Source of the DNA: Sphingobacteriales bacterium JAD_PAG50586_3
Lineage (GTDB): Bacteria > Bacteroidota > Bacteroidia > CAMBQF01
Direction: 5' to 3'
DNA: 64,000 nucleotides
Assembly (NCBI GenBank): GCA_023213195.1
Contig: CP096135.1
Location: forward strand, 1,816,616 to 1,880,615
Shown: in pieces, positions 1 to 64,000 of the stretch
Position numbering within the stretch: position 1 is the first letter of the stretch
Layout: each line of letters begins with the position of its first letter
Notes under the pieces: model-generated
Seen by the model: the letters and a program-made list of their open reading frames with translations, nothing else
What the model was told of the DNA's origin: nothing
The model's database searches: none
Program-made: the position numbers and the translations under genes

Positions 1-145
1 ATGACCTTTATACGCATTAGAAAGAAATTTACAATTAACGCTAAAGCCACCAACGTATTTGTAAATAAAGAACAGAGCGTAAGTTAACTAATTATCTATA
101 GTGTTTGATTGTTAGGCAATTAGAAGCGTAATTACTATTGCAAAT
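1..145. other. No gene recognised
   Basis: Only a 28-codon ATG frame (1-87, plus strand) is seen here, with no recognisable product. The rest is AT-rich sequence downstream of the minus-strand amidase gene. No hairpin followed by a T-run is evident. Confidence 0.5.
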
Positions 146-2832
146 TTAGTTGCCTATAAACACATCAGCCCCCGCGTTAAGCGTGCCTTTGTTTGTTAGG
201 TCTTTTACCACTGTTATGGTTTTGCCATTAGTATTGGTAACGCTTGCACCTACACGTATATCCAGGTTTTTTACTACCGCATTATTGCCTGTACTTAGCA
301 CAGGGAAGTTACCACTTTGCAAACTAACATCGGGTATAATAGCATCGGTATGTAGGGTAGGTACCCGCGGCGGCGACCAATTTAAATTGTTGTTCCAATC
401 GGTGCTTACGGCGCCGGTCCAGTTAATAGTAAAGGCTACGTTTACAGCTTTATTATCTATGGCTGATATATTACCTGCATTGTCTGTAACAATAGAACGT
501 ACCATTCCCGCAGGTTGGTTCATGCTCGGGTTTTGACGCCAAATATCGGCGGTAGTATCAGCCTGTGCAATGCTTATGGTAGTAGTTGCAGGGCGTGAAC
601 GGTACACCTCAAAATCATCAATAGTATAAACACAATTCCCACTGCGAAATGCTATGTATTTGCCTGTAGTATAAGGCGAGGTATCAATCCATGTACCTAC
701 TAATGCATTATCCATCCACACCATTGTTTTACCTGTAATACGGTCAAAGCTTACCTTGTAATCGTACCATTGGTTATTGTTTATTGGCAGTAAAAAACTA
801 GTTGTTAAACTGAATACGTTATTAGCTACTTTGTAAATCTGCACCTCGTCCTGGTCGGCCCTAAACCACACAAAATACGAGTTGCCGTGGTTGTCTAATG
901 TATCGCTGCTGGCCATAAAATGAAAGCCCGCACGGCGGTTGGTTCCACTGCCGTCTATCTTACCCCTCCAATGGTACAGATAAGTATTAGCTAAATCTTC
1001 TTTTACGGTTGAATAGATATTAGTGTTAGCAAGCGCTTCATCGCTCTGCACCAAGCTGGCGTTTACAATGCCCCATGTGCCTGTGTGGGCTGTCCACATA
1101 TCTATGCTCTCAAAATCATCACGGTAAAAGCCATTATTGTTGTTGGCACTCCACCGCGTGCTGTCGTAAAAGGCAACAGTGTAAAAACGCTGTTGTAGGC
1201 CACTGCCGCCAACATTGTCTGCATCAGTATACATAGCTACAAAACTACTATCATACCATGCAGCAACAGAGTTAACAACTGTAGTAGGTGCAATATAATC
1301 ACCATTTGGCACTGTAGTGTAGGTTGCAGCCCAGCCGGGTGCGGTAGTAGCGCAATCGGACCTGAACCGTAATAACAATGCATTGCCCGATGAGGTTATC
1401 GGCCCCGGCAGTGTAGTGCCGGTGTACGTTCCAAGCAATGGGGCGTTAACGCTATTGCCATCGTACAAATACAAATAGTCCCAATTATTTTCTATGTTGA
1501 ATTGGGTAAACGTAAGTGTAATGCTTGTTGTGTTCGGCGGATTGATAAGCGTTACCGTATGCTCATCATCGGCATAGTTTCCATTAGCACCGCCGCTATC
1601 ATAAATAGTACCTGCGTTGGCGGTTAATGTGTTTACGGGAGTACTGTTGTTTATCAGGTTATAAAATTTTATCCAGTCCCAATTAGGGCCGGGGTCGCTA
1701 TGGCTTTGGTTGGCAAAGTGCTGGTGGCCTTTTATTTTTATGCAACCTCCTAATTGGCAATTAGCAGAACCTCCGGTGCATGCAGGGCCATAATAGGTGC
1801 GCAATGGGTTTATACCATATCCGCTGTTGCAAATATCTCTACATAAGTTGGCCGATGAGGTATACATGGCATTGGTATACCATGCAGGGTTGTCTACATA
1901 ACCTTCATGTTCTATGCCAATGGTGTAAGGGTTTTCGTTGCCCACATGCCATGCCTTGTCGCTTTCTAGCACCATTTGCGTTACCTGCCCATCGCTGGAG
2001 CGTACAACATAATGCGCCGATACTTGTGCATTGCAGTTTTGAAACCACGATATGCACCCTGCATAGCTACCCTGCACGGTATGTATGGTTACGGCAGATA
2101 CGGCAGTGCCATTGCGGCTGCTATAGTTGCAGCTTGCAGCGGCAGTCCAAACGGCAGGACCATAATCAACCGACTCTGTGCTTTTTTCGGGCTGGTATTC
2201 TATACCCGATTTGGTAATTACACTCCCTTCAGAAACCATTACATGCGATGAGGAAAGCGCCTTCAAATTTTGCTCCCCAAACAAATCAGCCATATCAATC
2301 TTCCAAACAGGGAAGCCATAAAAGGCAGCCTTTTCAGGCGATGTTAGGAACGATGCAACTTCATACTTCCATAAATCAATAGCATATTTTTGGCCGGTAG
2401 TAGAATGGGGAAAGCCCGATATATAATTTAATGCTGAAAAATAATCTTCGGGCTTTTTGCCTTTTACATAATAAAGCGCCTCTGCAACACTCAGAATATT
2501 GAAATGCGGATTGGTTTTAACGTTTTGTAAACTAATTCCGCTAAACTGGCTTAACGTAACTGCCGTATTTGTAAAATAACCTTTACCATCCAAATACAAC
2601 CCCATAACCCCATACGCCTGTGGCATTCCGTTACAACTTTCTGCATTGCTATCGGGTTGTAAATGGGTAAAACGGGTGTTAGTCCATGCTATGGCTTCCA
2701 GCAATCCACGTGGAATGTCTGGGTAAACTGTATAGGCATCAGTAAACTCTTGCTTATAGTTATTTACAGGCAGGTTTTGCCCTTGGGCAACGCCGCAAAA
2801 AGAAGTATAAACAGGGCTACTGTATATTTCAT
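146..2832 (-). CDS. Secreted N-acetylmuramoyl-L-alanine amidase with CUB domain (frameshift in signal peptide)
   Basis: Probable peptidoglycan amidase (Amidase_2 fold) exported from the cell. The catalytic region shows the VTIHTVQG zinc-ligand strand, AHYVV, GIEHEG, and the KGHQHF and HSDPGPNWDW zinc/catalytic segments. A CUB-like domain follows (YDSGG...DYLYLYDG...LLLRFRSD), then a concanavalin-like region (WYDYKVSFDRITGKTMVWMD) and a repeat-like tail ending FIGN. No T9SS sorting motif is seen at the C-terminus. The longest frame starts at 2704, but the natural start is probably the ATG at 2832 (MKYTVALFILLF...), since restoring one T to a T5 run (2797-2801) joins it to GVAQGQNLPV, a good signal peptide. 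The N-terminal ~150 residues are not assigned. Divergent from cdaA, 47 bp away. Confidence 0.75.
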
Positions 2833-2879
2833 TGTTTAATCAAACCAAACAAACCGAAAGTTAATAATATATTTGAACT

Positions 2880-3647
2880 ATGGATTTTTTAACCCTCCGC
2901 TGGATTGATGTAGTTGATATACTGCTGGTGGCTTTGCTTATTTACGAGTTTTACGCGCTGATTAAAGATTCGGCGGCGGTAAATGTGTTTATAGGCATTG
3001 TGGCTTTTTATGTGTTGTGGCTAGTGGTTAAAGCGCTAAACCTGCAATTGTTAAGTACCATTTTAGGGCAGTTTATTGGGGTGGGCGTAGTGGCGGTAAT
3101 TGTGGTGTTTCAGCAGGAGATTCGGCGCTTTTTATTGCTGGTTGGCAACAAAACATTCTTCGAGAATTTTACCTTCTTCGGGCCCTTTATAGCCCGCAAA
3201 ACATTGCCAAAACTTAACACCCAGGCCATAGCATCGGCCTGCAGTAAAATGTCTAAAACTAAAACAGGGGTGCTGATAGTAGTATCGCGCAAAACCGACT
3301 TAAAATTCTATGCCAACACCGGCTATATAATAGATGCTGAGGTATCGTCTATTTTGATGGAAAACATCTTTTACAAAAACAACCCTATGCACGATGGGGC
3401 CATGATTATTACCGAAAACCGTATTAAGGCCGTTAAGTGTATTTTACCCGTTAGCGAGAAGCTTAACCTGCCCGCTAACCTGGGCCTGCGCCACCGCGCG
3501 GCCATTGGTATTACAGAGCATGCCGATGCGGTAGCCATTGTAGTATCAGAACAAACGGGTAACATCTCCTACTTTCAAACAGGCAATTACCAGTACCACA
3601 TTAGCGTGCAGGAGTTAGAAAGGTTATTAAAGAAGGATTTCTCGTAA
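2880..3647 (+). CDS. cdaA: Diadenylate cyclase CdaA
   Basis: Membrane-bound cyclase that condenses two ATP into the second messenger c-di-AMP. Three hydrophobic segments fill residues 10-75, then a DAC domain with the DGA motif (172-174) and GLRHRAA (202-208), both diagnostic for substrate binding and catalysis. The length (255 aa) is normal for CdaA-type proteins and the frame is intact. A TATATTTG box (2867-2874) lies just before the ATG, so the leader would be very short. The 3' end meets the minus-strand neighbour with 3 bp between stops. I see no CdaR-like regulator beside it, usual outside Firmicutes. Confidence 0.93.
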   Translation: MDFLTLRWIDVVDILLVALLIYEFYALIKDSAAVNVFIGIVAFYVLWLVVKALNLQLLSTILGQFIGVGVVAVIVVFQQEIRRFLLLVGNKTFFENFTFFGPFIARKTLPKLNTQAIASACSKMSKTKTGVLIVVSRKTDLKFYANTGYIIDAEVSSILMENIFYKNNPMHDGAMIITENRIKAVKCILPVSEKLNLPANLGLRHRAAIGITEHADAVAIVVSEQTGNISYFQTGNYQYHISVQELERLLKKDFS

Positions 3648-3650
3648 GGG

Positions 3651-4223
3651 TTACTTTTTGGTTAATATTTGCCAGCTTTCAATTATATAATAATTCCACA
3701 GCCCTTTTCTAACGGTTAATTTAAGCACATAGTCGGCTTTGGAATTAACTAAGTCTTTTATAGAATCATAGTTTACCTGCAAACGCTCACTTCTGTTTTC
3801 ATACTTGAAATATATAACAGATGATTTTCTTGTGTAGAAGTAGGTTATAGGACAGTATTTTATTTCTGTCGCGCTTTGCCCTGCTGCACGTTTATTTAGT
3901 ATGTCCCAGGTTACCTTTGCAACAAGGCCAAATGAGAATAATGAGAATACCAAACCTTGTAAAAGCAGGAAGATAATAACAAGGAATTTAGAAAAACCCC
4001 AACGCATTTTTCTTAACTCTGCCAATAGTATTTTACGCCGGTAGAAACCAATAAAAAGCAATCCGGCAAGCACAGGTAAAATACCTATGTAAATAAGATA
4101 ATTGTTGTTATGCCCTATGTAATCGTAATCGGCAATTAAATAGTAAGCTGCCGAAATCAACATCAGCACAAACAGCGCAGTGCCGTAGTCGCGGTGAGGT
4201 TTTTTAATGTTATGGCTTTTCAA
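3651..4223 (-). CDS. Membrane protein of unknown function
   Basis: 190 aa. Three hydrophobic segments are visible (about residues 15-33, 42-60 and 80-105), followed by a ~85-residue polar C-terminal domain (KYCPITYFYTRKSSVIYFKYENRSERLQV...). No family recognised. It converges on cdaA and is 18 bp downstream of the esterase gene on the same strand, so it may be co-transcribed with that gene. Confidence 0.6.
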   Translation of the reverse strand: MKSHNIKKPHRDYGTALFVLMLISAAYYLIADYDYIGHNNNYLIYIGILPVLAGLLFIGFYRRKILLAELRKMRWGFSKFLVIIFLLLQGLVFSLFSFGLVAKVTWDILNKRAAGQSATEIKYCPITYFYTRKSSVIYFKYENRSERLQVNYDSIKDLVNSKADYVLKLTVRKGLWNYYIIESWQILTKK

Positions 4224-4241
4224 TTAACAGAGGCAATTCTA

Positions 4242-5351
4242 TTAATTAACGGCTAATTTTTTAGCTACCGTTGCACCATTTACCATCATTTTCACTATCA
4301 GCATTTGATTGCTAATATTGATAAGGGGCAGGCGTGTTTCTGTAAAGTTATTCTCTGTTGATTTTATAAGCAACTTTCCTTGCATATCATACACTTCAAC
4401 ACCTTGTATTTTCTTATCGGCTTTTAGCACAACATCAGTACCGTTGTAATACATGCTTACTTTAGGCGCAGTTTGTTCGGTAAGACCAACGGCTGCAGGT
4501 GCAGGGTGTACTTTATCGCGGAAGAATAGCCAAATTTCTGTAGTAGCATCAATATCGTTTACCGGGGTATAAAGCCATTGGTGGCCGGCATCGTTTTGCT
4601 TCCACATATTTACCGGGGCACCGCCACCGGTAAAAGCAATTTTATCTACGGTAATGGTATCATTTTCCGTATCGGGCATAGCGGTTACAGTGCTATCGGT
4701 ATTGTTGTTGTTTTGGTTCCAAAAATCAAGGGTTTGTTGTGCCGATGATAAGGTAGGCGTACTTGCCGGGGCATAGGGTACTAACTGGTCTACCGTGCTG
4801 TTCATCATCATTACAGGAAATGGGCGGCCCGGGTTGCACGATTCTAAATCAGGAGAGCTTAAAGCGCCACATACAGGGGCAATAGCGGCAATGCGTTGTG
4901 GAATGCTACACGCCAGGCGGTTGCTCATTATAGCACCCATAGAAAAGCCGCAAACATATACGCGAGACAGGTCTATATTATGGCGTACATACAGGCTGTC
5001 TATCAGGCGGTTCATAAAGCCAATATCATCAGCGCTAGAGCCTATAAGCGTGCCGTTGTTCCAAGCCGATTGGCCAACCAAATCGCTATTAAGGCCTTGT
5101 GGAAAAACACAAATAAAACGGGCCGTATCAGCAAACCAGGAAAAGCCTACGTTAGAAAAGTTTTGCATATCATCGCCCATACCGTGCAGGGCAATAATAA
5201 GGGGTACACTCTCGCTGTTAGTTAAGCCGCTGGGCAGGTATTGCCTAAACTGGCGGTTAGTGCCGTCAACACTTAGTGTTTGGGTAGAAAATTGGGCAAA
5301 CACACCGGTTGTGCTAATTGCCAGTACAGTTAGGAGTAATAATTTTTTCAT
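4242..5351 (-). CDS. Secreted PHB-depolymerase/feruloyl-esterase family hydrolase with T9SS sorting domain
   Basis: Alpha/beta-hydrolase of the LpqC/PHB depolymerase (esterase CE1-like) type, 369 aa, frame intact. Signal peptide MKKLLLLTVLAISTTGVFA. Oxyanion region ALHGMGDD; nucleophile Ser in GFSMG (about residue 138); probable catalytic Asp in NSTVDQLVPY and His in NDAGHQW. The last ~75 residues (VSMYYNGTDVVLKADKK...VEVYDMQGKLL) resemble a T9SS type A C-terminal domain, so surface export is inferred. The natural substrate cannot be told from sequence; polyester or hydroxycinnamate esters are typical of the family. Confidence 0.85.
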   Translation of the reverse strand: MKKLLLLTVLAISTTGVFAQFSTQTLSVDGTNRQFRQYLPSGLTNSESVPLIIALHGMGDDMQNFSNVGFSWFADTARFICVFPQGLNSDLVGQSAWNNGTLIGSSADDIGFMNRLIDSLYVRHNIDLSRVYVCGFSMGAIMSNRLACSIPQRIAAIAPVCGALSSPDLESCNPGRPFPVMMMNSTVDQLVPYAPASTPTLSSAQQTLDFWNQNNNNTDSTVTAMPDTENDTITVDKIAFTGGGAPVNMWKQNDAGHQWLYTPVNDIDATTEIWLFFRDKVHPAPAAVGLTEQTAPKVSMYYNGTDVVLKADKKIQGVEVYDMQGKLLIKSTENNFTETRLPLINISNQMLIVKMMVNGATVAKKLAVN

Positions 5352-5370
5352 GTTTCGAAGATACTAAGTT

Positions 5371-5435
5371 TTAAGTCTTGAGTCTTGAGGGCTGAATTAT
5401 TTTTTTACTCAAGACTCACCACTAACACCTCAAGA
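5371..5435. repeat. TCTTGAG-type short repeat with hairpin
   Basis: Two direct AGTCTTG units, then an exact inverted repeat GAGTCTTGAG (5380-5389) / CTCAAGACTC (5408-5417) around a T-rich loop, and a further CTCAAGACT copy (about 5429-5437). It sits between the arginine decarboxylase stop and the esterase start and could act as a terminator, although the T-run lies in the loop. Confidence 0.6.
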
Positions 5436-6832
5436 CTAATAACCTAGCGTTTTAAGCATGCTCTTATAGCTTTGCTCTTTGCTAAACAGGCGGGTAACAA
5501 CCTCGCCATTCTCATCGCGGTCTATAATAACATGCTTAGGGGCCGGTATAAGGCAATGTTGTATACCACCGTAACCACCCAAGCTTTCTTGGTAAGCGCC
5601 GGTGTGGAAAAAGCCCACATATTGCGGCTCTTCCTGGTCGCCGGTAATTTTGGGCAGGTACACTTGCCCAACGTGTGCTTCGGCGTTATAGTAATCAAGA
5701 CTGTCGCAGGTAAGGCCACCAAGGTTAACACGGTTATATTCCTTCTCCCAATTGTTAATGGCAAGCATTACAAAGCGGTGGTTAATACCCCAAATATCGG
5801 GTAGGGTAGTAATAAAAGAGCTGTCAATCATATACCAAAGCTCGGTATCGTTCTGTTGTTTTTGGTCAACCACAGAGTATAAAGCAGCGCCACTTTCGCC
5901 AACCGTGAATGATCCAAACTCGGTAAATATGTTAGGCTCCTCAACTCCATTCTGGTTACAGAAGGTTTTAATCTGCTGCACTACGGCCTCAATTATATAG
6001 TCGTAGTCGTACTCAAATGCCAAAGAGTTTTGTATGGGTAAGCCGCCGCCTATGTCTAAAGAGTCTAATGTAGGGCATACCTTTTTAAGCTGGCAATACA
6101 CTTCAAGGCACTTGTTAAGCTCGCTCCAATAGTAAGTGGTATCTTTTATACCGGTATTAATAAAGAAGTGGAGCATCTTTACTTCAAACATTTTATTGCC
6201 CTTAAACTCGGTCTTATAAAAGTCAACAATGTCCTTGTAACGAATGCCAAGACGCGAAGTGTAGAACTCAAAGTTAGGTTCTTCTTCACAAGCAATACGC
6301 ATACCCACCTTAGCCGGTTTCTTCAAATTGTCTTTGTAGTAGGCAATCTCCCTTTGCTATCCAGTATAGGTATAACGTTCTCAAATCCCTCATTAATCAG
6401 GTTAACTATCTCCTCTTGATACAGGGGGCGTTTAAAGCCGTTGCATAGTATGTATTTATCTTTAGTAATAAGGCCTTGCGCTATTAATTCGCGAATAATG
6501 GCCATGTCGTAGGCCGATGATGTTTCTAAGTGGGCATCGCTTTTCAGCACCTGCTCAAGCACAAAATTAAAGTGCGAGCTTTTGGTGCAGTAGCAATAGG
6601 TGTATTTGCCCTTATAATCAGCCTTTGCCATGGCTACGTTAAACAGCTTTTTGGCTCTTTGTATATTAGATGATATTTTTGGCAGGTATGAAATTTTAAG
6701 TGGCGTACCGTATTGATCTATAATATCCATAAGGGGAATATCGTAGAAATGTAGCTCTCCATCTACAACGTTAAAGCCCTCTTGCGGAAATTCAAAGGTT
6801 TGGTTTATAAGGTCGGAATACTTATTTTTCAT
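5436..6832 (-). CDS. speA: Biosynthetic arginine decarboxylase (alanine-racemase fold), one frameshift
   Basis: PLP enzyme converting arginine to agmatine, first step of putrescine synthesis. Joined product is about 465 aa, as expected for the Bacteroidota ADC family. N-terminal part: YGTPLKISYLPKISSNIQRAK, YCYCTKSSHFNFVLEQVLKSDAHLETSS. C-terminal part: DIGGGLP and a GSFTVGESG phosphate-binding stretch, then LGGLTCDSLDYY with the active-site Cys region. The two halves are in different frames; adding one G to the CCC/GGG run at 6350-6352 gives a continuous GEIAYYKDNLKKPAKVGMR, so a homopolymer contraction is the likely cause. A TACATTTG box on the minus strand (6932-6925) is a candidate -7 element. 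Divergent from an arginase-family gene, suggesting shared arginine/polyamine metabolism. Confidence 0.85.
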
Positions 6833-6900
6833 ATCTTACTACTTTAAACAGGTTTTTTGAAGCCTGTACCACTCAGAATTTTAAAAACTACCAAATCCAA

Positions 6901-6944
6901 GTAAGTTACATTGCTATATTTTAGCAAATGTAAGTAATTTACTT
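6901..6944 (-). promoter_or_regulatory. speA: Candidate promoter with imperfect hairpin upstream of arginine decarboxylase
   Basis: On the minus strand TACATTTG (6932-6925) fits the Bacteroidota -7 consensus TAnnTTTG. It lies inside an imperfect inverted repeat, TTACATTGCTA / TAGCAAATGTAA (about 6906-6933), which could be an operator or a leader structure. No clear -33 TTG was found. Confidence 0.35.
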
Positions 6945-6985
6945 TAATTTTTTGAGTGGTAATAAGAGATTTAACATTGGTATTG

Positions 6986-7063
6986 CCTCACCTCTAACCC
7001 CTCTCCTAAAGAGAGAGGGGATAAGCCCTCCCCTTAAAGGGGGAGGGTTGGGGTGGGGGTGAA
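6986..7063. repeat. Intergenic C/G-run palindromes (REP-like)
   Basis: Two adjacent hairpins: CCCCTCTCCT-aaag-AGAGAGGGG and CCCTCCCCTT-aaag-GGGGGAGGG, then GGGGTGGGGG. Same style as repeats at 9310-9450, 16398-16441, 18630-18672 and 41551-41630. They lie between the divergent decarboxylase and arginase genes. Confidence 0.65.
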
Positions 7064-7077
7064 ACAACTAATAAAGT

Positions 7078-8031
7078 ATGAAAAAGATTAAGATATACGA
7101 AGTAAAATCAGAGATTGGGGCAGGTACCCGCGGGGCCAGCTTAGGTTCTGAAGCTATTAAGATTGCTGCCTTAGACTTTGGCAGTACCTTCTTTAAGAAG
7201 AACCGCACTATAGAAATACCAAACGAGAACCGCCTGCTAATGGAGCCTGATAAGCACTTTGATGCCAAGCGTATAAACGGCCTGCACAAAATGTTTACCA
7301 AGATAGCCGCAGAGCTGGTGCCGGTGCTTAAAAACGAAAAGGTGTTCCCTATTATACTGGGCGGCGACCATAGCACAGCCGCCGCAACTATAACGGCCAT
7401 AAAAATGGCCCACCCTAAAAAACGCCTTGGCGTTATCTGGATTGATGCCCATGCCGATATCCATTCGCCTTACACAACCCCATCGGGCAACATGCATGGC
7501 ATGCCCCTTTCTATAGTTTTGGCCGAAGATAACCAAGAGAAGAAGCTTAATAAGCTAGACGACTACACCGTGCAGTGGTGGGAAAAACTGAAAGACTTTG
7601 GTGGTATAACGCCCAAAATACAATACCAAGACCTTGTATATGTTGCAGTGCGTGATACCGAACCACAGGAAGATTACTTAATTAAACGACATAAGATTAA
7701 AAGCTATTCGGTAACCGAATTACGCAAAAAGGGTGTTGACCGTATTGCCCACGAGATATTGAACCAACTGGAAGACTGCGACCTGATTTATATATCGTTT
7801 GATATTGATTGCCTGGACCCGACAATTTCTAAAGGTACCGGTACGCGAGCCCCGGGCGGATTGGATGAGCGCGAAGCAGGTAACCTGCTGTTGCGTTTGG
7901 TGCGCGATAGCAAAGTATGCTGCTTTGAGATGGTGGAGATAAACCCCACCCTTGATGATGAAAACCGCACGGCCGAGCATGCCTTTGAAATATTATCTAA
8001 AGTAACTAACCAAATTACCCACGAGTTGTAA
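7078..8031 (+). CDS. Arginase/agmatinase family hydrolase
   Basis: Binuclear-manganese ureohydrolase, 317 aa, intact. Metal-binding motifs in order: GGDHSTA, DAHADIHSP followed by GNMHGMP, and SFDIDCLDP. The spacing DAHAD..P...GN.HG.P and the tail GTGTRAPGGLDEREA / MVEINPTLDD are closer to arginases (arginine to ornithine plus urea) than to SpeB agmatinases. Its position divergent from arginine decarboxylase leaves agmatine as a possible substrate, so I do not assign rocF or speB. Confidence 0.82.
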   Translation: MKKIKIYEVKSEIGAGTRGASLGSEAIKIAALDFGSTFFKKNRTIEIPNENRLLMEPDKHFDAKRINGLHKMFTKIAAELVPVLKNEKVFPIILGGDHSTAAATITAIKMAHPKKRLGVIWIDAHADIHSPYTTPSGNMHGMPLSIVLAEDNQEKKLNKLDDYTVQWWEKLKDFGGITPKIQYQDLVYVAVRDTEPQEDYLIKRHKIKSYSVTELRKKGVDRIAHEILNQLEDCDLIYISFDIDCLDPTISKGTGTRAPGGLDEREAGNLLLRLVRDSKVCCFEMVEINPTLDDENRTAEHAFEILSKVTNQITHEL

Positions 8032-8237
8032 TGCTGATATTTTATATAGGATTTGGGTTGTTCACTCTGGGCTACCTTATTGCAAGGCCCTTTATATTGA
8101 TTATTACCGGCACACAGAAAAACCAACCTGCGCGTGTTAAAAGGGGCAAAAAGGCACTACTGCGCAATACTATTGGGTTGGCGGTGATAGGGGCGGTAGG
8201 CCTGATTATTTACTATTTAGTTAACGGAAAAGGTTAA
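8031..8237 (+). CDS. Small two-helix membrane protein
   Basis: 68 aa; start ATG shares one base with the stop of the arginase-family gene (TAATG), indicating translational coupling. Two hydrophobic segments (residues 1-24 and 46-66) flank a basic loop (KKNQPARVKRGKKALLRN). No known family recognised. Confidence 0.6.
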   Translation: MLIFYIGFGLFTLGYLIARPFILIITGTQKNQPARVKRGKKALLRNTIGLAVIGAVGLIIYYLVNGKG

Positions 8238-8310
8238 TCGTCATTCCCGCGAAGGCGGGAATCTCACCATAACGTCATCCCGAACTTGATTCGAGATCTC
8301 GAGATACACC
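8238..8310. repeat. Dispersed palindromic repeat (CGTCATTCCCGCG... type)
   Basis: TTCCCGCGAAGGCGGGAA forms a hairpin (about 8243-8261), followed by CGTCATCCCGAACTTGATTC and a GAGATCTCGAGAT palindrome. This kind of dispersed intergenic repeat occurs in many bacterial genomes. It may also end transcription of the upstream genes. Confidence 0.55.
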
Positions 8311-8340
8311 ATACCAGGCTTAAAATAGCCTCAACCGAAA

Positions 8341-8712
8341 TTATTTATGTCCGTTTAAGTTTTTAATAAACGTATTATACTCTTTCTCTCTTTTTAATTT
8401 GTTTTTCTTCATTATAAAATATGCCGGAATAGCAATAATGGAAAGAACTACAGCTAATATAACGATAATAGGAAATGCAATAATTAATAATGCAGTAAAC
8501 CATAAGAGTATCTCTTTGTAACCATCCATATTAGGCGAACTATAATTTACAAAAAATACCAATTTTATTATGGCGGGAAGTGCAAGTAGAATACCCCATG
8601 GAAGGTATTTAAAACTATGTTGTTTTTTTCTGTTTATGATATAGTAACCCATAAGCCCAATACCTGTGAGTAACCACATAAATAACAATACATTAACAAT
8701 CTCTAAAAGCAT
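8341..8712 (-). CDS. Membrane protein of unknown function
   Basis: 123 aa with four hydrophobic segments (about residues 3-25, 35-55, 68-85 and 86-105) and a lysine-rich tail. No family recognised. It lies 5 bp downstream of the OmpH-like gene on the same strand and is probably co-transcribed. Confidence 0.6.
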   Translation of the reverse strand: MLLEIVNVLLFMWLLTGIGLMGYYIINRKKQHSFKYLPWGILLALPAIIKLVFFVNYSSPNMDGYKEILLWFTALLIIAFPIIVILAVVLSIIAIPAYFIMKKNKLKREKEYNTFIKNLNGHK

Positions 8713-8717
8713 AGCTG

Positions 8718-9194
8718 TTAGTTTATCTTTAACCGTTGCATCACAAGGGGAGTTATATCATCCTCATCTTCCTTTAATACCAAAGTAGAACCATTGCTGC
8801 TGTCTAGCACATAATGATAGCCGTTTTCTTTTGCAACAGCATCTACAGCGGTTATTATAGTTTTTCTTATAGTATTATATACACTGTCTGAATAAGTATT
8901 AATCAGCAGTAGAAGTTGGTCTTGTAAGGTGTTAAGACTATCAATAATAACATGTGCTGAATTAGGATTTGTTTTGGGTAACCCAATTCCTCCACAAGGC
9001 AAATCAATGTATTTATTTATTAGAGCCCTGTGTGTGTTAAATAAACTGTCGCTGAAGCTTTGTACTTTATTATCTGCAACTATCTTTTCAGGCAGGCTGT
9101 CAAATAGTGCTTGCATATTTACATACCCAATTTTACTTTGGGCTAATCCACCAAGGCAAATCAAACAAAGCAGGTATGTAAAGGCCTTTTTCAT
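8718..9194 (-). CDS. OmpH/Skp-family periplasmic protein
   Basis: 158 aa with a signal peptide (MKKAFTYLLCLICLGGLAQ). The opening KIGYVNMQALFDSLPE and the closing VAKENGYHYVLDSS...VLKEDEDDITPLVMQRL are hallmarks of the Skp/OmpH family of outer-membrane protein chaperones. The central segment is shorter and less coiled-coil-like than in classic Skp and contains an unusual LPCGGIGLPKTNP insertion. Chaperone activity is inferred from family only. Confidence 0.75.
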   Translation of the reverse strand: MKKAFTYLLCLICLGGLAQSKIGYVNMQALFDSLPEKIVADNKVQSFSDSLFNTHRALINKYIDLPCGGIGLPKTNPNSAHVIIDSLNTLQDQLLLLINTYSDSVYNTIRKTIITAVDAVAKENGYHYVLDSSNGSTLVLKEDEDDITPLVMQRLKIN

Positions 9195-9464
9195 TTTTGA
9201 AATTACGTGCCTTCAAATATATTATTTCTAATAGATTGACACATGCTCTTGACAAGCCCCTACCTGAGGTTGTATCTTTGCAGTATACTAAAAACTGCCT
9301 TTTATGCCTATTCCCTCACCCCTAAATCCCCCTCTCCTAAAGGAGTGAGGGGGACTTTAAAAAACAGAATTCATTTTGCTATTTTTTCTTACAACCCCGT
9401 GGGTTTTACCTCACCCTCTAACCCCCTCTCCTAAAGTGAGAGGGGGATAAAAATAAAGAAGATG

Positions 9465-9718
9465 TTATCGGAATATTTTCATCAAAGAACTATAATTTGT
9501 CAAGTTAATTTTGCAAAATTTATTTACCGCCATGTGGGTTATAGTGCGATGGAATTTTGTGGGGTTTATCGGATTTTTCCTCACCCACCCGATAGCTATC
9601 GGGACTCTTTCGCCAAGGCGTATAAGTCTACCCTCTCCCGGTGGGAGAGGGTGCCGGAGACGACAACATCGGATTCGGCGGGTGAGGGAAGTTGCAAAAA
9701 CGTTAAATTTTATTATGC
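9465..9718. repeat. Direct repeat copy 1, hairpin-rich unit
   Basis: Shares about 85-90% by eye with 9939-10191. Internal structure: exact palindrome CCCGATAGCTATCGGG, hairpin CCCTCTCCC-ggt-GGGAGAGGG, and outer arms CCTCACCCACC / GGGTGAGGG that would close a ~110 nt structure. Confidence 0.75.
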
Positions 9719-9938
9719 CAAAGGCATCCCTTTGGGACAACCGAGTGAGTTTGGAAAAACAAAACCCTCTCCCGTCTGTCGCCTTTGGCGACATCCACCT
9801 ACTGACGATTAATGTCAGCACAGGCTCTCAATGAGAGGGACCTAAAAAGAGGGCTCAAAACGTGCGCTTTATCTTGCAGCCGCAAGGGTTGTAGCGATGT
9901 TTTCTCTCCCTTTGCAGGGAGGACTATTGGCAAAATGT

Positions 9939-10191
9939 TTATCGGAATATTTAGTGATGAAAAATATAAAAAGTCAAGTTCATTTTGTAAAATTTATTTA
10001 CCGCCACGTGGGTTATAGTTCGATGAAATTTTGTGGGGTTTATCGGATTTTCCCTCACCCACCCGATAGCTATCGGGACTCCTCCGCCATGACGTATGAG
10101 TCTACCCTATCTCGGTGGGAGAGGGTGCCGGAGACGACAACGTCGGATTCGGTGGGTGAGGGAAGTTGCAAAAACATTGAATTTTACTACA
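9939..10191. repeat. Direct repeat copy 2, hairpin-rich unit
   Basis: Second copy, 474 bp downstream of the first, starting at the shared TTATCGGAATATTT. It keeps the CCCGATAGCTATCGGG palindrome and outer arms CCCTCACCCACC / GGTGGGTGAGGG; changes on the two sides partly keep pairing. Confidence 0.75.
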
Positions 10192-10328
10192 ACCGCGTGG
10201 GTTATAATAGTATGAATTTTTGTTTAGGCTATCGGGTTTTTAAGAAGCAAAACCTATGGGGAGTTGCTGCATGTTACCTTATGTTAAGATACTGTTAATT
10301 GGTTATCTTTGTTATATATATTAGCAGT

Positions 10329-13300
10329 ATGACATTGTCACATTTTTACAAATTATATCTCTTATTATCTTTTGTTTTATTAACCCATATTGGTACCGCG
10401 CAGGTTTTTATAAATGAGGGTAGTAACCGTAACTATTCTACTATTGCCGATGAAGATGGCGAATACAAAGACTGGATAGAACTTTATAACCCCCGTGCCG
10501 ATACCATCAGCCTATACAACTATTCTATTACTGATGATATTTATAACCCTGTAAAATGGGTTTTTCCTAATATTAAATTAGCCCCCGGCCAGTATAGAAC
10601 CGTTTTTTGCAGTGCCAAAGACCGTAAGCCTGTTACCGGCTTTACCAATGTGTTAAACACCGGTACTTACAATGCTGTTACAGGTTGGAACATCCATACA
10701 GTTACCAACCCTATTGTGTGGGATGGTGTATCTAACCTTATTATCAATACCTGCTCTTACAGCTCTACCGGCTATACATCAAATTCAGAGTTTAGGCAAA
10801 GTGTTACCCCTTTTGTTTCTACTGTCTATTCTTACGAAGATGGCAGTCCTAATGCCTGTTCTGCACAGTACGGAACACCCGCTAACCTGCGGCCTAACAT
10901 GCGCATTAATGGGCAAACCATAGGTAGCGGTACAGAGCAAAACTGCAATACCTGCTACCCCGCGCCCTATGGCAACTGGTATTGGGGTGCCCGTAACGAG
11001 ATGTTGATACTAGCCTCAGAACTTACTGCAGCCGGTGTTACCCCCGGCCCTATAAATACCATTGCGTTTAATGTAGTGGGCACCGACCCTAACACTGTTT
11101 ACGATTATATCGACTTTAACCTGCAGCTTACAACCGTTAATTCGCTAAGCTCTCAGTTTATACCCATTAGCCCGTTAAACAACCAACATACAAACTTTAC
11201 CCTTGCTGCCAATGGCGAGGTGGTTTACCTGTATGCTCCCAATCAAACTTTAATAAGCCAGTTAAATGTAAACTGCGTTAATTTAGATAACAGCAGCGGC
11301 TGTTTCCCCGATACGGTGCAGAATAGCGTGCTCTTCGGTACCCCAACGCCAAATGCCACCAACAACAATTCTAACGCCTATACCAATTATTTGCAGGCCC
11401 CTGTTATATCAGTGCCATCGGGCTTTTACAGCAACCCTATATTGGTTACGTTGGTAAATCCCAATCCAACGCAATTACAATCAAAAATATACTTTACACT
11501 GGATGGTAGCGATCCTACAACCTCATCAACACTATACCAGGGTTTTCCATTATCAATAACATCAACCAAGGTTTTAAAAGCCCGCGTGTTTGCCAATGGC
11601 CAACTGCCCAGCCAGCAAAAGGTTAATTCCTATTTCTTCAATATAAACCATATTACGCCTATACTTTCTGTTATTACTGATGATGAAAACCTGTATGGCG
11701 ACGATGGTATTTTTGATAACTGGTGGCAAGACTGGCAACGCCCCGCGTATGTAGAGTATTTTGATTCTACCGCTACCCACGGCATAGTGTTTTCTCAAAA
11801 CGCGGGTATGCAAATAGATGGCGGTGCCGGTGGCAGCCGCTCGCAACCGCAGCACTCTTTCCGCATAGAGCTTGCCAATGGTGTGTTAGGCGATGGTAGC
11901 ATAAACTACGAGGTAATACCCGGCAGGCCCAACCGCTATAAATACAGTAATTTTTATTTGCGCAACGGCAGTAACCAATATTTAACACTCCCCTATAAAG
12001 ATGCATCGCAGGTTAAAATGATGTGCGATGAAACCAATGGATATTACACCGCATGGAGGCCCATATCGGTATACATAAATGGCGATTATTTTGGCTTGTA
12101 TGAGTTGAGGGAGAAAATAGACGATGAATATTTTAAAACATTGGAAGATGCAGATAGCGTTGACATATTATCGCTAAGCTATTGGTATGGCAGTGTGTTA
12201 CGTTCTACCCTGGGTTGCCCGCCCGATAGTTTTTACAATAGCTATGCAGCCTTAAACGCACTTAACACTAACGATACCGCCTACTGGAACAAGGCCGACA
12301 GGTATGTGGATATGCAATATTATGCTGATTATATTATTGGCCAATCGTGGATGGCGAATACCGACTGGCCGCAGAACAACATCAAAATTTACCGGTCGGA
12401 AAAAACAAACCGCCGCTGGCGCTTTTGTACCATAGACTAGGAACTATCGTTAGCGCCAAACAGTTGGACAGATTGTTATTTCGACCATATTGATTATTTG
12501 CTAAACCAAGACCCTAACAACATCTACATAAATATTTGGCTTAAAAGCATGCAAAACGGCAGGTTTAAAAACTACTTTATAAACCGCTTTGCCGATGTAA
12601 TGAATACCGCTTACCTAAACTCACGTTTACAACAGGTAGAAAACTGGTTTTATAACCAAACGGTAACAGAAACCCCTAAGCAGTTTGCCCGCTGGGGCGA
12701 CCCTAACAATGTGCCGGGGCAAATGAATGATTACCAGAATAACCACGCTACATTCAACTCGCAACTGCAGCAACGCACCTCTGTAGTGCGAGAAGATATT
12801 GTTACAAACTTTGATTTGCCCAATACTGTAAACCTAACGCTTGATGTTCACCCTGCCGGTGCAGGCAAAATACACATAAGCACCATAGAGCCCACTACCT
12901 ATCCATGGTCGGGCGTGTATTTTAATGGTGTGCCCGTTAAAATAGAAGCTATTGCGAATCAGGGTTTCCTATTTAACCATTGGGAAGCTAACAGCTTGAT
13001 TACAGATACCTTGGCTGCCGTGTATAACGACACGCTGGATATTTCAAATATCCAATTTGATGCCTATTTTGTAATTGATACCACTACCGGAATAAATACT
13101 CAGGCTGCAAACTTGGCCAATTTTACATTATATCCAAACCCGGCAAAATCTACCTTAATGCTGCGTTACAATGGCTCAGCACCTTATGCTAATATAGCCT
13201 TGCAAATAACAGACCTTACCGGCCGCCACATTTTACAACAAAACATGGTTAATGCAGCCATAAACACTACGGTTGATATTGGCTCTTTAGCCGGAGGCGT

Positions 13301-13370
13301 ATACATACTAAGGCTACAAAACAGCACAGGAAACATTCAACAATTCCGCTTTATTAAACTCGCAGAATAG
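10329..13370 (+). CDS. Secreted CotH-family protein with lamin-tail domain and T9SS sorting domain (in-frame stop)
   Basis: Large exported protein, about 1,013 codons when the TAG at 12438-12440 is read through; both halves are in the same frame. The start chosen is ATG 10329 (signal peptide ending HIGTAQ), 18 bp after a TATCTTTG box; an upstream in-frame codon at 10299 would place the signal peptide internally. Domains: lamin-tail domain (VFINEGSNRN...DWIELYNP), chitobiase-like Ig domain (IYFTLDGSDPTTSS), CotH region (FRIELANGVLGDGSINYEV...YGLYELREKIDDEYF), then a low-complexity C-terminal part and a type A sorting domain (LYPNPAKSTLMLRY). The stop falls in IDxELSLAPNSW within CTAGG, one of several broken sites in that context. 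CotH proteins can be protein kinases; activity here is not shown. Confidence 0.82.
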
Positions 13371-13427
13371 GTAAATGTTTTTTAATGGAAAAAGGGAAAT
13401 ACTACTAAGTACTTCCCCTTTTATTTT

Positions 13428-13460
13428 GCTGGCAACCGGCAACTGAGAACCGGCAACTAA
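13428..13460. repeat. AACCGGCAACT short repeat
   Basis: Three near-copies of (A)CCGGCAACT between the convergent CotH-type gene and the NAD(P)-binding gene. Belongs to the class of short intergenic tandem repeats seen at other gene ends in this window. Confidence 0.5.
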
Positions 13461-14105
13461 TTACAACTTCATCAACCTAAAGCCCTGCGTCCAACGGTTT
13501 TGGGCAAAGCCCGGAATACACCAAAGTATGCACAAGGCTTCTACCGCACGGCCTGCGTTGGCCTTGCCGCTGTCTTCCACTTCAAAACCAAACTGGTCTA
13601 GTATAGCGCTTACCTCTTTTCTGGCCTCATCATTATCGCCGCAAATAAACATGGTAGCTTTTTGCGGGAATGGCGGGTTAACCATCAGGTGGCTGCCAAT
13701 AGAGTTAAAGGCCTTTACAAAGTTGGCATCGGGTGCAACATCTTGCAACAATTCCAGCAGCGATTTATCAGTAGTAAAATAATTAAGCACCCCGTTTACC
13801 GGTGGCTTGGTTTCGTCTATAGGGTTGGTAGTGTCTATAACCGTTTTGCCTGCCAGGTTAGCTATGCCGGCGCTGGTAACTACGTCTATAGCCGCATGGC
13901 CTTTAACGGCTATTACTACAATATCGCCAAACTTAGCAGCGTCTTCAAAACTGCCAATTTGGGCGGCATCGTTTTTGCTTTTCCATTCGTCAAGCTTGGC
14001 GGGGTTGGTAGTGCCCAGCATTACGTTGTACCCGTGTTTTATAAAGCCCGCGCCCAGTGCTTTTGCTACCGCGCCCGATCCTAATATGCCTATGTTTTTA
14101 CTCAT
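13461..14105 (-). CDS. NAD(P)-binding F420-reductase-like protein
   Basis: 214 aa, intact. An N-terminal Rossmann motif, IGILGSGAVAKALGAGFIKHG, and LGTTNPAKLDEW, DIVVIAVKG, VIDTTNPID are typical of the NADPH-dependent F420 reductase/coenzyme-binding family (Pfam F420_oxidored). In organisms without F420 these are NAD(P)H-dependent oxidoreductases of unknown substrate. C-terminus: EALCILWCIPGFAQNRWTQGFRLMKL. Stands alone, convergent with the upstream gene and divergent from the LOG gene. Confidence 0.75.
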   Translation of the reverse strand: MSKNIGILGSGAVAKALGAGFIKHGYNVMLGTTNPAKLDEWKSKNDAAQIGSFEDAAKFGDIVVIAVKGHAAIDVVTSAGIANLAGKTVIDTTNPIDETKPPVNGVLNYFTTDKSLLELLQDVAPDANFVKAFNSIGSHLMVNPPFPQKATMFICGDNDEARKEVSAILDQFGFEVEDSGKANAGRAVEALCILWCIPGFAQNRWTQGFRLMKL

Positions 14106-14179
14106 TGTTTTTTAGGTTGATTTTTTTGATGGATTAAAATTAAGGCAGAATAACTTATGTTTGTGTTAATTGTTTATCA

Positions 14180-14738
14180 ATGAAACGTATCACTGTTTTT
14201 TGCGGTTCAAGCTATGGAAATAGCCCCGCCTATGCCAAAGCTGCCGAAGAGTTAGCAGCACTTATGGTGCAAAATAATATAGGCCTGATATACGGCGGTG
14301 GCAACATTGGCCTTATGGGCCATATTGCCGATGAGGTTTTACGCCTTGGTGGCGAAGCCATAGGCGTTATTCCACGCAAGCTAATGGAGAGGGAAGTAGG
14401 CCACTTAAACCTTACCAAACTGCACATTGTAGAAACCATGCACGAGCGTAAAGCCCTTATGGCTAACTTATGCGATGGCTTTATAGCCATGCCCGGCGGT
14501 ATTGGGACATTAGAAGAAATTATAGAGGTTTTTACCTTAGCTGCAACTGGAATATCACCACAAGCCCTGCGCCCTGCTAAATGTTGATGGCTATTACGAT
14601 AAGCTGAACGATTTTTTAGACTTTATGGTTGCCACCAACTTCTTAAAAGACGGTACAAGGCAAAGTATGTTAGTTAGCAATAATCCTGCGGGTTTACTGG
14701 CCCAAATGCAGGCTGTTTATGCATCAGGAATTGTATAA
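14180..14738 (+). CDS. LOG family (TIGR00730) nucleoside-monophosphate phosphoribohydrolase, frameshifted
   Basis: Lysine-decarboxylase-like Rossmann fold protein that in characterised members releases free cytokinin-type bases from nucleoside monophosphates. Seen: ITVFCGSSYG at the N-terminus, LIYGGGNIGLMG, and the diagnostic MPGGIGTLEEI. The first frame ends early at 14587; the second frame supplies QLEYHHKPCALLNVDGYYDKL...GTRQSMLVSNNP to a stop at 14736-14738, giving about 186 aa, normal for the family. The break falls in CCTTAG (14535-14540); replacing it by CCTGG gives the family's FTW and restores the frame. Confidence 0.82.
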
Positions 14739-14769
14739 TTCTTTATTATTAGTACAGTTTCTGGCCCCT

Positions 14770-14891
14770 GACTACTGACCCCTAACCCCTTCATTTATCA
14801 TTTATTTAAAAATCTGACTACTGACCCCTAACCCCTTCATTTATCATTTATTTAAAAATCTGACTACTGACCCCTGACTACTGACCCCTTA
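14770..14891. repeat. 46-bp tandem repeat, two full copies plus partial units
   Basis: Unit beginning GACTACTGACCCCTAACCCC repeats exactly at 14770-14815 and 14816-14861, followed by two 14-bp partial units (14862-14875, 14876-14889). Located between the LOG gene and terC; no spacers, so not a CRISPR array. Confidence 0.85.
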
Positions 14892-14892
14892 T

Positions 14893-14900
14893 TACTACCT
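14893..14900 (+). promoter_or_regulatory. -7 promoter box of terC
   Basis: TACCTTTG matches TAnnTTTG, 20 bp before the ATG of the TerC gene and directly after the tandem repeat. Confidence 0.45.
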
Positions 14901-14920
14901 TTGCCCCTTTAAAACACCTG

Positions 14921-15734
14921 ATGGAAATTAGTTTTGACCACCTTTTAACCGTAGACGGGCTTATTCGCTTACTTACACTCTCTATACTAGAGATTGTGTT
15001 GGGTATAGACAATATCATTTTTATTTCAATTATAGCAGGTAAACTACCGCGCGCCCAACAAGGCACCGCCCGTATGTGGGGTTTAAGCCTTGCTGTTGGT
15101 TATGCGTGTAATACTGCTGTCTACCATTTCGTTTATTGCAAGCATGGTAAGTCCGCTTTTCCACATTAGCGACTTTGGAGTAACGGGCCGCGATTTAATT
15201 CTATTTGCCGGTGGTGTATTCCTTATCTACAAAACCATTGTAGAGATTATTGAAAAACTATCAGACCAGCACGAAAATTCTAAAGACTTTAAAAATCGCA
15301 GCCTGGCTGCCGCTATTTTCCAAATAGTACTTATTGATATTGTATTTTCTTTCGATTCTATATTAACAGCCGTAGGCGTAAGCAGCGATTTATCGCTGGC
15401 TCAGGGCCTGCCTATTATGATTAGCGCAGTAATAATCTCTATGATTATTATGATGATTTTCTCTGGCAAGGTTAGCGAGTTTATCAACCGCAACCCGTCT
15501 ATCAAAATGCTTGCCTTGGCTTTCCTTGTGTTAATTGGCGTTATTTTGGTTGTAGAGGCGTTGCACATACACGTAGATAAAACATACGTTTACGTAGCTA
15601 TGGCATTCTCTATGGTGGTAGAGTTACTTAATATGCGCATGCGTAAGGTGCTTGCCCGCAACGAGCATGTTGCCAACCACGAAGACCCCAGCATTACCGA
15701 AGCGAAAATTAAAAACCTGCAGAAGAAGAAATAA
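14921..15734 (+). CDS. TerC family integral membrane protein, frameshifted
   Basis: Joined product about 270 aa with seven or so membrane segments. TerC signatures: SILEIVLGIDNIIFISIIAGKLP with the paired acidic residues, and IVLIDIVFSFDSILTAVGV later. Members export metal ions (manganese in characterised MeeF/MeeY-type proteins) or contribute to tellurium resistance. The frame changes near 15098-15103: removing one T from GGTTATGCG gives GMRVILLSTISFIASM and a continuous reading frame. Ends in a charged tail (KIKNLQKKK). rpe follows after 5 bp, so the two are probably one transcript. Confidence 0.85.
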
Positions 15735-15739
15735 CACCC

Positions 15740-16387
15740 ATGGCTATTATTGCACCATCAGTACTATCTGCCGATTTTGCTAACCTGCAACGCGATAGCG
15801 AAATGCTTAACCAATCGGCTGCCGACTGGTTTCATGTTGATATTATGGATGGGGTGTTTGTACCCAATATATCGTTTGGGTTTCCCGTTGTTAAAGCGCT
15901 TAAAAAGCATGCTGCCAAGCCGCTCGATGTGCATTTAATGATTGTAGACCCCGATCGTTACATAAAAGCCTTTGCCGATGCCGGTGCCGATTATTTAAGT
16001 GTGCATATAGAAGCTTGCCACCACCTGCACCGCACCCTGCAATACATTAAGGCCGAGGGCATGAAAGCCGGTGTAGCTGTTAACCCACACACGCCCGTTA
16101 ATCAACTGGAAGATATTGTAGCCGATACCGATTTGTTTTGCCTGATGAGTGTAAACCCCGGTTTTGGCGGACAAAAATTTATAGAGAATACCTACCGCAA
16201 AATAGAAAAGCTGAAAGACCTTATACTTAAGTCAGGCTCTAAAGCACTTATTGAAATTGATGGAGGGGTAGATGGCAATAACGCCGCTAAACTTATAGCC
16301 ACCGGTGCCGATGTTTTGGTGGCAGGCAACTATGTATTCTCCGCTACAGACCCTGTAGCCACCATCCAAACCCTAAAAGCTATTTAA
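15740..16387 (+). CDS. rpe: Ribulose-phosphate 3-epimerase
   Basis: Interconverts ribulose-5-phosphate and xylulose-5-phosphate in the pentose phosphate pathway. 215 aa, intact, full length. Motifs: APSVLSADFANL, HVDIMDGVFVPNISFG, DVHLMI, SVHIEAC, LMSVNPGFGGQKF and EIDGGVDGNNA, including the metal-binding His/Asp residues. Co-transcribed with terC is likely (5 bp spacing); a C-run hairpin follows the stop. Confidence 0.96.
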   Translation: MAIIAPSVLSADFANLQRDSEMLNQSAADWFHVDIMDGVFVPNISFGFPVVKALKKHAAKPLDVHLMIVDPDRYIKAFADAGADYLSVHIEACHHLHRTLQYIKAEGMKAGVAVNPHTPVNQLEDIVADTDLFCLMSVNPGFGGQKFIENTYRKIEKLKDLILKSGSKALIEIDGGVDGNNAAKLIATGADVLVAGNYVFSATDPVATIQTLKAI

Positions 16388-16396
16388 TTACGGATA

Positions 16397-16441
16397 GTTT
16401 TAATCCCCTCCTGAGGGGGTGCCCGTAGGGCGGGGGAGTTC
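16397..16441. repeat. C/G-run palindromic repeat after rpe
   Basis: CCCCTC-ctga-GGGGG and GCCCgtaGGGC hairpins within AATCCCCTCCTGAGGGGGTG. The same arrangement recurs at 18630-18672 (hairpin, then TGCCCAAAGGGCGGGG), so this is a repeat family; it may end rpe transcription. Confidence 0.65.
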
Positions 16442-16445
16442 CTTT

Positions 16446-16490
16446 ACTGACCATTGACCATTGACCATTGACCATTGTCAATTGACCATT
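16446..16490. repeat. Heptamer tandem repeat TGACCAT
   Basis: Four consecutive TGACCAT units and then TGTCAATTGACCATT, just before the stop of the minus-strand HD gene. A related ATTGTCA array lies upstream of glyS. Confidence 0.75.
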
Positions 16491-17073
16491 ATGCATCCTT
16501 CACAATCTTCATTATTTCCTCAATCCTAGTTTGCTTATTAGCCTCCCGCAAATCCTAGCAGGTAGCCGTAAAATAATGGTGGGCACTTAAAAACCGCACC
16601 TGTATCTTGTTCCACTCATTCTCATCAGTCAACACACCCCTAAACACCAGCTCTTTAAACAAGCTGTGCGAAATAGGGTAGAAGTCGTCGCGCCCCAGGT
16701 AATCAAGGTCAGCATCGCAAATTATCTCCTCAAGCTTATTATCGGGTGTTTGGGGTATTTTGGTGGCCATTATCATGCCGCAAATAATGTCAATGTCGGC
16801 ATCAGAATAACCATAGCCCGGCAGCATTTGGCGGGTAATGCGGCAACCGGCCTCTTCATGGTCGGTGTAGGTCTCGGTAAAGCCCGAGTCGTGCATTAGG
16901 GCGGCTGTTTTTAGTAAAACCAACTGCTCGTCTGCTATATTTTCTTGTTTTGATATTTGGGTTAATGCAGAAAGCACATCAATAGTATGGTGTACCCCAT
17001 GGTAATAGAGCTTAGGCGACAGGCCCTCCTTCAATTTTAACATCATGTCGGCATACAGCCTTTCGTACTCCAT
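16489..17073 (-). CDS. HD-domain phosphohydrolase (in-frame stop)
   Basis: About 194 codons when read through the TAG at 16557-16555. The HD metal-binding signature is complete: H in YYHGVHHTIDVL, HD in ALMHDSGF, and D in ICDADLDYLG. Such proteins hydrolyse phosphate esters of nucleotides; the substrate is unknown. The first frame stops at HHYFTATC, and the same frame continues DLREANKQTRIEEIMKIVKDA to a TAA at 16491-16489; the coherent tail and the CTAGG context suggest a base error in CCAGG rather than a true end. Confidence 0.75.
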
Positions 17074-17179
17074 ATTAACTATTTATTACTTTTTTTAACA
17101 TTTCAGGCCCGAATATTACTAAATATCTTACAAACCAAAAATCCTTACTTAATTTAGCCAATCATATTTGTACTGCTTA

Positions 17180-18572
17180 ATGAGGTTTTTGTTTCTGTAA
17201 TAATACTGTTTTTTGCGTTTACGCTGCCTGCCACCGCCCAAAATAAGCGGTTGATAGACAGTTTAGAAAAAGTGCTGCCCAAAACACCTACCGATACCCA
17301 CAAGGTAGACCTGCTTAATAAACTGGGCATGGAGTACTTTCTTTCTAAGCCTAAAAAAGCGCTTAAAAGCTTTGAACAGGCCCAAAAGCTGTCTTTGCAA
17401 ATAAAGTATGTTAATGGCTTGGCCATTAGTTATTATAACCTGTCGCTGGTACACTCTGCCCTGGGCGATAAAGACCATAGGCCAATTACTACAAAAACCA
17501 GTTTAATATTACTAAACAAAAGATAGACGATAGCAATAAAATATCTAACCTAAGCTCTGAAATTGCCAATAAAAACAAAGAGCTGGAGGGTAAGATAAAA
17601 GACCTGTCAGCCAAAGAAAAAGACCTGCTAAACCAGGAAGGAGAGCTAAAGTTGTTGGGTGGTGCGTTAGACAGCAGCAAGAAAGAGAATGCAGGTTTAA
17701 GCAAGGAACTGGAAACCAGCAGGCTTGAATTACAACTAAAAGAAAACAAGATTAAGATTAGAGAACAGGAGAGCGAGATTGAAATACAGCGCCAGATTGT
17801 AGTGCGCAACCTCTTTATTGCCGCCTTTGTGGTGTTGTGTGTTATAGCCTTTTTCATCTATCGTAACTATAAAGAAAAGCAAAAAACCGCCGAAGAACTG
17901 GAGGCTAAAAACCGCATTATTGCGCACGAAAAAGAGCGGTCTGAAGAGTTGTTGCTAAATATTTTACCTGCCGAAACAGCCGAAGAGCTTAAAAAATATG
18001 GCAAAGCATCGCCTCGCTATTATTCAGAAGTAACGGTGCTGTTTACCGATTTTAAAAACTTTACCCAGTATGCCGAAACCTATAGCCCTGATAAGCTGGT
18101 AGCCGAAATTGACTTTTGTTTCCGCAAGTTTGATGAGATTATTGGCCGCCACGGTTTAGAGAAAATCAAGACTATTGGCGATGCCTATATGTGTGCATCG
18201 GGGGTGCCGGCAGAAAATAGTAACGATGCCGCTGCTGTAGTAGCGGCCGCCATAGAAATACGCGATTTTATGGTGCAAATGCGTAAAGACCGTAAAAAAA
18301 TTAAAGAAGAATACTGGGAAATACGCATAGGCATAAACACCGGGCCCATTATTGCCGGTATTGTAGGTATACGCAAGTTTGCTTACGATATTTGGGGCGA
18401 TACGGTAAACATTGCATCGCGCATGGAGAGTAGTGGCGAGGAAGGGAAAATCAACATATCAGGCAGTACCTACGAGTTGGTGAAAGATAAATTTGCCTGC
18501 GTATACAGGGGTAAAATACAGGCCAAAAACAAAGGCGAGATTGAGATGTACTTTGTTGAAAGCAAAGCATAA
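17180..18572 (+). CDS. TPR-containing membrane adenylate cyclase (class III), two frameshifts
   Basis: Converts ATP to cAMP. Start ATG 17180; adding one T to T5 (17186-17190) yields a signal peptide (MRFFVSVIILFF...ATAQ). Next come about two TPR helices (LLNKLGMEYFLSKPKKALKSFEQAQ), a long coiled coil, one membrane helix (LFIAAFVVLCVIAFFIY), an S-helix-like linker and the cyclase domain: VLFTDFKNFT (metal Asp), KTIGDAYM, YDIWGDTVNIASRMES. The Lys before TIGDAY and Asp in YDIWGD favour adenine over guanine. A second break lies at CCATAGG (17475-17481), where CCAGG gives QANYYKNQFN. The TPR region is shorter than in many Bacteroidota relatives. Ends at a strong terminator. Confidence 0.85.
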
Positions 18573-18589
18573 AAGTAAACCATCATATT

Positions 18590-18620
18590 AAAAAAATCCC
18601 GCCATCAGCGGGATTTTTTT
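18590..18620 (+). terminator. Rho-independent terminator of the cyclase gene
   Basis: ATCCCGC-catca-GCGGGAT stem flanked by A7 and T7, 17 bp after the cyclase stop; symmetrical, so it could work on both strands. Confidence 0.9.
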
Positions 18621-18629
18621 AATCTTTTA

Positions 18630-18672
18630 AAATCCCCCTCTAAGAGGGGGTGCCCAAAGGGCGGGGAGTTTG
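18630..18672. repeat. C/G-run palindromic repeat
   Basis: AATCCCCCTCTAAGAGGGGG hairpin followed by TGCCCAAAGGGCGGGG, same family as 16397-16441. Lies between the convergent cyclase and T9SS type B genes. Confidence 0.7.
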
Positions 18673-18685
18673 GGCTAAATCGATA

Positions 18686-21151
18686 TTACTTTCCCGTCAA
18701 TATCGTTACTGTACCGTTATTCTTTTTAACCCCCGATGGGTGGTTTACTTCCAGAATGAAATAGTATACCCCATCGGTAGCATTGTCGCCATTCCAATCG
18801 TTTTTATAATCGCTGCTGCTATATAGCATGTTGCCCCAACGGTTATAAACCCAAAGCTTGCTTCCGGGGAATTGCTCTAAAGCGGCAAATACTAAATTAT
18901 CGTTAAACCCATCGCCGTTAGGTGTAAATACGTTTGGCACAAACACAGGCAGTTCTATAACAGTAACCACAACGGTAAACGTATCGGTACAACCTTCAGA
19001 GTTGGTTACAATAAGCGTTACGTTATAGCTTCCGGTATCGCTGTATTGGTGTTGCGGGTTTTGCTCGGTAGATGTTGTTCCATCGCCAAAATTCCAAAGC
19101 CATGTAGCCAGTGTGCCGGTTCCGGCTTCAGAACTATCAACAAACTGCACGGGTAAACCAATCAAGGTAGTATCTACACTATTATCAAACAACGCTATGG
19201 TTGGCAATACATTTATAGTAATAGAATCAACAGAAATGCCTGTACAACCATCAGCATTGGTAACGGTTACAAAGTAGCTGCCCGGTGGCACAACTGTTGT
19301 TTGTGTTTGGTCGCCATTGCTCCACAGGTAACTTGTAAAGCCGCTTCCGGCATTAATAGTGATAGCGCCATTAGGGTCGCATATAACAGTGTCTTGCCCT
19401 AGGGTAGGTTGCGGTATATTTAAAACAACGTTTGCAGAGTCTGATGAGGGTGATGAACAACCAAAGTTATTAGTTACTACTACCACATAAGTACCCGGCC
19501 CAACAGTTGTGGTTTGGGTAGTGTCGCCGTTGCTCCACAGGTAATTATCGTAGCCACTACCGGCATTTAGCACCACCTGCGCGCTTTGAGAACAGATAAC
19601 AGTATCTTGGTTTAACGAAATGCTAGGTGCCGGATTGATTGAAACCGCAACAGTATCGGTAGCTGTGCAGCCAAAACGGGTTACTGTTACCCAATAGGTT
19701 CCGGGTGTTGGCATGGTAATGGTTTGGGTAGTATCGCCAGTGCTCCAAAGGTAGCTGTCGTAGTTAGCGCCTGCATCTAATATAGCAGCAGTATCAGGAC
19801 AAACAGCTATATCAGGACCAATATTTATTTGGCTGTAGTTAGAGAAATAGCCGTAGCGAGATCCACTTATTACGTCTCCGTTAATCAAGCCCATGTGGAA
19901 TATGCCGGAAGTATTAGTAAGCAAGCTGGTAGTATTTACAGGCACATCGGTTGTGTTATATTGAATTTGTGCCGCAACCCAATTGCCACCTGTGCCTTGG
20001 TACCGGGGCAAAAGAGCCAGGTGGCACCAATGTGCTACTGCCATTAAGTATAAAGTTGCCTTCATCGCCCGCACGTATCATTATATTTAAGCCAAACTCT
20101 TCTCCTGTAGACCGTATAAAATATACTGCTGATGATCCTGTACAGTTAATTGGTGGCAATAGTGCTGAAGCTAACTCGCAACCAAAGCCACTAGCGTGCA
20201 GCACATATACATTTTGGCTGGTATTTATGTAGGTTGATGCGTTGGTAATTGGGTAGGCAAATGTTTGGCCTGTGTTTATTGTTGCAGCTGGTGTGCCATT
20301 GCCATCAATGAAAATATCAGTATTGTCTGCAATGGCTAAAATAAACACCTGCTCATTAGCATTGGCATCTAAAAAGCCTTTCATAACAATGTACTCATTT
20401 CCTAAAATATTAATCGGTACAATCTGATCGCCCATCATGTCTTGGCATTCATTGTCAGCAACAGAGTCATCTTTAATAGTAATGGCAATAGGTTTATTGG
20501 CGGTTACGTAAGACCCCCCAAGTGGGCCGCAGGCGATGTGCCTGTAGCTGCCGCTGAATAGGTTTGGCCTTTGTTTAGTACTATTTGAAAAGGAACTCCG
20601 GCCGTGTGGCCGGTAATATTTTGTGTTGGGGTTATGGTAACGGTAGTGTTATCTTCTGTAGCCACAATCTCAAACGATGAGTATGCGTTAGGAGTGTACG
20701 TACCATTGCTCCAAAAATTTTGAAACGGCGTATAAAACTCTGTACCAAGCGCATTACGGCCTTTAAGAGCGAATATTTCTGGGTTACAATTGCACGATGT
20801 GTTAATCTCGTAGTAAGCGGTAATATTTACGTTTGATACAATGTGTAAGCCATAGTTTAATACTTGGTTTGCCGGTTTATTTTCTATAGTAGCAATCCAC
20901 GGTGTTAAATCAACTGTGCTGGTGCTGTTGGCAGGTATAGTAACTACAATAGGTGTAAAGCCAATGTTTGCAGGCTGGTCTATAGTAACGGTTGCAGCCT
21001 GGTTTAATGCCGCCATGCGTATAACAATAGGTGCATCGCCATGGCTAGATGTAGCTTCGGGCGCAACAAACCAAAATTCATTATCGGTTTGGGCTTTAAC
21101 AAATTGTAGCGAGAATAAACTAAGAAACAGTAGCAGTAAAGGTTTTTTCAT
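18686..21151 (-). CDS. Large secreted protein: IgGFc-binding-like N-domain, repeat and PKD domains, T9SS type B C-terminus (two frameshifts)
   Basis: About 820 aa when three frame segments are joined. Start ATG 21151 with signal peptide KKPLLLLFLSLFSLQFVKAQ. Residues ~20-380 (TDNEFWFVAPEATSSHGDAP... YVLHASGFGCELASALLPP) resemble the IgGFc_binding family. Then three ~80-residue repeats (DTVICSQSAQVVLNAGSGYDNYLWSNGDTTQT), a PKD domain (WLWNFGDGTTSTEQNPQHQY), and the type B sorting domain (VPNVFTPNGDGFNDNL...YNRWGNMLYSS). Breaks: C6 run at 20514-20519 (restoring one base gives LGGSYVTANKPI) and CCTTGG at 19995-20000 (CCWGG restores VPGTGGNWVAA). Surface adhesin role is inference. Confidence 0.82.
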
Positions 21152-21232
21152 AAGCACGTTTTCTACAAATATAGAAATTTACCTACGCTAACAAAAAAAC
21201 TGCCTTAATATTTTGATAGAAATAATATCGGG

Positions 21233-21766
21233 CTATTCTTTAACCCCTTTAGCCTTGTATACCGGTACGGTAGAGCAAGCCTCACCATACATAATACTTT
21301 TGGCGATAGGGCGCAGGCGGTTGGTAATTTCTACGTATGCCGCTGCGGGTACATCGTACTTGCTGCAACCCTTTACAATTATGCGCTTGTCTTTAAACTC
21401 ATCGTAATCTAGTTTGGCCAGCGACTCAAAATACAAGGCGGTTTCCAAAGCTTCCATATTGCCAAAAAACACTTTTTTAGCGAATGGCTCTACGGCAGAT
21501 GCTACTAACATGTAGGCCCACAGAGGTACAATAGCATCGGCAGTGCAGCTAACAGCCACATATTTATTAGCGTATTGGCTCCAGTCGGTATCTTTTATAT
21601 AGGCCCTGAATTCATCTTCGCGCAAAATAAGGCCCTGCCAAAGTTGGTCTTTAATATCAATTAAAACACGCTCGCCTTTGGTATAATAATCTTCCAGGTT
21701 TAGTTCAACCAAACCACTGTTAGCTACTTTATTCTTTATCTGGAATTCTTCCGGTATATCTGCCAT
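21233..21766 (-). CDS. DUF2480 family protein
   Basis: 177 aa, intact. Matches the Bacteroidota DUF2480 family (LVELNLEDYYTKGERVLIDIKDQLWQGLILREDEFR; VAVSCTADAIVPLWAYMLV; IVKGCSKYDVP). The function is unknown; the family is habitually found with Fe-S assembly genes, as here 11 bp after the MIP18-type gene. Conserved Cys residues (in SCTAD and KGCSK) might bind metal, but that is inference. Confidence 0.85.
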   Translation of the reverse strand: MADIPEEFQIKNKVANSGLVELNLEDYYTKGERVLIDIKDQLWQGLILREDEFRAYIKDTDWSQYANKYVAVSCTADAIVPLWAYMLVASAVEPFAKKVFFGNMEALETALYFESLAKLDYDEFKDKRIIVKGCSKYDVPAAAYVEITNRLRPIAKSIMYGEACSTVPVYKAKGVKE

Positions 21767-21777
21767 GGCTCTATTAA

Positions 21778-22107
21778 TTACATAAAACCCAGTTCCAAAC
21801 GGGCAACATCGCTCATCATATCCTGTGTCCAGGTGGGGTCAAACACCACTTCTACTTTAGATGATGTAACACCCTCCAGTTCTTTCACCTTTGTTTCCAC
21901 CTCGCTTGGCATACTCTCTGCTGCCGGGCACGATGGCGATGTTAACGTCATTTTGATGTTAACGTCCTTCGTATCATTAACATCTACTTCGTAAATAAGG
22001 CCAAGTTCCCAAATATCAACAGGTATTTCGGGGTCGTAAACGGTGCGTAGCACGTCTATAACTTTATTAGCAAACTCAGTGTCTTTAGCAATTACAATCG
22101 CTCCCAT
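21778..22107 (-). CDS. MIP18/DUF59 family Fe-S assembly protein
   Basis: 109 aa, intact. Contains the DUF59 core: VIDVLRTVYDPEIPVDIWELGLIYEVDV and MTLTSPSCPAAESMPSEVE with the reactive Cys. Homologues (SufT/PaaD/CIA2-like) assist Fe-S cluster maturation. Lies between sufE and DUF2480 in the same orientation, forming a small SUF accessory operon. Confidence 0.9.
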   Translation of the reverse strand: MGAIVIAKDTEFANKVIDVLRTVYDPEIPVDIWELGLIYEVDVNDTKDVNIKMTLTSPSCPAAESMPSEVETKVKELEGVTSSKVEVVFDPTWTQDMMSDVARLELGFM

Positions 22108-22110
22108 ATA

Positions 22111-22546
22111 TTATCCATTTACCTTGGGCTTGAAAGGCCAGGGCGTATAATTTCATTTGTTTTGCCATAGACCGTAGCCCGTTAGAGCGTGTCATAGACA
22201 GTTCACTTATTCCAATTTTACTAAAAAGGCTTACCGGGTCTGCATTTACAATGTCTTCAGGTGTTTGGCCTGATAACATCCTAAGTAGCAACGATACAAT
22301 GCCTTTGGGTATAATACCCGTACTGTCGGCACTATAAACAACCTTCCCCTCAATTAGTTCTGCATTAAGCCAAACCTTACTTTGGCAGCCGGTAATTTCA
22401 TATTCTGCCGTTTTATACTTTTCGTTTATCAGAGGCAATGCCTTACCAACCTCTACAAGGTATTCATATTTACTAAATTCATCGTCAAACAACTGAAACT
22501 CCTCAATAATTTCGTTTTCTATATCTTCAATTTTCATCTCGAACAA
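22111..22546 (-). CDS. sufE: SufE-like sulfur acceptor protein
   Basis: SufE accepts persulfide sulfur from the SufS desulfurase and stimulates it. Seen: YLVEVGKALPLI, EITGCQSKVWLNAE with the acceptor Cys, and SRSNGLRSMAKQMKLYALAFQAQ. In the raw sequence the frame runs to 22085 and overlaps the next gene. Treating CCTTGG (22122-22127) as CCWGG makes it end at a TAA at 22113-22111 after FQAQVNG, giving a normal C-terminus and a 3-bp gap to the DUF59 gene. The end given here is this corrected one. Confidence 0.85.
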
Positions 22547-22565
22547 ATCAATTAATATAACCAGG

Positions 22566-23303
22566 TTAAGGCTTTAAAGTTTTATAGCGTTTAGCCTCCA
22601 GCAAGGCCCATAAACCGAATATCGTTGTGCGCTCATTAGCATTCCAGGTGCCATTAGGCATTTGGGTAGATATAACCGTGGCTAACCACTCTGGTTTTAC
22701 CAAATGGCCATTCCCGCTAATATAAAGTAAAGCAATAGCTTCTATACCAAAATTGCTGGTAGCGCCGGTTACATTTACAAGGTCTATAAGTTTAGGTACC
22801 TGTATACCAAGTTCTCGTTTATAAGCAACTGTATCGTAATTACAGTGGTTGTTTTTTAAAATCATCAGGGCCATGGTAGCATGGCTAAGGGTAAAGCCAC
22901 CTTCGTAGGCCATATCATTAACAGCCGAAAAGAAATCCTTTGGCAACCCATAGCAATCGCAATACATAGCGGTTGCTATAACTTTATCTGTACCTGTTAA
23001 ATTTTCAAGTTGGTTTTTTGGTGCTTTTATTGCGGTATCAAGGGCGTGCAAAAAAATCTTCTCGTCGCCAAAAGCACGTTTTATAATGTCTTTTTTCTGT
23101 GCATCTATATCAATATCAAGCTTATAAGCACCAATTACGTAATTAAGGGTAGGTACCATAGTTGGCAAAACGTTGTTGCCCTTACTTTTAAGGTTGTCTA
23201 TGGCACGGTTTATGGCGCGTGTAGTATCATCATTGCCGGTTGCAAGCAATGTGTTTGACAATAATAATGCAGTTAAAAAAACAATTAAGTGCCTACCTTT
23301 CAT
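22566..23303 (-). CDS. Secreted protein of unknown function, possible alpha-toroid fold
   Basis: Start chosen at the ATG 23303, which begins a clear signal peptide (MKGRHLIVFLTALLLSNTLLA); an ATG 21 bp upstream is less likely. About 245 aa, helical. The C-terminal TQMPNGTWNANERTTIFGLWALLEAKRYK resembles repeats of terpene-cyclase/prenyltransferase-type alpha/alpha toroids, but no catalytic motif was seen. No family assignment made. Confidence 0.6.
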   Translation of the reverse strand: MKGRHLIVFLTALLLSNTLLATGNDDTTRAINRAIDNLKSKGNNVLPTMVPTLNYVIGAYKLDIDIDAQKKDIIKRAFGDEKIFLHALDTAIKAPKNQLENLTGTDKVIATAMYCDCYGLPKDFFSAVNDMAYEGGFTLSHATMALMILKNNHCNYDTVAYKRELGIQVPKLIDLVNVTGATSNFGIEAIALLYISGNGHLVKPEWLATVISTQMPNGTWNANERTTIFGLWALLEAKRYKTLKP

Positions 23304-23362
23304 ACTAAACGGTAAATTTGGCATAAAAATAGTTCAAAAAGAGTTTACATAAGCCTTTTAAC

Positions 23363-23860
23363 ATGCGCAAAGCCCATTTATTCATACTTACACTGGTTAT
23401 AGCAACCCTGTTAACATCTTGCTCTATGGGCCGTATGCCTATGGTTAAGGGTATAGATGATGTTAAAGTCAGCAAAATAGCCGCCGACTCTGTGCACATG
23501 GATGTGGTACTAAAAATTAACAACCCCGGCACTTGGGGTTTCAGGGTTAAGCGCATAGATATGAATGTAATGCTTAACGATAAAGCCGTTGGCGTAGTTA
23601 AGGGCAAAATGCCTTTTAAGCTTATATCGCAGGGCGAAAGGCCTTACAACGTAACGGTATCGGCCAGCAATGCAGCCGTTATTGGTGCCCTGCCCGATTT
23701 GCTTGGTACCTTTTTAGGCGGCGGCAACAAGCAAACAAACCTGCGTTTGGTAGGTACCATCAAAACCCGCTGGTTTATCTTCGGCAAAAAAATCCAGTTC
23801 GATTCTTCTAAAGACTTTAAAATGCCCAAGCTGCTCAATGGCCTGGGCGGAAGAAACTAA
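23363..23860 (+). CDS. LEA type 2 family lipoprotein
   Basis: 165 aa with a lipoprotein signal (MRKAHLFILTLVIATLLTSC, Cys at 20). The remainder is one WHy/LEA_2-like beta domain (DVVLKINNPGTWGFRVKRIDMNVMLNDKAVG...). Such domains occur in desiccation-related and many bacterial envelope proteins; role here unknown. Its 3' end overlaps the stop of the convergent T9SS gene by 4 bp. Confidence 0.8.
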   Translation: MRKAHLFILTLVIATLLTSCSMGRMPMVKGIDDVKVSKIAADSVHMDVVLKINNPGTWGFRVKRIDMNVMLNDKAVGVVKGKMPFKLISQGERPYNVTVSASNAAVIGALPDLLGTFLGGGNKQTNLRLVGTIKTRWFIFGKKIQFDSSKDFKMPKLLNGLGGRN

Positions 23861-24937
23861 TCCTTCACAATCTTTTTAGTTACTACAGCGCCGGTTTTTT
23901 TATCGGCTATTTGCACTATGTATATGCCTTGCGCTAAGTTTTCTGTAGGCAGTTGTATGGTTTGGTTGCCAACTGCAACAGTATTATTTTGCCTTAGCAC
24001 AGGTTGCCCTAATAGGTTGTAAACGGTTAATTGCAAATCGGTATTCTGTTTAGCAAATAGGCTTATAAAAATGCTGCCGCTGGTTGGGTTAGGATATATG
24101 CTACTTACAGTAGATGCCATATCTTCAATACCCGCAGCTATTATTTGGTCGCACCATGGTATTGCTGCAATTATCATTATATACAGTTAAGCACACGGTG
24201 TGCGGCCCACCCCATTCAAACAAATGGTTAAAAACAAAGTCTCCATTCGCTACAGTATCGCCATCTATTACCCAAATATGGTTATATAAATTGCCGGTAA
24301 CGCTGTAAAGTTCAAACTCATTAGGGTTCTCTGTAAGGTTAAATATAAAGCTCGCCCCACATTCCTTATCATTGTAATAACTTTCTGTTATTGTATCTGT
24401 TTGTGTTTGCTGGCATGTGCCATTATCGCTAATAACATGGGTAATGCTAAAATGCACAAGCCTGTTTAAAGTGCAAATGTTGGTTGTCGAAATCGTATCA
24501 TTCCCATAAATCCATAGATGGTTAAGGCTAGGCGCATTACTACCTACTAATCTGGTGTATGGCACCATAAAATCTACCCTTTTTAAATAATTTGCATTAC
24601 AAATACTGCCTTGTGTATTGTCTATATATATTGTGTCAGTATCATAACATACAGTAGCACCGCTATTGCTAATAATGTGTGTAATGTAAAAGTAATATTG
24701 ACCGTAGGGGATATTAAAAGTACAGCTATTGAAGTTTGAAACAGGGTTAATGTCTAATCCGGCTAAAGTTACGGTATCGGTCAAAATCCATCTGTCAAAA
24801 TAACCGGAGTTGTCTGCATTGGCTGTGCAGGTAATACTGCTGTTGGCTGAGTTGTGAATCCAGGTAAAGCCAGCATCGCATTGCGCAGTAGCAATACCAG
24901 ACAGAAATATAAATATGGCAAGTATTTTTCCTTTCAT
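23857..24937 (-). CDS. Secreted T9SS type A protein (frameshift)
   Basis: About 358 aa with signal peptide MKGKILAIFIFLSGIATAQ and several short beta repeats rich in Cys and aromatic residues (NHLWIYGNDTISTTNICTLNRLVHFSITHVISDNGTC). The C-terminal type A sorting domain is IYPNPTSGSIFISL...VTKKIVKD. The frame changes at CCATGG (24154-24159); CCWGG there gives SNTWCDQIIAAGIED. Paralogous to the next upstream gene: repeat style and sorting domain are nearly the same. Confidence 0.75.
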
Positions 24938-24948
24938 GGCTCTTGAAA

Positions 24949-26651
24949 TTAGTCTTTCACAATTTTTTTAGTTACAACCGCACCGGTCTTCTTATCGGCT
25001 ATTTGCAGTATGTATATGCCTTGGGCAAGGCTCTCAGTTTGTAATTGTATTGTTTGGTTGCCTATTCCTACAGCATTGCTTTGGCTTAGCACAGGTTGGC
25101 TAAGCATGTTGTAAACGGTAAACGTTAAACTTTGCGATTTGTTAGTAATAATATTTACAGCTATAGCCCCTTCTGTAGGATTTGGATAAGGTGTCCCGAC
25201 ACTAAAATTATTTTCTGTTTGATTTATTGAAGTAAGAAATTCGGTAACAGGGAATAAATGCAATTCAACCTCACTAAATGCAGGGTTTTGCGCATTTAGC
25301 GTAATGGTTTGTGATGGGCATATATAGCCTGGTATGTCAGCGCTTATGGTATAAGTGCCAAATGCAAGGTTTGTTAGTTGAAATACACCATTAGCATCTG
25401 TCATATCATATTTTGTTATTACCCCTTGTTGGTTTTTTACATAAACCATAACATTTTCCAGCGCTATAGACCTAACGGTATCTTCAATTACAATTCCCCC
25501 GCCAATAAGACCCGAACCCGGATTCAGGTTTACCGATAGTAATACCATGTTCAATGGGTCTTGGCTCCAAACCATGCCATATAAATTAATTGCATAAGCT
25601 GCATCCCAATCTTCCTCACTATAGTTATAAGTGGGCAGGTAGTTTTCAAAATCAGGGTTTGTAGGGTTTAAAGCTGCCCTAATAATATATTCTCCGTTAG
25701 CAAGTCCTGTAAATGTAAATAAGTTGTTTGCAAGCTGCGTACTTCCAACCAATACTCCATAGGTTGTAGTATCAACACGTTCAAGTTTATACAGCCATGC
25801 GGTAGCATCTGTTACACAAGTTATACATTGTTGGTTGTCTTCCAGCCTTGGGTTTATTAGCAGGCTGTTATTGTCTGGCTCAATAGCAAAGCATTTGGTA
25901 TCATTACAGGTATCGCTGTTTACCGTTAAGCAAACATTGTGCAGGCCTTAAGTAACTCATAATCAAAAATAAATCCATTGCTTATAGTATCGCCATCTAC
26001 TGTCCATGTATGGGTTAGTAGGTTAGATGAGTAGCTACGCAAATTATACTGGTACGGTAAACCGTTTGGTGTTGGGTAAATAGTTGGCTGCGCATTGCAC
26101 ACTAAATAATTATTATAATAAAACGTGTCAGTTACACTGCTGTAACATCCGTTGTTGTCGTATACAATGTGTGTAAGCTGAAATGCATCTACAGGTAAAA
26201 ATCCACATAAGTAATCAGTTGATATGGTATCTACGCCATATAGCCATGCGTGGTTTATTCCCGGGTAGTCAGCTCCAAAAAAGTAGTAATCCATGACGGC
26301 AGGTTCTATTATGCTATAAAAATTAGCATTGCAATAACTGCCATCAAAATTATCTACTACAACAGTCGCAGAGGCATAACCGCAAATACTACCATGCACT
26401 ATCTCTATCTCTGAATGCCCATAAGGCAAAGTTAGTATCAGGGTATCAAGTTCCCACAATATAAAGTTGCCATCGTTCCCTATGAAATATCCCCAGTTAT
26501 TTAAAGACCAATTATGCTCTCCAATTGTATCATTAGGCCAACAGGTTAATTTATCAGTAGTTGAATCAAAAGAATAGCTGAAAGAAGGGTCGCATTGTGC
26601 ATTAGCGTAGCCACATATAATAGCAAATAGGGCAAGTAACGGTGTTTTCAT
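24949..26651 (-). CDS. Secreted T9SS type A protein with Cna-like domain (frameshift)
   Basis: About 566 aa. Start ATG 26651 (MKTPLLALFAIICGYANAQ). The N-terminal half carries the same beta repeats as the neighbouring paralogue (NHAWLYGVDTISTDYLCGFLPVDAFQLTHIVYDNNGCY); the second half contains a Cna/carboxypeptidase-like domain (VYVKNQQGVITKYDMTDANGVFQLTNLAFGTYTISADI) and a type A sorting domain (PYPNPTEGAIAVNI...VTKKIVKD). The break is at CCTTAAG (25946-25952), rc CTTAAGG; CCAGG gives ELPGLHNVCLTV. Transcription probably starts at a TATATTTG box inside a palindrome at 26672-26695. Confidence 0.75.
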
Positions 26652-26671
26652 AGCCAGTGTGTTTAATATTT

Positions 26672-26695
26672 CAAATATACTATCTAAATAGTATA
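26672..26695 (-). promoter_or_regulatory. Promoter with overlapping 20-bp palindrome
   Basis: TATACTATCTAAATAGTATA (26676-26695) has perfect 8-bp arms. On the minus strand TATATTTG (26679-26672), a -7 box, overlaps one arm, so a dimeric repressor could bind here. It precedes the T9SS gene starting at 26651. Confidence 0.5.
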
Positions 26696-26731
26696 CATTC
26701 AGGAACACATTTCACCCTTTATCGGAAAAAT

Positions 26732-26781
26732 TAATTGTCAATTGTCAATTTACCATTGTCAATTGACAATTACTATCTTTG
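26732..26781 (+). promoter_or_regulatory. ATTGTCA repeats and promoter of glyS
   Basis: ATTGTCAATTGTCAATTT then ATTGTCAATTGACAATT, followed by the -7 box TATCTTTG (26774-26781) nine bases before the start codon. The repeats place a TTG at several spacings from the -7 box. Confidence 0.5.
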
Positions 26782-26789
26782 CCGCCATT

Positions 26790-28329
26790 ATGAGCAATAA
26801 CGCAGAGCTTTTTCCTAAAATTATATCGCACGCCAAAGAGTATGGCTTTATTTTCCAATCGTCAGAAATTTACGATGGCCTTGCCGCCGTTTACGATTAT
26901 GGCCAGTACGGTGCTGAGTTAAAAAAGAACATACGTGAGTATTGGTGGAAAGCCATGGTGCAAATGAATGAGAATATTGTGGGCATTGATTCCGCTATTT
27001 TTATGCACCCTACGGTATGGAAAGCATCGGGCCACGTTGATGCCTTTAACGACCCCTTGATTGATAACAAAGACAGTAAAAAACGCTACCGTGCCGATGT
27101 GCTTATTGAAGAAGCGGTACAAAAAATAGAAGCCAAAATTGAAAAGGAAGTAGAAAAGGCCAAGCGCTCGTTTTTCTCCGTTTGATGAGGCTATGTTCCG
27201 CAGCACCAATGGCCGCGTGGTAGAAAACCAAACCAAGATAGATACTATTAATACCCGCTTTAAGTCTGCCTTAGAGGCTAACGATATGGAGGGCATTAAA
27301 CAAATCATTATCGATTTGGAGATTGTTTGCCCTATATCAGGCACCAAAAACTGGACAGATGTGCGCCAGTTTAACCTGATGTTTAGCACCGAAATGGGCA
27401 GCGTTAGCGAAGATTCATCTAAAATATACCTGCGCCCCGAAACGGCCCAAGGTATCTTTGTAAACTTCTTAAACGTACAGAAAACAGGCCGTATGCGCAT
27501 TCCTTTTGGTATAGCGCAAATTGGTAAGGCGTTCCGTAACGAGATTGTAGCCCGCCAATTCATTTTCCGCATGCGCGAGTTTGAACAAATGGAAATGCAA
27601 TTCTTTGTTCGTCCGGGTACAGAAATGGAATGGTACGAAACATGGAAAGCCAAGCGTATGCAGTGGCATAAGGCTCTTGGTTTAGGCGAAGGTAAACAAC
27701 GCTTCCACGACCATTTAAAATTGGCCCATTACGCTAATGCAGCGGCAGATATTGAGTTTGAATTCCCATTCGGGTTTAAAGAGCTGGAAGGTATTCACTC
27801 TCGTACCGATTTCGACCTAAAAAGCCATGAAGAATTCTCTGGCAAAAAGCTTCGCTACTTCGACCCTGAATTGAACGAAAGCTATATTCCTTATGTAGTA
27901 GAAACATCAATAGGTTTAGACCGTATGTTTCTGGCTATTTTAAGCTCTGCTTATAACGAGGAGAAGTTGGAAGATGGCAGCACACGCGATGTGCTAAATA
28001 TCCCCGCCTTCTTGGCTCCGGTTAAGGTTGCTGTTATGCCACTTACCAAGAAAGATGGCCTGCCCGAGAAAGCCCGCGAGATTATTGATATTTTAAAATA
28101 CGAACATATTTACCAGTACGACGAGAAAGATGCTATTGGCAAACGCTACCGCCGTCAGGATGCTATTGGTACACCATTCTGCATTACGGTTGACCACCAA
28201 ACGCTGGAAGATAATACCGTTACCATCCGCGAGCGTGATACCATGACACAAGAGCGTGTAGCCATTGCCGATTTGCAACGCATTGTTAATGCTAAAGTGA
28301 GCATTAACGAGGTGCTGAAAAGCTTGTAA
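26790..28329 (+). CDS. glyS: Glycyl-tRNA synthetase, dimeric type (frameshift)
   Basis: Charges tRNA-Gly; class II enzyme of the alpha2 (eukaryote-like) type. Start ATG 26790 (MSNNAELFPKIISHAKEYGFIFQSSEIYDGLAAVYDYGQYG); an in-frame codon at 26742 lies within the promoter repeats. Motif 2 is seen in IGKAFRNEIVARQFIFRMREFEQMEMQFF, motif 3 in ETSIGLDRMFLAIL, and a C-terminal anticodon-binding domain follows. The frame shifts near 27171-27175 (T5; T4 gives KRSFSPFDEAMFRSTNG). As this gene is normally essential and both halves are perfectly conserved, the shift is best read as a sequence error. Confidence 0.93.
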
Positions 28330-28350
28330 AATTCTAAGATACGAATGGAG

Positions 28351-28380
28351 AGCCTGCTGAGAAACCAGCGGGCTTTTTTA
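28351..28380 (+). terminator. Terminator of glyS
   Basis: AGCCTGCTG-agaaac-CAGCGGGCT followed by T6, 21 bp after the stop. The 9-bp stem has one G-T pair. Overlaps the 3' end of the convergent DUF218 gene. Confidence 0.85.
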
Positions 28381-29015
28381 ATTCAACAAATAATAAAGCT
28401 TTTTAGCATACTCATTGTTTACCATAATAAGGCCGCTCTCGCTTTCCCACCAGCGGTCTTCATTGTATGATGATGAAGGCGAACCCAGCATGGTTAATTT
28501 AATGCCTTCCTTTTTTAAAACAGGGGTTATTAACGCCTTGGCGCGTCCACTATGAAACTTATCGCTAATAACAGACGCCCTTAATTGCCCTTTTTTCAAG
28601 CAAAAATCGCGTATTACGCTGGCCTCTTCTAAGGTACTAGTCCCTTTTTGTAAAAGTAATATTCGCTCTTGCGGAACGCCAAAACGCACCAAAGCGCTAT
28701 CAGTCAGTTGTGCCTCGTTTAAATTTATATCTAATACCTTTAGGTTTTTTCTACATTTTCGCCTGTGCATACCAATGTGTCCACAAGCCCGGCTTTGTAT
28801 AATCGAGCGGCCTCGTGGGCACGGTCATATGCGCCACCACTTAAAACAAAAAGGTATCGGGTTTTTACTGGCTCATCTTCGCTACGTAAATTGTTGCTTA
28901 CAGCCTGTAATATAGGCACCTTAAATGCAAGAAATAGGGCAATACCAAGCCCAAGGGCAACCATTACCCTAAACCATAAACGTTTGTATAATGGCTTTTG
29001 CGCCTTATTTATCAT
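28378..29015 (-). CDS. YdcF/SanA-type DUF218 membrane protein (frameshift)
   Basis: About 212 aa: one N-terminal membrane helix (RVMVALGLGIALFLAFKVPIL) then a DUF218 domain (YLFVLSGGAYDRAHEAARLYKAGLVDTLVCTGENVE; LLLQKGTSTLEEASVI; VISDKFHSGRAK). Family members (SanA, ElyC, YdcF) affect envelope or peptidoglycan homeostasis; the reaction is unsettled. The frame breaks at a T6 run (28745-28750); one more base gives ENVEKNLKVLDIN. Confidence 0.8.
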
Positions 29016-29112
29016 GGCGTAAAAATAGTTTTAATATTAAAACGTTGGGTATTTCAAACGTTTTTGCATTTTAAACGTTGTTATTTGTAGGTAAGATGCT
29101 AATTTTGATGTG

Positions 29113-29736
29113 ATGAAAAAGTTATTTATACTATTTATAGCGCTGTGTGCGTTTTCATTTGCCAGGGGCCAAAACAACCTTGTCCAGTTTTCGGGCGTGG
29201 TTGTAAGCGCAGATAGTTTATACCCCATACCCTTTACCAGCATTATGGTTCATAATTCTGCCCGGGGCACGGTTTCCGACTATTATGGCTTTTTCACCTT
29301 TGTAGCGTATGAGAGGGATACTATTGAGTTTTCTGCCATTGGCTACCGTAAAGTAAGGTTTATTATTCCTGATAGTTTAGAAGATGGCCGTTACTCTTTG
29401 ATACAGGTATTAAAGCGCGATACCATTGCTCTGCCTACTATTGATATTTACCCATGGCCTACGCGTGAGCAATTTAAAACATCGTTCTTAAACCTTGACC
29501 TGCCTGATAACGACCTTATGCGTGCCCAAAAGAATTTAGATCCTGCGGGCTTACCAACCAATGCCGGTGGCGCCGATCCTTACATGAGCTACAAGTATAG
29601 CATGAACCAGCAACAATCCAGGTTGTATTATGCGGGCCAGGCGCAACAAATAAGCCTGTTAAACCCTTTGGCTTGGGCTAAGTTTATTGATGCGTGGCGC
29701 AGTGGGGCATTCAAAAATAAAGACAAGAAAAACTAG
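29113..29736 (+). CDS. Secreted protein with carboxypeptidase-regulatory-like domain
   Basis: Start chosen at ATG 29113; the GTG just before it (29110) is less likely. 207 aa, signal peptide MKKLFILFIALCAFSFARGQ, then a CarboxypepD_reg-like beta sandwich (VQFSGVVVSADSLYPIPFTSIMVHNSARGTVSDYYGFFTFVAYERDTIEFSAIGYRKV). The C-terminal ~90 residues (QQQSRLYYAGQAQQISLLNPLAWAKFIDAWRSGAFKNKDKKN) are family-specific with no assigned role. Typical Bacteroidota periplasmic or outer-membrane-associated protein. Confidence 0.75.
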   Translation: MKKLFILFIALCAFSFARGQNNLVQFSGVVVSADSLYPIPFTSIMVHNSARGTVSDYYGFFTFVAYERDTIEFSAIGYRKVRFIIPDSLEDGRYSLIQVLKRDTIALPTIDIYPWPTREQFKTSFLNLDLPDNDLMRAQKNLDPAGLPTNAGGADPYMSYKYSMNQQQSRLYYAGQAQQISLLNPLAWAKFIDAWRSGAFKNKDKKN

Positions 29737-29744
29737 TTAAGGTA

Positions 29745-30655
29745 TTACGGTAGGCAGACTACTTTCTTTTCGCTTACGCCATAACCAACCCAGCACCCCA
29801 ACCCACCCTGTATATTGCTAATTACATTGTTTGGCGCTGCAAAGGGGCTGTTACTATTATCCATAGACTGCTCTACACTGTTAAAAAAGTTATAGGCAGG
29901 CACATCAATACTGCAAAGCCTAATCCTTACAGTATCGCCCAGGCGGTAGCGTTTTCTGTCAGCATGGTCGTAGTTGTCTTCAGATAATCCATCGGCATAT
30001 TTATCGGGCCTGCCAATGCCAAAAGAATAGTTTTGCCCGTAAAACAATTGGTTGTTTAACAAAGTATTGGGCCTGAACATACGGTCGTTACGTTTAGGTA
30101 TGTTGCTAACCCGGCGAGACATAAACCGGTAGCCCCTTTGGTCAATACCCGGGTCTTGAAAATATACCCATACCAAACCTAAGGTGTCATCAACCTCATC
30201 GGCAACCCAGTACAGGCTGTCTATTGGTGGGCTTGCAATAATATGTGTTGTAGAGGTAACAGTATCGCCATTGGCAACTACAAATAGTGAGTATGTTTTT
30301 CCTGCCTCGCCCTTTACCAAACCGTTTTGCTTTATGTAGGCAAACTTTAGGGGGCCTCATTAGCGGGTTGAAAGGTAAGCGTGTCAATATTAACCCCATC
30401 ACTAACTATAACCAGTGCATCGTAAATAACAGAATTTGCCAGTGCAACAGAATCAATAGGGGCAAAGTAGCCCGAGTTTTTTGACAGGACTACATAGGGC
30501 CGTAACCCTTCAAAAATATACCCCTCTACTACAATTTTAGGGTCGGGTTGGGGCAGGTCTACCGTAATTTCTTTCTCGCACGATTGTAAAATAACCAGCA
30601 TTGCTGTTACTATAGGGGCAGCATATAACAAGCGGTATTTTACCCATGCACGCAT
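29745..30655 (-). CDS. DUF4249 lipoprotein, copy 3 of tandem array (frameshift)
   Basis: About 303 aa. The start ATG 30655 overlaps the stop of the preceding copy (TAATG). Lipoprotein signal with LQSC; DUF4249 hallmark EKEITVDLPQPDPKIVVEGYIFEG, then RVSNIPKRNDRMFRPNTLLNNQLFYGQ and the closing GGLGCWVGYGVSEKKVVC. The frame shifts at a G5 run (30350-30354); one extra base gives NEAPLKFAYIKQNGLVKG. Likely outer-membrane partner of the TonB receptor at the head of the operon. Confidence 0.82.
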
Positions 30656-31561
30656 TATGGATAGCAAATAATTTGAAACTGGTTAACACCATAGCCTCCC
30701 CAGCAACCTAAGCCGCCCTCTATATTGGTTTGCACATTGCCAGGCGATGAAAATGGGTTGCCTGCATTGTCTGAATTATTTAGCGAGTTATAGAAGTTAA
30801 AGTTGGGCAAATCCATAGTGCAGACACGCACCTGCGCAGTATCGCCCAAGCGGTAGGCCCGTCGGTCGGGGTCAGGGTTATCCTCACTAAACTGGTCGGT
30901 AAATTGGCGGGCCCTGTTAATGCCGAATTCTACAGGCTGCCCTTTATAAAAACGGTTTTCAAAAGAAAAATTAGGCCTGAATAATGGCTCATTACGCTCT
31001 GGGTTAGCACTTACACGGCGAGAGAATATGCGGTAAGCGCGTTCATCAATACCGGGGTCGTTAAAATGTACATAAACGTATCCTAACGAATCGTAATCAT
31101 CATACTTAACCCATTTGGTACTATCCAACGGCACCATAGGTATAATGCGGGTGGTAGATGTTACCGTTTGCCCTATGGCTGTTACGGTTAGGTTATATGT
31201 TTTGCCTGCCTTAGCCTATAACCGTTGGGCTGGATTTTACATAAGCAAAACCATACGCCGATTCATTAGCCGGTTGAAAGGTTAGCGTGTCGGTATTGGT
31301 ACCATCACTTACTGTAACTACAGCATCGTAAATAAAAGTGTTTACCAGCGCGGCAGAGTCTATAGGCGCAAAGTATGGCGAATTTTTAGATAGGATTACA
31401 TAGGGCCTTTCGCCTTCAAAAATATAGCCCTCCACCACAATTTTCGGGTCGGGTTGTGGCATATCAACAGTAATCTCTTTCTCGCAACTTTGTAGAAATA
31501 CCAAGCCCACCAGCAGTGTTACACCGGTTAAAAACGCTTTGTATTTCTGTAGTTTCGTCAT
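30655..31561 (-). CDS. DUF4249 lipoprotein, copy 2 of tandem array (frameshift)
   Basis: About 302 aa. Start ATG 31561 shares a base with the upstream stop (TAATG). Signal with FLQSC, then EKEITVDMPQPDPKIVVEGYIFEGERPYVILSKNSPYF. The frame breaks at CCTTAG (31209-31214); CCWGG gives TVIGQAGKTYNLTV, the same as the intact copy 1. The C-terminus GGLGCWGGYGVNQFQIIC mirrors the other copies. Confidence 0.82.
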
Positions 31562-32457
31562 TAATATGCACACACTATTTGGTACTGCGCAACACCATGT
31601 CCGCCAAAGCCACCAAGTCCGCCGGTAATGTTGCCAATTACATTGTTGGGCGATGCAAAGGGGCTGCCGTTGCTGCTGGTAGAGTTACCCAGCGAGTTTA
31701 AAAAGTCGTAATAGGGTTTATCTATAGTACACAGCCTAACCTGCACCGTATCGCCAACCCTAAAGTAACCATTATCGGGGTCTTCCGGTTCATCGGCAAG
31801 CAAATCTTCGCCATATTGGCTGGCCTGGTCAAAACCTACAGGAGCCTGCTGGCCTGCAAACAATGCGTTTTCAAAATAAAAATTGGTACGGAAGTAAGGC
31901 TGGTTCCGGTCGGGGTTTGCACTAACCCGGCGAGACATAATACGGTAGCCCCTAAGGTCAATGCCCGGGTCGGTAAAATATATCCACACAAAGCCCAGGC
32001 TGTCTTCATTTACCTGTGTTTTCCAACGTATGCTGTCTAGCTGCACAGCCGGAACAATAGTGGTAGTTGATGTTACCGTTTGCCCGTCTGCGGTTGCTGT
32101 AAGCGTATATGTTTTGCCTGCCTGCCCTATAACTGTTGGGTTAGATTTTACATAAGCAAAGCCTAAAACAGATTCAGCAGCTGATTGAAAGGTTAGCGTA
32201 TCTGTATTAGTACCGTCAGAAACCGTAACAATGCCATCAAATATAAAGCTGTTTATAAGCGATGCAGAATCAATAGGCTCAAAATAACCCGTGTTGCGAG
32301 ATAAGATGACGTACGGGCGTTCGCCCTCAAAAATATACCCTTCCACCACAATTTTAGGGTCGGGCTTGGGCAGGTCTACCGTAATTTCTTTTTCGCAGGC
32401 ATAGAACATAAATATGGCTGCAAAAGCAAATAATACTATGTGTTTAGGCGCTCTCAT
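31561..32457 (-). CDS. DUF4249 lipoprotein, copy 1 of tandem array
   Basis: 298 aa, intact. Lipoprotein signal ending FMFYAC at about residue 21, then EKEITVDLPKPDPKIVVEGYIFEGERPYVILSRNTGYFEPIDSASL and the family C-terminus. DUF4249 proteins are encoded beside TonB receptors in Bacteroidota and are thought to work with them, like SusD-type lipoproteins. Begins 5 bp after the receptor stop; followed by two more copies by TAATG coupling. Confidence 0.88.
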   Translation of the reverse strand: MRAPKHIVLFAFAAIFMFYACEKEITVDLPKPDPKIVVEGYIFEGERPYVILSRNTGYFEPIDSASLINSFIFDGIVTVSDGTNTDTLTFQSAAESVLGFAYVKSNPTVIGQAGKTYTLTATADGQTVTSTTTIVPAVQLDSIRWKTQVNEDSLGFVWIYFTDPGIDLRGYRIMSRRVSANPDRNQPYFRTNFYFENALFAGQQAPVGFDQASQYGEDLLADEPEDPDNGYFRVGDTVQVRLCTIDKPYYDFLNSLGNSTSSNGSPFASPNNVIGNITGGLGGFGGHGVAQYQIVCAY

Positions 32458-32462
32458 TTTTA

Positions 32463-34826
32463 TTAAAAGCTAAAGTTCCAGGTAATGGCGGGAATAATAG
32501 GGAATAACGATACCTGCCTTGCCGATAGCTTTACCTGCCCCTGGGTAATATCGCCCTCGGCGGCAAAGTATATAAAGTATGGGTTTTGGCGACTGTATAC
32601 GTTGTAAATAGATAGGTTCCAGGCCGATGTAAACTTCTCTGTCTTCTTGGCTGTCCAGTTTACAGATAAGTCCATGCGGTGGTAGGGCACCATCCGGAAC
32701 GCGTTGCGGGGGCCAAACTCGTTTACAATATTACCATCGTAAATATAGCGGCCGGTTTGCAGGGTTAAAGCATTGCCCGTAGAGTATACCCACACGGCAG
32801 AAACTGTCCATTTTGGGCTAAACTCGTGGGTTAAAATAAACTGTATATCGTGGCGGCGGTCGTAGCGGGCAAAATAAGGTTCGCCGTTGTTAATGTCTTT
32901 AAACTGACGCTGTGTCCACGATAAGGTGTAGCCAACCCAACCTGTTGTTTTACCCAGTGCTTTCTTCACAAAAAACTCAGCGCCATAAGCCCAGCCTTTA
33001 CCAAATACCAAAGAGTTATCCAGGTTATCGTTTAACGATGAACCCGGTACATAACCGTCTTCGTATTCAATTTGGTTAAGCATGTTTTTGTAGTACACCT
33101 CTACCGATGTTTCCCAGGTATTATCAGCAAAATTGCGGAACGCGCCCAACGAGTATTGGCTGCCTATTTGCGGCTTTACACGTTCGGTTGATGGGAACCA
33201 TAAATCGGTTGGTAATGATATAGAGGCTATGTTGGTTAAATGCAGGTATTGCAGGTTGCGGGTGTACGATGCCTTTATTGACATTTTAGAGTTGAAAGCA
33301 TACTTAAACGCAAGTCGTGGCTCCAAACCGCCGTATAACTTAATAGATTCGCCACGGCTATAGTTTACAGAATCTGTAGTGTAGCCCTAGCTGTCTTTAT
33401 AGTAACGGGTAAAGGGCCCAATTTGCTGAAAGCCCGAAAGGCGTAAACCTCCGCTTATAGAGAAGTTCTCGGTAACATCAAAATCATCACTTATGTAAAT
33501 AGCGCCTTCGTTTGCATACAGTGTTTCCGGTTCACCAAGGTTAAACTCTTGGTCTCCGGCGTAGGCATAAGCGTTGTTAGGGGTAAACTTATGGTACACA
33601 TAATTTACGCCAAACTTAACATTATGCCGCACATTGGGCACCCAGTTAAAGTCCATTTTGGCGTTATAGTCTCGTATGCCGGAATAAAATCCAAGTTTAA
33701 ACTCGGCCTGCGATGCATCAAAACTAAACTTGTAATCAGTAAATATTACCGACACGTTAGAGAATAGCTTATCGTTAAACACGTGGTTCCAACGGCCGGT
33801 TAGCGTAGCGTTGCCCCAGGCTATTTTGGTTTTAAACCCAAAATCCTGGTTAGAGAATGTAAACACATCTCTACCAAAATACCCGCTTAAAAACACACGG
33901 TCGCGGTCGCCAATTTGCCAGTTAAGCTTGGCATTTAAATCATAAAAATAGTAGCCCGAACCTTTAAACGGAGATGTATCCGGAATAAAGGGCTGTGCTA
34001 AAATATCAGCGTATGTTCTGCGCCCCGATACTATAAATGATGCCTTGTTCTTTTTAATAGGCCCTTGTAGCGTAAGGCGAGAGGCTATCATACCAATACC
34101 ACCATCGCCATGAAACTTCTGGTTGTTACCATCCTTCATGCTAATATCCAATACCGATGCCAAACGGCCACCATACTGCGCAGGCATACCGCCTTTTATC
34201 AGGTTGATGCTTTTTACCGCATCGCCATTAAAAACAGAGAAAAAGCCAAACAAGTGGCCCGCATTGTACACCGTAGCCTCGTCAAGCAAAATAAGGTTTT
34301 GGTCGGGCCCACCGCCACGCACATAAAAGCCGGCATTGCCTTCAGAGCCACCTTTAACCCCCGGCAGCAACTGTATGGTTTTAAGCACGTCAACCTCGCC
34401 CATAAACACCGGTATAGATTTTATAGTGTTTATATCCAGCTTTATTTGCCCCATGGTGGTTTTTGTAACGTTATCATCGTTACGCTCTCCGGTAATTTCT
34501 ACCGTTTTGGTAGTAATGGTTTTGGGGTTTAACGCAATGCTAATGCGTTGGTCTTTATCAAGGGTAACGGTTTGCTTATAGTCTTCGTAGCTCAGGTACG
34601 AAGCTACCAGACTATAGGTTCCTTTTTCTGATGTAACAGAGTAAAAACCGTATACATTGGTTGCTCCACCCTTGCTGTTTTCTTTAAGAATTACCGTAGC
34701 GCCAATAAGGGTTTCGCCGGTTTTGCCATCGGTAACGGTACCGCTAATGGTAAAGTTTTGGGCAAAAAGTGCGTTGGGCGCTTGTAATAGTACCAATAAA
34801 ATAAGGCCAACTAAGTATTTTGTCAT
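32463..34826 (-). CDS. TonB-dependent receptor with CarboxypepD_reg domain (in-frame stop)
   Basis: Outer-membrane active transporter, about 787 codons. Signal peptide (MTKYLVGLILLVLLQAPNALFAQ), carboxypeptidase-like domain (FTISGTVTDGKTGETLIGATVILKENSKGGATNVYGFYSV), plug (VDVLKTIQLLPGVKGGSEGNAGFYVRGGGPDQNLILLDEATVYNAGHLFGFFSVFN), and a beta-barrel ending in AITWNFSF with terminal Phe. A TAG (33389-33387) interrupts YYKDSxGYTTDSVNYSRGES in the same frame, within CTAGG; CCAGG would give Gln. Heads an operon with three DUF4249 lipoproteins. The ligand is unknown. Confidence 0.88.
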
Positions 34827-34946
34827 GCTATTTTGAACGATTGACGGGGGTTAATATTGTAAGGCGTGCAAAATTACTCTATAATACAATGCAAAGCCAT
34901 GGGCAAAAGCCTATAAGTACCAAAAATTAAGGGAAATATAACGCGG

Positions 34947-34976
34947 TTGGAGAATTTAGATAAAATTGTATCTTTG
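34947..34976 (+). promoter_or_regulatory. Promoter of tRNA-Pro
   Basis: TTG (34947-34949), 19 bp spacer, TATCTTTG (34969-34976): a full match to the Bacteroidota -33/-7 consensus, 25 bp before the tRNA. Confidence 0.75.
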
Positions 34977-35001
34977 CCGACCCTTAACGGGAAAGATTGT
35001 T

Positions 35002-35075
35002 CGGGACGTAGCGTAGCCTGGTATCGCGCCAGCATGGGGTGCTGGAGGTCGGAGGTTCAAATCCTCTCGTCCCGA
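35002..35075 (+). tRNA. tRNA-Pro (anticodon GGG)
   Basis: Cloverleaf: acceptor CGGGACG / CGTCCCG with discriminator A75; D-arm GCGT...GCGC (one T-G pair); anticodon stem CCAGC / GCTGG around loop ATGGGGT, giving anticodon GGG; T-arm GGAGG-TTCAAAT-CCTCT. CCA is not encoded. Closely resembles known tRNA-Pro genes. Confidence 0.95.
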
Positions 35076-35077
35076 CG

Positions 35078-35210
35078 ATAATACTTCAAAAGCCTTTCTG
35101 CAAAGCAGAGAGGCTTTTTGTTTTTGAGCTGTCGAAAGTTTGCTTTCGTAAGGCAATAAAAACAAAAAGTTAAGCTTACGAAGTAAGCCTAAAGGCTTTT
35201 GAGTATAATC
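35078..35210. repeat. Inverted repeat flanking the tRNA terminator
   Basis: AATACTTCAAAAGCCTTT (about 35079-35097) is matched by AAAGGCTTTTGAGTATAAT (about 35191-35209) in opposite orientation. Between them are the terminator and a second stem (TTGCTTTCGTAAG / CTTACGAAGTAAG, imperfect). No open frame. Confidence 0.5.
35087..35120 (+). terminator. Terminator after tRNA-Pro
   Basis: AAAAGCCTTTCTGC-aaa-GCAGAGAGGCTTTTT, starting 12 bp past the tRNA. One mismatch in a 14-bp stem. Confidence 0.85.
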
Positions 35211-35313
35211 AGCCTCCCCTGCGGAGGATCAACGCAGTTAATCCTCTTTAAAACAATCAATATTTTGTTATTTTAGCCCGCGTGCAGAAAGAGTAATCTA
35301 TAACTGTTTCAGA

Positions 35314-35553
35314 ATGGAAAGTATTAGAATAACAAAAGATAATATTGATAACTGGCCTAAGTTTAAAGCATTGTATGATACAGGAAAGATAAAGTTTGAT
35401 TCAAAAGGACGATTGAGATATTTGCATGGTGCACCTGTTGGTGATTTAATTTTGATTAGGGTTAATAAAGACGGTACACCTACTTATAAAGAAGGTGGTT
35501 CGGAATGTTTTGACCCGGGAAGCCAAAATGCAAAAGATTTTATTTGGCCTTAA
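35314..35553 (+). CDS. Small protein of unknown function
   Basis: 79 aa, no signal peptide, mixed charge (ITKDNIDNWPKFKALYDTGKIKFDSKGRLRYLHGAPVGDLILIRVNKDG). The base composition is more AT-rich than its neighbours. No family recognised; the preceding tRNA and repeats make an insertion plausible. Confidence 0.55.
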   Translation: MESIRITKDNIDNWPKFKALYDTGKIKFDSKGRLRYLHGAPVGDLILIRVNKDGTPTYKEGGSECFDPGSQNAKDFIWP

Positions 35554-35583
35554 AGCACTTGAACATATTAAATAGAAAATAGT

Positions 35584-36141
35584 ATGACAAACAAACTATC
35601 ACCCGAACAACAAGAAGCGCTGCATAAAGTATTAAAAGCCCGTTTTGATAAGCATACAGAACGCCATAAAGGCATCAAATGGGACGATGTGCAGGCTAGG
35701 TTAGAAGCCAAACCCGAAAAGCTATGGAGCCTTGATGCTATGGAAGAAACCGGCGGAGAACCCGATGTTGTTGGCTTTGATAAAAAATCAGCAGAGTTTA
35801 TCTTTTTTGATTGTGCTGCCGAAAGCCCCAAAGGCCGCCGCAGTATATGTTACGACCATCAGGCGCTTGAATCGCGTAAAGAGAATAAACCCGCCAATAG
35901 CGCCATAGGTATGGCAAATGATATGGGCATTAATATATTGACAGAAGAGCAATACCGCGAGTTGCAGCAGTTGGGCGAGTTTGACTTAAAAACATCGAGC
36001 TGGATAGAAACCCCTGCCAACATAAGGAAACTGAAAGGAGCCCTGTTTGCCGACCGCCGCTACGATACTGTTTTTGTATACCACAACGGTGCAGAATCGT
36101 ATTATGCTGCCCGCGCTTTCCGTGGTTCATTAAGGGTATAG
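35584..36141 (+). CDS. DUF4256 domain-containing protein
   Basis: 185 aa, intact. Matches the DUF4256 family throughout: LKARFDKHTERHKGIKWDDVQARLEAKPEKLWSLDAMEETGGEPDVVGFDKKSAEFIFFDCAAESPKGRRSICYD... and ending YDTVFVYHNGAESYYAARAFRGSLRV. Cytoplasmic, function unknown. Convergent with the AAA+ gene, 6 bp apart. Confidence 0.88.
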   Translation: MTNKLSPEQQEALHKVLKARFDKHTERHKGIKWDDVQARLEAKPEKLWSLDAMEETGGEPDVVGFDKKSAEFIFFDCAAESPKGRRSICYDHQALESRKENKPANSAIGMANDMGINILTEEQYRELQQLGEFDLKTSSWIETPANIRKLKGALFADRRYDTVFVYHNGAESYYAARAFRGSLRV

Positions 36142-36147
36142 TGCTAA

Positions 36148-38781
36148 CTACCTGCTTCCAGACCTAAATCCTAACCTTGCCCCGCTATCTTTTATCACAA
36201 ACTCCTTGACATCATCTAGCGTTAGGGTTATAAGCATTTCAGGGGTACGCTCTGCCGATGGTATAGCGGCCAAACGTAAGTGTTGGTTACGTACGGCCTC
36301 GTTTACCATGTTGCGCACGGTACGCCCATTGCCAAAAAACTTATCGCGGTTATCGTAAAGCTCTTGCAGGTACTTTTTAATGTGGGTTACCGCTTCTGCA
36401 TTAGGTGCTAAATCTTCTTTTTTAAATAGTTCAGCAGCTATGTTATACAGTTGCTCCACAGTATAGTCTTTAAACTCATATACCTTGTCAAACCTCGATT
36501 TTAAGCCGGGGTTCGATTCAAGGAAGATTTTCATATTATCAGTATAACCCGCTACAATAACAGCAAATTTGCCGCGCAGGTCTTCCATCTTTTTCAGCAA
36601 GGTTTCAATGGCTTCGCTGCCAAAATCATTCCCTCCACGCGATAGGGCATAAGCCTCATCAATAAACAAAATACCACTTTGGGCTTCATCTATTTTTTGT
36701 TGCGTTTTTATGGCGGTTTGTCCTACAAAAGCGGCTACCAGCCCTTCGCGGTCGGTTTCTACCAAATGGCCCCGCTCTAACAAGCCCAAGCCTTTGTATA
36801 TTTTGGCAATAATGCGGGCAACGGTTGTTTTACCTGTGCCGGGGTTGCCGGTAAATACCGCGTGTAATGATATGCGGTTGGTAACATCCTTTCCGGTTTC
36901 GCGGTAAAAACGCACCAAGCGAACTAACTCGTCTATCTCTTTCTTAACTTCCTCAAGCCCTGTTAGGTTATGCAGCTCGGCCAGTGCCTCGGCCAGTTGC
37001 GGCTCATCAATCTTAATCTCAACCTGCGGCTTTTTAACATCGTGAAACACCTTTTGCAGGTCTTCTACTGTAATCTCTTTAAGCTGGTCTTCGGTAAGGC
37101 TTTCTAAATTGCCATGCTGTATTAGGCGTAAGCCTAAATCAAGCTTAGACTGGTCTATAACCCCCACAACATAGCGTGCATTGCCAAACTGGCGGTTGCG
37201 GTTGCGGTAAGCCTCTGTAAGCTTAAGCTCCATATAACCTTTGGCATCGTCGTTAAAAGTAACAGCGTTTTTATCGGCATACTGCATAGCAATAGCCAAC
37301 AGTTCTGTTGGGGTATAATCGGGGAAACTGTAATACTGGTTAAACCGCGATTTAAGGCCGGGGTTAGAGTTTAAGAAGGTCTCCATCTCGGCAGGATAGC
37401 CAGCTACCATAATGGCAATATCGCCGGGGCCATCGCTCATTTCTTTTATTAAGATCTCTATTGCTTCTTTTCCATAGTCTTTCGTGTCGTTTTGGTCGCG
37501 AGACAGGGCATACGCCTCATCAATAAACAAAATACCGCCACGGGCCTGCTCTATGGCATCTTTAACTTTGGGCGCTGTTTGGCCTATAAACTCCCCAATA
37601 AGGTCAGAGCGGTCAACCTCGTAAACGTGGCCTTTGCTCAATAACCCCATCGACTTATAAATCTTAGCCAAATATTGCACCACAGTAGTTTTACCGGTGC
37701 CGGGGTTGCCGGTAAATACAGAGTGCAGGTTAATGCGCGACGAGTCTTTAAAACCCCGCTCGTTACGTAATTTTATAAAGTTGAGGTAATTCACATAATC
37801 GTGAATTTTCTTCTTCATCTCTTCCAGACCTATCAGCGAGTTAAACTCAATTAACAGGTCTTCCAGCTTATGTTCAGTTTCTCCGGTCTGGGCAATTTCG
37901 TGCTCATCCATTAAAAATGGGTTGCCGGCCTTATAAATTTTTACTTCGCCCTCTTCGTGCTCCTCATCTACATCAAAAGGTACTATGGCCAGTAGTTGGT
38001 CCATAAATACTACCTCTACGGTGTAGCGCTCATCTACCCATGTACCGGGAATATCGCTACCCCAACCGGTGGTGTAGCTAAAGGTTTGCCCCTCGCTATT
38101 ATCGGGCACATTATTATTTATACTGGTTGATGCCTTTAGCTGGTGGGCATCATCATAAAAATTAAAAAACAACTCGCAGTAGTACGATTTTATCTGCTTA
38201 TTCTGTATGTTGAATTCAATCCATACATACCGCGTGTCTGCCTTGCTAAACTGGTTAAGGTACACACGTTTGCCCTTTTCTATCCCCTCAAAATTGCCTT
38301 CGTACAGTTTTATGTTTTGTATTTCAAAATAGGGGTTATAATCGGGCGATACTCCGCCACCGTCTTCTATAAAAAACTTCGCATTGCCAATGGCTTCGCC
38401 ATCTACATACGCTTCCCAAATATAATCGCCGCGGCGCCAAAAAGTACCTTGCACCTCCATGCCCCAGCCATCGCGGAAATAAACAATGTTTTCTTCTTTG
38501 GTTACTTTTTTAGATAAATCAAGGCTGCACAATTCGCGGCGCTTGTTGCCGGGCTCTAGCTGAAAGCCCTTTACGGTAATATTAATATCCCAATCCTCTT
38601 CGTCAAAAAGCTTGTTATACAACGATACTTCAAAGTACATATAGGTTGTCTCCGTGTTTTCAAACACCTGGCGGTATTTTTTACCACCGTATGCCATCCA
38701 CTCGTTAGAAGAGTAAACCTTTATCTCTTTAAACTTAAAGTTGTTCCGTATTTCGTCTTTTTTTCCCCAGCCAAATTTCAT
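36148..38781 (-). CDS. Double CbbX/SpoVK-type AAA+ ATPase with duplicated N-terminal beta domains
   Basis: 877 aa, intact. Two N-terminal domains of ~125 residues (about 14-138 and 150-272) look like duplicates: each begins (F)(K/E)I..(I/K)KVY..., has an aromatic-rich beta pattern and a ...GWG....GTW/F.... turn before its end. Two AAA+ modules of the CbbX family follow: Walker A GNPGTGKT at 358-365 and 645-652, Walker B GILFIDEA at 416-423 and 703-710, each with ALSR and sensor/arginine-finger segments (NPGLKSRF). CbbX relatives remodel Rubisco or other complexes; the partner here is unknown. The duplicated beta domains may recognise the substrate. A minus-strand TATCTTTG box lies at 38815-38808. 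Confidence 0.85.
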   Translation of the reverse strand: MKFGWGKKDEIRNNFKFKEIKVYSSNEWMAYGGKKYRQVFENTETTYMYFEVSLYNKLFDEEDWDINITVKGFQLEPGNKRRELCSLDLSKKVTKEENIVYFRDGWGMEVQGTFWRRGDYIWEAYVDGEAIGNAKFFIEDGGGVSPDYNPYFEIQNIKLYEGNFEGIEKGKRVYLNQFSKADTRYVWIEFNIQNKQIKSYYCELFFNFYDDAHQLKASTSINNNVPDNSEGQTFSYTTGWGSDIPGTWVDERYTVEVVFMDQLLAIVPFDVDEEHEEGEVKIYKAGNPFLMDEHEIAQTGETEHKLEDLLIEFNSLIGLEEMKKKIHDYVNYLNFIKLRNERGFKDSSRINLHSVFTGNPGTGKTTVVQYLAKIYKSMGLLSKGHVYEVDRSDLIGEFIGQTAPKVKDAIEQARGGILFIDEAYALSRDQNDTKDYGKEAIEILIKEMSDGPGDIAIMVAGYPAEMETFLNSNPGLKSRFNQYYSFPDYTPTELLAIAMQYADKNAVTFNDDAKGYMELKLTEAYRNRNRQFGNARYVVGVIDQSKLDLGLRLIQHGNLESLTEDQLKEITVEDLQKVFHDVKKPQVEIKIDEPQLAEALAELHNLTGLEEVKKEIDELVRLVRFYRETGKDVTNRISLHAVFTGNPGTGKTTVARIIAKIYKGLGLLERGHLVETDREGLVAAFVGQTAIKTQQKIDEAQSGILFIDEAYALSRGGNDFGSEAIETLLKKMEDLRGKFAVIVAGYTDNMKIFLESNPGLKSRFDKVYEFKDYTVEQLYNIAAELFKKEDLAPNAEAVTHIKKYLQELYDNRDKFFGNGRTVRNMVNEAVRNQHLRLAAIPSAERTPEMLITLTLDDVKEFVIKDSGARLGFRSGSR

Positions 38782-38900
38782 ACTGCAATATATATTCTAT
38801 TATAACACAAAGATACTAAATAGGGTTTAACCTAATTTCTATTACATGCTGATATAAATATGGCTTAAAATACCTTCATTTGCACATAATACCGTTTGTT

Positions 38901-39155
38901 ATGGCACGCATTAAAGTAGACCTTCACGATATATACAACAACAGCAAGGCTATAGACAAAGCCCTGAACGATGCTTTTGAAAAAGCCATTGAGTGTAAAA
39001 TACGCGAAATTGAGATTATTCCCGGCAAAGGCAGTGGGCAGCTGCGCAAAAAGGTAGAGCGTTTTTTACAACTGCCCCATATTAAACCATCTTACCACCG
39101 AATAGAAAACGACAGCAAAAACTTTGGAAGGCTGTTTGTGTACTTTAAATTTTAA
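38901..39155 (+). CDS. Small Smr-domain protein
   Basis: Start chosen at ATG 38901 (MARIKVDLHDIY); an upstream frame from 38880 adds a non-conserved start. 84 aa, essentially a single Smr (small MutS-related) domain: VDLHDIYNNSKAIDKALNDAFEKAIECKIREIEIIPGKGSGQLRKKVERFLQ, with the LH and GxGxG-like signatures. Smr domains are nucleases or nucleic-acid binders; this minimal form lacks other domains. Confidence 0.85.
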   Translation: MARIKVDLHDIYNNSKAIDKALNDAFEKAIECKIREIEIIPGKGSGQLRKKVERFLQLPHIKPSYHRIENDSKNFGRLFVYFKF

Positions 39156-39156
39156 A

Positions 39157-39185
39157 TAAAAAGCCCACAGGTTAACCGTGGGCTC
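39157..39185 (-). terminator. Terminator of the zinc-ribbon/SPFH operon
   Basis: Stem AGCCCAC / GTGGGCT (39162-39168 and 39178-39184) with T5 on the minus strand. Lies 25 bp beyond the minus-strand stop, and could also end the convergent Smr gene less efficiently. Confidence 0.8.
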
Positions 39186-39209
39186 TAAAGAAATACAGCT
39201 ATTATTTGG

Positions 39210-40329
39210 CTAGTTTCCGGCCTGTGTAGCCCAATAAATGCCAAATATTATAAGCAGGGCTAATAATACCGCCAGTATAATTTTAATGGCGCTATAAGGC
39301 TGTTGCCCTTGTACTTTACCTGTTTGGCCGTTTACCAAAAAGTAATACATCTTTTCTTTGTAGGGCACAACGCTTATCCAAATAGGGAGCAGCGCATGCT
39401 TAAACTTTACGTTAGAATAGTTGCTTTGGTGGCGGGTAATACGTTGGTGGTCGCCGCCAATATCTCGGTTAATCGTGTTCTCAATAACAGGCCACATTTT
39501 GTTTTTGCCTGATTCAAAACCTGCCTTTAGCTCTATGTTATACATCTCGGCCACAAAACCCGCTATATAGCTGTCGTTGTAAGGCACAAGACCTGTGCTA
39601 TCCCAAGCGGTCAAGGTTATTGGCTACATCAACAGGCAATGTGCTGGATGCTGTAACCATTAAATCGTCAAAGTTATTATCAACCGCGCCACTAACCGGC
39701 CACCAGTTGGTACGGGTAACCTGGCGGGTGCGCACCACACTTTTACCATTTTCAGTAGCAGTATAGGTTTCGGTAGTAACATAATCTATACCGCGCTGGC
39801 CTATATACTGCGTATGCACATCAGTATCAAAACTCCAATAGGGAATGTACATGCCCTTAACCTTATCGTGGTTCTTTGTCAGCTTTAAAAAAGCATCGGG
39901 TGCAAACCATTGGTTTTTGGCATAGCTTTTAAAACTTTCAATGGCCTTGTTTTGGTCTATAATAAACGGTATAAGCGATTTTGGCTTAATAACGCTGGCA
40001 GCCTGCCCACCGCCTGTAACCACCAACGGTGCAGTACAAAACGGGCAGCTAGATGCTGCTGTTTTACCATCGTAAGTAGTAGATGCCCCGCACGAGTTGC
40101 ATTTTAAAACCTGTACGGTATATTTCTCTGCATCGTTTACATGCTCATAGTCAAAATAATCAAGCTCTTCTATCTCTTTAAACTCCTCTTCGGCGTGCGT
40201 TATTTCGTTGGTAGTGCCACAATATTGGCATGCTAGGCTTTTTGTGCCGGGTGCAAAGGTTAAAGATGCAGCGCAGTTTTTACACTTTAGCGTGTTATTT
40301 ACCTCGGCAGTTTTTTCGTCAAAATTCAT
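39210..40329 (-). CDS. Zinc-ribbon protein with C-terminal membrane anchor (frameshift)
   Basis: About 372 aa. Two CxxC zinc ribbons at the N-terminus (CKNCAASLTFAPGTKSLACQYCG and CNSCGASTTYDGKTAASSCPFC), a ~220-residue beta domain, and a final hydrophobic helix (IKIILAVLLALLIIFGIYWATQ). Resembles the TFIIB-type zinc-ribbon proteins found with YdjI-like SPFH proteins. The frame shifts near 39598-39614; removing one T in CCTTGACC gives ANNLTAWDSTGLV. Lies 12 bp downstream of the SPFH gene, so the pair probably forms a membrane-associated complex. Confidence 0.8.
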
Positions 40330-40341
40330 TGGTAGGTTTAA

Positions 40342-41439
40342 TTAAATAGCCGGGGGTGGGGGAGGAGGAACACTGGTAAACACATTGGCAAAATCAGCCA
40401 CGGTAGATGCTTTTGCCCAGTCGGCCATGCCGGTTTTCCAAACCATTGTGTCTTGTTTTACCTCGCCACTTTCTACAAGGGCAGGCAGTTGTTCTGCACC
40501 AAATGGGCCTTTACGCTCGCCATTTACCGCAAAGTAGTATTGGGCAACAGGTGGGGGCATAGTATTACCGCCGCCATTGTTTTGTTGCGTGTTTAGTGAG
40601 TTGGTCATAACGTTGCCTATAGCCATACCCGATGCTATACCGGCGCCAATGCCTGCTGCGCCACCCTCGTTACCTGCTGCAATTTCAATGCTTTTAGCGG
40701 CTTTCATTTGGGCCAGCTTTTGCATATCTACCTTGTTAAGGCGAGAGTATTCAAATATCTCTTTCTTAAGCTCATCTGGCATTGATACATTCTCTACCAA
40801 AAAGTTGGTAAGCTTAATGCCGTAGCCTTCTAAATCAGGATTAATGCGCTCTAAACCCAGTTTAGAAATTTCGTCAAGGTTAGATGCTATGCGGTCTATT
40901 GTAATGCCCGATTCGCCCAGCATATCTGTAAAACGGGTAACCACAATGCTGCGTAACTGGCCAAAAACACCCTCGGTAGTAAAGTTGGGGTTTGTACCGG
41001 CTACTTCTTTAAAAAACTTGCCACCATCTATAACCTGAAAGCCAAACACACCAAAGGCGCGCAGTTCAATCATACCAAAGCGGTCGTCGTTTAATGTAAT
41101 AGGGTTTAACGTACCCCATTTTTGCCCAATAAACTGCTTGGTGCTAACGTAGTATACATCAACTTTAAAAGGGCTTTCAAAACCATACTTCCAACCGCGC
41201 AGGGTAGATAGTATGGGCATATTTTGTGTGGTAAGGGTATGGGTGCCGGGCTTGTATGTATCTGCCAGTACACCTTCATTTAAAAACAGCGCTTCCTGCG
41301 ATTCGCGAACCACAAGTTTGCCATTCATTTTAATCTCATTGTTATAGCGCGGAAACTTGTAGATTATCGTATCGTGCGTAGCATCTACCCACTCAATAAT
41401 ATCAATAAACTCTCCTCTTAACTTATCAAAAATTCCCAT
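40342..41439 (-). CDS. SPFH (YdjI-like) protein with GYF_2 domain
   Basis: 365 aa, intact. N-terminal SPFH/virion-core-like domain (FIDIIEWVDATHDTIIYKFPRYNNEIKMNGKLVVRESQEALFLNEGVLADTYKPGTHTL), an Ala/Gly-rich linker (about residues 245-285), then a C-terminal GYF_2/DUF4339 domain (YYFAVNGERKGPFGAEQLPALVESGEVKQDTMVWKTGMADWAKA). Members of this family act in membrane-stress or cell-envelope microdomains with a zinc-ribbon partner, as encoded next here. Ends in a proline run. Confidence 0.88.
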   Translation of the reverse strand: MGIFDKLRGEFIDIIEWVDATHDTIIYKFPRYNNEIKMNGKLVVRESQEALFLNEGVLADTYKPGTHTLTTQNMPILSTLRGWKYGFESPFKVDVYYVSTKQFIGQKWGTLNPITLNDDRFGMIELRAFGVFGFQVIDGGKFFKEVAGTNPNFTTEGVFGQLRSIVVTRFTDMLGESGITIDRIASNLDEISKLGLERINPDLEGYGIKLTNFLVENVSMPDELKKEIFEYSRLNKVDMQKLAQMKAAKSIEIAAGNEGGAAGIGAGIASGMAIGNVMTNSLNTQQNNGGGNTMPPPVAQYYFAVNGERKGPFGAEQLPALVESGEVKQDTMVWKTGMADWAKASTVADFANVFTSVPPPPPPAI

Positions 41440-41550
41440 TGTGTTTTTTGTTTCTTAATATGTAGTAATAATGGCGATGAAATTACATAAAATATCGAAA
41501 ATAAAAAGCCGCATTGAATAAACAATACGGCTTAATGAATAAGTGCATAA

Positions 41551-41630
41551 ACTCCCTCCCCTCGCAGGCTCGGGTACTCCCCGTCCGAATGGATAATCCA
41601 TTTATCCGGGCGGGCCTCTTAGAGGGAGAT
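41551..41630. repeat. C/G-run palindromic repeat
   Basis: Outer arms CTCCCTC / GAGGGAG close a structure containing CCCGTCCG / CGGGCGG arms and the central palindrome TGGATAATCCA. Between the SPFH start and the first T9SS paralogue; the same family as 16397-16441 and 18630-18672 by composition. Confidence 0.6.
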
Positions 41631-41634
41631 TTTC

Positions 41635-42568
41635 TTATTCCTTAACAAACCTGCCGGCGGCGGTTTTGCCATCGGTAGTTAAAATGCGGTAGTAGTATAA
41701 GCCTGTTGCAAGGTTGCTAACATCAACAATATTTTCAGATTCTTTTATATTGACTATATCACGCACCAGCGCACCTGTAGAGGTAAACAATTGCATGTTG
41801 TATCCTTGTCCGGCTTTAAGTGCATCTAGCCTTATTGTAAAGCTATTGCCTGCCGGGTTAGGGTATAACTCTGCCAAAATATTACTTTTATCCTCCGGAA
41901 TGTTGGTTATTATTTGTTGTAAGCAAGAGTCTATCGCGCAAGATGAAATAGAGAAATCTATTGTATAACCGGATTGATATGTAAAACTTGTATCGTTGGA
42001 ACCATGACTCTCATCATTAAAAAAGGATATATATAAATAATAGGTTTCATTAGCTAGTACATTCACTTTTGGATTATTATTGCCAATATTAATGGTTGTG
42101 TCTGAATTAGCTCCGGTAATACCATTATAGCCTGCAAAACTGCATGAGATTTGCAAAGTGTCAATTGTGAAAATATCGCTACAAGATGCATAAGTTAAAT
42201 TAAATAACGACCAATCATAATCATCAGAAGTATCTGCGGGTATAATATTGAAACCCAAAAGGCCGGGCTGGGTTATATAAATTTTATACCAGAGCGCCTC
42301 TATATTCTCCAACACCCAAACATGAATTTAAATAATTTATTTCCTGATAGTATCCTCTGCCATTATAAATGGTAGTGCTGATAAATGTATCTGTACATAT
42401 GGGTATAGCTCCAACACAGTCTGATTCAGGATAATATGTTTGTGTTTGATAACCACTAAATAAGCTTTTAGACTTAACCAATGCTTGCTTTAATGAATCA
42501 GGATTTTGAGCATTAAGTTGTACTAACGCAAGTATGCAAATGAGTATTATAGTGTATAACTGTTTCAT
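41635..42568 (-). CDS. T9SS type A secreted protein, paralogue 1 (frameshift)
   Basis: About 311 aa. Signal peptide (MKQLYTIILICILALVQLNAQ), domain with DCVGAIPICTDTFIS...CLGVGEYRGAxWYKIYITQPGLLGFNIIPADTSDDYDWSLFNLTYASCSDI, and sorting domain LYPNPAGNSFTIRLDALK. The domain recurs in the next three genes. The frame shift is at CCAGAG (42289-42294), rc CTCTGG; CCTGG gives GAWYKI as in paralogues (GVWYKI). Confidence 0.78.
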
Positions 42569-42588
42569 GTTACAAATAAAGAGAAATG

Positions 42589-42623
42589 AAAAAGCCTGAA
42601 AAAATACATTTTCAGGCTTTTAT
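42589..42623 (-). terminator. Terminator between T9SS paralogues 1 and 2
   Basis: AAAAGCCTGAAAA-atacat-TTTTCAGGCTTTT, a 13-bp perfect stem with T-run in both directions; 16 bp past the stop of paralogue 2. Confidence 0.9.
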
Positions 42624-42638
42624 CGAAATTTTTAAACT

Positions 42639-45006
42639 CTATTCTTTAACAAATCTGCCGGCAGCAGTTTTGCCATCGGTAGTTAAAATGCGGTAGTAGT
42701 ATAGGCCTGTTGCCAGGTTGCTAACATCAACAATATTTTCAGCTTCTTTTATATTGGCTATATCACGCACCAGCGCACCTGTAGAGGTAAATAATTGCAT
42801 ATTGTACCCTTGTCCAACTTTAAGTGCATCTAGCCTTATTGTAAAGCTATTGCCTGCCGGGTTAGGGTATAACTCTGCCAAAATATTGCCTGCTGTACTT
42901 TCTGTTATGCCGGTAGTATTTTCTTTAACGTTATGAAAGACTGTGTTTGTTATTATAGCAGGGTTTAGGTCGAAATAAATATGTGCCCTGTTTTCAAAAT
43001 AATAGTTTACAGGTAAGCCCCAGCGCTGTTTTATGCTGTAGGTAACAACGCCCATGCTTCCCGCTTCGTCTACCGATGCCGGAGGTAACTCAATGTTGTT
43101 GAATGTAAATTTAAGCACATTGCTGCCCACCAGCTCTGCCGCGTATGGGTGAGATGATGCGCCCAACTGCAATGTGGCAGGATCAAGGTTGGCATGCAGT
43201 GTATCTACAATAACAACTTTATTTGCAGCGCCGTTCCCCAGGTTTTGGAAACGTATTTTATATTGTATCTCATCGGTTGAAGAAACAAAATGCTGTGGGC
43301 CAACACCTATTGGTGTTGCAGATTTGTCGTTAGGGTCGTAAGAGTTTACAATAGGCGAGCAGTCTACATCAACATAATCAGGCTCATCGCCCAAGGTAAA
43401 TAAATTATATGCTTGCGATGGGGGCATTTCGGGACCACAATCAGCAACAAAACTGCAAGGGTTGCTATTGTTAGGGTTATAATCGCTTTGGTTAACGCGC
43501 ATGGTTAAAAGGTTGCCTGTTGCGGTATAGGTTAGGGTTTGGCTTTGGCCTGCTTGTAACATTACAGTACCGTTGTCAATAAGGTTATTTTCACTATACA
43601 ATTCATATACTTCGCCCTGTGCCATATTGCCAATACCGGTATTAGTAATAGTAAACTCTACAGTAGTAACATTACAATTGCCGGTAACAATAAGGTTAGA
43701 ACCATCCCATAGATTGTTGGGTAATGAACATGCAGGTGGTGGGCCCACTACAACCTCTACACAAGCTGTTCCGCCTATGGTAGTAGAGTCTACCACAGCC
43801 TCTACTACTTCTACATCTATACACTGGCCAATACCAATGGTTGGTAGGTTAAATACTATTGAATTTCCATTTTCGGTATAGGGCATAGATGCTGATGTAG
43901 GAACAATAAAATTATCCCAATAGTTAAGCGTTAAAGTTCCATTGGTGTATGGGGCAGACCCCTCATTACATATTTGAATATAACGGCTACCCGGGCAGCA
44001 GGCCCTGTGTACTGATGCTACGCTTGAAACTTGTATAACAGCGCATGGCGAAGTACCATTATCATTACCAAAGTAAGCAAAATCATTACCGCTGTAAACA
44101 CTGTCTATATCAATAATATTTACTACCCTAAAATTATCGGGCGATGGGCAGGTCAATTCCAGTTCTCCATTTATAGGTATGCTTGATATATAGTAGGTGT
44201 TTTGCGCCTGTGGAACACCAAGTGTATAAAATCCATCAGCATCTGTAATGGTATAATAAGGGCTAAGGCGTTGCATAAACAATTTGATGTCCAAGACCAA
44301 AATCGTTACCATTGCGCTGGCAATTTTGATTGGTGTCATAATACACATTGCCATATATAAATGAGCAATTGCCAATAGGTATGGTAGAGGGCGAAAAATC
44401 TAGTGTATAGCCTGTTTGCGTGCTAGAAAAGTTGCTAATATAGATGTAGTATACATGCCCGGGTAACACTGCAATTAGTGTTTCATCTTGTGGGTTAGGG
44501 CCTCCGTTAGCTCCGGTTACAGTTGTTGGGAAGGTGCTACCTGAAAAATTGCAACTTACTTCTAAAGTCGGGTCGGTTAAAAGTGCAGTACAAGGGCTAT
44601 AAGTTAGGTCAAAAACAGCCCAATCGTAATCATCAGTATTAGAATTTGGAGTAATGTTAAAGCCTAAAAAGCCCTGACCTGCGGCAACAATTTTATACCA
44701 TACACCATTTAACTCTCCGGCACCAAGGCAAGATGTGGTATTGTCTATTTCGTTGGTAGCATTTCCCTGCCCTGTATAAGAGTTGGGTTGTATGTATAAA
44801 CTTTGGCATACCGTTATAGCACCTAAGCAGTCTTGTTCGGGCTCTAAATCTGTAACCTGGTTGGCACCATTACCGCCGTTTTTTGCAGCCAGTATATCCA
44901 TTAAGCGGTCTCGCTTAGCGGCTTCAATTGCAGCATTAGAGGGCTGCTGTGCATAGGCTGCAAAGCTTATAAAGGCCACCAAGATTAATAGTGTAAGTTT
45001 TTTCAT
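42639..45006 (-). CDS. T9SS type A secreted protein with DUF7619-like repeats, paralogue 2 (frameshift)
   Basis: About 788 aa. Start ATG 45006 (MKKLTLLILVAFISFAAYAQ). N-terminal domain EQDCLGAITVCQSLYIQPNSYTG...LNGVWYKIVAAGQGFLGFN, a Cna-like segment (NVYYDTNQNCQRNGNDFGLGHQIVYA), repeated Ig-like folds, and the T9SS-associated domain ...SYDPNDKSATPIGVGPQHFVSSTDEIQYKIRFQNLGNGAANKVVIVDTLHANLDPATLQ (DUF7619-like), ending LYPNPAGNSFTIRLDALKVGQG...FVKE. The break at CTAAGG (44263-44268) reconstructs as CCWGG, giving ATPGPYYTITDADGFYTL. Sorting domain nearly identical to paralogue 1. Confidence 0.8.
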
Positions 45007-45078
45007 GGTAAAATGGTTTAAGGTCAAAAGTAGTGGGCAGTTATTTGTTTAACAACTACATATTTAAGGGTGTATCGG

Positions 45079-47065
45079 TTAGTCTTTGGCAAATTTGCCG
45101 CTTCCAAACCCATTAACGGTTGTAACGGTGTAGTAGTATAACCCTGTAGCAAAATTGGCTATATCAATAGTATTTTCCTGTTGCTTTATATTGGTTATAG
45201 CCTTTACCAACTGGCCCGATGCGTTGTATAGATGTATACTGGCAGTTTGGTTTTTTATGCCCGGTATAGTTATCGTAATTGCATTGCCCGCCGGGTTAGG
45301 GTATAGCCTTGTTTTTAATACCTGTATATCCTCATTAACAGCCAACACATCAACAACATTGTGCGTATACGTATTGGTTACAACGGCAGGGTTAAGGTCA
45401 AAATAAATATGTGCAGTATTATTTAGTTGGTAAGGTACCTGGTTAGATTGCTTTTGAGCAATTTTATAGCTGAACATACCAATGCTTCCTTCTTCATTTA
45501 CAGAAGCTGGAGGTAGTAATATGTTATTGAAGGTATAAACCAGCACATTATTATTTAACAACTCCAAATTAAACGGATGCGTAGCACCACCAATATTTAA
45601 TGTGGTAATATCAAAATAAGTACTTAACGTATCAATCACTTTCACAATAAAGGCAGTGTCGGTACCCAGGTTCTGAAATCGAATAATATATTCTATATCA
45701 TCGGTTTTTAAAACCTCATTATTATCGCCCTGTCCGGGTGGTACAGCCTGTTTATCGTTAGGGTCGTAAGAATTTACAATTGGGGTTATATCCGTGTAGG
45801 TATCATTTAAGCCGCCAAGCGATGCAACATTGCAAGTGTTTTGTGGTGTAATAGATAGGTTTACAGTTGTCTGCATTCCAATTTGTGCAAAATCATTTAC
45901 TTCCTCATTATAAGAAAACTGCACGTTTTGCCCATACATTAATGTAGGTAGATTAACACTAAGTATGTTATTATTTAATGTCCAGGTAAATGGTGCTGGT
46001 ATGTTAATATTTTCAGGCCATACAAGTGTATCTGCATATTCAATAGTAACCACGGCATTGGTTACAGGTATTGTACTGTTGTTAGTAATATATACATAAC
46101 GGGTTGCACTTGCAATTGGACGATGAGCAGTAGCATAACTTGTTATGCCTAAGTGTGTACAAGGGCCTAAGCTGCTGGAAGATGAAAAATCATAGCCAGT
46201 TAGCGAATCTAATACGCCATTAAGAGTAATTGTATAGCCTGCAGTATCGGGGCATGTTATATCAAAAGTAGGCATATTAAAATCACAATTTACATTAACA
46301 GCCCCATTAAAATTAGCTAATACCTGCAAGGTGTAATCTCCATTGTTATCGGTTAAAGCATAGCGATTATTAGGTTGTAGTTCTACTAGTTTATACTGCA
46401 TTGGATAGTCGTCCTGTTGGTTATAAGAACAATTGTTGTTTGCATCAAAATAAACCTTGCCATTTATTGTAGTAAAGTCGGGCTCGTTTACTGGATTAAA
46501 ATTGTGAATATTATCAACTAAGGCAGTTTATGTAACCAGTACATGTGTCAGATAAAATAGGTCCAATTGATATGTAACACCAATCTTGGGTTGGGGTAAA
46601 ATTGAAAGTATACGTATTCCATGTGGTATCGTATATTGGGCCTGTATAGGCTAAAAGTTCATTTTTACCGCACCCGCCCGTGCCGCCCCAAATAGCAAAG
46701 CTACCGTAGCAGCTGCCGGGTTCAGCAGTATTAAATACCGGAGCAAAAGCTAAGTCTACTGATAAGGTATATTCTACACTGGCGTATAGGCACGATGTTA
46801 GTTGAATACTTGCCCCTTCTTGATATGTTGAATTAGGCTCAAGTAAAAATGCTGCATATGTATTGCCATGGCTGGCTTGTAAATTTACACCCCATTGGCC
46901 GGGTTGTGTATCCGGAGACCCTCCATCAAAACACGGTATCCAAGGTGCAGGCATTATATGCGCTTGCGATTGTCCTTCAAAAGAGGGATTCATCAGCAAT
47001 AAGTTTTGTGCTATTGATAGCGAAGATGAAATAGTAATGGCGGCAATAAGTATTAGTTTTTTCAT
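45079..47065 (-). CDS. T9SS type A secreted protein with DUF7619-like domain, paralogue 3 (frameshift)
   Basis: About 662 aa. Signal MKKLILIAAITISSSLSIAQ, N-terminal jelly-roll-like domain (LLMNPSFEGQSQAHIMPAPWIPCFDGGSPDTQPGQWGVNLQASHGNTYAAFLL), then NGKVYFDANNNCSYNQQDDYPMQYKLVELQPNNRYALTDNNGDYTL, repeats, and SYDPNDKQAVPPGQGDNNEVLKTDDIEYIIRFQNLGTDTAFIVKVIDTL, ending LYPNPAGNAITITIPG...KFAKD. The frame changes at CTAAGG (46518-46523); CCTGG gives INCLVDNIHNFN. Long ORFs stay collinear with paralogue 2. Confidence 0.8.
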
Positions 47066-47098
47066 GGCATTAGACTTTACATAACCAAATGTATATAA

Positions 47099-47962
47099 TT
47101 AATTTTTTAAAAACCTACCACTGTGTTGCCCGTTGCAAGTATTTATAATATAATAATATAGGCCGGTAGGTAAATTAGCAACATCTAGCAGGGTTTTAGG
47201 TTGGCTTATATCAGCTACCTGTTTAACCATTGCACCGCTGCTGTTGTAAATGATAATGCCAGCACTTTGCCCTTGTTTAATTGCTGGTAAATAAAGTGTA
47301 AGGGTGTTACCTGCCGGGTTAGGGTAAAGGGTTAAACTGGCAATTGAATTGTTATTGACAGATAATGGGGCATTACAATCTATATTACTGATAATACCTG
47401 TGGGGGTATATATACAGTAAATGTAAAAACCGTCGGGTGTGTTGCTCCCATCATGTCTACTAACAAGTATATAGTATATATCACCTGCATCTACCTGTAT
47501 TGTGGGTTCTTCCATAGGGTATGCCCCTCCGCTGGGCCCCGTACAATTTGATGGAAAAGTGCCGTTAGAACTGTTACAGCTAACCTCTAATGTGCTATTA
47601 TTATAAATATCGCTACAACTGGCTGTAGTCAGGTTGTAAACAGCATAATTATAATCAGCGTTACCATCTTCGGGCTGTATGCAGAAATTAAGTTCGCCCG
47701 GGTTGGCAATACATACTTTAAACCACACACTATTTTCATCAGCATAGGTTAAACAAGAATTTTTCGGGTTTACTTCACTCACGCTGCCGTAACCTTCGTA
47801 AGGCATGTCATAATAAAACTGTCCATTAGCGCTAATGTGTATTGCATTTACGCAATCTTGCTCTGGGCCATGGGCGTAATTTATAATTTGCGCCTTAATT
47901 AATCCGCATAGTATTAAGGCAGTAAGGGTAAATATAGCTTTTAATATAGGTGTAGGTTGCAT
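47099..47962 (-). CDS. T9SS type A secreted protein, paralogue 4
   Basis: Start chosen at ATG 47962 (MQPTPILKAIFTLTALILCGLIKAQ), which is a proper signal peptide and lies 6 bp after a TATCTTTG box; the in-frame extension to 48052 would overlap the rplM promoter. 287 aa, intact: GPEQDCVNAIHISANGQFYYDMPYEGYG, SVWFKVCIANPGELNFCIQPEDGNADYNYAVYNLTTASCSDIYN, and LYPNPAGNTLTLYLPAIKQGQ...FLKN. Same domain plan as paralogue 1. Confidence 0.85.
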   Translation of the reverse strand: MQPTPILKAIFTLTALILCGLIKAQIINYAHGPEQDCVNAIHISANGQFYYDMPYEGYGSVSEVNPKNSCLTYADENSVWFKVCIANPGELNFCIQPEDGNADYNYAVYNLTTASCSDIYNNSTLEVSCNSSNGTFPSNCTGPSGGAYPMEEPTIQVDAGDIYYILVSRHDGSNTPDGFYIYCIYTPTGIISNIDCNAPLSVNNNSIASLTLYPNPAGNTLTLYLPAIKQGQSAGIIIYNSSGAMVKQVADISQPKTLLDVANLPTGLYYYIINTCNGQHSGRFLKN

Positions 47963-48040
47963 AGTATCAAAGATATAGATTATCTTTACACTCTTCAAAC
48001 GGGCAGCCGGCAAATTATTTTTCTTTTGTTTGCTAAAAAG

Positions 48041-48069
48041 TTGCCCACTCAAAAAAAGTTTTAGCTTTG
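48041..48069 (+). promoter_or_regulatory. rplM: Promoter of the rplM operon
   Basis: TTG (48041-48043), 18 bp, TAGCTTTG (48062-48069). Transcription would begin near 48076, about 35 nt before the GTG start of rplM. A divergent TATCTTTG box on the minus strand (47975-47968) serves the T9SS gene. Confidence 0.7.
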
Positions 48070-48110
48070 CAGCCCTTTTTAGGGATAGTGTTAATAAAAC
48101 AGTTAATAAA

Positions 48111-48566
48111 GTGGATACTTTAAGTTATAAAACCGTATCGGCCAATAAAGCCACCGCCAACAAGAAGTGGGTTATTGTGGATGCCGAAAACCAAGTGGTA
48201 GGACGTTTAAGCGCCAAAGTAGCTAAAATACTACGTGGCAAATACAAGCCGTCTTTTACCCCGCACGCTGATTGCGGCGATAACGTTATTATCATAAACG
48301 CCGAGAAAGTGGTGTTTACTGGTAATAAAATGAACGATAAGGTGTATACACGCCATACCGGTTACCCAGGCGGCCAGCGCTTTGCTACCCCTGCCGAGGT
48401 AATGCGCAAATTCCCAGAGCGTATTTTAGAAAACGCTATTAAGGGTATGTTGCCTAAAAACCGTTTAGGCCGTGCTATACTTGGTAACCTGCACGTTTAT
48501 GTTGGTACAGAGCACAAACACTCAGGCCAACAACCAGAATTAATAAATCTAGACAATTTAAAATAG
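48111..48566 (+). CDS. rplM: 50S ribosomal protein L13
   Basis: L13 of the large subunit. Start placed at the GTG 48111 ([73 protein letters not shown]), which is where Bacteroidota L13 proteins begin; an in-frame ATG at 48030 would lie upstream of the promoter. Ends [15 protein letters not shown]. First gene of rplM-rpsI-rpsB-tsf, 7 bp before rpsI. Confidence 0.95.
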
Positions 48567-48573
48567 TTTCCCT

Positions 48574-48960
48574 ATGCAAGTTACAAACGCTTTAGGAAGA
48601 AGGAAAACAGCCGTAGCACGCGTTTTTGTGAAAGATGGCAATGGTAAAATCGTAGTTAACAAACGCGATTATAAAGAGTATTTCTCTACCGTTACCCTGC
48701 ACAATGCCGTTAACCAGGCTTTTGCCATTTTAAACCTGAACGAGAAATACGACGTAACCGTTAATGTAAACGGTGGCGGTATTACCGGTCAAGCCCAAGC
48801 TATTCGCCTTGGTATTGCCCGTGCACTATGCGAAATTAATGGTGAAAACCGCCCTGCACTTAAAGCAGCCGGTCTTTTAACCCGCGACCCACGTATGGTA
48901 GAACGTAAAAAATTCGGCCAAAAGAAAGCACGTCGTCGCTTCCAATTCAGCAAACGTTAA
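48574..48960 (+). CDS. rpsI: 30S ribosomal protein S9
   Basis: 128 aa, intact. [51 protein letters not shown] and the C-terminal [25 protein letters not shown], whose basic tail reaches the P-site tRNA. Co-transcribed with rplM; rpsB follows 27 bp later. Confidence 0.98.
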
Positions 48961-48987
48961 TCATTTTTTATACAGAAAGCACAATAT

Positions 48988-49833
48988 ATGTCAAGAGTAT
49001 CTTTCGACGAAATGCTTGATGCCGGTGTTCACTTCGGCCACCTTAAGCGCAAATGGAATCCTAATATGGCTCCGTACATCTTTACTGAAAAAGGTGGCAT
49101 CCATATTATAGACCTTAATAAAACTGCCGCCAAGCTGGATGAAGCTTGCAACGCACTTAAATCTATTGCCCGTTCTGGTAAAAAGATTTTGTTTGTTGCT
49201 ACCAAAAAGCAGGCTAAAGACATTGTTGCTGCCGAAGTTAAAGGCATCAATATGCCTTATGTAACTGAGCGTTGGCCAGGTGGTATGCTTACAAACTTTG
49301 CAACCATACGTAAGGCTGTAAAGAAAATGAGCAGCATTGACAAAATGTTAGGCGATGTTTCTTACACAAGCATCTCTAAGCGTGAGCGCCTTCAAATTTC
49401 TCGCGAACGTGAGAAACTAGAGCGTAACCTTGGCTCTATTGCCGACTTGTCTCGCCTACCTGCAGCTTTGTTTATTGTTGACATTCACAAAGAGCACATT
49501 GCTGTTGCTGAGGCCAAACGCCTTAACATACCAACCTTTGCTATTGTTGATACCAACTCTAACCCTAACGATGTAGATTACGCTATACCGGCTAATGATG
49601 ATGCCGCTAAGTCTATCGAATTGTTATTGAAACAAGTTGTTGCAGCTATACAAGAAGGTTTATCAGAGCGCAAGCACGATAAAGAGCAAACTAACGAAGA
49701 AGAAGGTTCATCAGATAAGCAATACGAAGTTCGTCTTGACGATGAAGATGATAAAGGTGGAGCCCCTAAAGGTGGTGCAGGTTTACCTAAAAAGGTAGGT
49801 GTACGCCGCGGTGCTAAAACCAAAGTAAACTAA
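48988..49833 (+). CDS. rpsB: 30S ribosomal protein S2
   Basis: 281 aa, longer than the usual ~240 because of a charged C-terminal extension (residues ~230-281, EEEGSSDKQYEVRLDDEDDKGGAPKGGAGLPKKVGVRRGAKTKVN), a feature seen in some Bacteroidota S2 proteins. Core: MLDAGVHFGHLKRKWNPNMAPYIFTEKGGIHIIDLNKT, VTERWPGGMLTNFATIRK, VDTNSNPNDVDYAIPANDDA. Confidence 0.97.
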   Translation: MSRVSFDEMLDAGVHFGHLKRKWNPNMAPYIFTEKGGIHIIDLNKTAAKLDEACNALKSIARSGKKILFVATKKQAKDIVAAEVKGINMPYVTERWPGGMLTNFATIRKAVKKMSSIDKMLGDVSYTSISKRERLQISREREKLERNLGSIADLSRLPAALFIVDIHKEHIAVAEAKRLNIPTFAIVDTNSNPNDVDYAIPANDDAAKSIELLLKQVVAAIQEGLSERKHDKEQTNEEEGSSDKQYEVRLDDEDDKGGAPKGGAGLPKKVGVRRGAKTKVN

Positions 49834-49871
49834 TTAGTTAGCATAACAATTACCATTAAAACCCATTTATA

Positions 49872-50696
49872 ATGTCAGAAGTAATGATTACCGCTGCTGA
49901 CGTAAATAAATTACGTCAAACAACAGGTGCCGGAATGATGGACTGCAAGAAAGCTCTTGTAGAAACCGGTGGAGATTTTGAAGCTGCTATTGATTTTCTT
50001 CGTAAAAAAGGACAAAAAGTAGCTGCTAACCGTGCCGACCGTGATTCAACTGAAGGTTTAGCTATTGCTAAAACTGCTAATGGCCACGCTGTTCTTTTAG
50101 TACTTAGCTGCGAAACTGACTTTGTTGCTATTAACGAAGCGTTTGGTGCCTTTGCTAACCAATTGGTAGACCTTGCACTAGAACAAAACGCTGCCGATAA
50201 AGATGCTCTTTTAGCTCTTACAATTGATGGCCGTTCTGTTGCTGACCATATTACTGAGCAGGTTGGTAAAATAGGCGAGAAAATAGAAATTGCTTTTTAC
50301 GCTAACATTACCGGCGAATTAGTATACGGCTACAACCACCCTAGCAACCAAATTGCTACTATAGTAGCTTTTAACAAAGCGGTTGATCAGGAAGTAGGCA
50401 AAAACGTAGCTATGCAAATTGCAGCTATGGCCCCTGTAGCTATAGATAAAGAAGGTGTTACACAAGAAACACTTGACCGTGAGCTTGAAATTGCCCGCGA
50501 CGTTGTTCGTGCAGAAGGCAAACCTGAAGATATGGTTGAGAAAATTGCCCAAGGTAAGGTTAACAAATTCTATAAAGAAAGCACCCTTAACAACCAGGAG
50601 TATATTAAAGACGGTAAAATTAACGTTCTTCAATACCTACAATCGGTTGATAAAGACCTTAAGGTTACAGACTTTAAACGATACGCAATTAAGTAA
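49872..50696 (+). CDS. tsf: Elongation factor Ts
   Basis: 274 aa, intact; GDP/GTP exchange factor for EF-Tu. N-terminal UBA-like KLRQTTGAGMMDCKKALVETGGDFEAAIDFLRKKG, core SCETDFVA, and QIAAMAPVAIDKEGV. 38 bp after rpsB; a strong terminator follows. Confidence 0.98.
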   Translation: MSEVMITAADVNKLRQTTGAGMMDCKKALVETGGDFEAAIDFLRKKGQKVAANRADRDSTEGLAIAKTANGHAVLLVLSCETDFVAINEAFGAFANQLVDLALEQNAADKDALLALTIDGRSVADHITEQVGKIGEKIEIAFYANITGELVYGYNHPSNQIATIVAFNKAVDQEVGKNVAMQIAAMAPVAIDKEGVTQETLDRELEIARDVVRAEGKPEDMVEKIAQGKVNKFYKESTLNNQEYIKDGKINVLQYLQSVDKDLKVTDFKRYAIK

Positions 50697-50711
50697 TTTA
50701 TTGATATTTAG

Positions 50712-50738
50712 AAAAAAGAGGCTTAGGCCTCTTTTTTT
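50712..50738 (+). terminator. Terminator of the rplM-tsf operon
   Basis: AAAAAAGAGGC-ttag-GCCTCTTTTTT, perfect 11-bp stem, 16 bp after tsf. Confidence 0.92.
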
Positions 50739-50826
50739 GCCCTAATCTCCCTATGGCGGGTGGGTCAGCCTGAGCAAGTCGAAGGCTAAACAAAAAAAGT
50801 AACTTAGCAGATACACACAGTAACAA

Positions 50827-51534
50827 ATGAAATATAAACGTATACTCTTAAAACTTAGTGGAGAGGCCCTGATGGGCGACAAGCAATTTGGAATTGATAA
50901 CGACCGGTTAACCCAATACGCTACAGAAATTCAGCAAGCGGTAGAAAAGGGGATAGAAGTAGGTGTTGTTATTGGCGGTGGAAATATTTTTAGGGGTATG
51001 CAAGCCGAAGAAGGTGGCATGGACCGTGTGCAGGGCGACTATATGGGTATGCTGGCAACGGTTATTAATAGCATGGCATTACAGGCTGCGCTAGAAAAAA
51101 TGGGGGTAGATACCCGCTTACTTTCGGCTATTAAAATGGAGCAGATATGCGAGCCTTTTATACGCCGTCGTGCAGTACGCCATTTAGAAAAAGGCCGTGT
51201 GGTAATATTTGGCGCCGGTACCGGTAACCCTTATTTTACAACAGATACAGCAGCATCTTTACGCGCTATTGAAATTGAAGCTGATGTTATTCTTAAAGGT
51301 ACCCGTGTAGATGGTATTTACACTGCCGACCCTGAGAAAGACCCTACAGCTACAAAATATGAGACTATTACCTTTAACGAGGTGTACGAAAAAGGCCTTA
51401 ATGTTATGGATATGACTGCCTTTACCCTTTGTAAAGAAAATAACCTGCCTATCATTGTTTTTGATATGAATAAAGAAGGCAACCTGCAACATTTAGTAGC
51501 AGGCGATAAGGTTGGTACTTTAGTTGAAGTTTAG
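50827..51534 (+). CDS. pyrH: UMP kinase
   Basis: 235 aa, intact; phosphorylates UMP to [75 protein letters not shown] and [19 protein letters not shown] are all family signatures. It lies between two terminators, so it is a single-gene unit. frr, often next to pyrH in bacteria, is absent here. Confidence 0.97.
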
Positions 51535-51572
51535 TAGTCGATATTCAGTAATAGATAATAAGAATATATTTT

Positions 51573-51600
51573 AGCCTTATCGGAAACGATAGGGCTTTTA
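51573..51600 (+). terminator. Terminator of pyrH
   Basis: AGCCTTATCG-gaaa-CGATAGGGCT with one G-T pair, GAAA tetraloop and T4, 38 bp after the stop. Confidence 0.88.
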
Positions 51601-51839
51601 TCGGTTACCATAACTTTATTTATAAGCTAGCTTTCATATCAACTGGGGAGTGCTTAAAAGGAGAAAGCTCCAACATTTCTGTCAATGCTTTATACTATTC
51701 CTTTTGTAGTTTTATCAATTTAAACAAGCCTATTATTAATTGCCTAACTTGAATGTAAAGTCGCTTAGTATAAAACAGAACGCTATCACTATTATGGGTG
51801 CGCATAAAGTGATGATTTTTAAAAGTAGGTCTTACACTA
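51601..51839. other. No gene recognised
   Basis: AT-rich sequence between pyrH and the glycosyltransferase stop; no ORF with family features, no clear repeat. Confidence 0.5.
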
Positions 51840-52486
51840 TCAATCACTTAAATTTTGCCTTTTGATGGTTGAGCAAATACTATCTGGCATATTTCTGTAG
51901 TAAATGTAGGTTCTTAAATCTACTTTTTTTACGTTAAACTTTGCATTAGCTTTTTCATAAAAATCTGCATCCGCAGCAAATCCATTTCTAAAAGCAATAG
52001 AGGTAAAAACCTCCCTGCGACCAAATAGGGTGGCAAATAAAATACAATCATCTACATGAACAAGATGGTTTTGGTTGTTTTTATCTGGAACATAATAATC
52101 ATCTACCTTATTTACCACTGTTTCTGTAGTAGAAGCAATCAAATCAAATGTATTAATTTCTTTTAGGCAAGAACTTAAATGCCATGGTTTATAAGCATCA
52201 TCACTATCAAGTATTGTAATATACTCTCCTACACTATTTAAAATTCCACGATTTATTGATTGTGATTGCCCCCTGTTACTATGCCGGATATAAACTATTT
52301 TATCTTCATGTTTTTCGGCATAGTGTACAATGGGGTTTTGAAAACCATACGTACTGCCATCATCAATAATTATAAGTTCGAAATCTTGAAAATCTTGATT
52401 TAACAATGAATCAATCGCTCTTTTGATATAAAAAAATCAGTATTGTAAACGGCCATTAATACGGACACTTTTACTGCTTTCAACAT
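51840..52486 (-). CDS. Glycosyltransferase family 2 protein (frameshift)
   Basis: About 215 aa, GT-A fold. The N-terminus is in another frame: MLKAVKVSVLMAVYNTDFFIS from ATG 52486, then RAIDSLLNQDFQDFELIIIDDGS in the second frame; one added A near 52420 joins them. Nucleotide-binding DDGS and the DSDD (ILDSDDAYKP) motif are present, as is RGQSQSINRGI. Short for a GT2, ending after the acceptor region. Transfers sugars to glycans or lipids; acceptor unknown. More AT-rich than the housekeeping genes beside it. Confidence 0.8.
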
Positions 52487-52806
52487 AATATGTTGTAATA
52501 TATTTGTTATGCAAAAATTAATAACCAAATACTATTCACGGCCAATATAAAAATTTGACATTCAAATTTTTAATTAATGTTTTGTGATGCTGATTATGTT
52601 TTACCCGGCTTCAAACATAACATACCAACGTTTTGTTTAAAACACACCTAAAAAAGTTAAGTAAGCAATTTATAAAACCATCAAAATGCTAATAATCAAT
52701 AGTATATTAACTTTTGCCTGCATAAATACAATAAGATATTATTAAGAACAGCGGATTAGATAAATGCCGGATAGAGCATTGGGTGACCAACTCAGACTAA
52801 GCATAT

Positions 52807-52836
52807 AAAAAGCCCCATCAAACTGATGAGGCTTTT
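52807..52836 (-). terminator. Terminator downstream of the tRNA-like fragment
   Basis: AAAAAGCCCCATCA-aac-TGATGAGGCTTTT, with T5 on the minus strand. It follows the tRNA 3' fragment in the minus-strand sense, as expected for the end of a tRNA gene. Confidence 0.75.
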
Positions 52837-52841
52837 ACTTG

Positions 52842-52868
52842 TTCCGTACCCGGAGCCGGTCTCAAACT
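52842..52868 (-). other. Possible attachment site: tRNA 3'-end fragment
   Basis: Minus-strand reading TTTGAGACCGGCTCCGGGTAC (52867-52847) looks like the T-loop, T-stem and acceptor end of a tRNA, but the rest of the tRNA is missing and unrelated AT-rich DNA follows. An integrase gene starts 154 bp away. This is how one end of a tRNA-integrated island looks; the intact tRNA would be at the other end, not in this window. Confidence 0.4.
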
Positions 52869-53021
52869 GAAATATTCTAAATAGCTCAAATTTACTAATA
52901 TATTTATTTATCAATTACTTACACAATATCAGTGTGCAATATGAAGCATTAAAAAGCAACGAAAAGCAGCAATTGTTTTACCAAATGTTTTACCTATTAT
53001 TGCATTTTAATCCCTTGATAA

Positions 53022-54227
53022 ATGGCAAGTGTAAAAATAATACTAAAGACTGAAAAACAAAATAAAGCTGGCGAAGCCCCATTATATCTTCGTATAATAA
53101 ATGGCCGCAAAGCCCAGTATATCTCTTTAGGATTTGCTATTAAGCCCGAACACTGGGATGATACAAAGCAAATAGCGAAAAAATCACATCCAAATTCAAC
53201 ACGATTTAATAATTTTCTGGCTAATAAGGTTGCTGAAGCCCAAGGTGTGATTTTGGATATTAGTACTTCCAAAGAGATAATATCCGCAAAGAAGATAAAA
53301 CAGAACATTTTAGGTCGTGTGGACGAGTCTTTCATTATGTATGCTGAAAACTACAAGGCACAATTGGAAAGTACCGGAACATACCTCAGCTATAAAAGGG
53401 TAAAGGCAATTTTAGGCAAACTAAAAAAGTATTTAGATGGCAAGGATTTACACTTTAGCGATATTACACAAACATGGCTAAAAGGGTATGAAGCTTATTT
53501 AAAAGGTACACTAAAAAATGCAGTTAATACCATATACACTGACTTTAAGACCATACGTAGAATATACAATGAAGCAATAAAGGATGATATTATCCCCTTT
53601 GAGAAAAGTCCTTTTTTGCGGTTTAAGCCCAAAGCAGAAGCCACTAAACGCGAGTTCCTTACTGAAGATGAACTAATAGCTTTTGAAAAGCTTGACTTAC
53701 CCCCTACCTCAGTGTTATCATTACATAGGAATATGTATGTTTTTGCAGCTTATGCCGGGGGGATAAGAATATCAGACCTTCTACAACTACGTATCAAAGA
53801 CTTTGATGGTGAAAAACTGTACTTAAAAACACAAAAGACTGGAACCATTATATCAATAAAGCTACCTAAAAAGGCAATTGAGATAATCTCTTTATATACC
53901 CCAGATAAAACACACAATGACTTTATATTTCCTTGTTTAAAATTTAGTGGGGCTGAAAATATCGGTAATAAGCAACTAACTCAAGCAATCTCATCAAACA
54001 ACGCATACATTAACAAAAACCTCAAGACCATTGGGAAGCTTGCGGAGATAGAAAAAACAATCTATTTTCATAGTTCCAGACATACCTGAGCGACAAGAGC
54101 ATTGAAAAAAGGTATGCGTATAGAGTATGTTTCAAAGCTTATGGGGCACTCAAACATTAAAATCACCCAGATATATGCCAAAATAGTAAACGAAGAGCTG
54201 GACAAGGCTATGGAATTATTTGATTAG
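53022..54227 (+). CDS. Tyrosine recombinase/integrase of mobile element type (in-frame stop)
   Basis: About 401 codons when the TGA at 54087-54089 is read through. Arm-binding domain at the N-terminus (SVKIILKTEKQNKAGEAPLYLRIINGRKAQYISLGFAIKPEHWD), SAM-like core-binding domain, and catalytic residues: Arg in YAGGIRISD, HxxR in YFHSSRHT, His in LMGHSN, and the nucleophile Tyr in QIYAKI. The stop sits between RHT and ATRALKKG, where W or F is usual (HTWAT/HTFAT); CCTGG gives Trp. Beside a tRNA fragment, so probably the integrase of the island that carries the R-M system. A hairpin AGGTCTTAA / TTAAGACCT (54226-54255) overlaps its end. Confidence 0.85.
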
Positions 54228-54255
54228 GTCTTAAACCTAAAAACCATTAAGACCT
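54226..54255 (+). terminator. Hairpin at the end of the integrase gene
   Basis: AGGTCTTAA (54226-54234) / TTAAGACCT (54247-54255) inverted repeat, starting within the stop codon, loop 12 nt, followed by ATAATTT. Confidence 0.5.
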
Positions 54256-54349
54256 ATAATTTCATTAAACTTGTGGGTTACCTAAGCTGTTTATTCAAAA
54301 ACAAACAACTTTAAAGTTAGCCAGGATATGAAGAAATTGTAGGGGATGT

Positions 54350-54371
54350 GGGGGTAAAAATTTATACCCCC
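54350..54371. terminator. hsdR: Hairpin between integrase and hsdR
   Basis: GGGGGTA-aaaattta-TACCCCC, ten bases past the stop of hsdR on the minus strand; no strong T-run, so termination is tentative. Confidence 0.5.
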
Positions 54372-54381
54372 AATAACCAAA

Positions 54382-57236
54382 CTAACCAGTTATTCCATTT
54401 ATAAAAGTATCAATAAAGTTAGTTATCTTTTTCAAAATGCGGTCTCCAATCTTTTTACGTTCTAATACTGATGGCCTAGGGCCATTTATTAGGTCAAGCA
54501 CTTCATCTCTAAGAGGTTCTTTTTCTGCATACAAGTATTCCTCTATTAACTTTTGGGTTTTATCAGCAAAGAGATCTTCCTCATTAACAATGTTTTCAAA
54601 AGCTTTTTGTTGCTCTATATTCCAGAATTTCTCAAACTCTTCGGGTATATCATCTATATCTTCAATATGTGGAATATTTTCGGCAATAAAGCGTTCTATC
54701 AACTCACGTTTGCTTCGCAGTTCAACATTAGTGTTAAGCAGATTAAATATTTCCTTCTCGGTTTGTTGCACATCTGCATTAACCTTTGATTTAAGCTTAA
54801 TTAGTAGTTGAAGTATATACTTAACATTTATCTCATCGCGATGTATTAGCTCTAATTCAAAATCAACATCATCTAAAATTGAAACCTTTTCTTTTTGTGT
54901 ATCGGTTTTAACCTTATCGTATAAATCAAGGTATTTACTTTTATAATCTTCAAAAAGCTGTTCTGTCATAGCTAAGTCTTCCCACTTAAAGTCGGAAAAA
55001 GCAGCCATAATATTTTTTATTCTGATCAAATCTCTAAAAGCCCTTATAAAATCTAATTCAGCATCTTCATCGGGTAAACTATCTACACTTTTTACTGTAG
55101 GTGTTATTTTTAATAATTCAATATAAGCATCATTAAATTTATTTACGTACTCTTCATAAGGTTTCATTACTACTACCTCTATAGCCTCTTTGTTACTAAA
55201 AAGTGTAATAGCATCATCAGTAGCATTTTTAAGATTACGGAAAGCAACAATATTACCTTGTGACTTCAACTCATTCAAAATACGATTTGTACGGGAATAA
55301 GCTTGCACTAGCCCATGGAATTTAAGGTTTTTATCTACATATAGTGTGTTAAGTGTTTTGCTGTCGAAACCAGTTAAAAACATATTTACTACCAGTAAGA
55401 TATCAACTTTACGTTCTTTTACCTTTTTTGAAATGTCTTTATAATAGTTGTAAAAAGATTCGCTATCCGTAGTAGAAAACTTAGTGTCAAACATGGCATT
55501 GTAATGCCCTATAAATTCATCCAAGCGTTCGCGCTTATCTTTAGAAAGCGCATATAACACTTTGGGTTCTTCAGCTATTGGCAACTCCTCAGGTAAAAAA
55601 CCATTAGCTTCCGGGTCTTCTTCATTTGCAGCGTAGCTAAATATAGTTGCTGTTTTTAGGGTATGTTGTCCGTCCTCTTTCTTTTTTTGCAATATGTCGT
55701 AATACTTTATAAGCGTTTCAACACTACTTACGCAAAACATAGCAGTAAATTGGCGACTGTGGGTTTTACGGTCGTGGTTGTCTATAATATAGTCAGCAAT
55801 TTTCTCTAACCTTAAGGGCGATTCCATCAATTCTTCGCGGTCTATATCTTGAACCTCTATATCAATATTGGTAGGACTGCCTTCTTTCTGTTTGTACCGC
55901 CCTATATACTCAACCGAGAATTTAAGCACGTTCTCATCCTTTATGGCATCTGTAATAACATACCTATGTAAACGTTCACCAAAAAGGTCTTTAGTAGTAC
56001 GCTTACCGGCCTCATTTTTTACTGAATTATCAGCAAAAATAGGAGTACCAGTAAAGCCAAACATTTGCATATTGTTAAAGAACGATACAATATTTTTATG
56101 GGTATCGCCAAACTGTGAACGATGGCATTCATCAAAAATAAACACAATCCGCTCATTTTGCAGCCTTTCCATTTTGCCTACATATTGCCTTTTGCTTATA
56201 GCCGTATTTAATTTTTGAATGGTAGTAACTATAAGTTTAGTATCGTCGCTCATTTGCTGCACAAAAGCGCGTGTATTGCTAGTGCCGTCTATACTGCCCT
56301 TGCTAAAACTATTAAACTCTTTGGTAGTTTGGTAATCAAGGTCGCGCCGGTCTACTACAAACACTACTTTTTTACTTCGGCTAAGTGCGTTAACACCTGG
56401 CTGGCCTTAAATGATGTTAGCGTTTTGCCCGAACCTGTTGTATGCCATATATAACCGTTCTTATCGGTATTTTTCACCCTGTCTATAATAGCCTCAACAG
56501 CATAGTACTGGTATGGGCGCAACACCATTAAAATCTTCTCAGTCTCATTAAGTACTATGTATTTACATATCATTTTAGATATGTGGCAAGGCTCTAAAAA
56601 TTCTTTGGTAAAATCATTAAGGATATTAGTATATCTATTGTTTTCCTTGTCTGTCCAATAAAAGGTTTGCTTAAACGATTGTAACCTGTTATTGGCATAG
56701 TATTTAGTATTTACACCATTACTAATTACAAAAATTTGCACATATTGGTATAGCGCCGAATTTGATCCAAACGAGTGGCGCTGGTATCTGTTTACTTGGT
56801 TAAACGCCTCTTTAAGCTCAAGTCCTCGGCGTTTAAGCTCTATGTGAACTAAGGGCAGCCCGTTAATAAGCAAAGTAACATCATACCTGTTTTTATATTT
56901 GCCATCAACCGCAACTTGATTGGTTACCTGAAACTGGTTTTGGCACCAAAACTCAGTATTAATAAACTCAAAGTAAAGATTGTCTCCATTATCGCGAATA
57001 ATATGTTGCTTTTGACGAAGAGTGCGGGCTTTTTCAAATACCGAACCCTTGCTGAGTATATTTAATACTTTTTCAAACTCAGTGGTCGAGAAGGAGATGT
57101 TATTGTGCTTTTCTAATTGTATTTTGAGGTTGTTAACCAGCGCATTTTCGTTTGAAATAGTAACATAGTTATACCCTTGCTTCTGCAAAAGCTCAATCAA
57201 TTGCTCTTCTAATATTTGTTCGGATTGTTTGCTCAA
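54382..57236 (-). CDS. hsdR: Type I restriction enzyme subunit R (frameshift)
   Basis: About 951 aa; ATP-dependent DNA translocation and cleavage. PD-(D/E)xK nuclease: RYD119 and E133-L-K135 (HIELKRRG). Motor: Walker A TGSGKT 267-272 and DECHRSQFG in the second part, then TGTPI, VNMFLTGFDSKTLNTLYVDKNL and QAYSRTNR helicase motifs. The frame breaks at a T6 run (56368-56373); one more base gives AEVKKVVFVVDRRDLDY. Transcribed apart from the recombinase gene upstream, from which a perfect 16-bp hairpin separates it. Works with HsdM and HsdS encoded at 59616-62391. Confidence 0.92.
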
Positions 57237-57345
57237 AATAAAATGACTGTAGGTGTTTAATAACTATTATTTTAGTTTAAACCTCAAAATTAGCAAATAA
57301 TCCACAAACTTATATTGTGGATTATTTGCTGGTTAATTAGTTCCA
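57237..57345. other. Intergenic region hsdR-recombinase
   Basis: Contains only the hairpin at 57292-57330 and presumably the hsdR promoter; AT-rich. Confidence 0.4.
57292..57330 (-). terminator. Perfect 16-bp hairpin between recombinase and hsdR
   Basis: AGCAAATAATCCACAA (57292-57307), 7-nt loop, TTGTGGATTATTTGCT (57315-57330). Followed on the minus strand by AATTTT. Probable terminator of the recombinase gene; it could also be a protein-binding site. Confidence 0.65.
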
Positions 57346-58305
57346 CTACTTTAATCCATTAAACATCAAATCTATCACCTTTTTCTTTTGCTCTAAATTG
57401 GGATGTACATATAGGTTTAACGTAGTACTGATATTAGAGTGGCCCAGTAGAACGCTTACTGTTTTATAGTCGCATTTGCTTTCAATGCACCTTGTTGCAA
57501 AACTGTGACGTAACCCATGGAATTTAAGCTCAGGTAGCCCAATTGTCTTAATCAGTTCTTTATAATAATTTCTGTACGTTCGTGGTTCAGTTGGTTTAGC
57601 ATCATTAGTTAAAACAAAAAACGAAGGGTTTACTATCTTTTTCATAGGTTTAAGCATCCTTAAAAGTTCTTTATTTATAGGTATTTCTCTTATAGAGTTT
57701 TTTGTTTTTGGGGTATCAAGTACAACTTCAGTTTTCCGGCTGTCGTCTTCAATATTATAAATGCGCTGTATGGTACGTCTTACGTTTATTACTCCATTTT
57801 CAGTGTCAATATCTTCCCATGTTAAGGCACAAATTTCGCCAATCCTAATACCCGAGCAAAGGCAAATATATACGCCTAGGTTGCGAAACGTAAAATGTTG
57901 TTGAATGTATTGCATTAATACTTTTTGGTGAGACCGGGTAAGAACATCAACAGTGTGCTTTACCCTCTCTGTTGGAAACCGTATCTCAAATGGAATGTAT
58001 TCAATCCATTTGTGCTTAGCTCCATATTTTAGTACCATTTTAAGTACAATTAAGATATCTTTTACTGTTTTGTGGCTTAACCCCAGTGTTAGTTTGGCGA
58101 GCACAAATTTCTGAACTTCTGCTTCTGTAATAACATGTTTATCACCAAATACAGGCGATAAATGATTTTCAATTAATAGTACATAGGCCGAAAAGGTTGA
58201 CTTTTTAACAAACTGCTTCTTTTCTTTTTTCCAAAGGGTAACAATTGACGATAGATTTTTTTGATTGTGCATAAAGGTTTTTTTGAGATTAGTAATTAAT
58301 CCCAA
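57346..58305 (-). CDS. Tyrosine recombinase, probable hsdS invertase
   Basis: 319 aa from 58305, or 308 aa from the ATG at 58272 (MHNQKNLSSIVTLWKKEKKQF), which I slightly favour. Catalytic residues: Arg in CSGIRIGEIC, Lys region TPKTKNSIREIP, HxxR in FHGLRHSFAT, His in LLGHSNISTT, Tyr in NLYVHP. Sequence is unlike the integrase at 53022. Set between hsdR and the silent hsdS cassette, with its start about 40 bp from the left inverted repeat, it is well placed to invert hsdS DNA. Phase-variable type I loci in other bacteria carry a recombinase in this position. Activity is inferred. Confidence 0.85.
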   Translation of the reverse strand: MGLITNLKKTFMHNQKNLSSIVTLWKKEKKQFVKKSTFSAYVLLIENHLSPVFGDKHVITEAEVQKFVLAKLTLGLSHKTVKDILIVLKMVLKYGAKHKWIEYIPFEIRFPTERVKHTVDVLTRSHQKVLMQYIQQHFTFRNLGVYICLCSGIRIGEICALTWEDIDTENGVINVRRTIQRIYNIEDDSRKTEVVLDTPKTKNSIREIPINKELLRMLKPMKKIVNPSFFVLTNDAKPTEPRTYRNYYKELIKTIGLPELKFHGLRHSFATRCIESKCDYKTVSVLLGHSNISTTLNLYVHPNLEQKKKVIDLMFNGLK

Positions 58306-58344
58306 AGGAAAAGAATTTAATATTAGAGATTCACAAGCACTATT

Positions 58345-58362
58345 GTTCCTAATTTGAGATTT
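58345..58362 (+). repeat. Inverted repeat 1, left arm
   Basis: GTTCCTAATTTGAGATTT, exactly complementary to 60693-60710. Marks the 5' end of the silent hsdS cassette, at the codons for VPNLRF. Confidence 0.85.
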
Positions 58363-58898
58363 TCCGGCTTTGAGGGAGATTGGGGGCTTATGTCATTAAG
58401 AGAGATGGTTGAGTTTAAAACTGGATATGCATTTAAAAGCGAGAAAATGTTATCGGAAAGAAGCACATACCAGCTAATAAAAATGTCAAACGTTTATCAA
58501 AATGAATTGCGATTAGACAGAAATCCTTCTTTTGGCAAACCATCGAAGATAACCAACAAGATTACATACTAAAAAAGGTGACACTATATTAACTTTAACA
58601 GGAACTGTTGGAAAAAAGACTTTGGTTACTCTGTGCAAATAAAAGAAGACAACAAGTATTTATTAAATCAAAGAGTTGCATTACTTCGTGAAAGAAAAAA
58701 CTCAACAGTAAATGAATTTATTGCTCAATTTGTATCAAGTAAGAAATTTCTTGACGCTTTTTTAATGAAGCCAAAGGAGGTACTGGAAACCAAACAAATG
58801 TTGGAATAGAAGGCATCAAATCCATTCAACTTCCTTTTCCTTGTATACTTGAGCAACAAAAAATAGGTACATTTTTATCCCTTATTGATGAGCGGATC

Positions 58899-58922
58899 CA
58901 AACCCAAAGCAAAATAATTGAG
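58899..58922 (+). repeat. Inverted repeat 2, left arm (24 bp)
   Basis: A 24-bp stretch in the central conserved region of the silent cassette (codons for QTQSKIIE), exactly complementary to 60210-60233 in active hsdS. Confidence 0.88.
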
Positions 58923-59615
58923 AGATTAGAATCCTTAATGGAAGGATTGAAAAATCAGATTTTTACACAAAAAATGAGATTTAAAAATAGGGATACGAGT
59001 GAATTTGGGGATTGGAAAGTAAAAAAATGGGACAAGTATTTTCGTTTAAAACTACCAATTCTTATTCCAGAGAAAAATTAAATTATGAAGTGGGTGATGT
59101 TAAGAATATTCATTATGGTGATATCCATACCCAATATAGAACACTCTTTGATGCCAAGAAAGAAAGTACTCCATTTATAAACTTAGATACTAATATTCAA
59201 AAAATATCGCAAGATAATTATTGTATGGTTGGGGATGTCATACTTGCTGATGCTTCTGAAGATTTGCAAGATGTTGGAAAGAGCATTGAAGTTATAAATA
59301 TTGATTCGCAAAGAATATTGGCTGGTCTACATACAATACACGCACGCCCCTTTAGCAACATTTTTTATATTGGTTTTTGTGGACATCTTTTTACCTCGAA
59401 AAGAGTTAAGTTACAAATTCAAAAAGAGGCACAAGGTACTAAAGTGCTAAGTATCTCTACTGGTAGACTATCCAATATTGATTTGCCTATTCCATCTTTA
59501 GAAGAGCAGAGTTCTATTGCAAAATTTTTCTCACACATTAATGATAAGGTAGAAACAGAAAAGCAAATACTATTACAATATAAAAATCAAAAAACGCACC
59601 TATTACAAAACCTCT

Positions 59616-60743
59616 TTATATAAATAAATTTTGCAATAGATATTTCTTCTGTCTTTCGTATTGTTCCAATACATTATTTTCTATTTCAATTTTTTTATCG
59701 ATTGCGGAAAGACAGTCGGCTATTTTTATTTGTTCTTTCAAAGAAGGAATTAAACAAGAGTATTTTGAAATCTGCGGAACTGTTAATTGAGGCACCCCTG
59801 TACTCTCAATGGAAAATTTCATATTATTTATTGCCTCTTCTAAGTATTTCGGATTAATATCTGTATTCGGAATAATGACAATGAGACGAACAATCGCGTT
59901 AAACTTTTCAAATCGAGCATTAGCAAATCCTAAATTGCCCCTCCCACTGACAGTAACACAATTTTCTGGATATTGAAAACTTGTTGCATATCCATAAAGC
60001 CCAGAGCCAGATCCATTTGCGTAAACAGGGTAAATATATTTTTCAGACTTTTCCTTTTTGTACTCCAACTTAGTCAAGTCCCCACCTGCATAAAATTTTC
60101 CAATATTGCTTAGCTGCATGTTTTTCCATTCAGAAAACTCATCATCTTGAAATCTTAATCTTCTAGAAAATATTTTTTCTTTAACAGTACGTTTTAATAA
60201 CTTCAATTCCTCAATTATTTTGCTTTGGGTTTGAATACGCTCGTCTAAAAGGGATAGAAAAGAAGAGATTTTGTTTTGTTCTAGCTTTGATGTGGGGATT
60301 GTCGTTTTTACCTTTTCTATATTTTGTACAGATAATCCTGGCTGTGCCGCTCCTGTTGCATATTGGTTCAAATTTAAATATGAAAGTAGGTAATACATCA
60401 TATCTACATCAACATCGTTGCTTGATGTAACAACTACGGCGTGTTCGGTTGCATAAAACTTCCCATTTGCAAGATTAATATTTCCACAAAGCGCACCTTG
60501 GCGACCAATTAAAGAATATTTTCCATCGTAATTGTATGTTTTTGTATAACCCCTTAATCCATTTCCGCCATAGCAAGGTAACAAATAATCATTAAATTTT
60601 TCATCTATTTCAGAGGCACTAATAAATTTGCCCGCTTGCATTTTACATATTTCCCCCAACTTTTTTTCCTCCCATTCCCCTTCAAAGCTAGGAAATCTCA
60701 AATTAGGAACCTTTGCTATAATTTTGCTGTTATTTTTTGCCAT
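59616..60743 (-). CDS. hsdS: Type I restriction enzyme specificity subunit S (active copy)
   Basis: 375 aa, intact. Gives DNA-target specificity to the HsdM2S methylase and the R2M2S nuclease. Two target recognition domains (about residues 15-170 and 200-350) separated by the conserved helix SLLDERIQTQSKIIEELKLLKRTV (about 165-190), and a C-terminal helix IDKKIEIENNVLEQYERQKKYLLQNLFI. Lies 44 bp after hsdM on the same strand, so it is expressed with it. Its N-terminal codons and central helix carry the inverted repeats matched in the silent cassette. Confidence 0.93.
   Translation of the reverse strand: MAKNNSKIIAKVPNLRFPSFEGEWEEKKLGEICKMQAGKFISASEIDEKFNDYLLPCYGGNGLRGYTKTYNYDGKYSLIGRQGALCGNINLANGKFYATEHAVVVTSSNDVDVDMMYYLLSYLNLNQYATGAAQPGLSVQNIEKVKTTIPTSKLEQNKISSFLSLLDERIQTQSKIIEELKLLKRTVKEKIFSRRLRFQDDEFSEWKNMQLSNIGKFYAGGDLTKLEYKKEKSEKYIYPVYANGSGSGLYGYATSFQYPENCVTVSGRGNLGFANARFEKFNAIVRLIVIIPNTDINPKYLEEAINNMKFSIESTGVPQLTVPQISKYSCLIPSLKEQIKIADCLSAIDKKIEIENNVLEQYERQKKYLLQNLFI
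60210..60233 (+). repeat. Inverted repeat 2, right arm (24 bp)
   Basis: Exact reverse complement of 58899-58922, within the central conserved region of active hsdS. Inversion between these arms would exchange only the second TRD. Confidence 0.88.
60693..60710 (+). repeat. Inverted repeat 1, right arm
   Basis: AAATCTCAAATTAGGAAC, reverse complement of 58345-58362, at codons for VPNLRF near the start of active hsdS. Inversion here would exchange both TRDs. Confidence 0.85.
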
Positions 60744-60787
60744 TGCTGATTTGTTGTATTATGTGCGTTCACTAGAGGATTTTAGAG

Positions 60788-62391
60788 TTAAAAAACTAAA
60801 CCCAATTCTTTAAAAAACACATCAATCTCTTTATCCAGTTCAGCGCGTTTGGCCTCAAGTTGTTTTATTTCGCCCATTACTGCTTTAATATCTATATCCT
60901 CTTGTTCTTCAAAGGTGTCTACATACCTCGGAATGTTAAGATTGTAATCATTATCGGCAATTTCTTTTAATGAGGCTCTATAACTGTACTTTTCTATTTG
61001 CTTCCTATTCCTATAAGTATCTATTATTTTATCTACATCTTCATCTCGCAGGTAGTTTTGTGTCTTTACCTTTTCAAAATCGCGGCTGGCATCAATAAAC
61101 AGTACATCGTCCGGGTGTTCTTTACACTGCTTAAATACCAGTATACAAGTAGGTATGCTAGTGCCATAAAATATATTGGCAGGCAGGCCAATTACAGCAT
61201 CTAAATAGTTCTTATTTTCTATCAAATAGCGGCGTATGTGCAGTTCTGCTCCGCCCCTGAACAATGCGCCGTGGGGCAATACAACAGCCATTATTGTATT
61301 ATCCTGCATGTGGTGTACCATGTGTTGCACAAAAGCAAAATCGGCCTTGCTGCCGGGTGCTAACCGCCCATATTGACTAAAGCGATCGTCGCCCGTAAAA
61401 AGTGGGTTAGCGCTCCATTCTGCCGAAAAAGGGGGTTGGCTACAATAGCCTCAAAAGTTTTGTCTATATGTTGGGGATGCTCCAGTGTATCCTCATGCTT
61501 AATATCAAAATTGCGGAAATGTACCCCATGCATAATCATATTCATGCGGGCGAGGTTAAAGGTAGTACGACCTAGTTCCTGCCCATAAAAATTAGCAACG
61601 GCAGCTTCTTTATTTACCCGCAACAACAATGAGCCTGATCCACAGGTGGGGTCATAAACACTTTTTATTTTCTTTTTACCCGTAGTAACAATTTTAGCAA
61701 GCACTTTACTTACCTGTTGCGGGGTGTAAAACTCGCCGGCCTTTTTACCTGCTCCGCTGGCAAACTGGCCAATAAGATATTCGTAGGCATCACCCAATAC
61801 ATCCAACTCAGTATCTTTTAACTTAAAATCAATTTTATCAAGATGGCTAAGTACTTTTGCTATAAGAGCATTACGGGCCTCAGGCGTTTTACCTAATTTT
61901 TGGCTATTAAGATCAATATCTTCAAACAGATGGTCAAAATCTTCTTCGCTCTCAGACCCCATGGTACTCAATTGTATATTGTTGAGTATTTTTTGCAAGT
62001 CTTCAAGTATAAAGTTAGCTTTAGTTTCGTCTGCTCCTTCTTTAACTTTACCATCCCCAGTAACATTATCTTCAATGGTGTTGCCGCGTTTAGCCAGTTC
62101 ACTAAACAACTCGGAAGGCAATAAAAAATACCCAAGCTTTGCAATCGCTTCTTCGCGCACCGCTTCAATATATTCTTTGCCTTCGGTAGAGTTTTCATCA
62201 ATATCCCTAAAGCGTATTTTATCAGTCTTTAAAATACTGTCAGCATATATCTCCAACTTCTCAGCTAAATACTTGTAAAATATAAAGCCTAGTATATAGT
62301 CGCGATAGTCATCAGCAGTCATTTTGCCGCGGAGGGTGTTGGCTATGGCCCAAAGTTGGTGCTCTAATATTCGTTTATGGTCTTCAGACAT
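60788..62391 (-). CDS. hsdM: Type I restriction enzyme subunit M (frameshift)
   Basis: About 534 aa; adenine-N6 methyltransferase. N-terminal helical domain (HQLWAIANTLRGKMTADDYRDYILGFIFYKYLAEKLE), GEFYTPQQVSKVLA, SAM-binding DPTCGSGSLL (247-256), catalytic NPPF (319-322), and C-terminal PRYVDTFEEQ. The raw frame breaks inside the NPPF codons: at 61431-61435 a G5 run (C5 on the coding strand) should be C6, giving AIVANPPFSAEWSANP. First gene of the hsdM-hsdS transcript. Confidence 0.92.
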
Positions 62392-62684
62392 ATTACTTTA
62401 ACTGTTTAACCCAAATTTAGAGTTTACTCTTATAATAACAGTAAGGCTTGGCAATAGTTACTCAAACAACCTAGTTAATAACAAAAAGATAATAATATAG
62501 ATAATCAGGTATTAACATCCATTAGTTTCCATTATAGGGTATTAATCTCCATTAGTTTCCATTAACCTCCATCAGAGGGAATTAATCTCCATTAGTCTCC
62601 ATTAACCTCCACGTTGTTTTACAAAGGTTCTAATATTTGCTAGGTTTTTATAAAGTATAAGCAGTATACAGTTAGCTTAAAAAG
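62392..62684. other. Upstream region of hsdM
   Basis: Holds the repeat cluster at 62511-62610 and otherwise AT-rich DNA; the hsdM promoter should be here but no consensus box is obvious. Confidence 0.4.
62511..62610. repeat. ATTAATCTCCATTAG repeat cluster upstream of hsdM
   Basis: Three copies of ATTAA(C/T)(A/C)TCCATTAGT(T/C)TCCATTA at 62511, 62541 and 62581; copies 2 and 3 extend to ACCTCC. Internally each is built of CCATTA units about 10 bp apart, so sites would lie on one face of the helix. Confidence 0.75.
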
Positions 62685-62933
62685 GTGCTGGGCGATTCTC
62701 GTCTAACACCACAGCATGTTAGCCTTTGCTTATCATTATTACACAGCTATATTGAAAGTAAAATGCAGAACCCTTTTAGCTCTTCTCGCTCTAAGCTAAT
62801 GCTAACTAGCAAAATAAAAGCCCAAGCCACTTACCACAAATGCCTTAGTGAACTTATTAAATGGAACTACTTAACATACGAGCCTTCTTATAATCCTTTT
62901 ACTGGTAGTGAAATACGGTTAAATTTGGAATAG
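62685..62933 (+). CDS. Small winged-helix-like protein, mobile-element associated
   Basis: 82 aa from GTG 62685 (alternative starts possible). GDSRLTPQHVSLCLSLLHSYIES and LMLTSKIKAQATYHKCLSELIKWNYLTYEPSYNPFTGSEI match a small Bacteroidota family often next to integrases and conjugative elements; the second part resembles a DNA-binding helix-turn-helix. Function unknown, perhaps a regulator. Stop abuts the convergent T9SS remnant. Confidence 0.6.
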   Translation: MLGDSRLTPQHVSLCLSLLHSYIESKMQNPFSSSRSKLMLTSKIKAQATYHKCLSELIKWNYLTYEPSYNPFTGSEIRLNLE

Positions 62934-63122
62934 TTACCTCGCCACCACAACCCCTTGCCTACCTATAACCCTATCCTTGTCTTGAATAACAAAAATATAC
63001 ATACCATTACCTAACTCTGTAATGTCTATTTGCTGGTTAGGCTGTGTTAATTGCTTTTGAAAAATTAGCTGTCCGGCTTGGTTGCAAATATTAAGTGTAG
63101 CTGGTAATTTAATTACTACTTC
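62934..63122 (-). pseudogene. Remnant T9SS type A sorting domain
   Basis: In one frame: EVVIKLPATLNICNQAGQLIFQKQLTQ...DITELGNGMYIFVIQDKDRVIGRQGVVVAR then TAA (62936-62934). This is the end of a type A sorting domain without the preceding YPNP motif or body. It overlaps the end of the type B gene (stop at 63111-63109) in another frame, so it is a scar of a lost gene or a frameshifted tail. Confidence 0.6.
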
Positions 63123-64000
63123 TTAAAATAGTAACTGTCCCCTTTTTAGATTTGCCCTCAGGTAAATTCAAAATATAGTAATATACTCCATCGCTAAAGT
63201 TACTCCCATCCCAGTCATTTTGGTAATTATCTGATTGATAAACAATAGCCCCCCAACGGCTGTATATAGTTATACTGCTACTATCAGGTAGATTCTCTAT
63301 CTTAAAAGTATCATTACCACCATCATTATTTGGTGTAAAAACATTAGGTATGTTCAGATGTAAAACGGTATCGCATTCAACAACACTGACATCATCAATG
63401 TAAAATGCACATCCCCATCCCTGAATGTTATTTACTTGAAGATAAGTTGTATTAGAATTGTTATTGAAATTACCCAAGGTCAGATACTTCTCTCCTCCTG
63501 GGCAAGGTATAAGCCTTCCACTTTAGTCCATGCTATTGAATCCGTTATAATTTGTGAATTTGTAAATTGTGGAGTGTAGTTTAAAACAGGATAAAAATTT
63601 ATAAAATCATTTATTGCAATATTGGAGAAGTAACAATCAATATTTTTAATAAAATAATTTATATAGTTTTCATTAACTGAAACATAGTATGAAATACAGT
63701 AATATTTCTGTGGTAGTAATTCGGAGGTTAAATTACATTGTAAATATTCTCTAAAATCACTTGGTGTTGACATCACGCCAATCCCAGAATAAGCGTTCCC
63801 AGTATGTGGATTTTGAAAGCCTTGTGTATTTGTAGGTATAGCAGAAAAAATATTAGGTGAACAAGTATTATAATAATCAGGAGTACCGGTAGTTGGGCTA
63901 TACCAACCGAAACAGTTTGCAATTTGACCACTATTATCTGGACAAATATTAAAATCTTCAAAAGAAGGATTAGGAACTAAATTTACCTGAGCAGATAATT
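63109..64000 (-). CDS. Secreted protein with T9SS type B sorting domain, 5' end outside window (frameshift)
   Basis: Open to the window edge: SAQVNLVPNPSFEDFNICPDNSGQIANCFGWYSPTTGTPDYYNTCSPNIF begins just after a signal peptide. A jelly-roll-like domain with FYIDDVSV follows, then the type B sorting domain (IPNVFTPNNDGGNDTFKIENLPDSSSITIYSRWGAIVYQSDNYQNDWDG...KKGTVTILRSSN). The frame shifts near 63497; adding one G gives YLAQGGEKYLTLGNF. Same architecture as other NPSFE-type T9SS proteins. Confidence 0.78.

Follow-up and report, generated by a model that had tools for sequence, protein, structure and literature searches.

The closest described relative of the locus analysed here is the hsdS shufflon BB of Bacteroides fragilis NCTC 9343 (BF1839-1842), together with its 638R relative, for which the available part of the report describes shuffling of the TRDs of hsdS via inverted repeats and a tyrosine integrase beside the last hsdS (PMC3090145). 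For Streptococcus pneumoniae, the accessible text on the cod locus likewise places a tyrosine recombinase (PsrA) beside hsdS genes and states that PsrA drives inversion of these genes, as shown in vitro, and acts preferentially at a 15-bp repeat (PMC7096588). A REBASE survey, in its available sections, lists inverting type I R-M systems with four alleles (A-D), for example in Streptococcus suis, several of them with a recombinase in the locus (PMC7394358), and the part consulted of a genome-wide read analysis names 13 species with signs of inversion in type I R-M systems (PMC5903667). An earlier note on the DNA studied here had suggested that its combination of elements might be undescribed; going by the sections available of two of these reports (PMC7394358, PMC3090145), the kind had already been described.

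The window, a stretch of 64,000 nucleotides from Sphingobacteriales bacterium JAD_PAG50586_3, is part of a single contig of 4,155,772 bases (94.49% complete). It contains an inverting type I R-M system of a known kind, for which, with high though not full confidence, a switch by inversion of hsdS is the best reading. As the earlier note had it, hsdM and hsdS lie on the minus strand, and both the gene order and the domains found (N6_Mtase/HsdM_N, Methylase_S, HSDR_N/EcoR124_C and Phage_integrase) bear this out. All three genes of a type I R-M system, hsdR, hsdM and hsdS, are present, hsdM and hsdR each being split once as assembled. The gene for the methyltransferase subunit, hsdM (60788..62391, minus), consists of two ORFs (61360-62391 and 60788-61330) with one frame break between them (61330/61360); it carries HsdM_N and N6_Mtase domains, and TIGR00497 extends across both pieces. 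After 44 bp it is followed by hsdS (59616..60743, minus), which codes for an intact expressed specificity subunit of 375 aa with Methylase_S in two stretches. The restriction/translocase subunit gene hsdR (54382..57236, minus) lies downstream of the recombinase gene, is part of the locus and has one frame break, at 56364. Neither this split nor that of hsdM figured in the earlier note. Between the recombinase gene and hsdR, an inverted repeat of 16 bp with a loop of 7 nt (57292..57330) is possibly a terminator.

In the opposite orientation to hsdS, a silent cassette, hsdS' (58345..59623, plus), carries two TRDs without a start codon. The earlier description of this cassette as otherwise full-length holds by homology, which runs from VPNLRF through LLQNLFI and the stop, but not for the sequence as assembled, in which its reading frame is broken five times. 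Two pairs of repeats connect cassette and gene. Repeat 1 (18 bp, GTTCCTAATTTGAGATTT) is located at 58345..58362 (plus) in the silent copy and at 60693..60710 (minus) in the expressed copy, where it falls within codons 12-17 of hsdS, behind a leader of 11 codons (MAKNNSKIIAK). Repeat 2 (24 bp, CAAACCCAAAGCAAAATAATTGAG) is located between the two TRDs in both copies, at 58899..58922 (plus, silent) and 60210..60233 (minus, expressed). Both pairs are exact and inverted, as reported earlier with the same coordinates and lengths, and the reading frame is preserved across repeat 1 and repeat 2, each being read in the same frame in its two copies. The exact similarity is in part due to both copies coding for the same peptide. 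A motif like the IR1 of PsrA sites was searched for inside repeat 2 and not found (11/20 matches, shuffle p 0.40; 9/20, p 0.83).

The recombinase gene (57346..58272, minus) codes for a protein of 308 aa that belongs to the tyrosine recombinases, with a Phage_integrase match at E 2.8e-29 and the residues R154, K200, H263, R266, H289 and Y299 (319-aa numbering). R-K-H-R-H-Y is the catalytic set of tyrosine recombinases, and it is present in all 20 relatives at 57% identity or more, whereas the partial match L011 misses its first two residues. Among the sequence relatives with a solved structure are the Int protein 6emy (E 1.2e-18), XerA and XerD. The 119 best matches after the window's own protein are 73-79% identical to it, and nearly all are 306-309 aa long; since homologues thus have about 308 aa, ATG 58272 is favoured as start, 72 bp away from repeat 1. 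The ORF can also be read from TTG 58305, 39 bp away from repeat 1, and the earlier statement that the gene starts about 40 bp from the left repeat fits this codon, but the lengths of the homologues point to the ATG. A value of E <= 1e-60 was reached by 7903 of the 8000 candidate proteins scored, and the named records with a close relative are, going by their titles, Bacteroidota. At E <= 1e-70 the recombinase was detected in 9 of 395 genomes of the class and in 11 of 395 of the phylum, the window's genome being counted in these two overlapping samples. Among the 120 best matches listed, no protein besides the window's own was more than 79% identical, and in the same-genus genomes G001 and G002 the recombinase was not found at E <= 1e-60, so that no close pair with opposite orientation is available for comparison.

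The window assembly shows one orientation. In the proposed mechanism, the recombinase would flip the segment between two repeats and thereby alter the marking of DNA targets. With repeat 1 (58345/60693) as the site of inversion, both TRDs would be exchanged behind the fixed leader; with repeat 2 (58899/60210), the second TRD alone would be exchanged, and inversion at both repeats would give the fourth combination of TRDs. Each HsdS variant would then steer HsdM and HsdR to a different bipartite motif. The switch and the TRDs exchanged at each repeat had been proposed in the earlier note and agree with the present analysis; four HsdS variants with four specificities, and inversion in the window organism, are predictions from the sequence.

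As assembled, the reading frame is broken five times in the cassette, once in hsdM, once in hsdR and nowhere in hsdS or the recombinase gene. Consequently, the assembly as it stands does not yield intact inversion products: inversion at repeat 2 gives a truncated HsdS of 230 aa and inversion at repeat 1 one of 86 aa, and the double-inversion product would also be truncated, as it has the same broken TRD1' at its start. If the cassette is truly broken, inversion would switch methyltransferase and nuclease OFF, or truncate HsdS, with no change of specificity, which would make the locus either an ON/OFF switch or one in decay. This possibility is the best placed of the alternatives and is nevertheless improbable. 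In its favour, the breaks are concentrated in the cassette, where five in 1.28 kb contrast with about 0.4 expected from the sampled genome rate (10 per 30 kb). On three-frame translation, however, all five changes read by eye have the same sense and lie beside runs of A, three of these runs being six or seven long; no in-frame stop occurs inside the pieces, and both ends and the repeats are intact. A/T runs of six or more number 10 in the cassette and 3 in hsdS.

The errors are moreover widespread. When proteins of the same-genus genome G002 were compared with 464 kb of the window genome, frame changes appeared in 8 of 30 genes, as against 0 of 31 in the reverse comparison. Proteins of the more distant G561 gave frame changes in 0 of 5 genes of the window genome, a result that points the other way, and in 0 of 9 in G002; G002 proteins gave 0 of 6 in G561. 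Runs of six G or C amount to 1.5 per 100 kb here, 6.7 in G002 and 2.7 in the A+T-richer G561, and runs of five to 64.5, 53.2 and 10.0, respectively. Because of the comparisons of G/C runs and frame changes, the window assembly seems to lose bases in runs generally. For CCWGG sites, whose loss through base-calling error was considered as a cause of the frame errors, observed/expected counts are 394/607 here, 720/895 in G002 and 501/696 in G561. The frame breaks are most likely long-read sequencing errors and not decay, and sequencing error is the likely cause of the truncated inversion products; as the breaks in the cassette exceed the sampled genome rate, some room is left for real decay of the cassette. 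An intact cassette frame is required for four specificities and not for inversion itself.

The reading of a specificity switch was then compared with the loci of 20 relatives of the recombinase, a set to which the partial L011 and L012 (31% identity) do not belong, and in which L006/G230 and L007/G185 were each taken as one genome and counted once. In 12 of the 20 (L001, L004-L010, L039 and L045-L047), the recombinase gene has hsdM, hsdS and a reversed hsdS' on its upstream side. Four others have a partial hsdS at a contig edge (L003, L040, L041, L044), and in two the contig ends in repeat 1 (L002, L048). L042 has a relative of the recombinase without hsdS, beside which a search for inverted repeats detected only two local palindromes, and L043 is outside these layout groups. 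The gene hsdR follows that of the recombinase in 15 of the 20 and precedes hsdM in L006 and L008. The TRDs vary from locus to locus. The first TRD of the window's hsdS (residues 6-214), an expressed one, shares 63% identity with the cassette of L006, a silent one, so that a TRD expressed by one organism is carried silently by another.

What is new here is the comparative evidence that appears to mark the repeats as exchange sites. Repeat 1 reads GTTCCNAATTTGAGATTY in most loci, with TTA for TTG in L002 and L003, GTC for GTT in L010, and diverged sequences in L044 and L047. The Arg, Leu and Val codons of VPNLRF are the same as the window's in 16, 14 and 15 of the 16 relatives in which repeat 1 is clear, a selection that favours conservation as it leaves out L042 and L043 (no repeat found) and L044 and L047 (diverged); where residues are identical in the recombinase genes of these loci, the codons for the three amino acids agree in 20, 26 and 26% of cases. 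With the codon use of each locus and with loci treated as independent, the chance that all 12 loci of the model share TTG is 2.9e-8 and that they share AGA 6.0e-9, such all-12 values being valid for the shared AAT, TTG and AGA and not for GTT, in view of the GTC of L010.

Base 6 of repeat 1 (N), by contrast, is free between loci (T 15, A 11, G 6 and C 4 over 36 copies) and yet matches within 17 of 17 pairs, a result as good as which was obtained in 0 of 200,000 permutations; base 18 also matches within 17 of 17 pairs (p about 1e-4). This analysis comprised 17 of 18 tabulated loci, without the diverged L047, and L046 and L044, with one copy detected, were excluded wherever a pair was needed. 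Positions 8-10 of repeat 2 match within 12 of 13 pairs (p 1.5e-5), the exception being L007. Agreement within a locus combined with freedom between loci suggests that the two copies of a locus exchange, and on the codon and pair tests the DNA of the repeats itself is conserved beyond the effect of the shared peptide.

Agreement within pairs alone could also arise by conversion, and it may be asked whether the hsdS copies exchange slowly via RecA-dependent recombination or gene conversion, the recombinase being a bystander and a fast switch being lacking. The long repeats in some relatives (90 bp in L004; 78 and 60 bp in L008) would suit such a process. In eight of nine loci, however, repeat 1 has 18-34 bp (60 bp in L008), and repeats of 18-34 bp are short for RecA; identity starts with the first G or no more than five bases ahead of it, and codons that are fixed across loci are unexplained by conversion within a locus.

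The distribution of the site likewise speaks against slow exchange. GTTCCNAATTTGAGATTY occurs 14 times in 8 of the 395 genomes of the class, and the reversed pattern, used as control, 0 times in the 395. Exactly two copies are present in six genomes (four genera), all of them recombinase-positive, so that the two-copy site is confined to recombinase-bearing genomes; in the other three of the nine recombinase-positive genomes (G033, G138 and G380) the exact site was not found. A single copy, outside any hsdS frame, occurs in each of two recombinase-negative genomes. The association of site pair and recombinase has a Fisher p of 1.7e-11 with genomes treated as independent.

Further evidence comes from contig ends. 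If both orientations are present in a culture, the short-read assembly graph should branch after the repeat and both flanking contigs should stop at the same base, whereas a repeat of 20-30 bases alone seldom breaks an assembly. Seven genomes were inspected, picked for a recombinase near a contig end and thus not a random sample. In Emticicia sp. C21 (G730, L002), contigs of 29,569 and 25,200 bases run through the same 20 bases, counted from the first base of repeat 1, and stop there; both contigs end after the same 30 bases in G678 and after the same 123 in G731. In these three genomes the contig pairs holding the repeat are fully identical up to the shared end, where the sequence stops. Both contigs end inside repeat 2 in G202, and G279 has both copies of repeat 1 in contigs that do not end at the repeat. 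The shared ends in G730, G678 and G731 are as expected with both orientations in the sample, which is an indirect sign of inversion within one culture. On all this evidence, slow exchange is distinctly unlikely, less probable than a broken cassette.

That the arrangement arose in assembly from a duplicated hsdS, an idea encouraged by the many small errors in the assembly, has next to no probability and was rejected, as the same layout recurs with other TRDs in the 12 relatives, each of them a genome record of its own.

With inversion of hsdS as the preferred reading, the locus is a real and probably working inverting type I R-M locus. A wider interpretation is favoured by a slight margin over its negation: one recombinase family and the portable site GTTCCNAATTTGAGATTY may make up a module dedicated to specificity switching that is distributed across several families of Bacteroidota, with every letter of the site preserved at the start of hsdS, with N inside the strand-exchange region and obliged to match only within a locus, and with pairs of TRDs constantly exchanged in living populations. 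In the literature searched, to which most subscription papers do not belong, conservation of the repeat-1 site across Bacteroidota was not found described. If the reading of the locus as an inversion switch is right, phage defence and methylation pattern of the window organism would be mixed within a clonal population, which would bear on phage resistance, DNA uptake and gene regulation. Of more general use, the 18-base site could mark switches of this kind in draft assemblies, and a pair of contigs ending at one repeat base could be a read-free sign of active inversion, both being testable in harmless environmental Bacteroidota.

Compared with known systems, the window differs from the cod locus, which according to the text available has three hsdS genes and, among its three pairs of repeats, two of 298 and 85 bp (PMC7096588). 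The REBASE survey counted repeats of at least 20 bp, a limit below which repeat 1 (18 bp) falls and above which repeat 2 (24 bp) lies, and, unlike the case of repeat 1 in the window, no site conserved between species appears in its accessible sections (PMC7394358). Shufflon BB has four sets of repeats and eight predicted combinations in the available part of its description, (PMC3090145), whereas the window has a single silent cassette with two pairs of repeats, from which four combinations are predicted. The two have in common a shared repeat between TRDs: over repeat 2, the 38-bp repeat published for shufflon BB (PMC3090145) matches the window's cassette at 31 of 38 positions, partly due to the shared peptide, and hsdS at 28 of 38, whereas the best match in five shuffled windows was 22-24 of 38.

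Upstream of hsdM, positions 62511-62611 are occupied by tandem ATTAATCTCCATTAGTTTCC-like units. Next to hsdR lies a second gene for a tyrosine recombinase (53022-54089) with the domains Arm-DNA-bind_5 and Phage_int_SAM_5; its reading frame is broken by an in-frame TGA, and recombinase homology continues beyond this codon.

In one relative (L042:9043-13343), a recombinase 69% identical to that of the inverting locus adjoins a gene for a TonB-linked outer membrane protein, named SusC-like by eye, and neither a neighbouring hsdS gene nor long inverted repeats were found. A second relative possesses extra hsdS pieces (L007:4269-7940), arranged as if three hsdS copies shared one switch. The genome containing the window also encodes an additional HsdS outside the inverting locus, in an open frame of 565 aa (G000:C1:45860-47092).

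With regard to the quality of this genome assembly, 8 of the 30 genes sampled carried frame changes, and long runs were rarer than in a genome of the same genus, and together these observations point to an uncorrected long-read assembly. Inspection by eye placed CCWGG-like sites at 4 of 10 frame breaks, which would fit a disturbance of base calls by cytosine methylation. Single-base deletions are likewise clustered in the inverted hsdS region of a PacBio-based genome of Prevotella intermedia (PMC5608340). We infer that mixed orientations may spoil consensus calling in segments of this kind.
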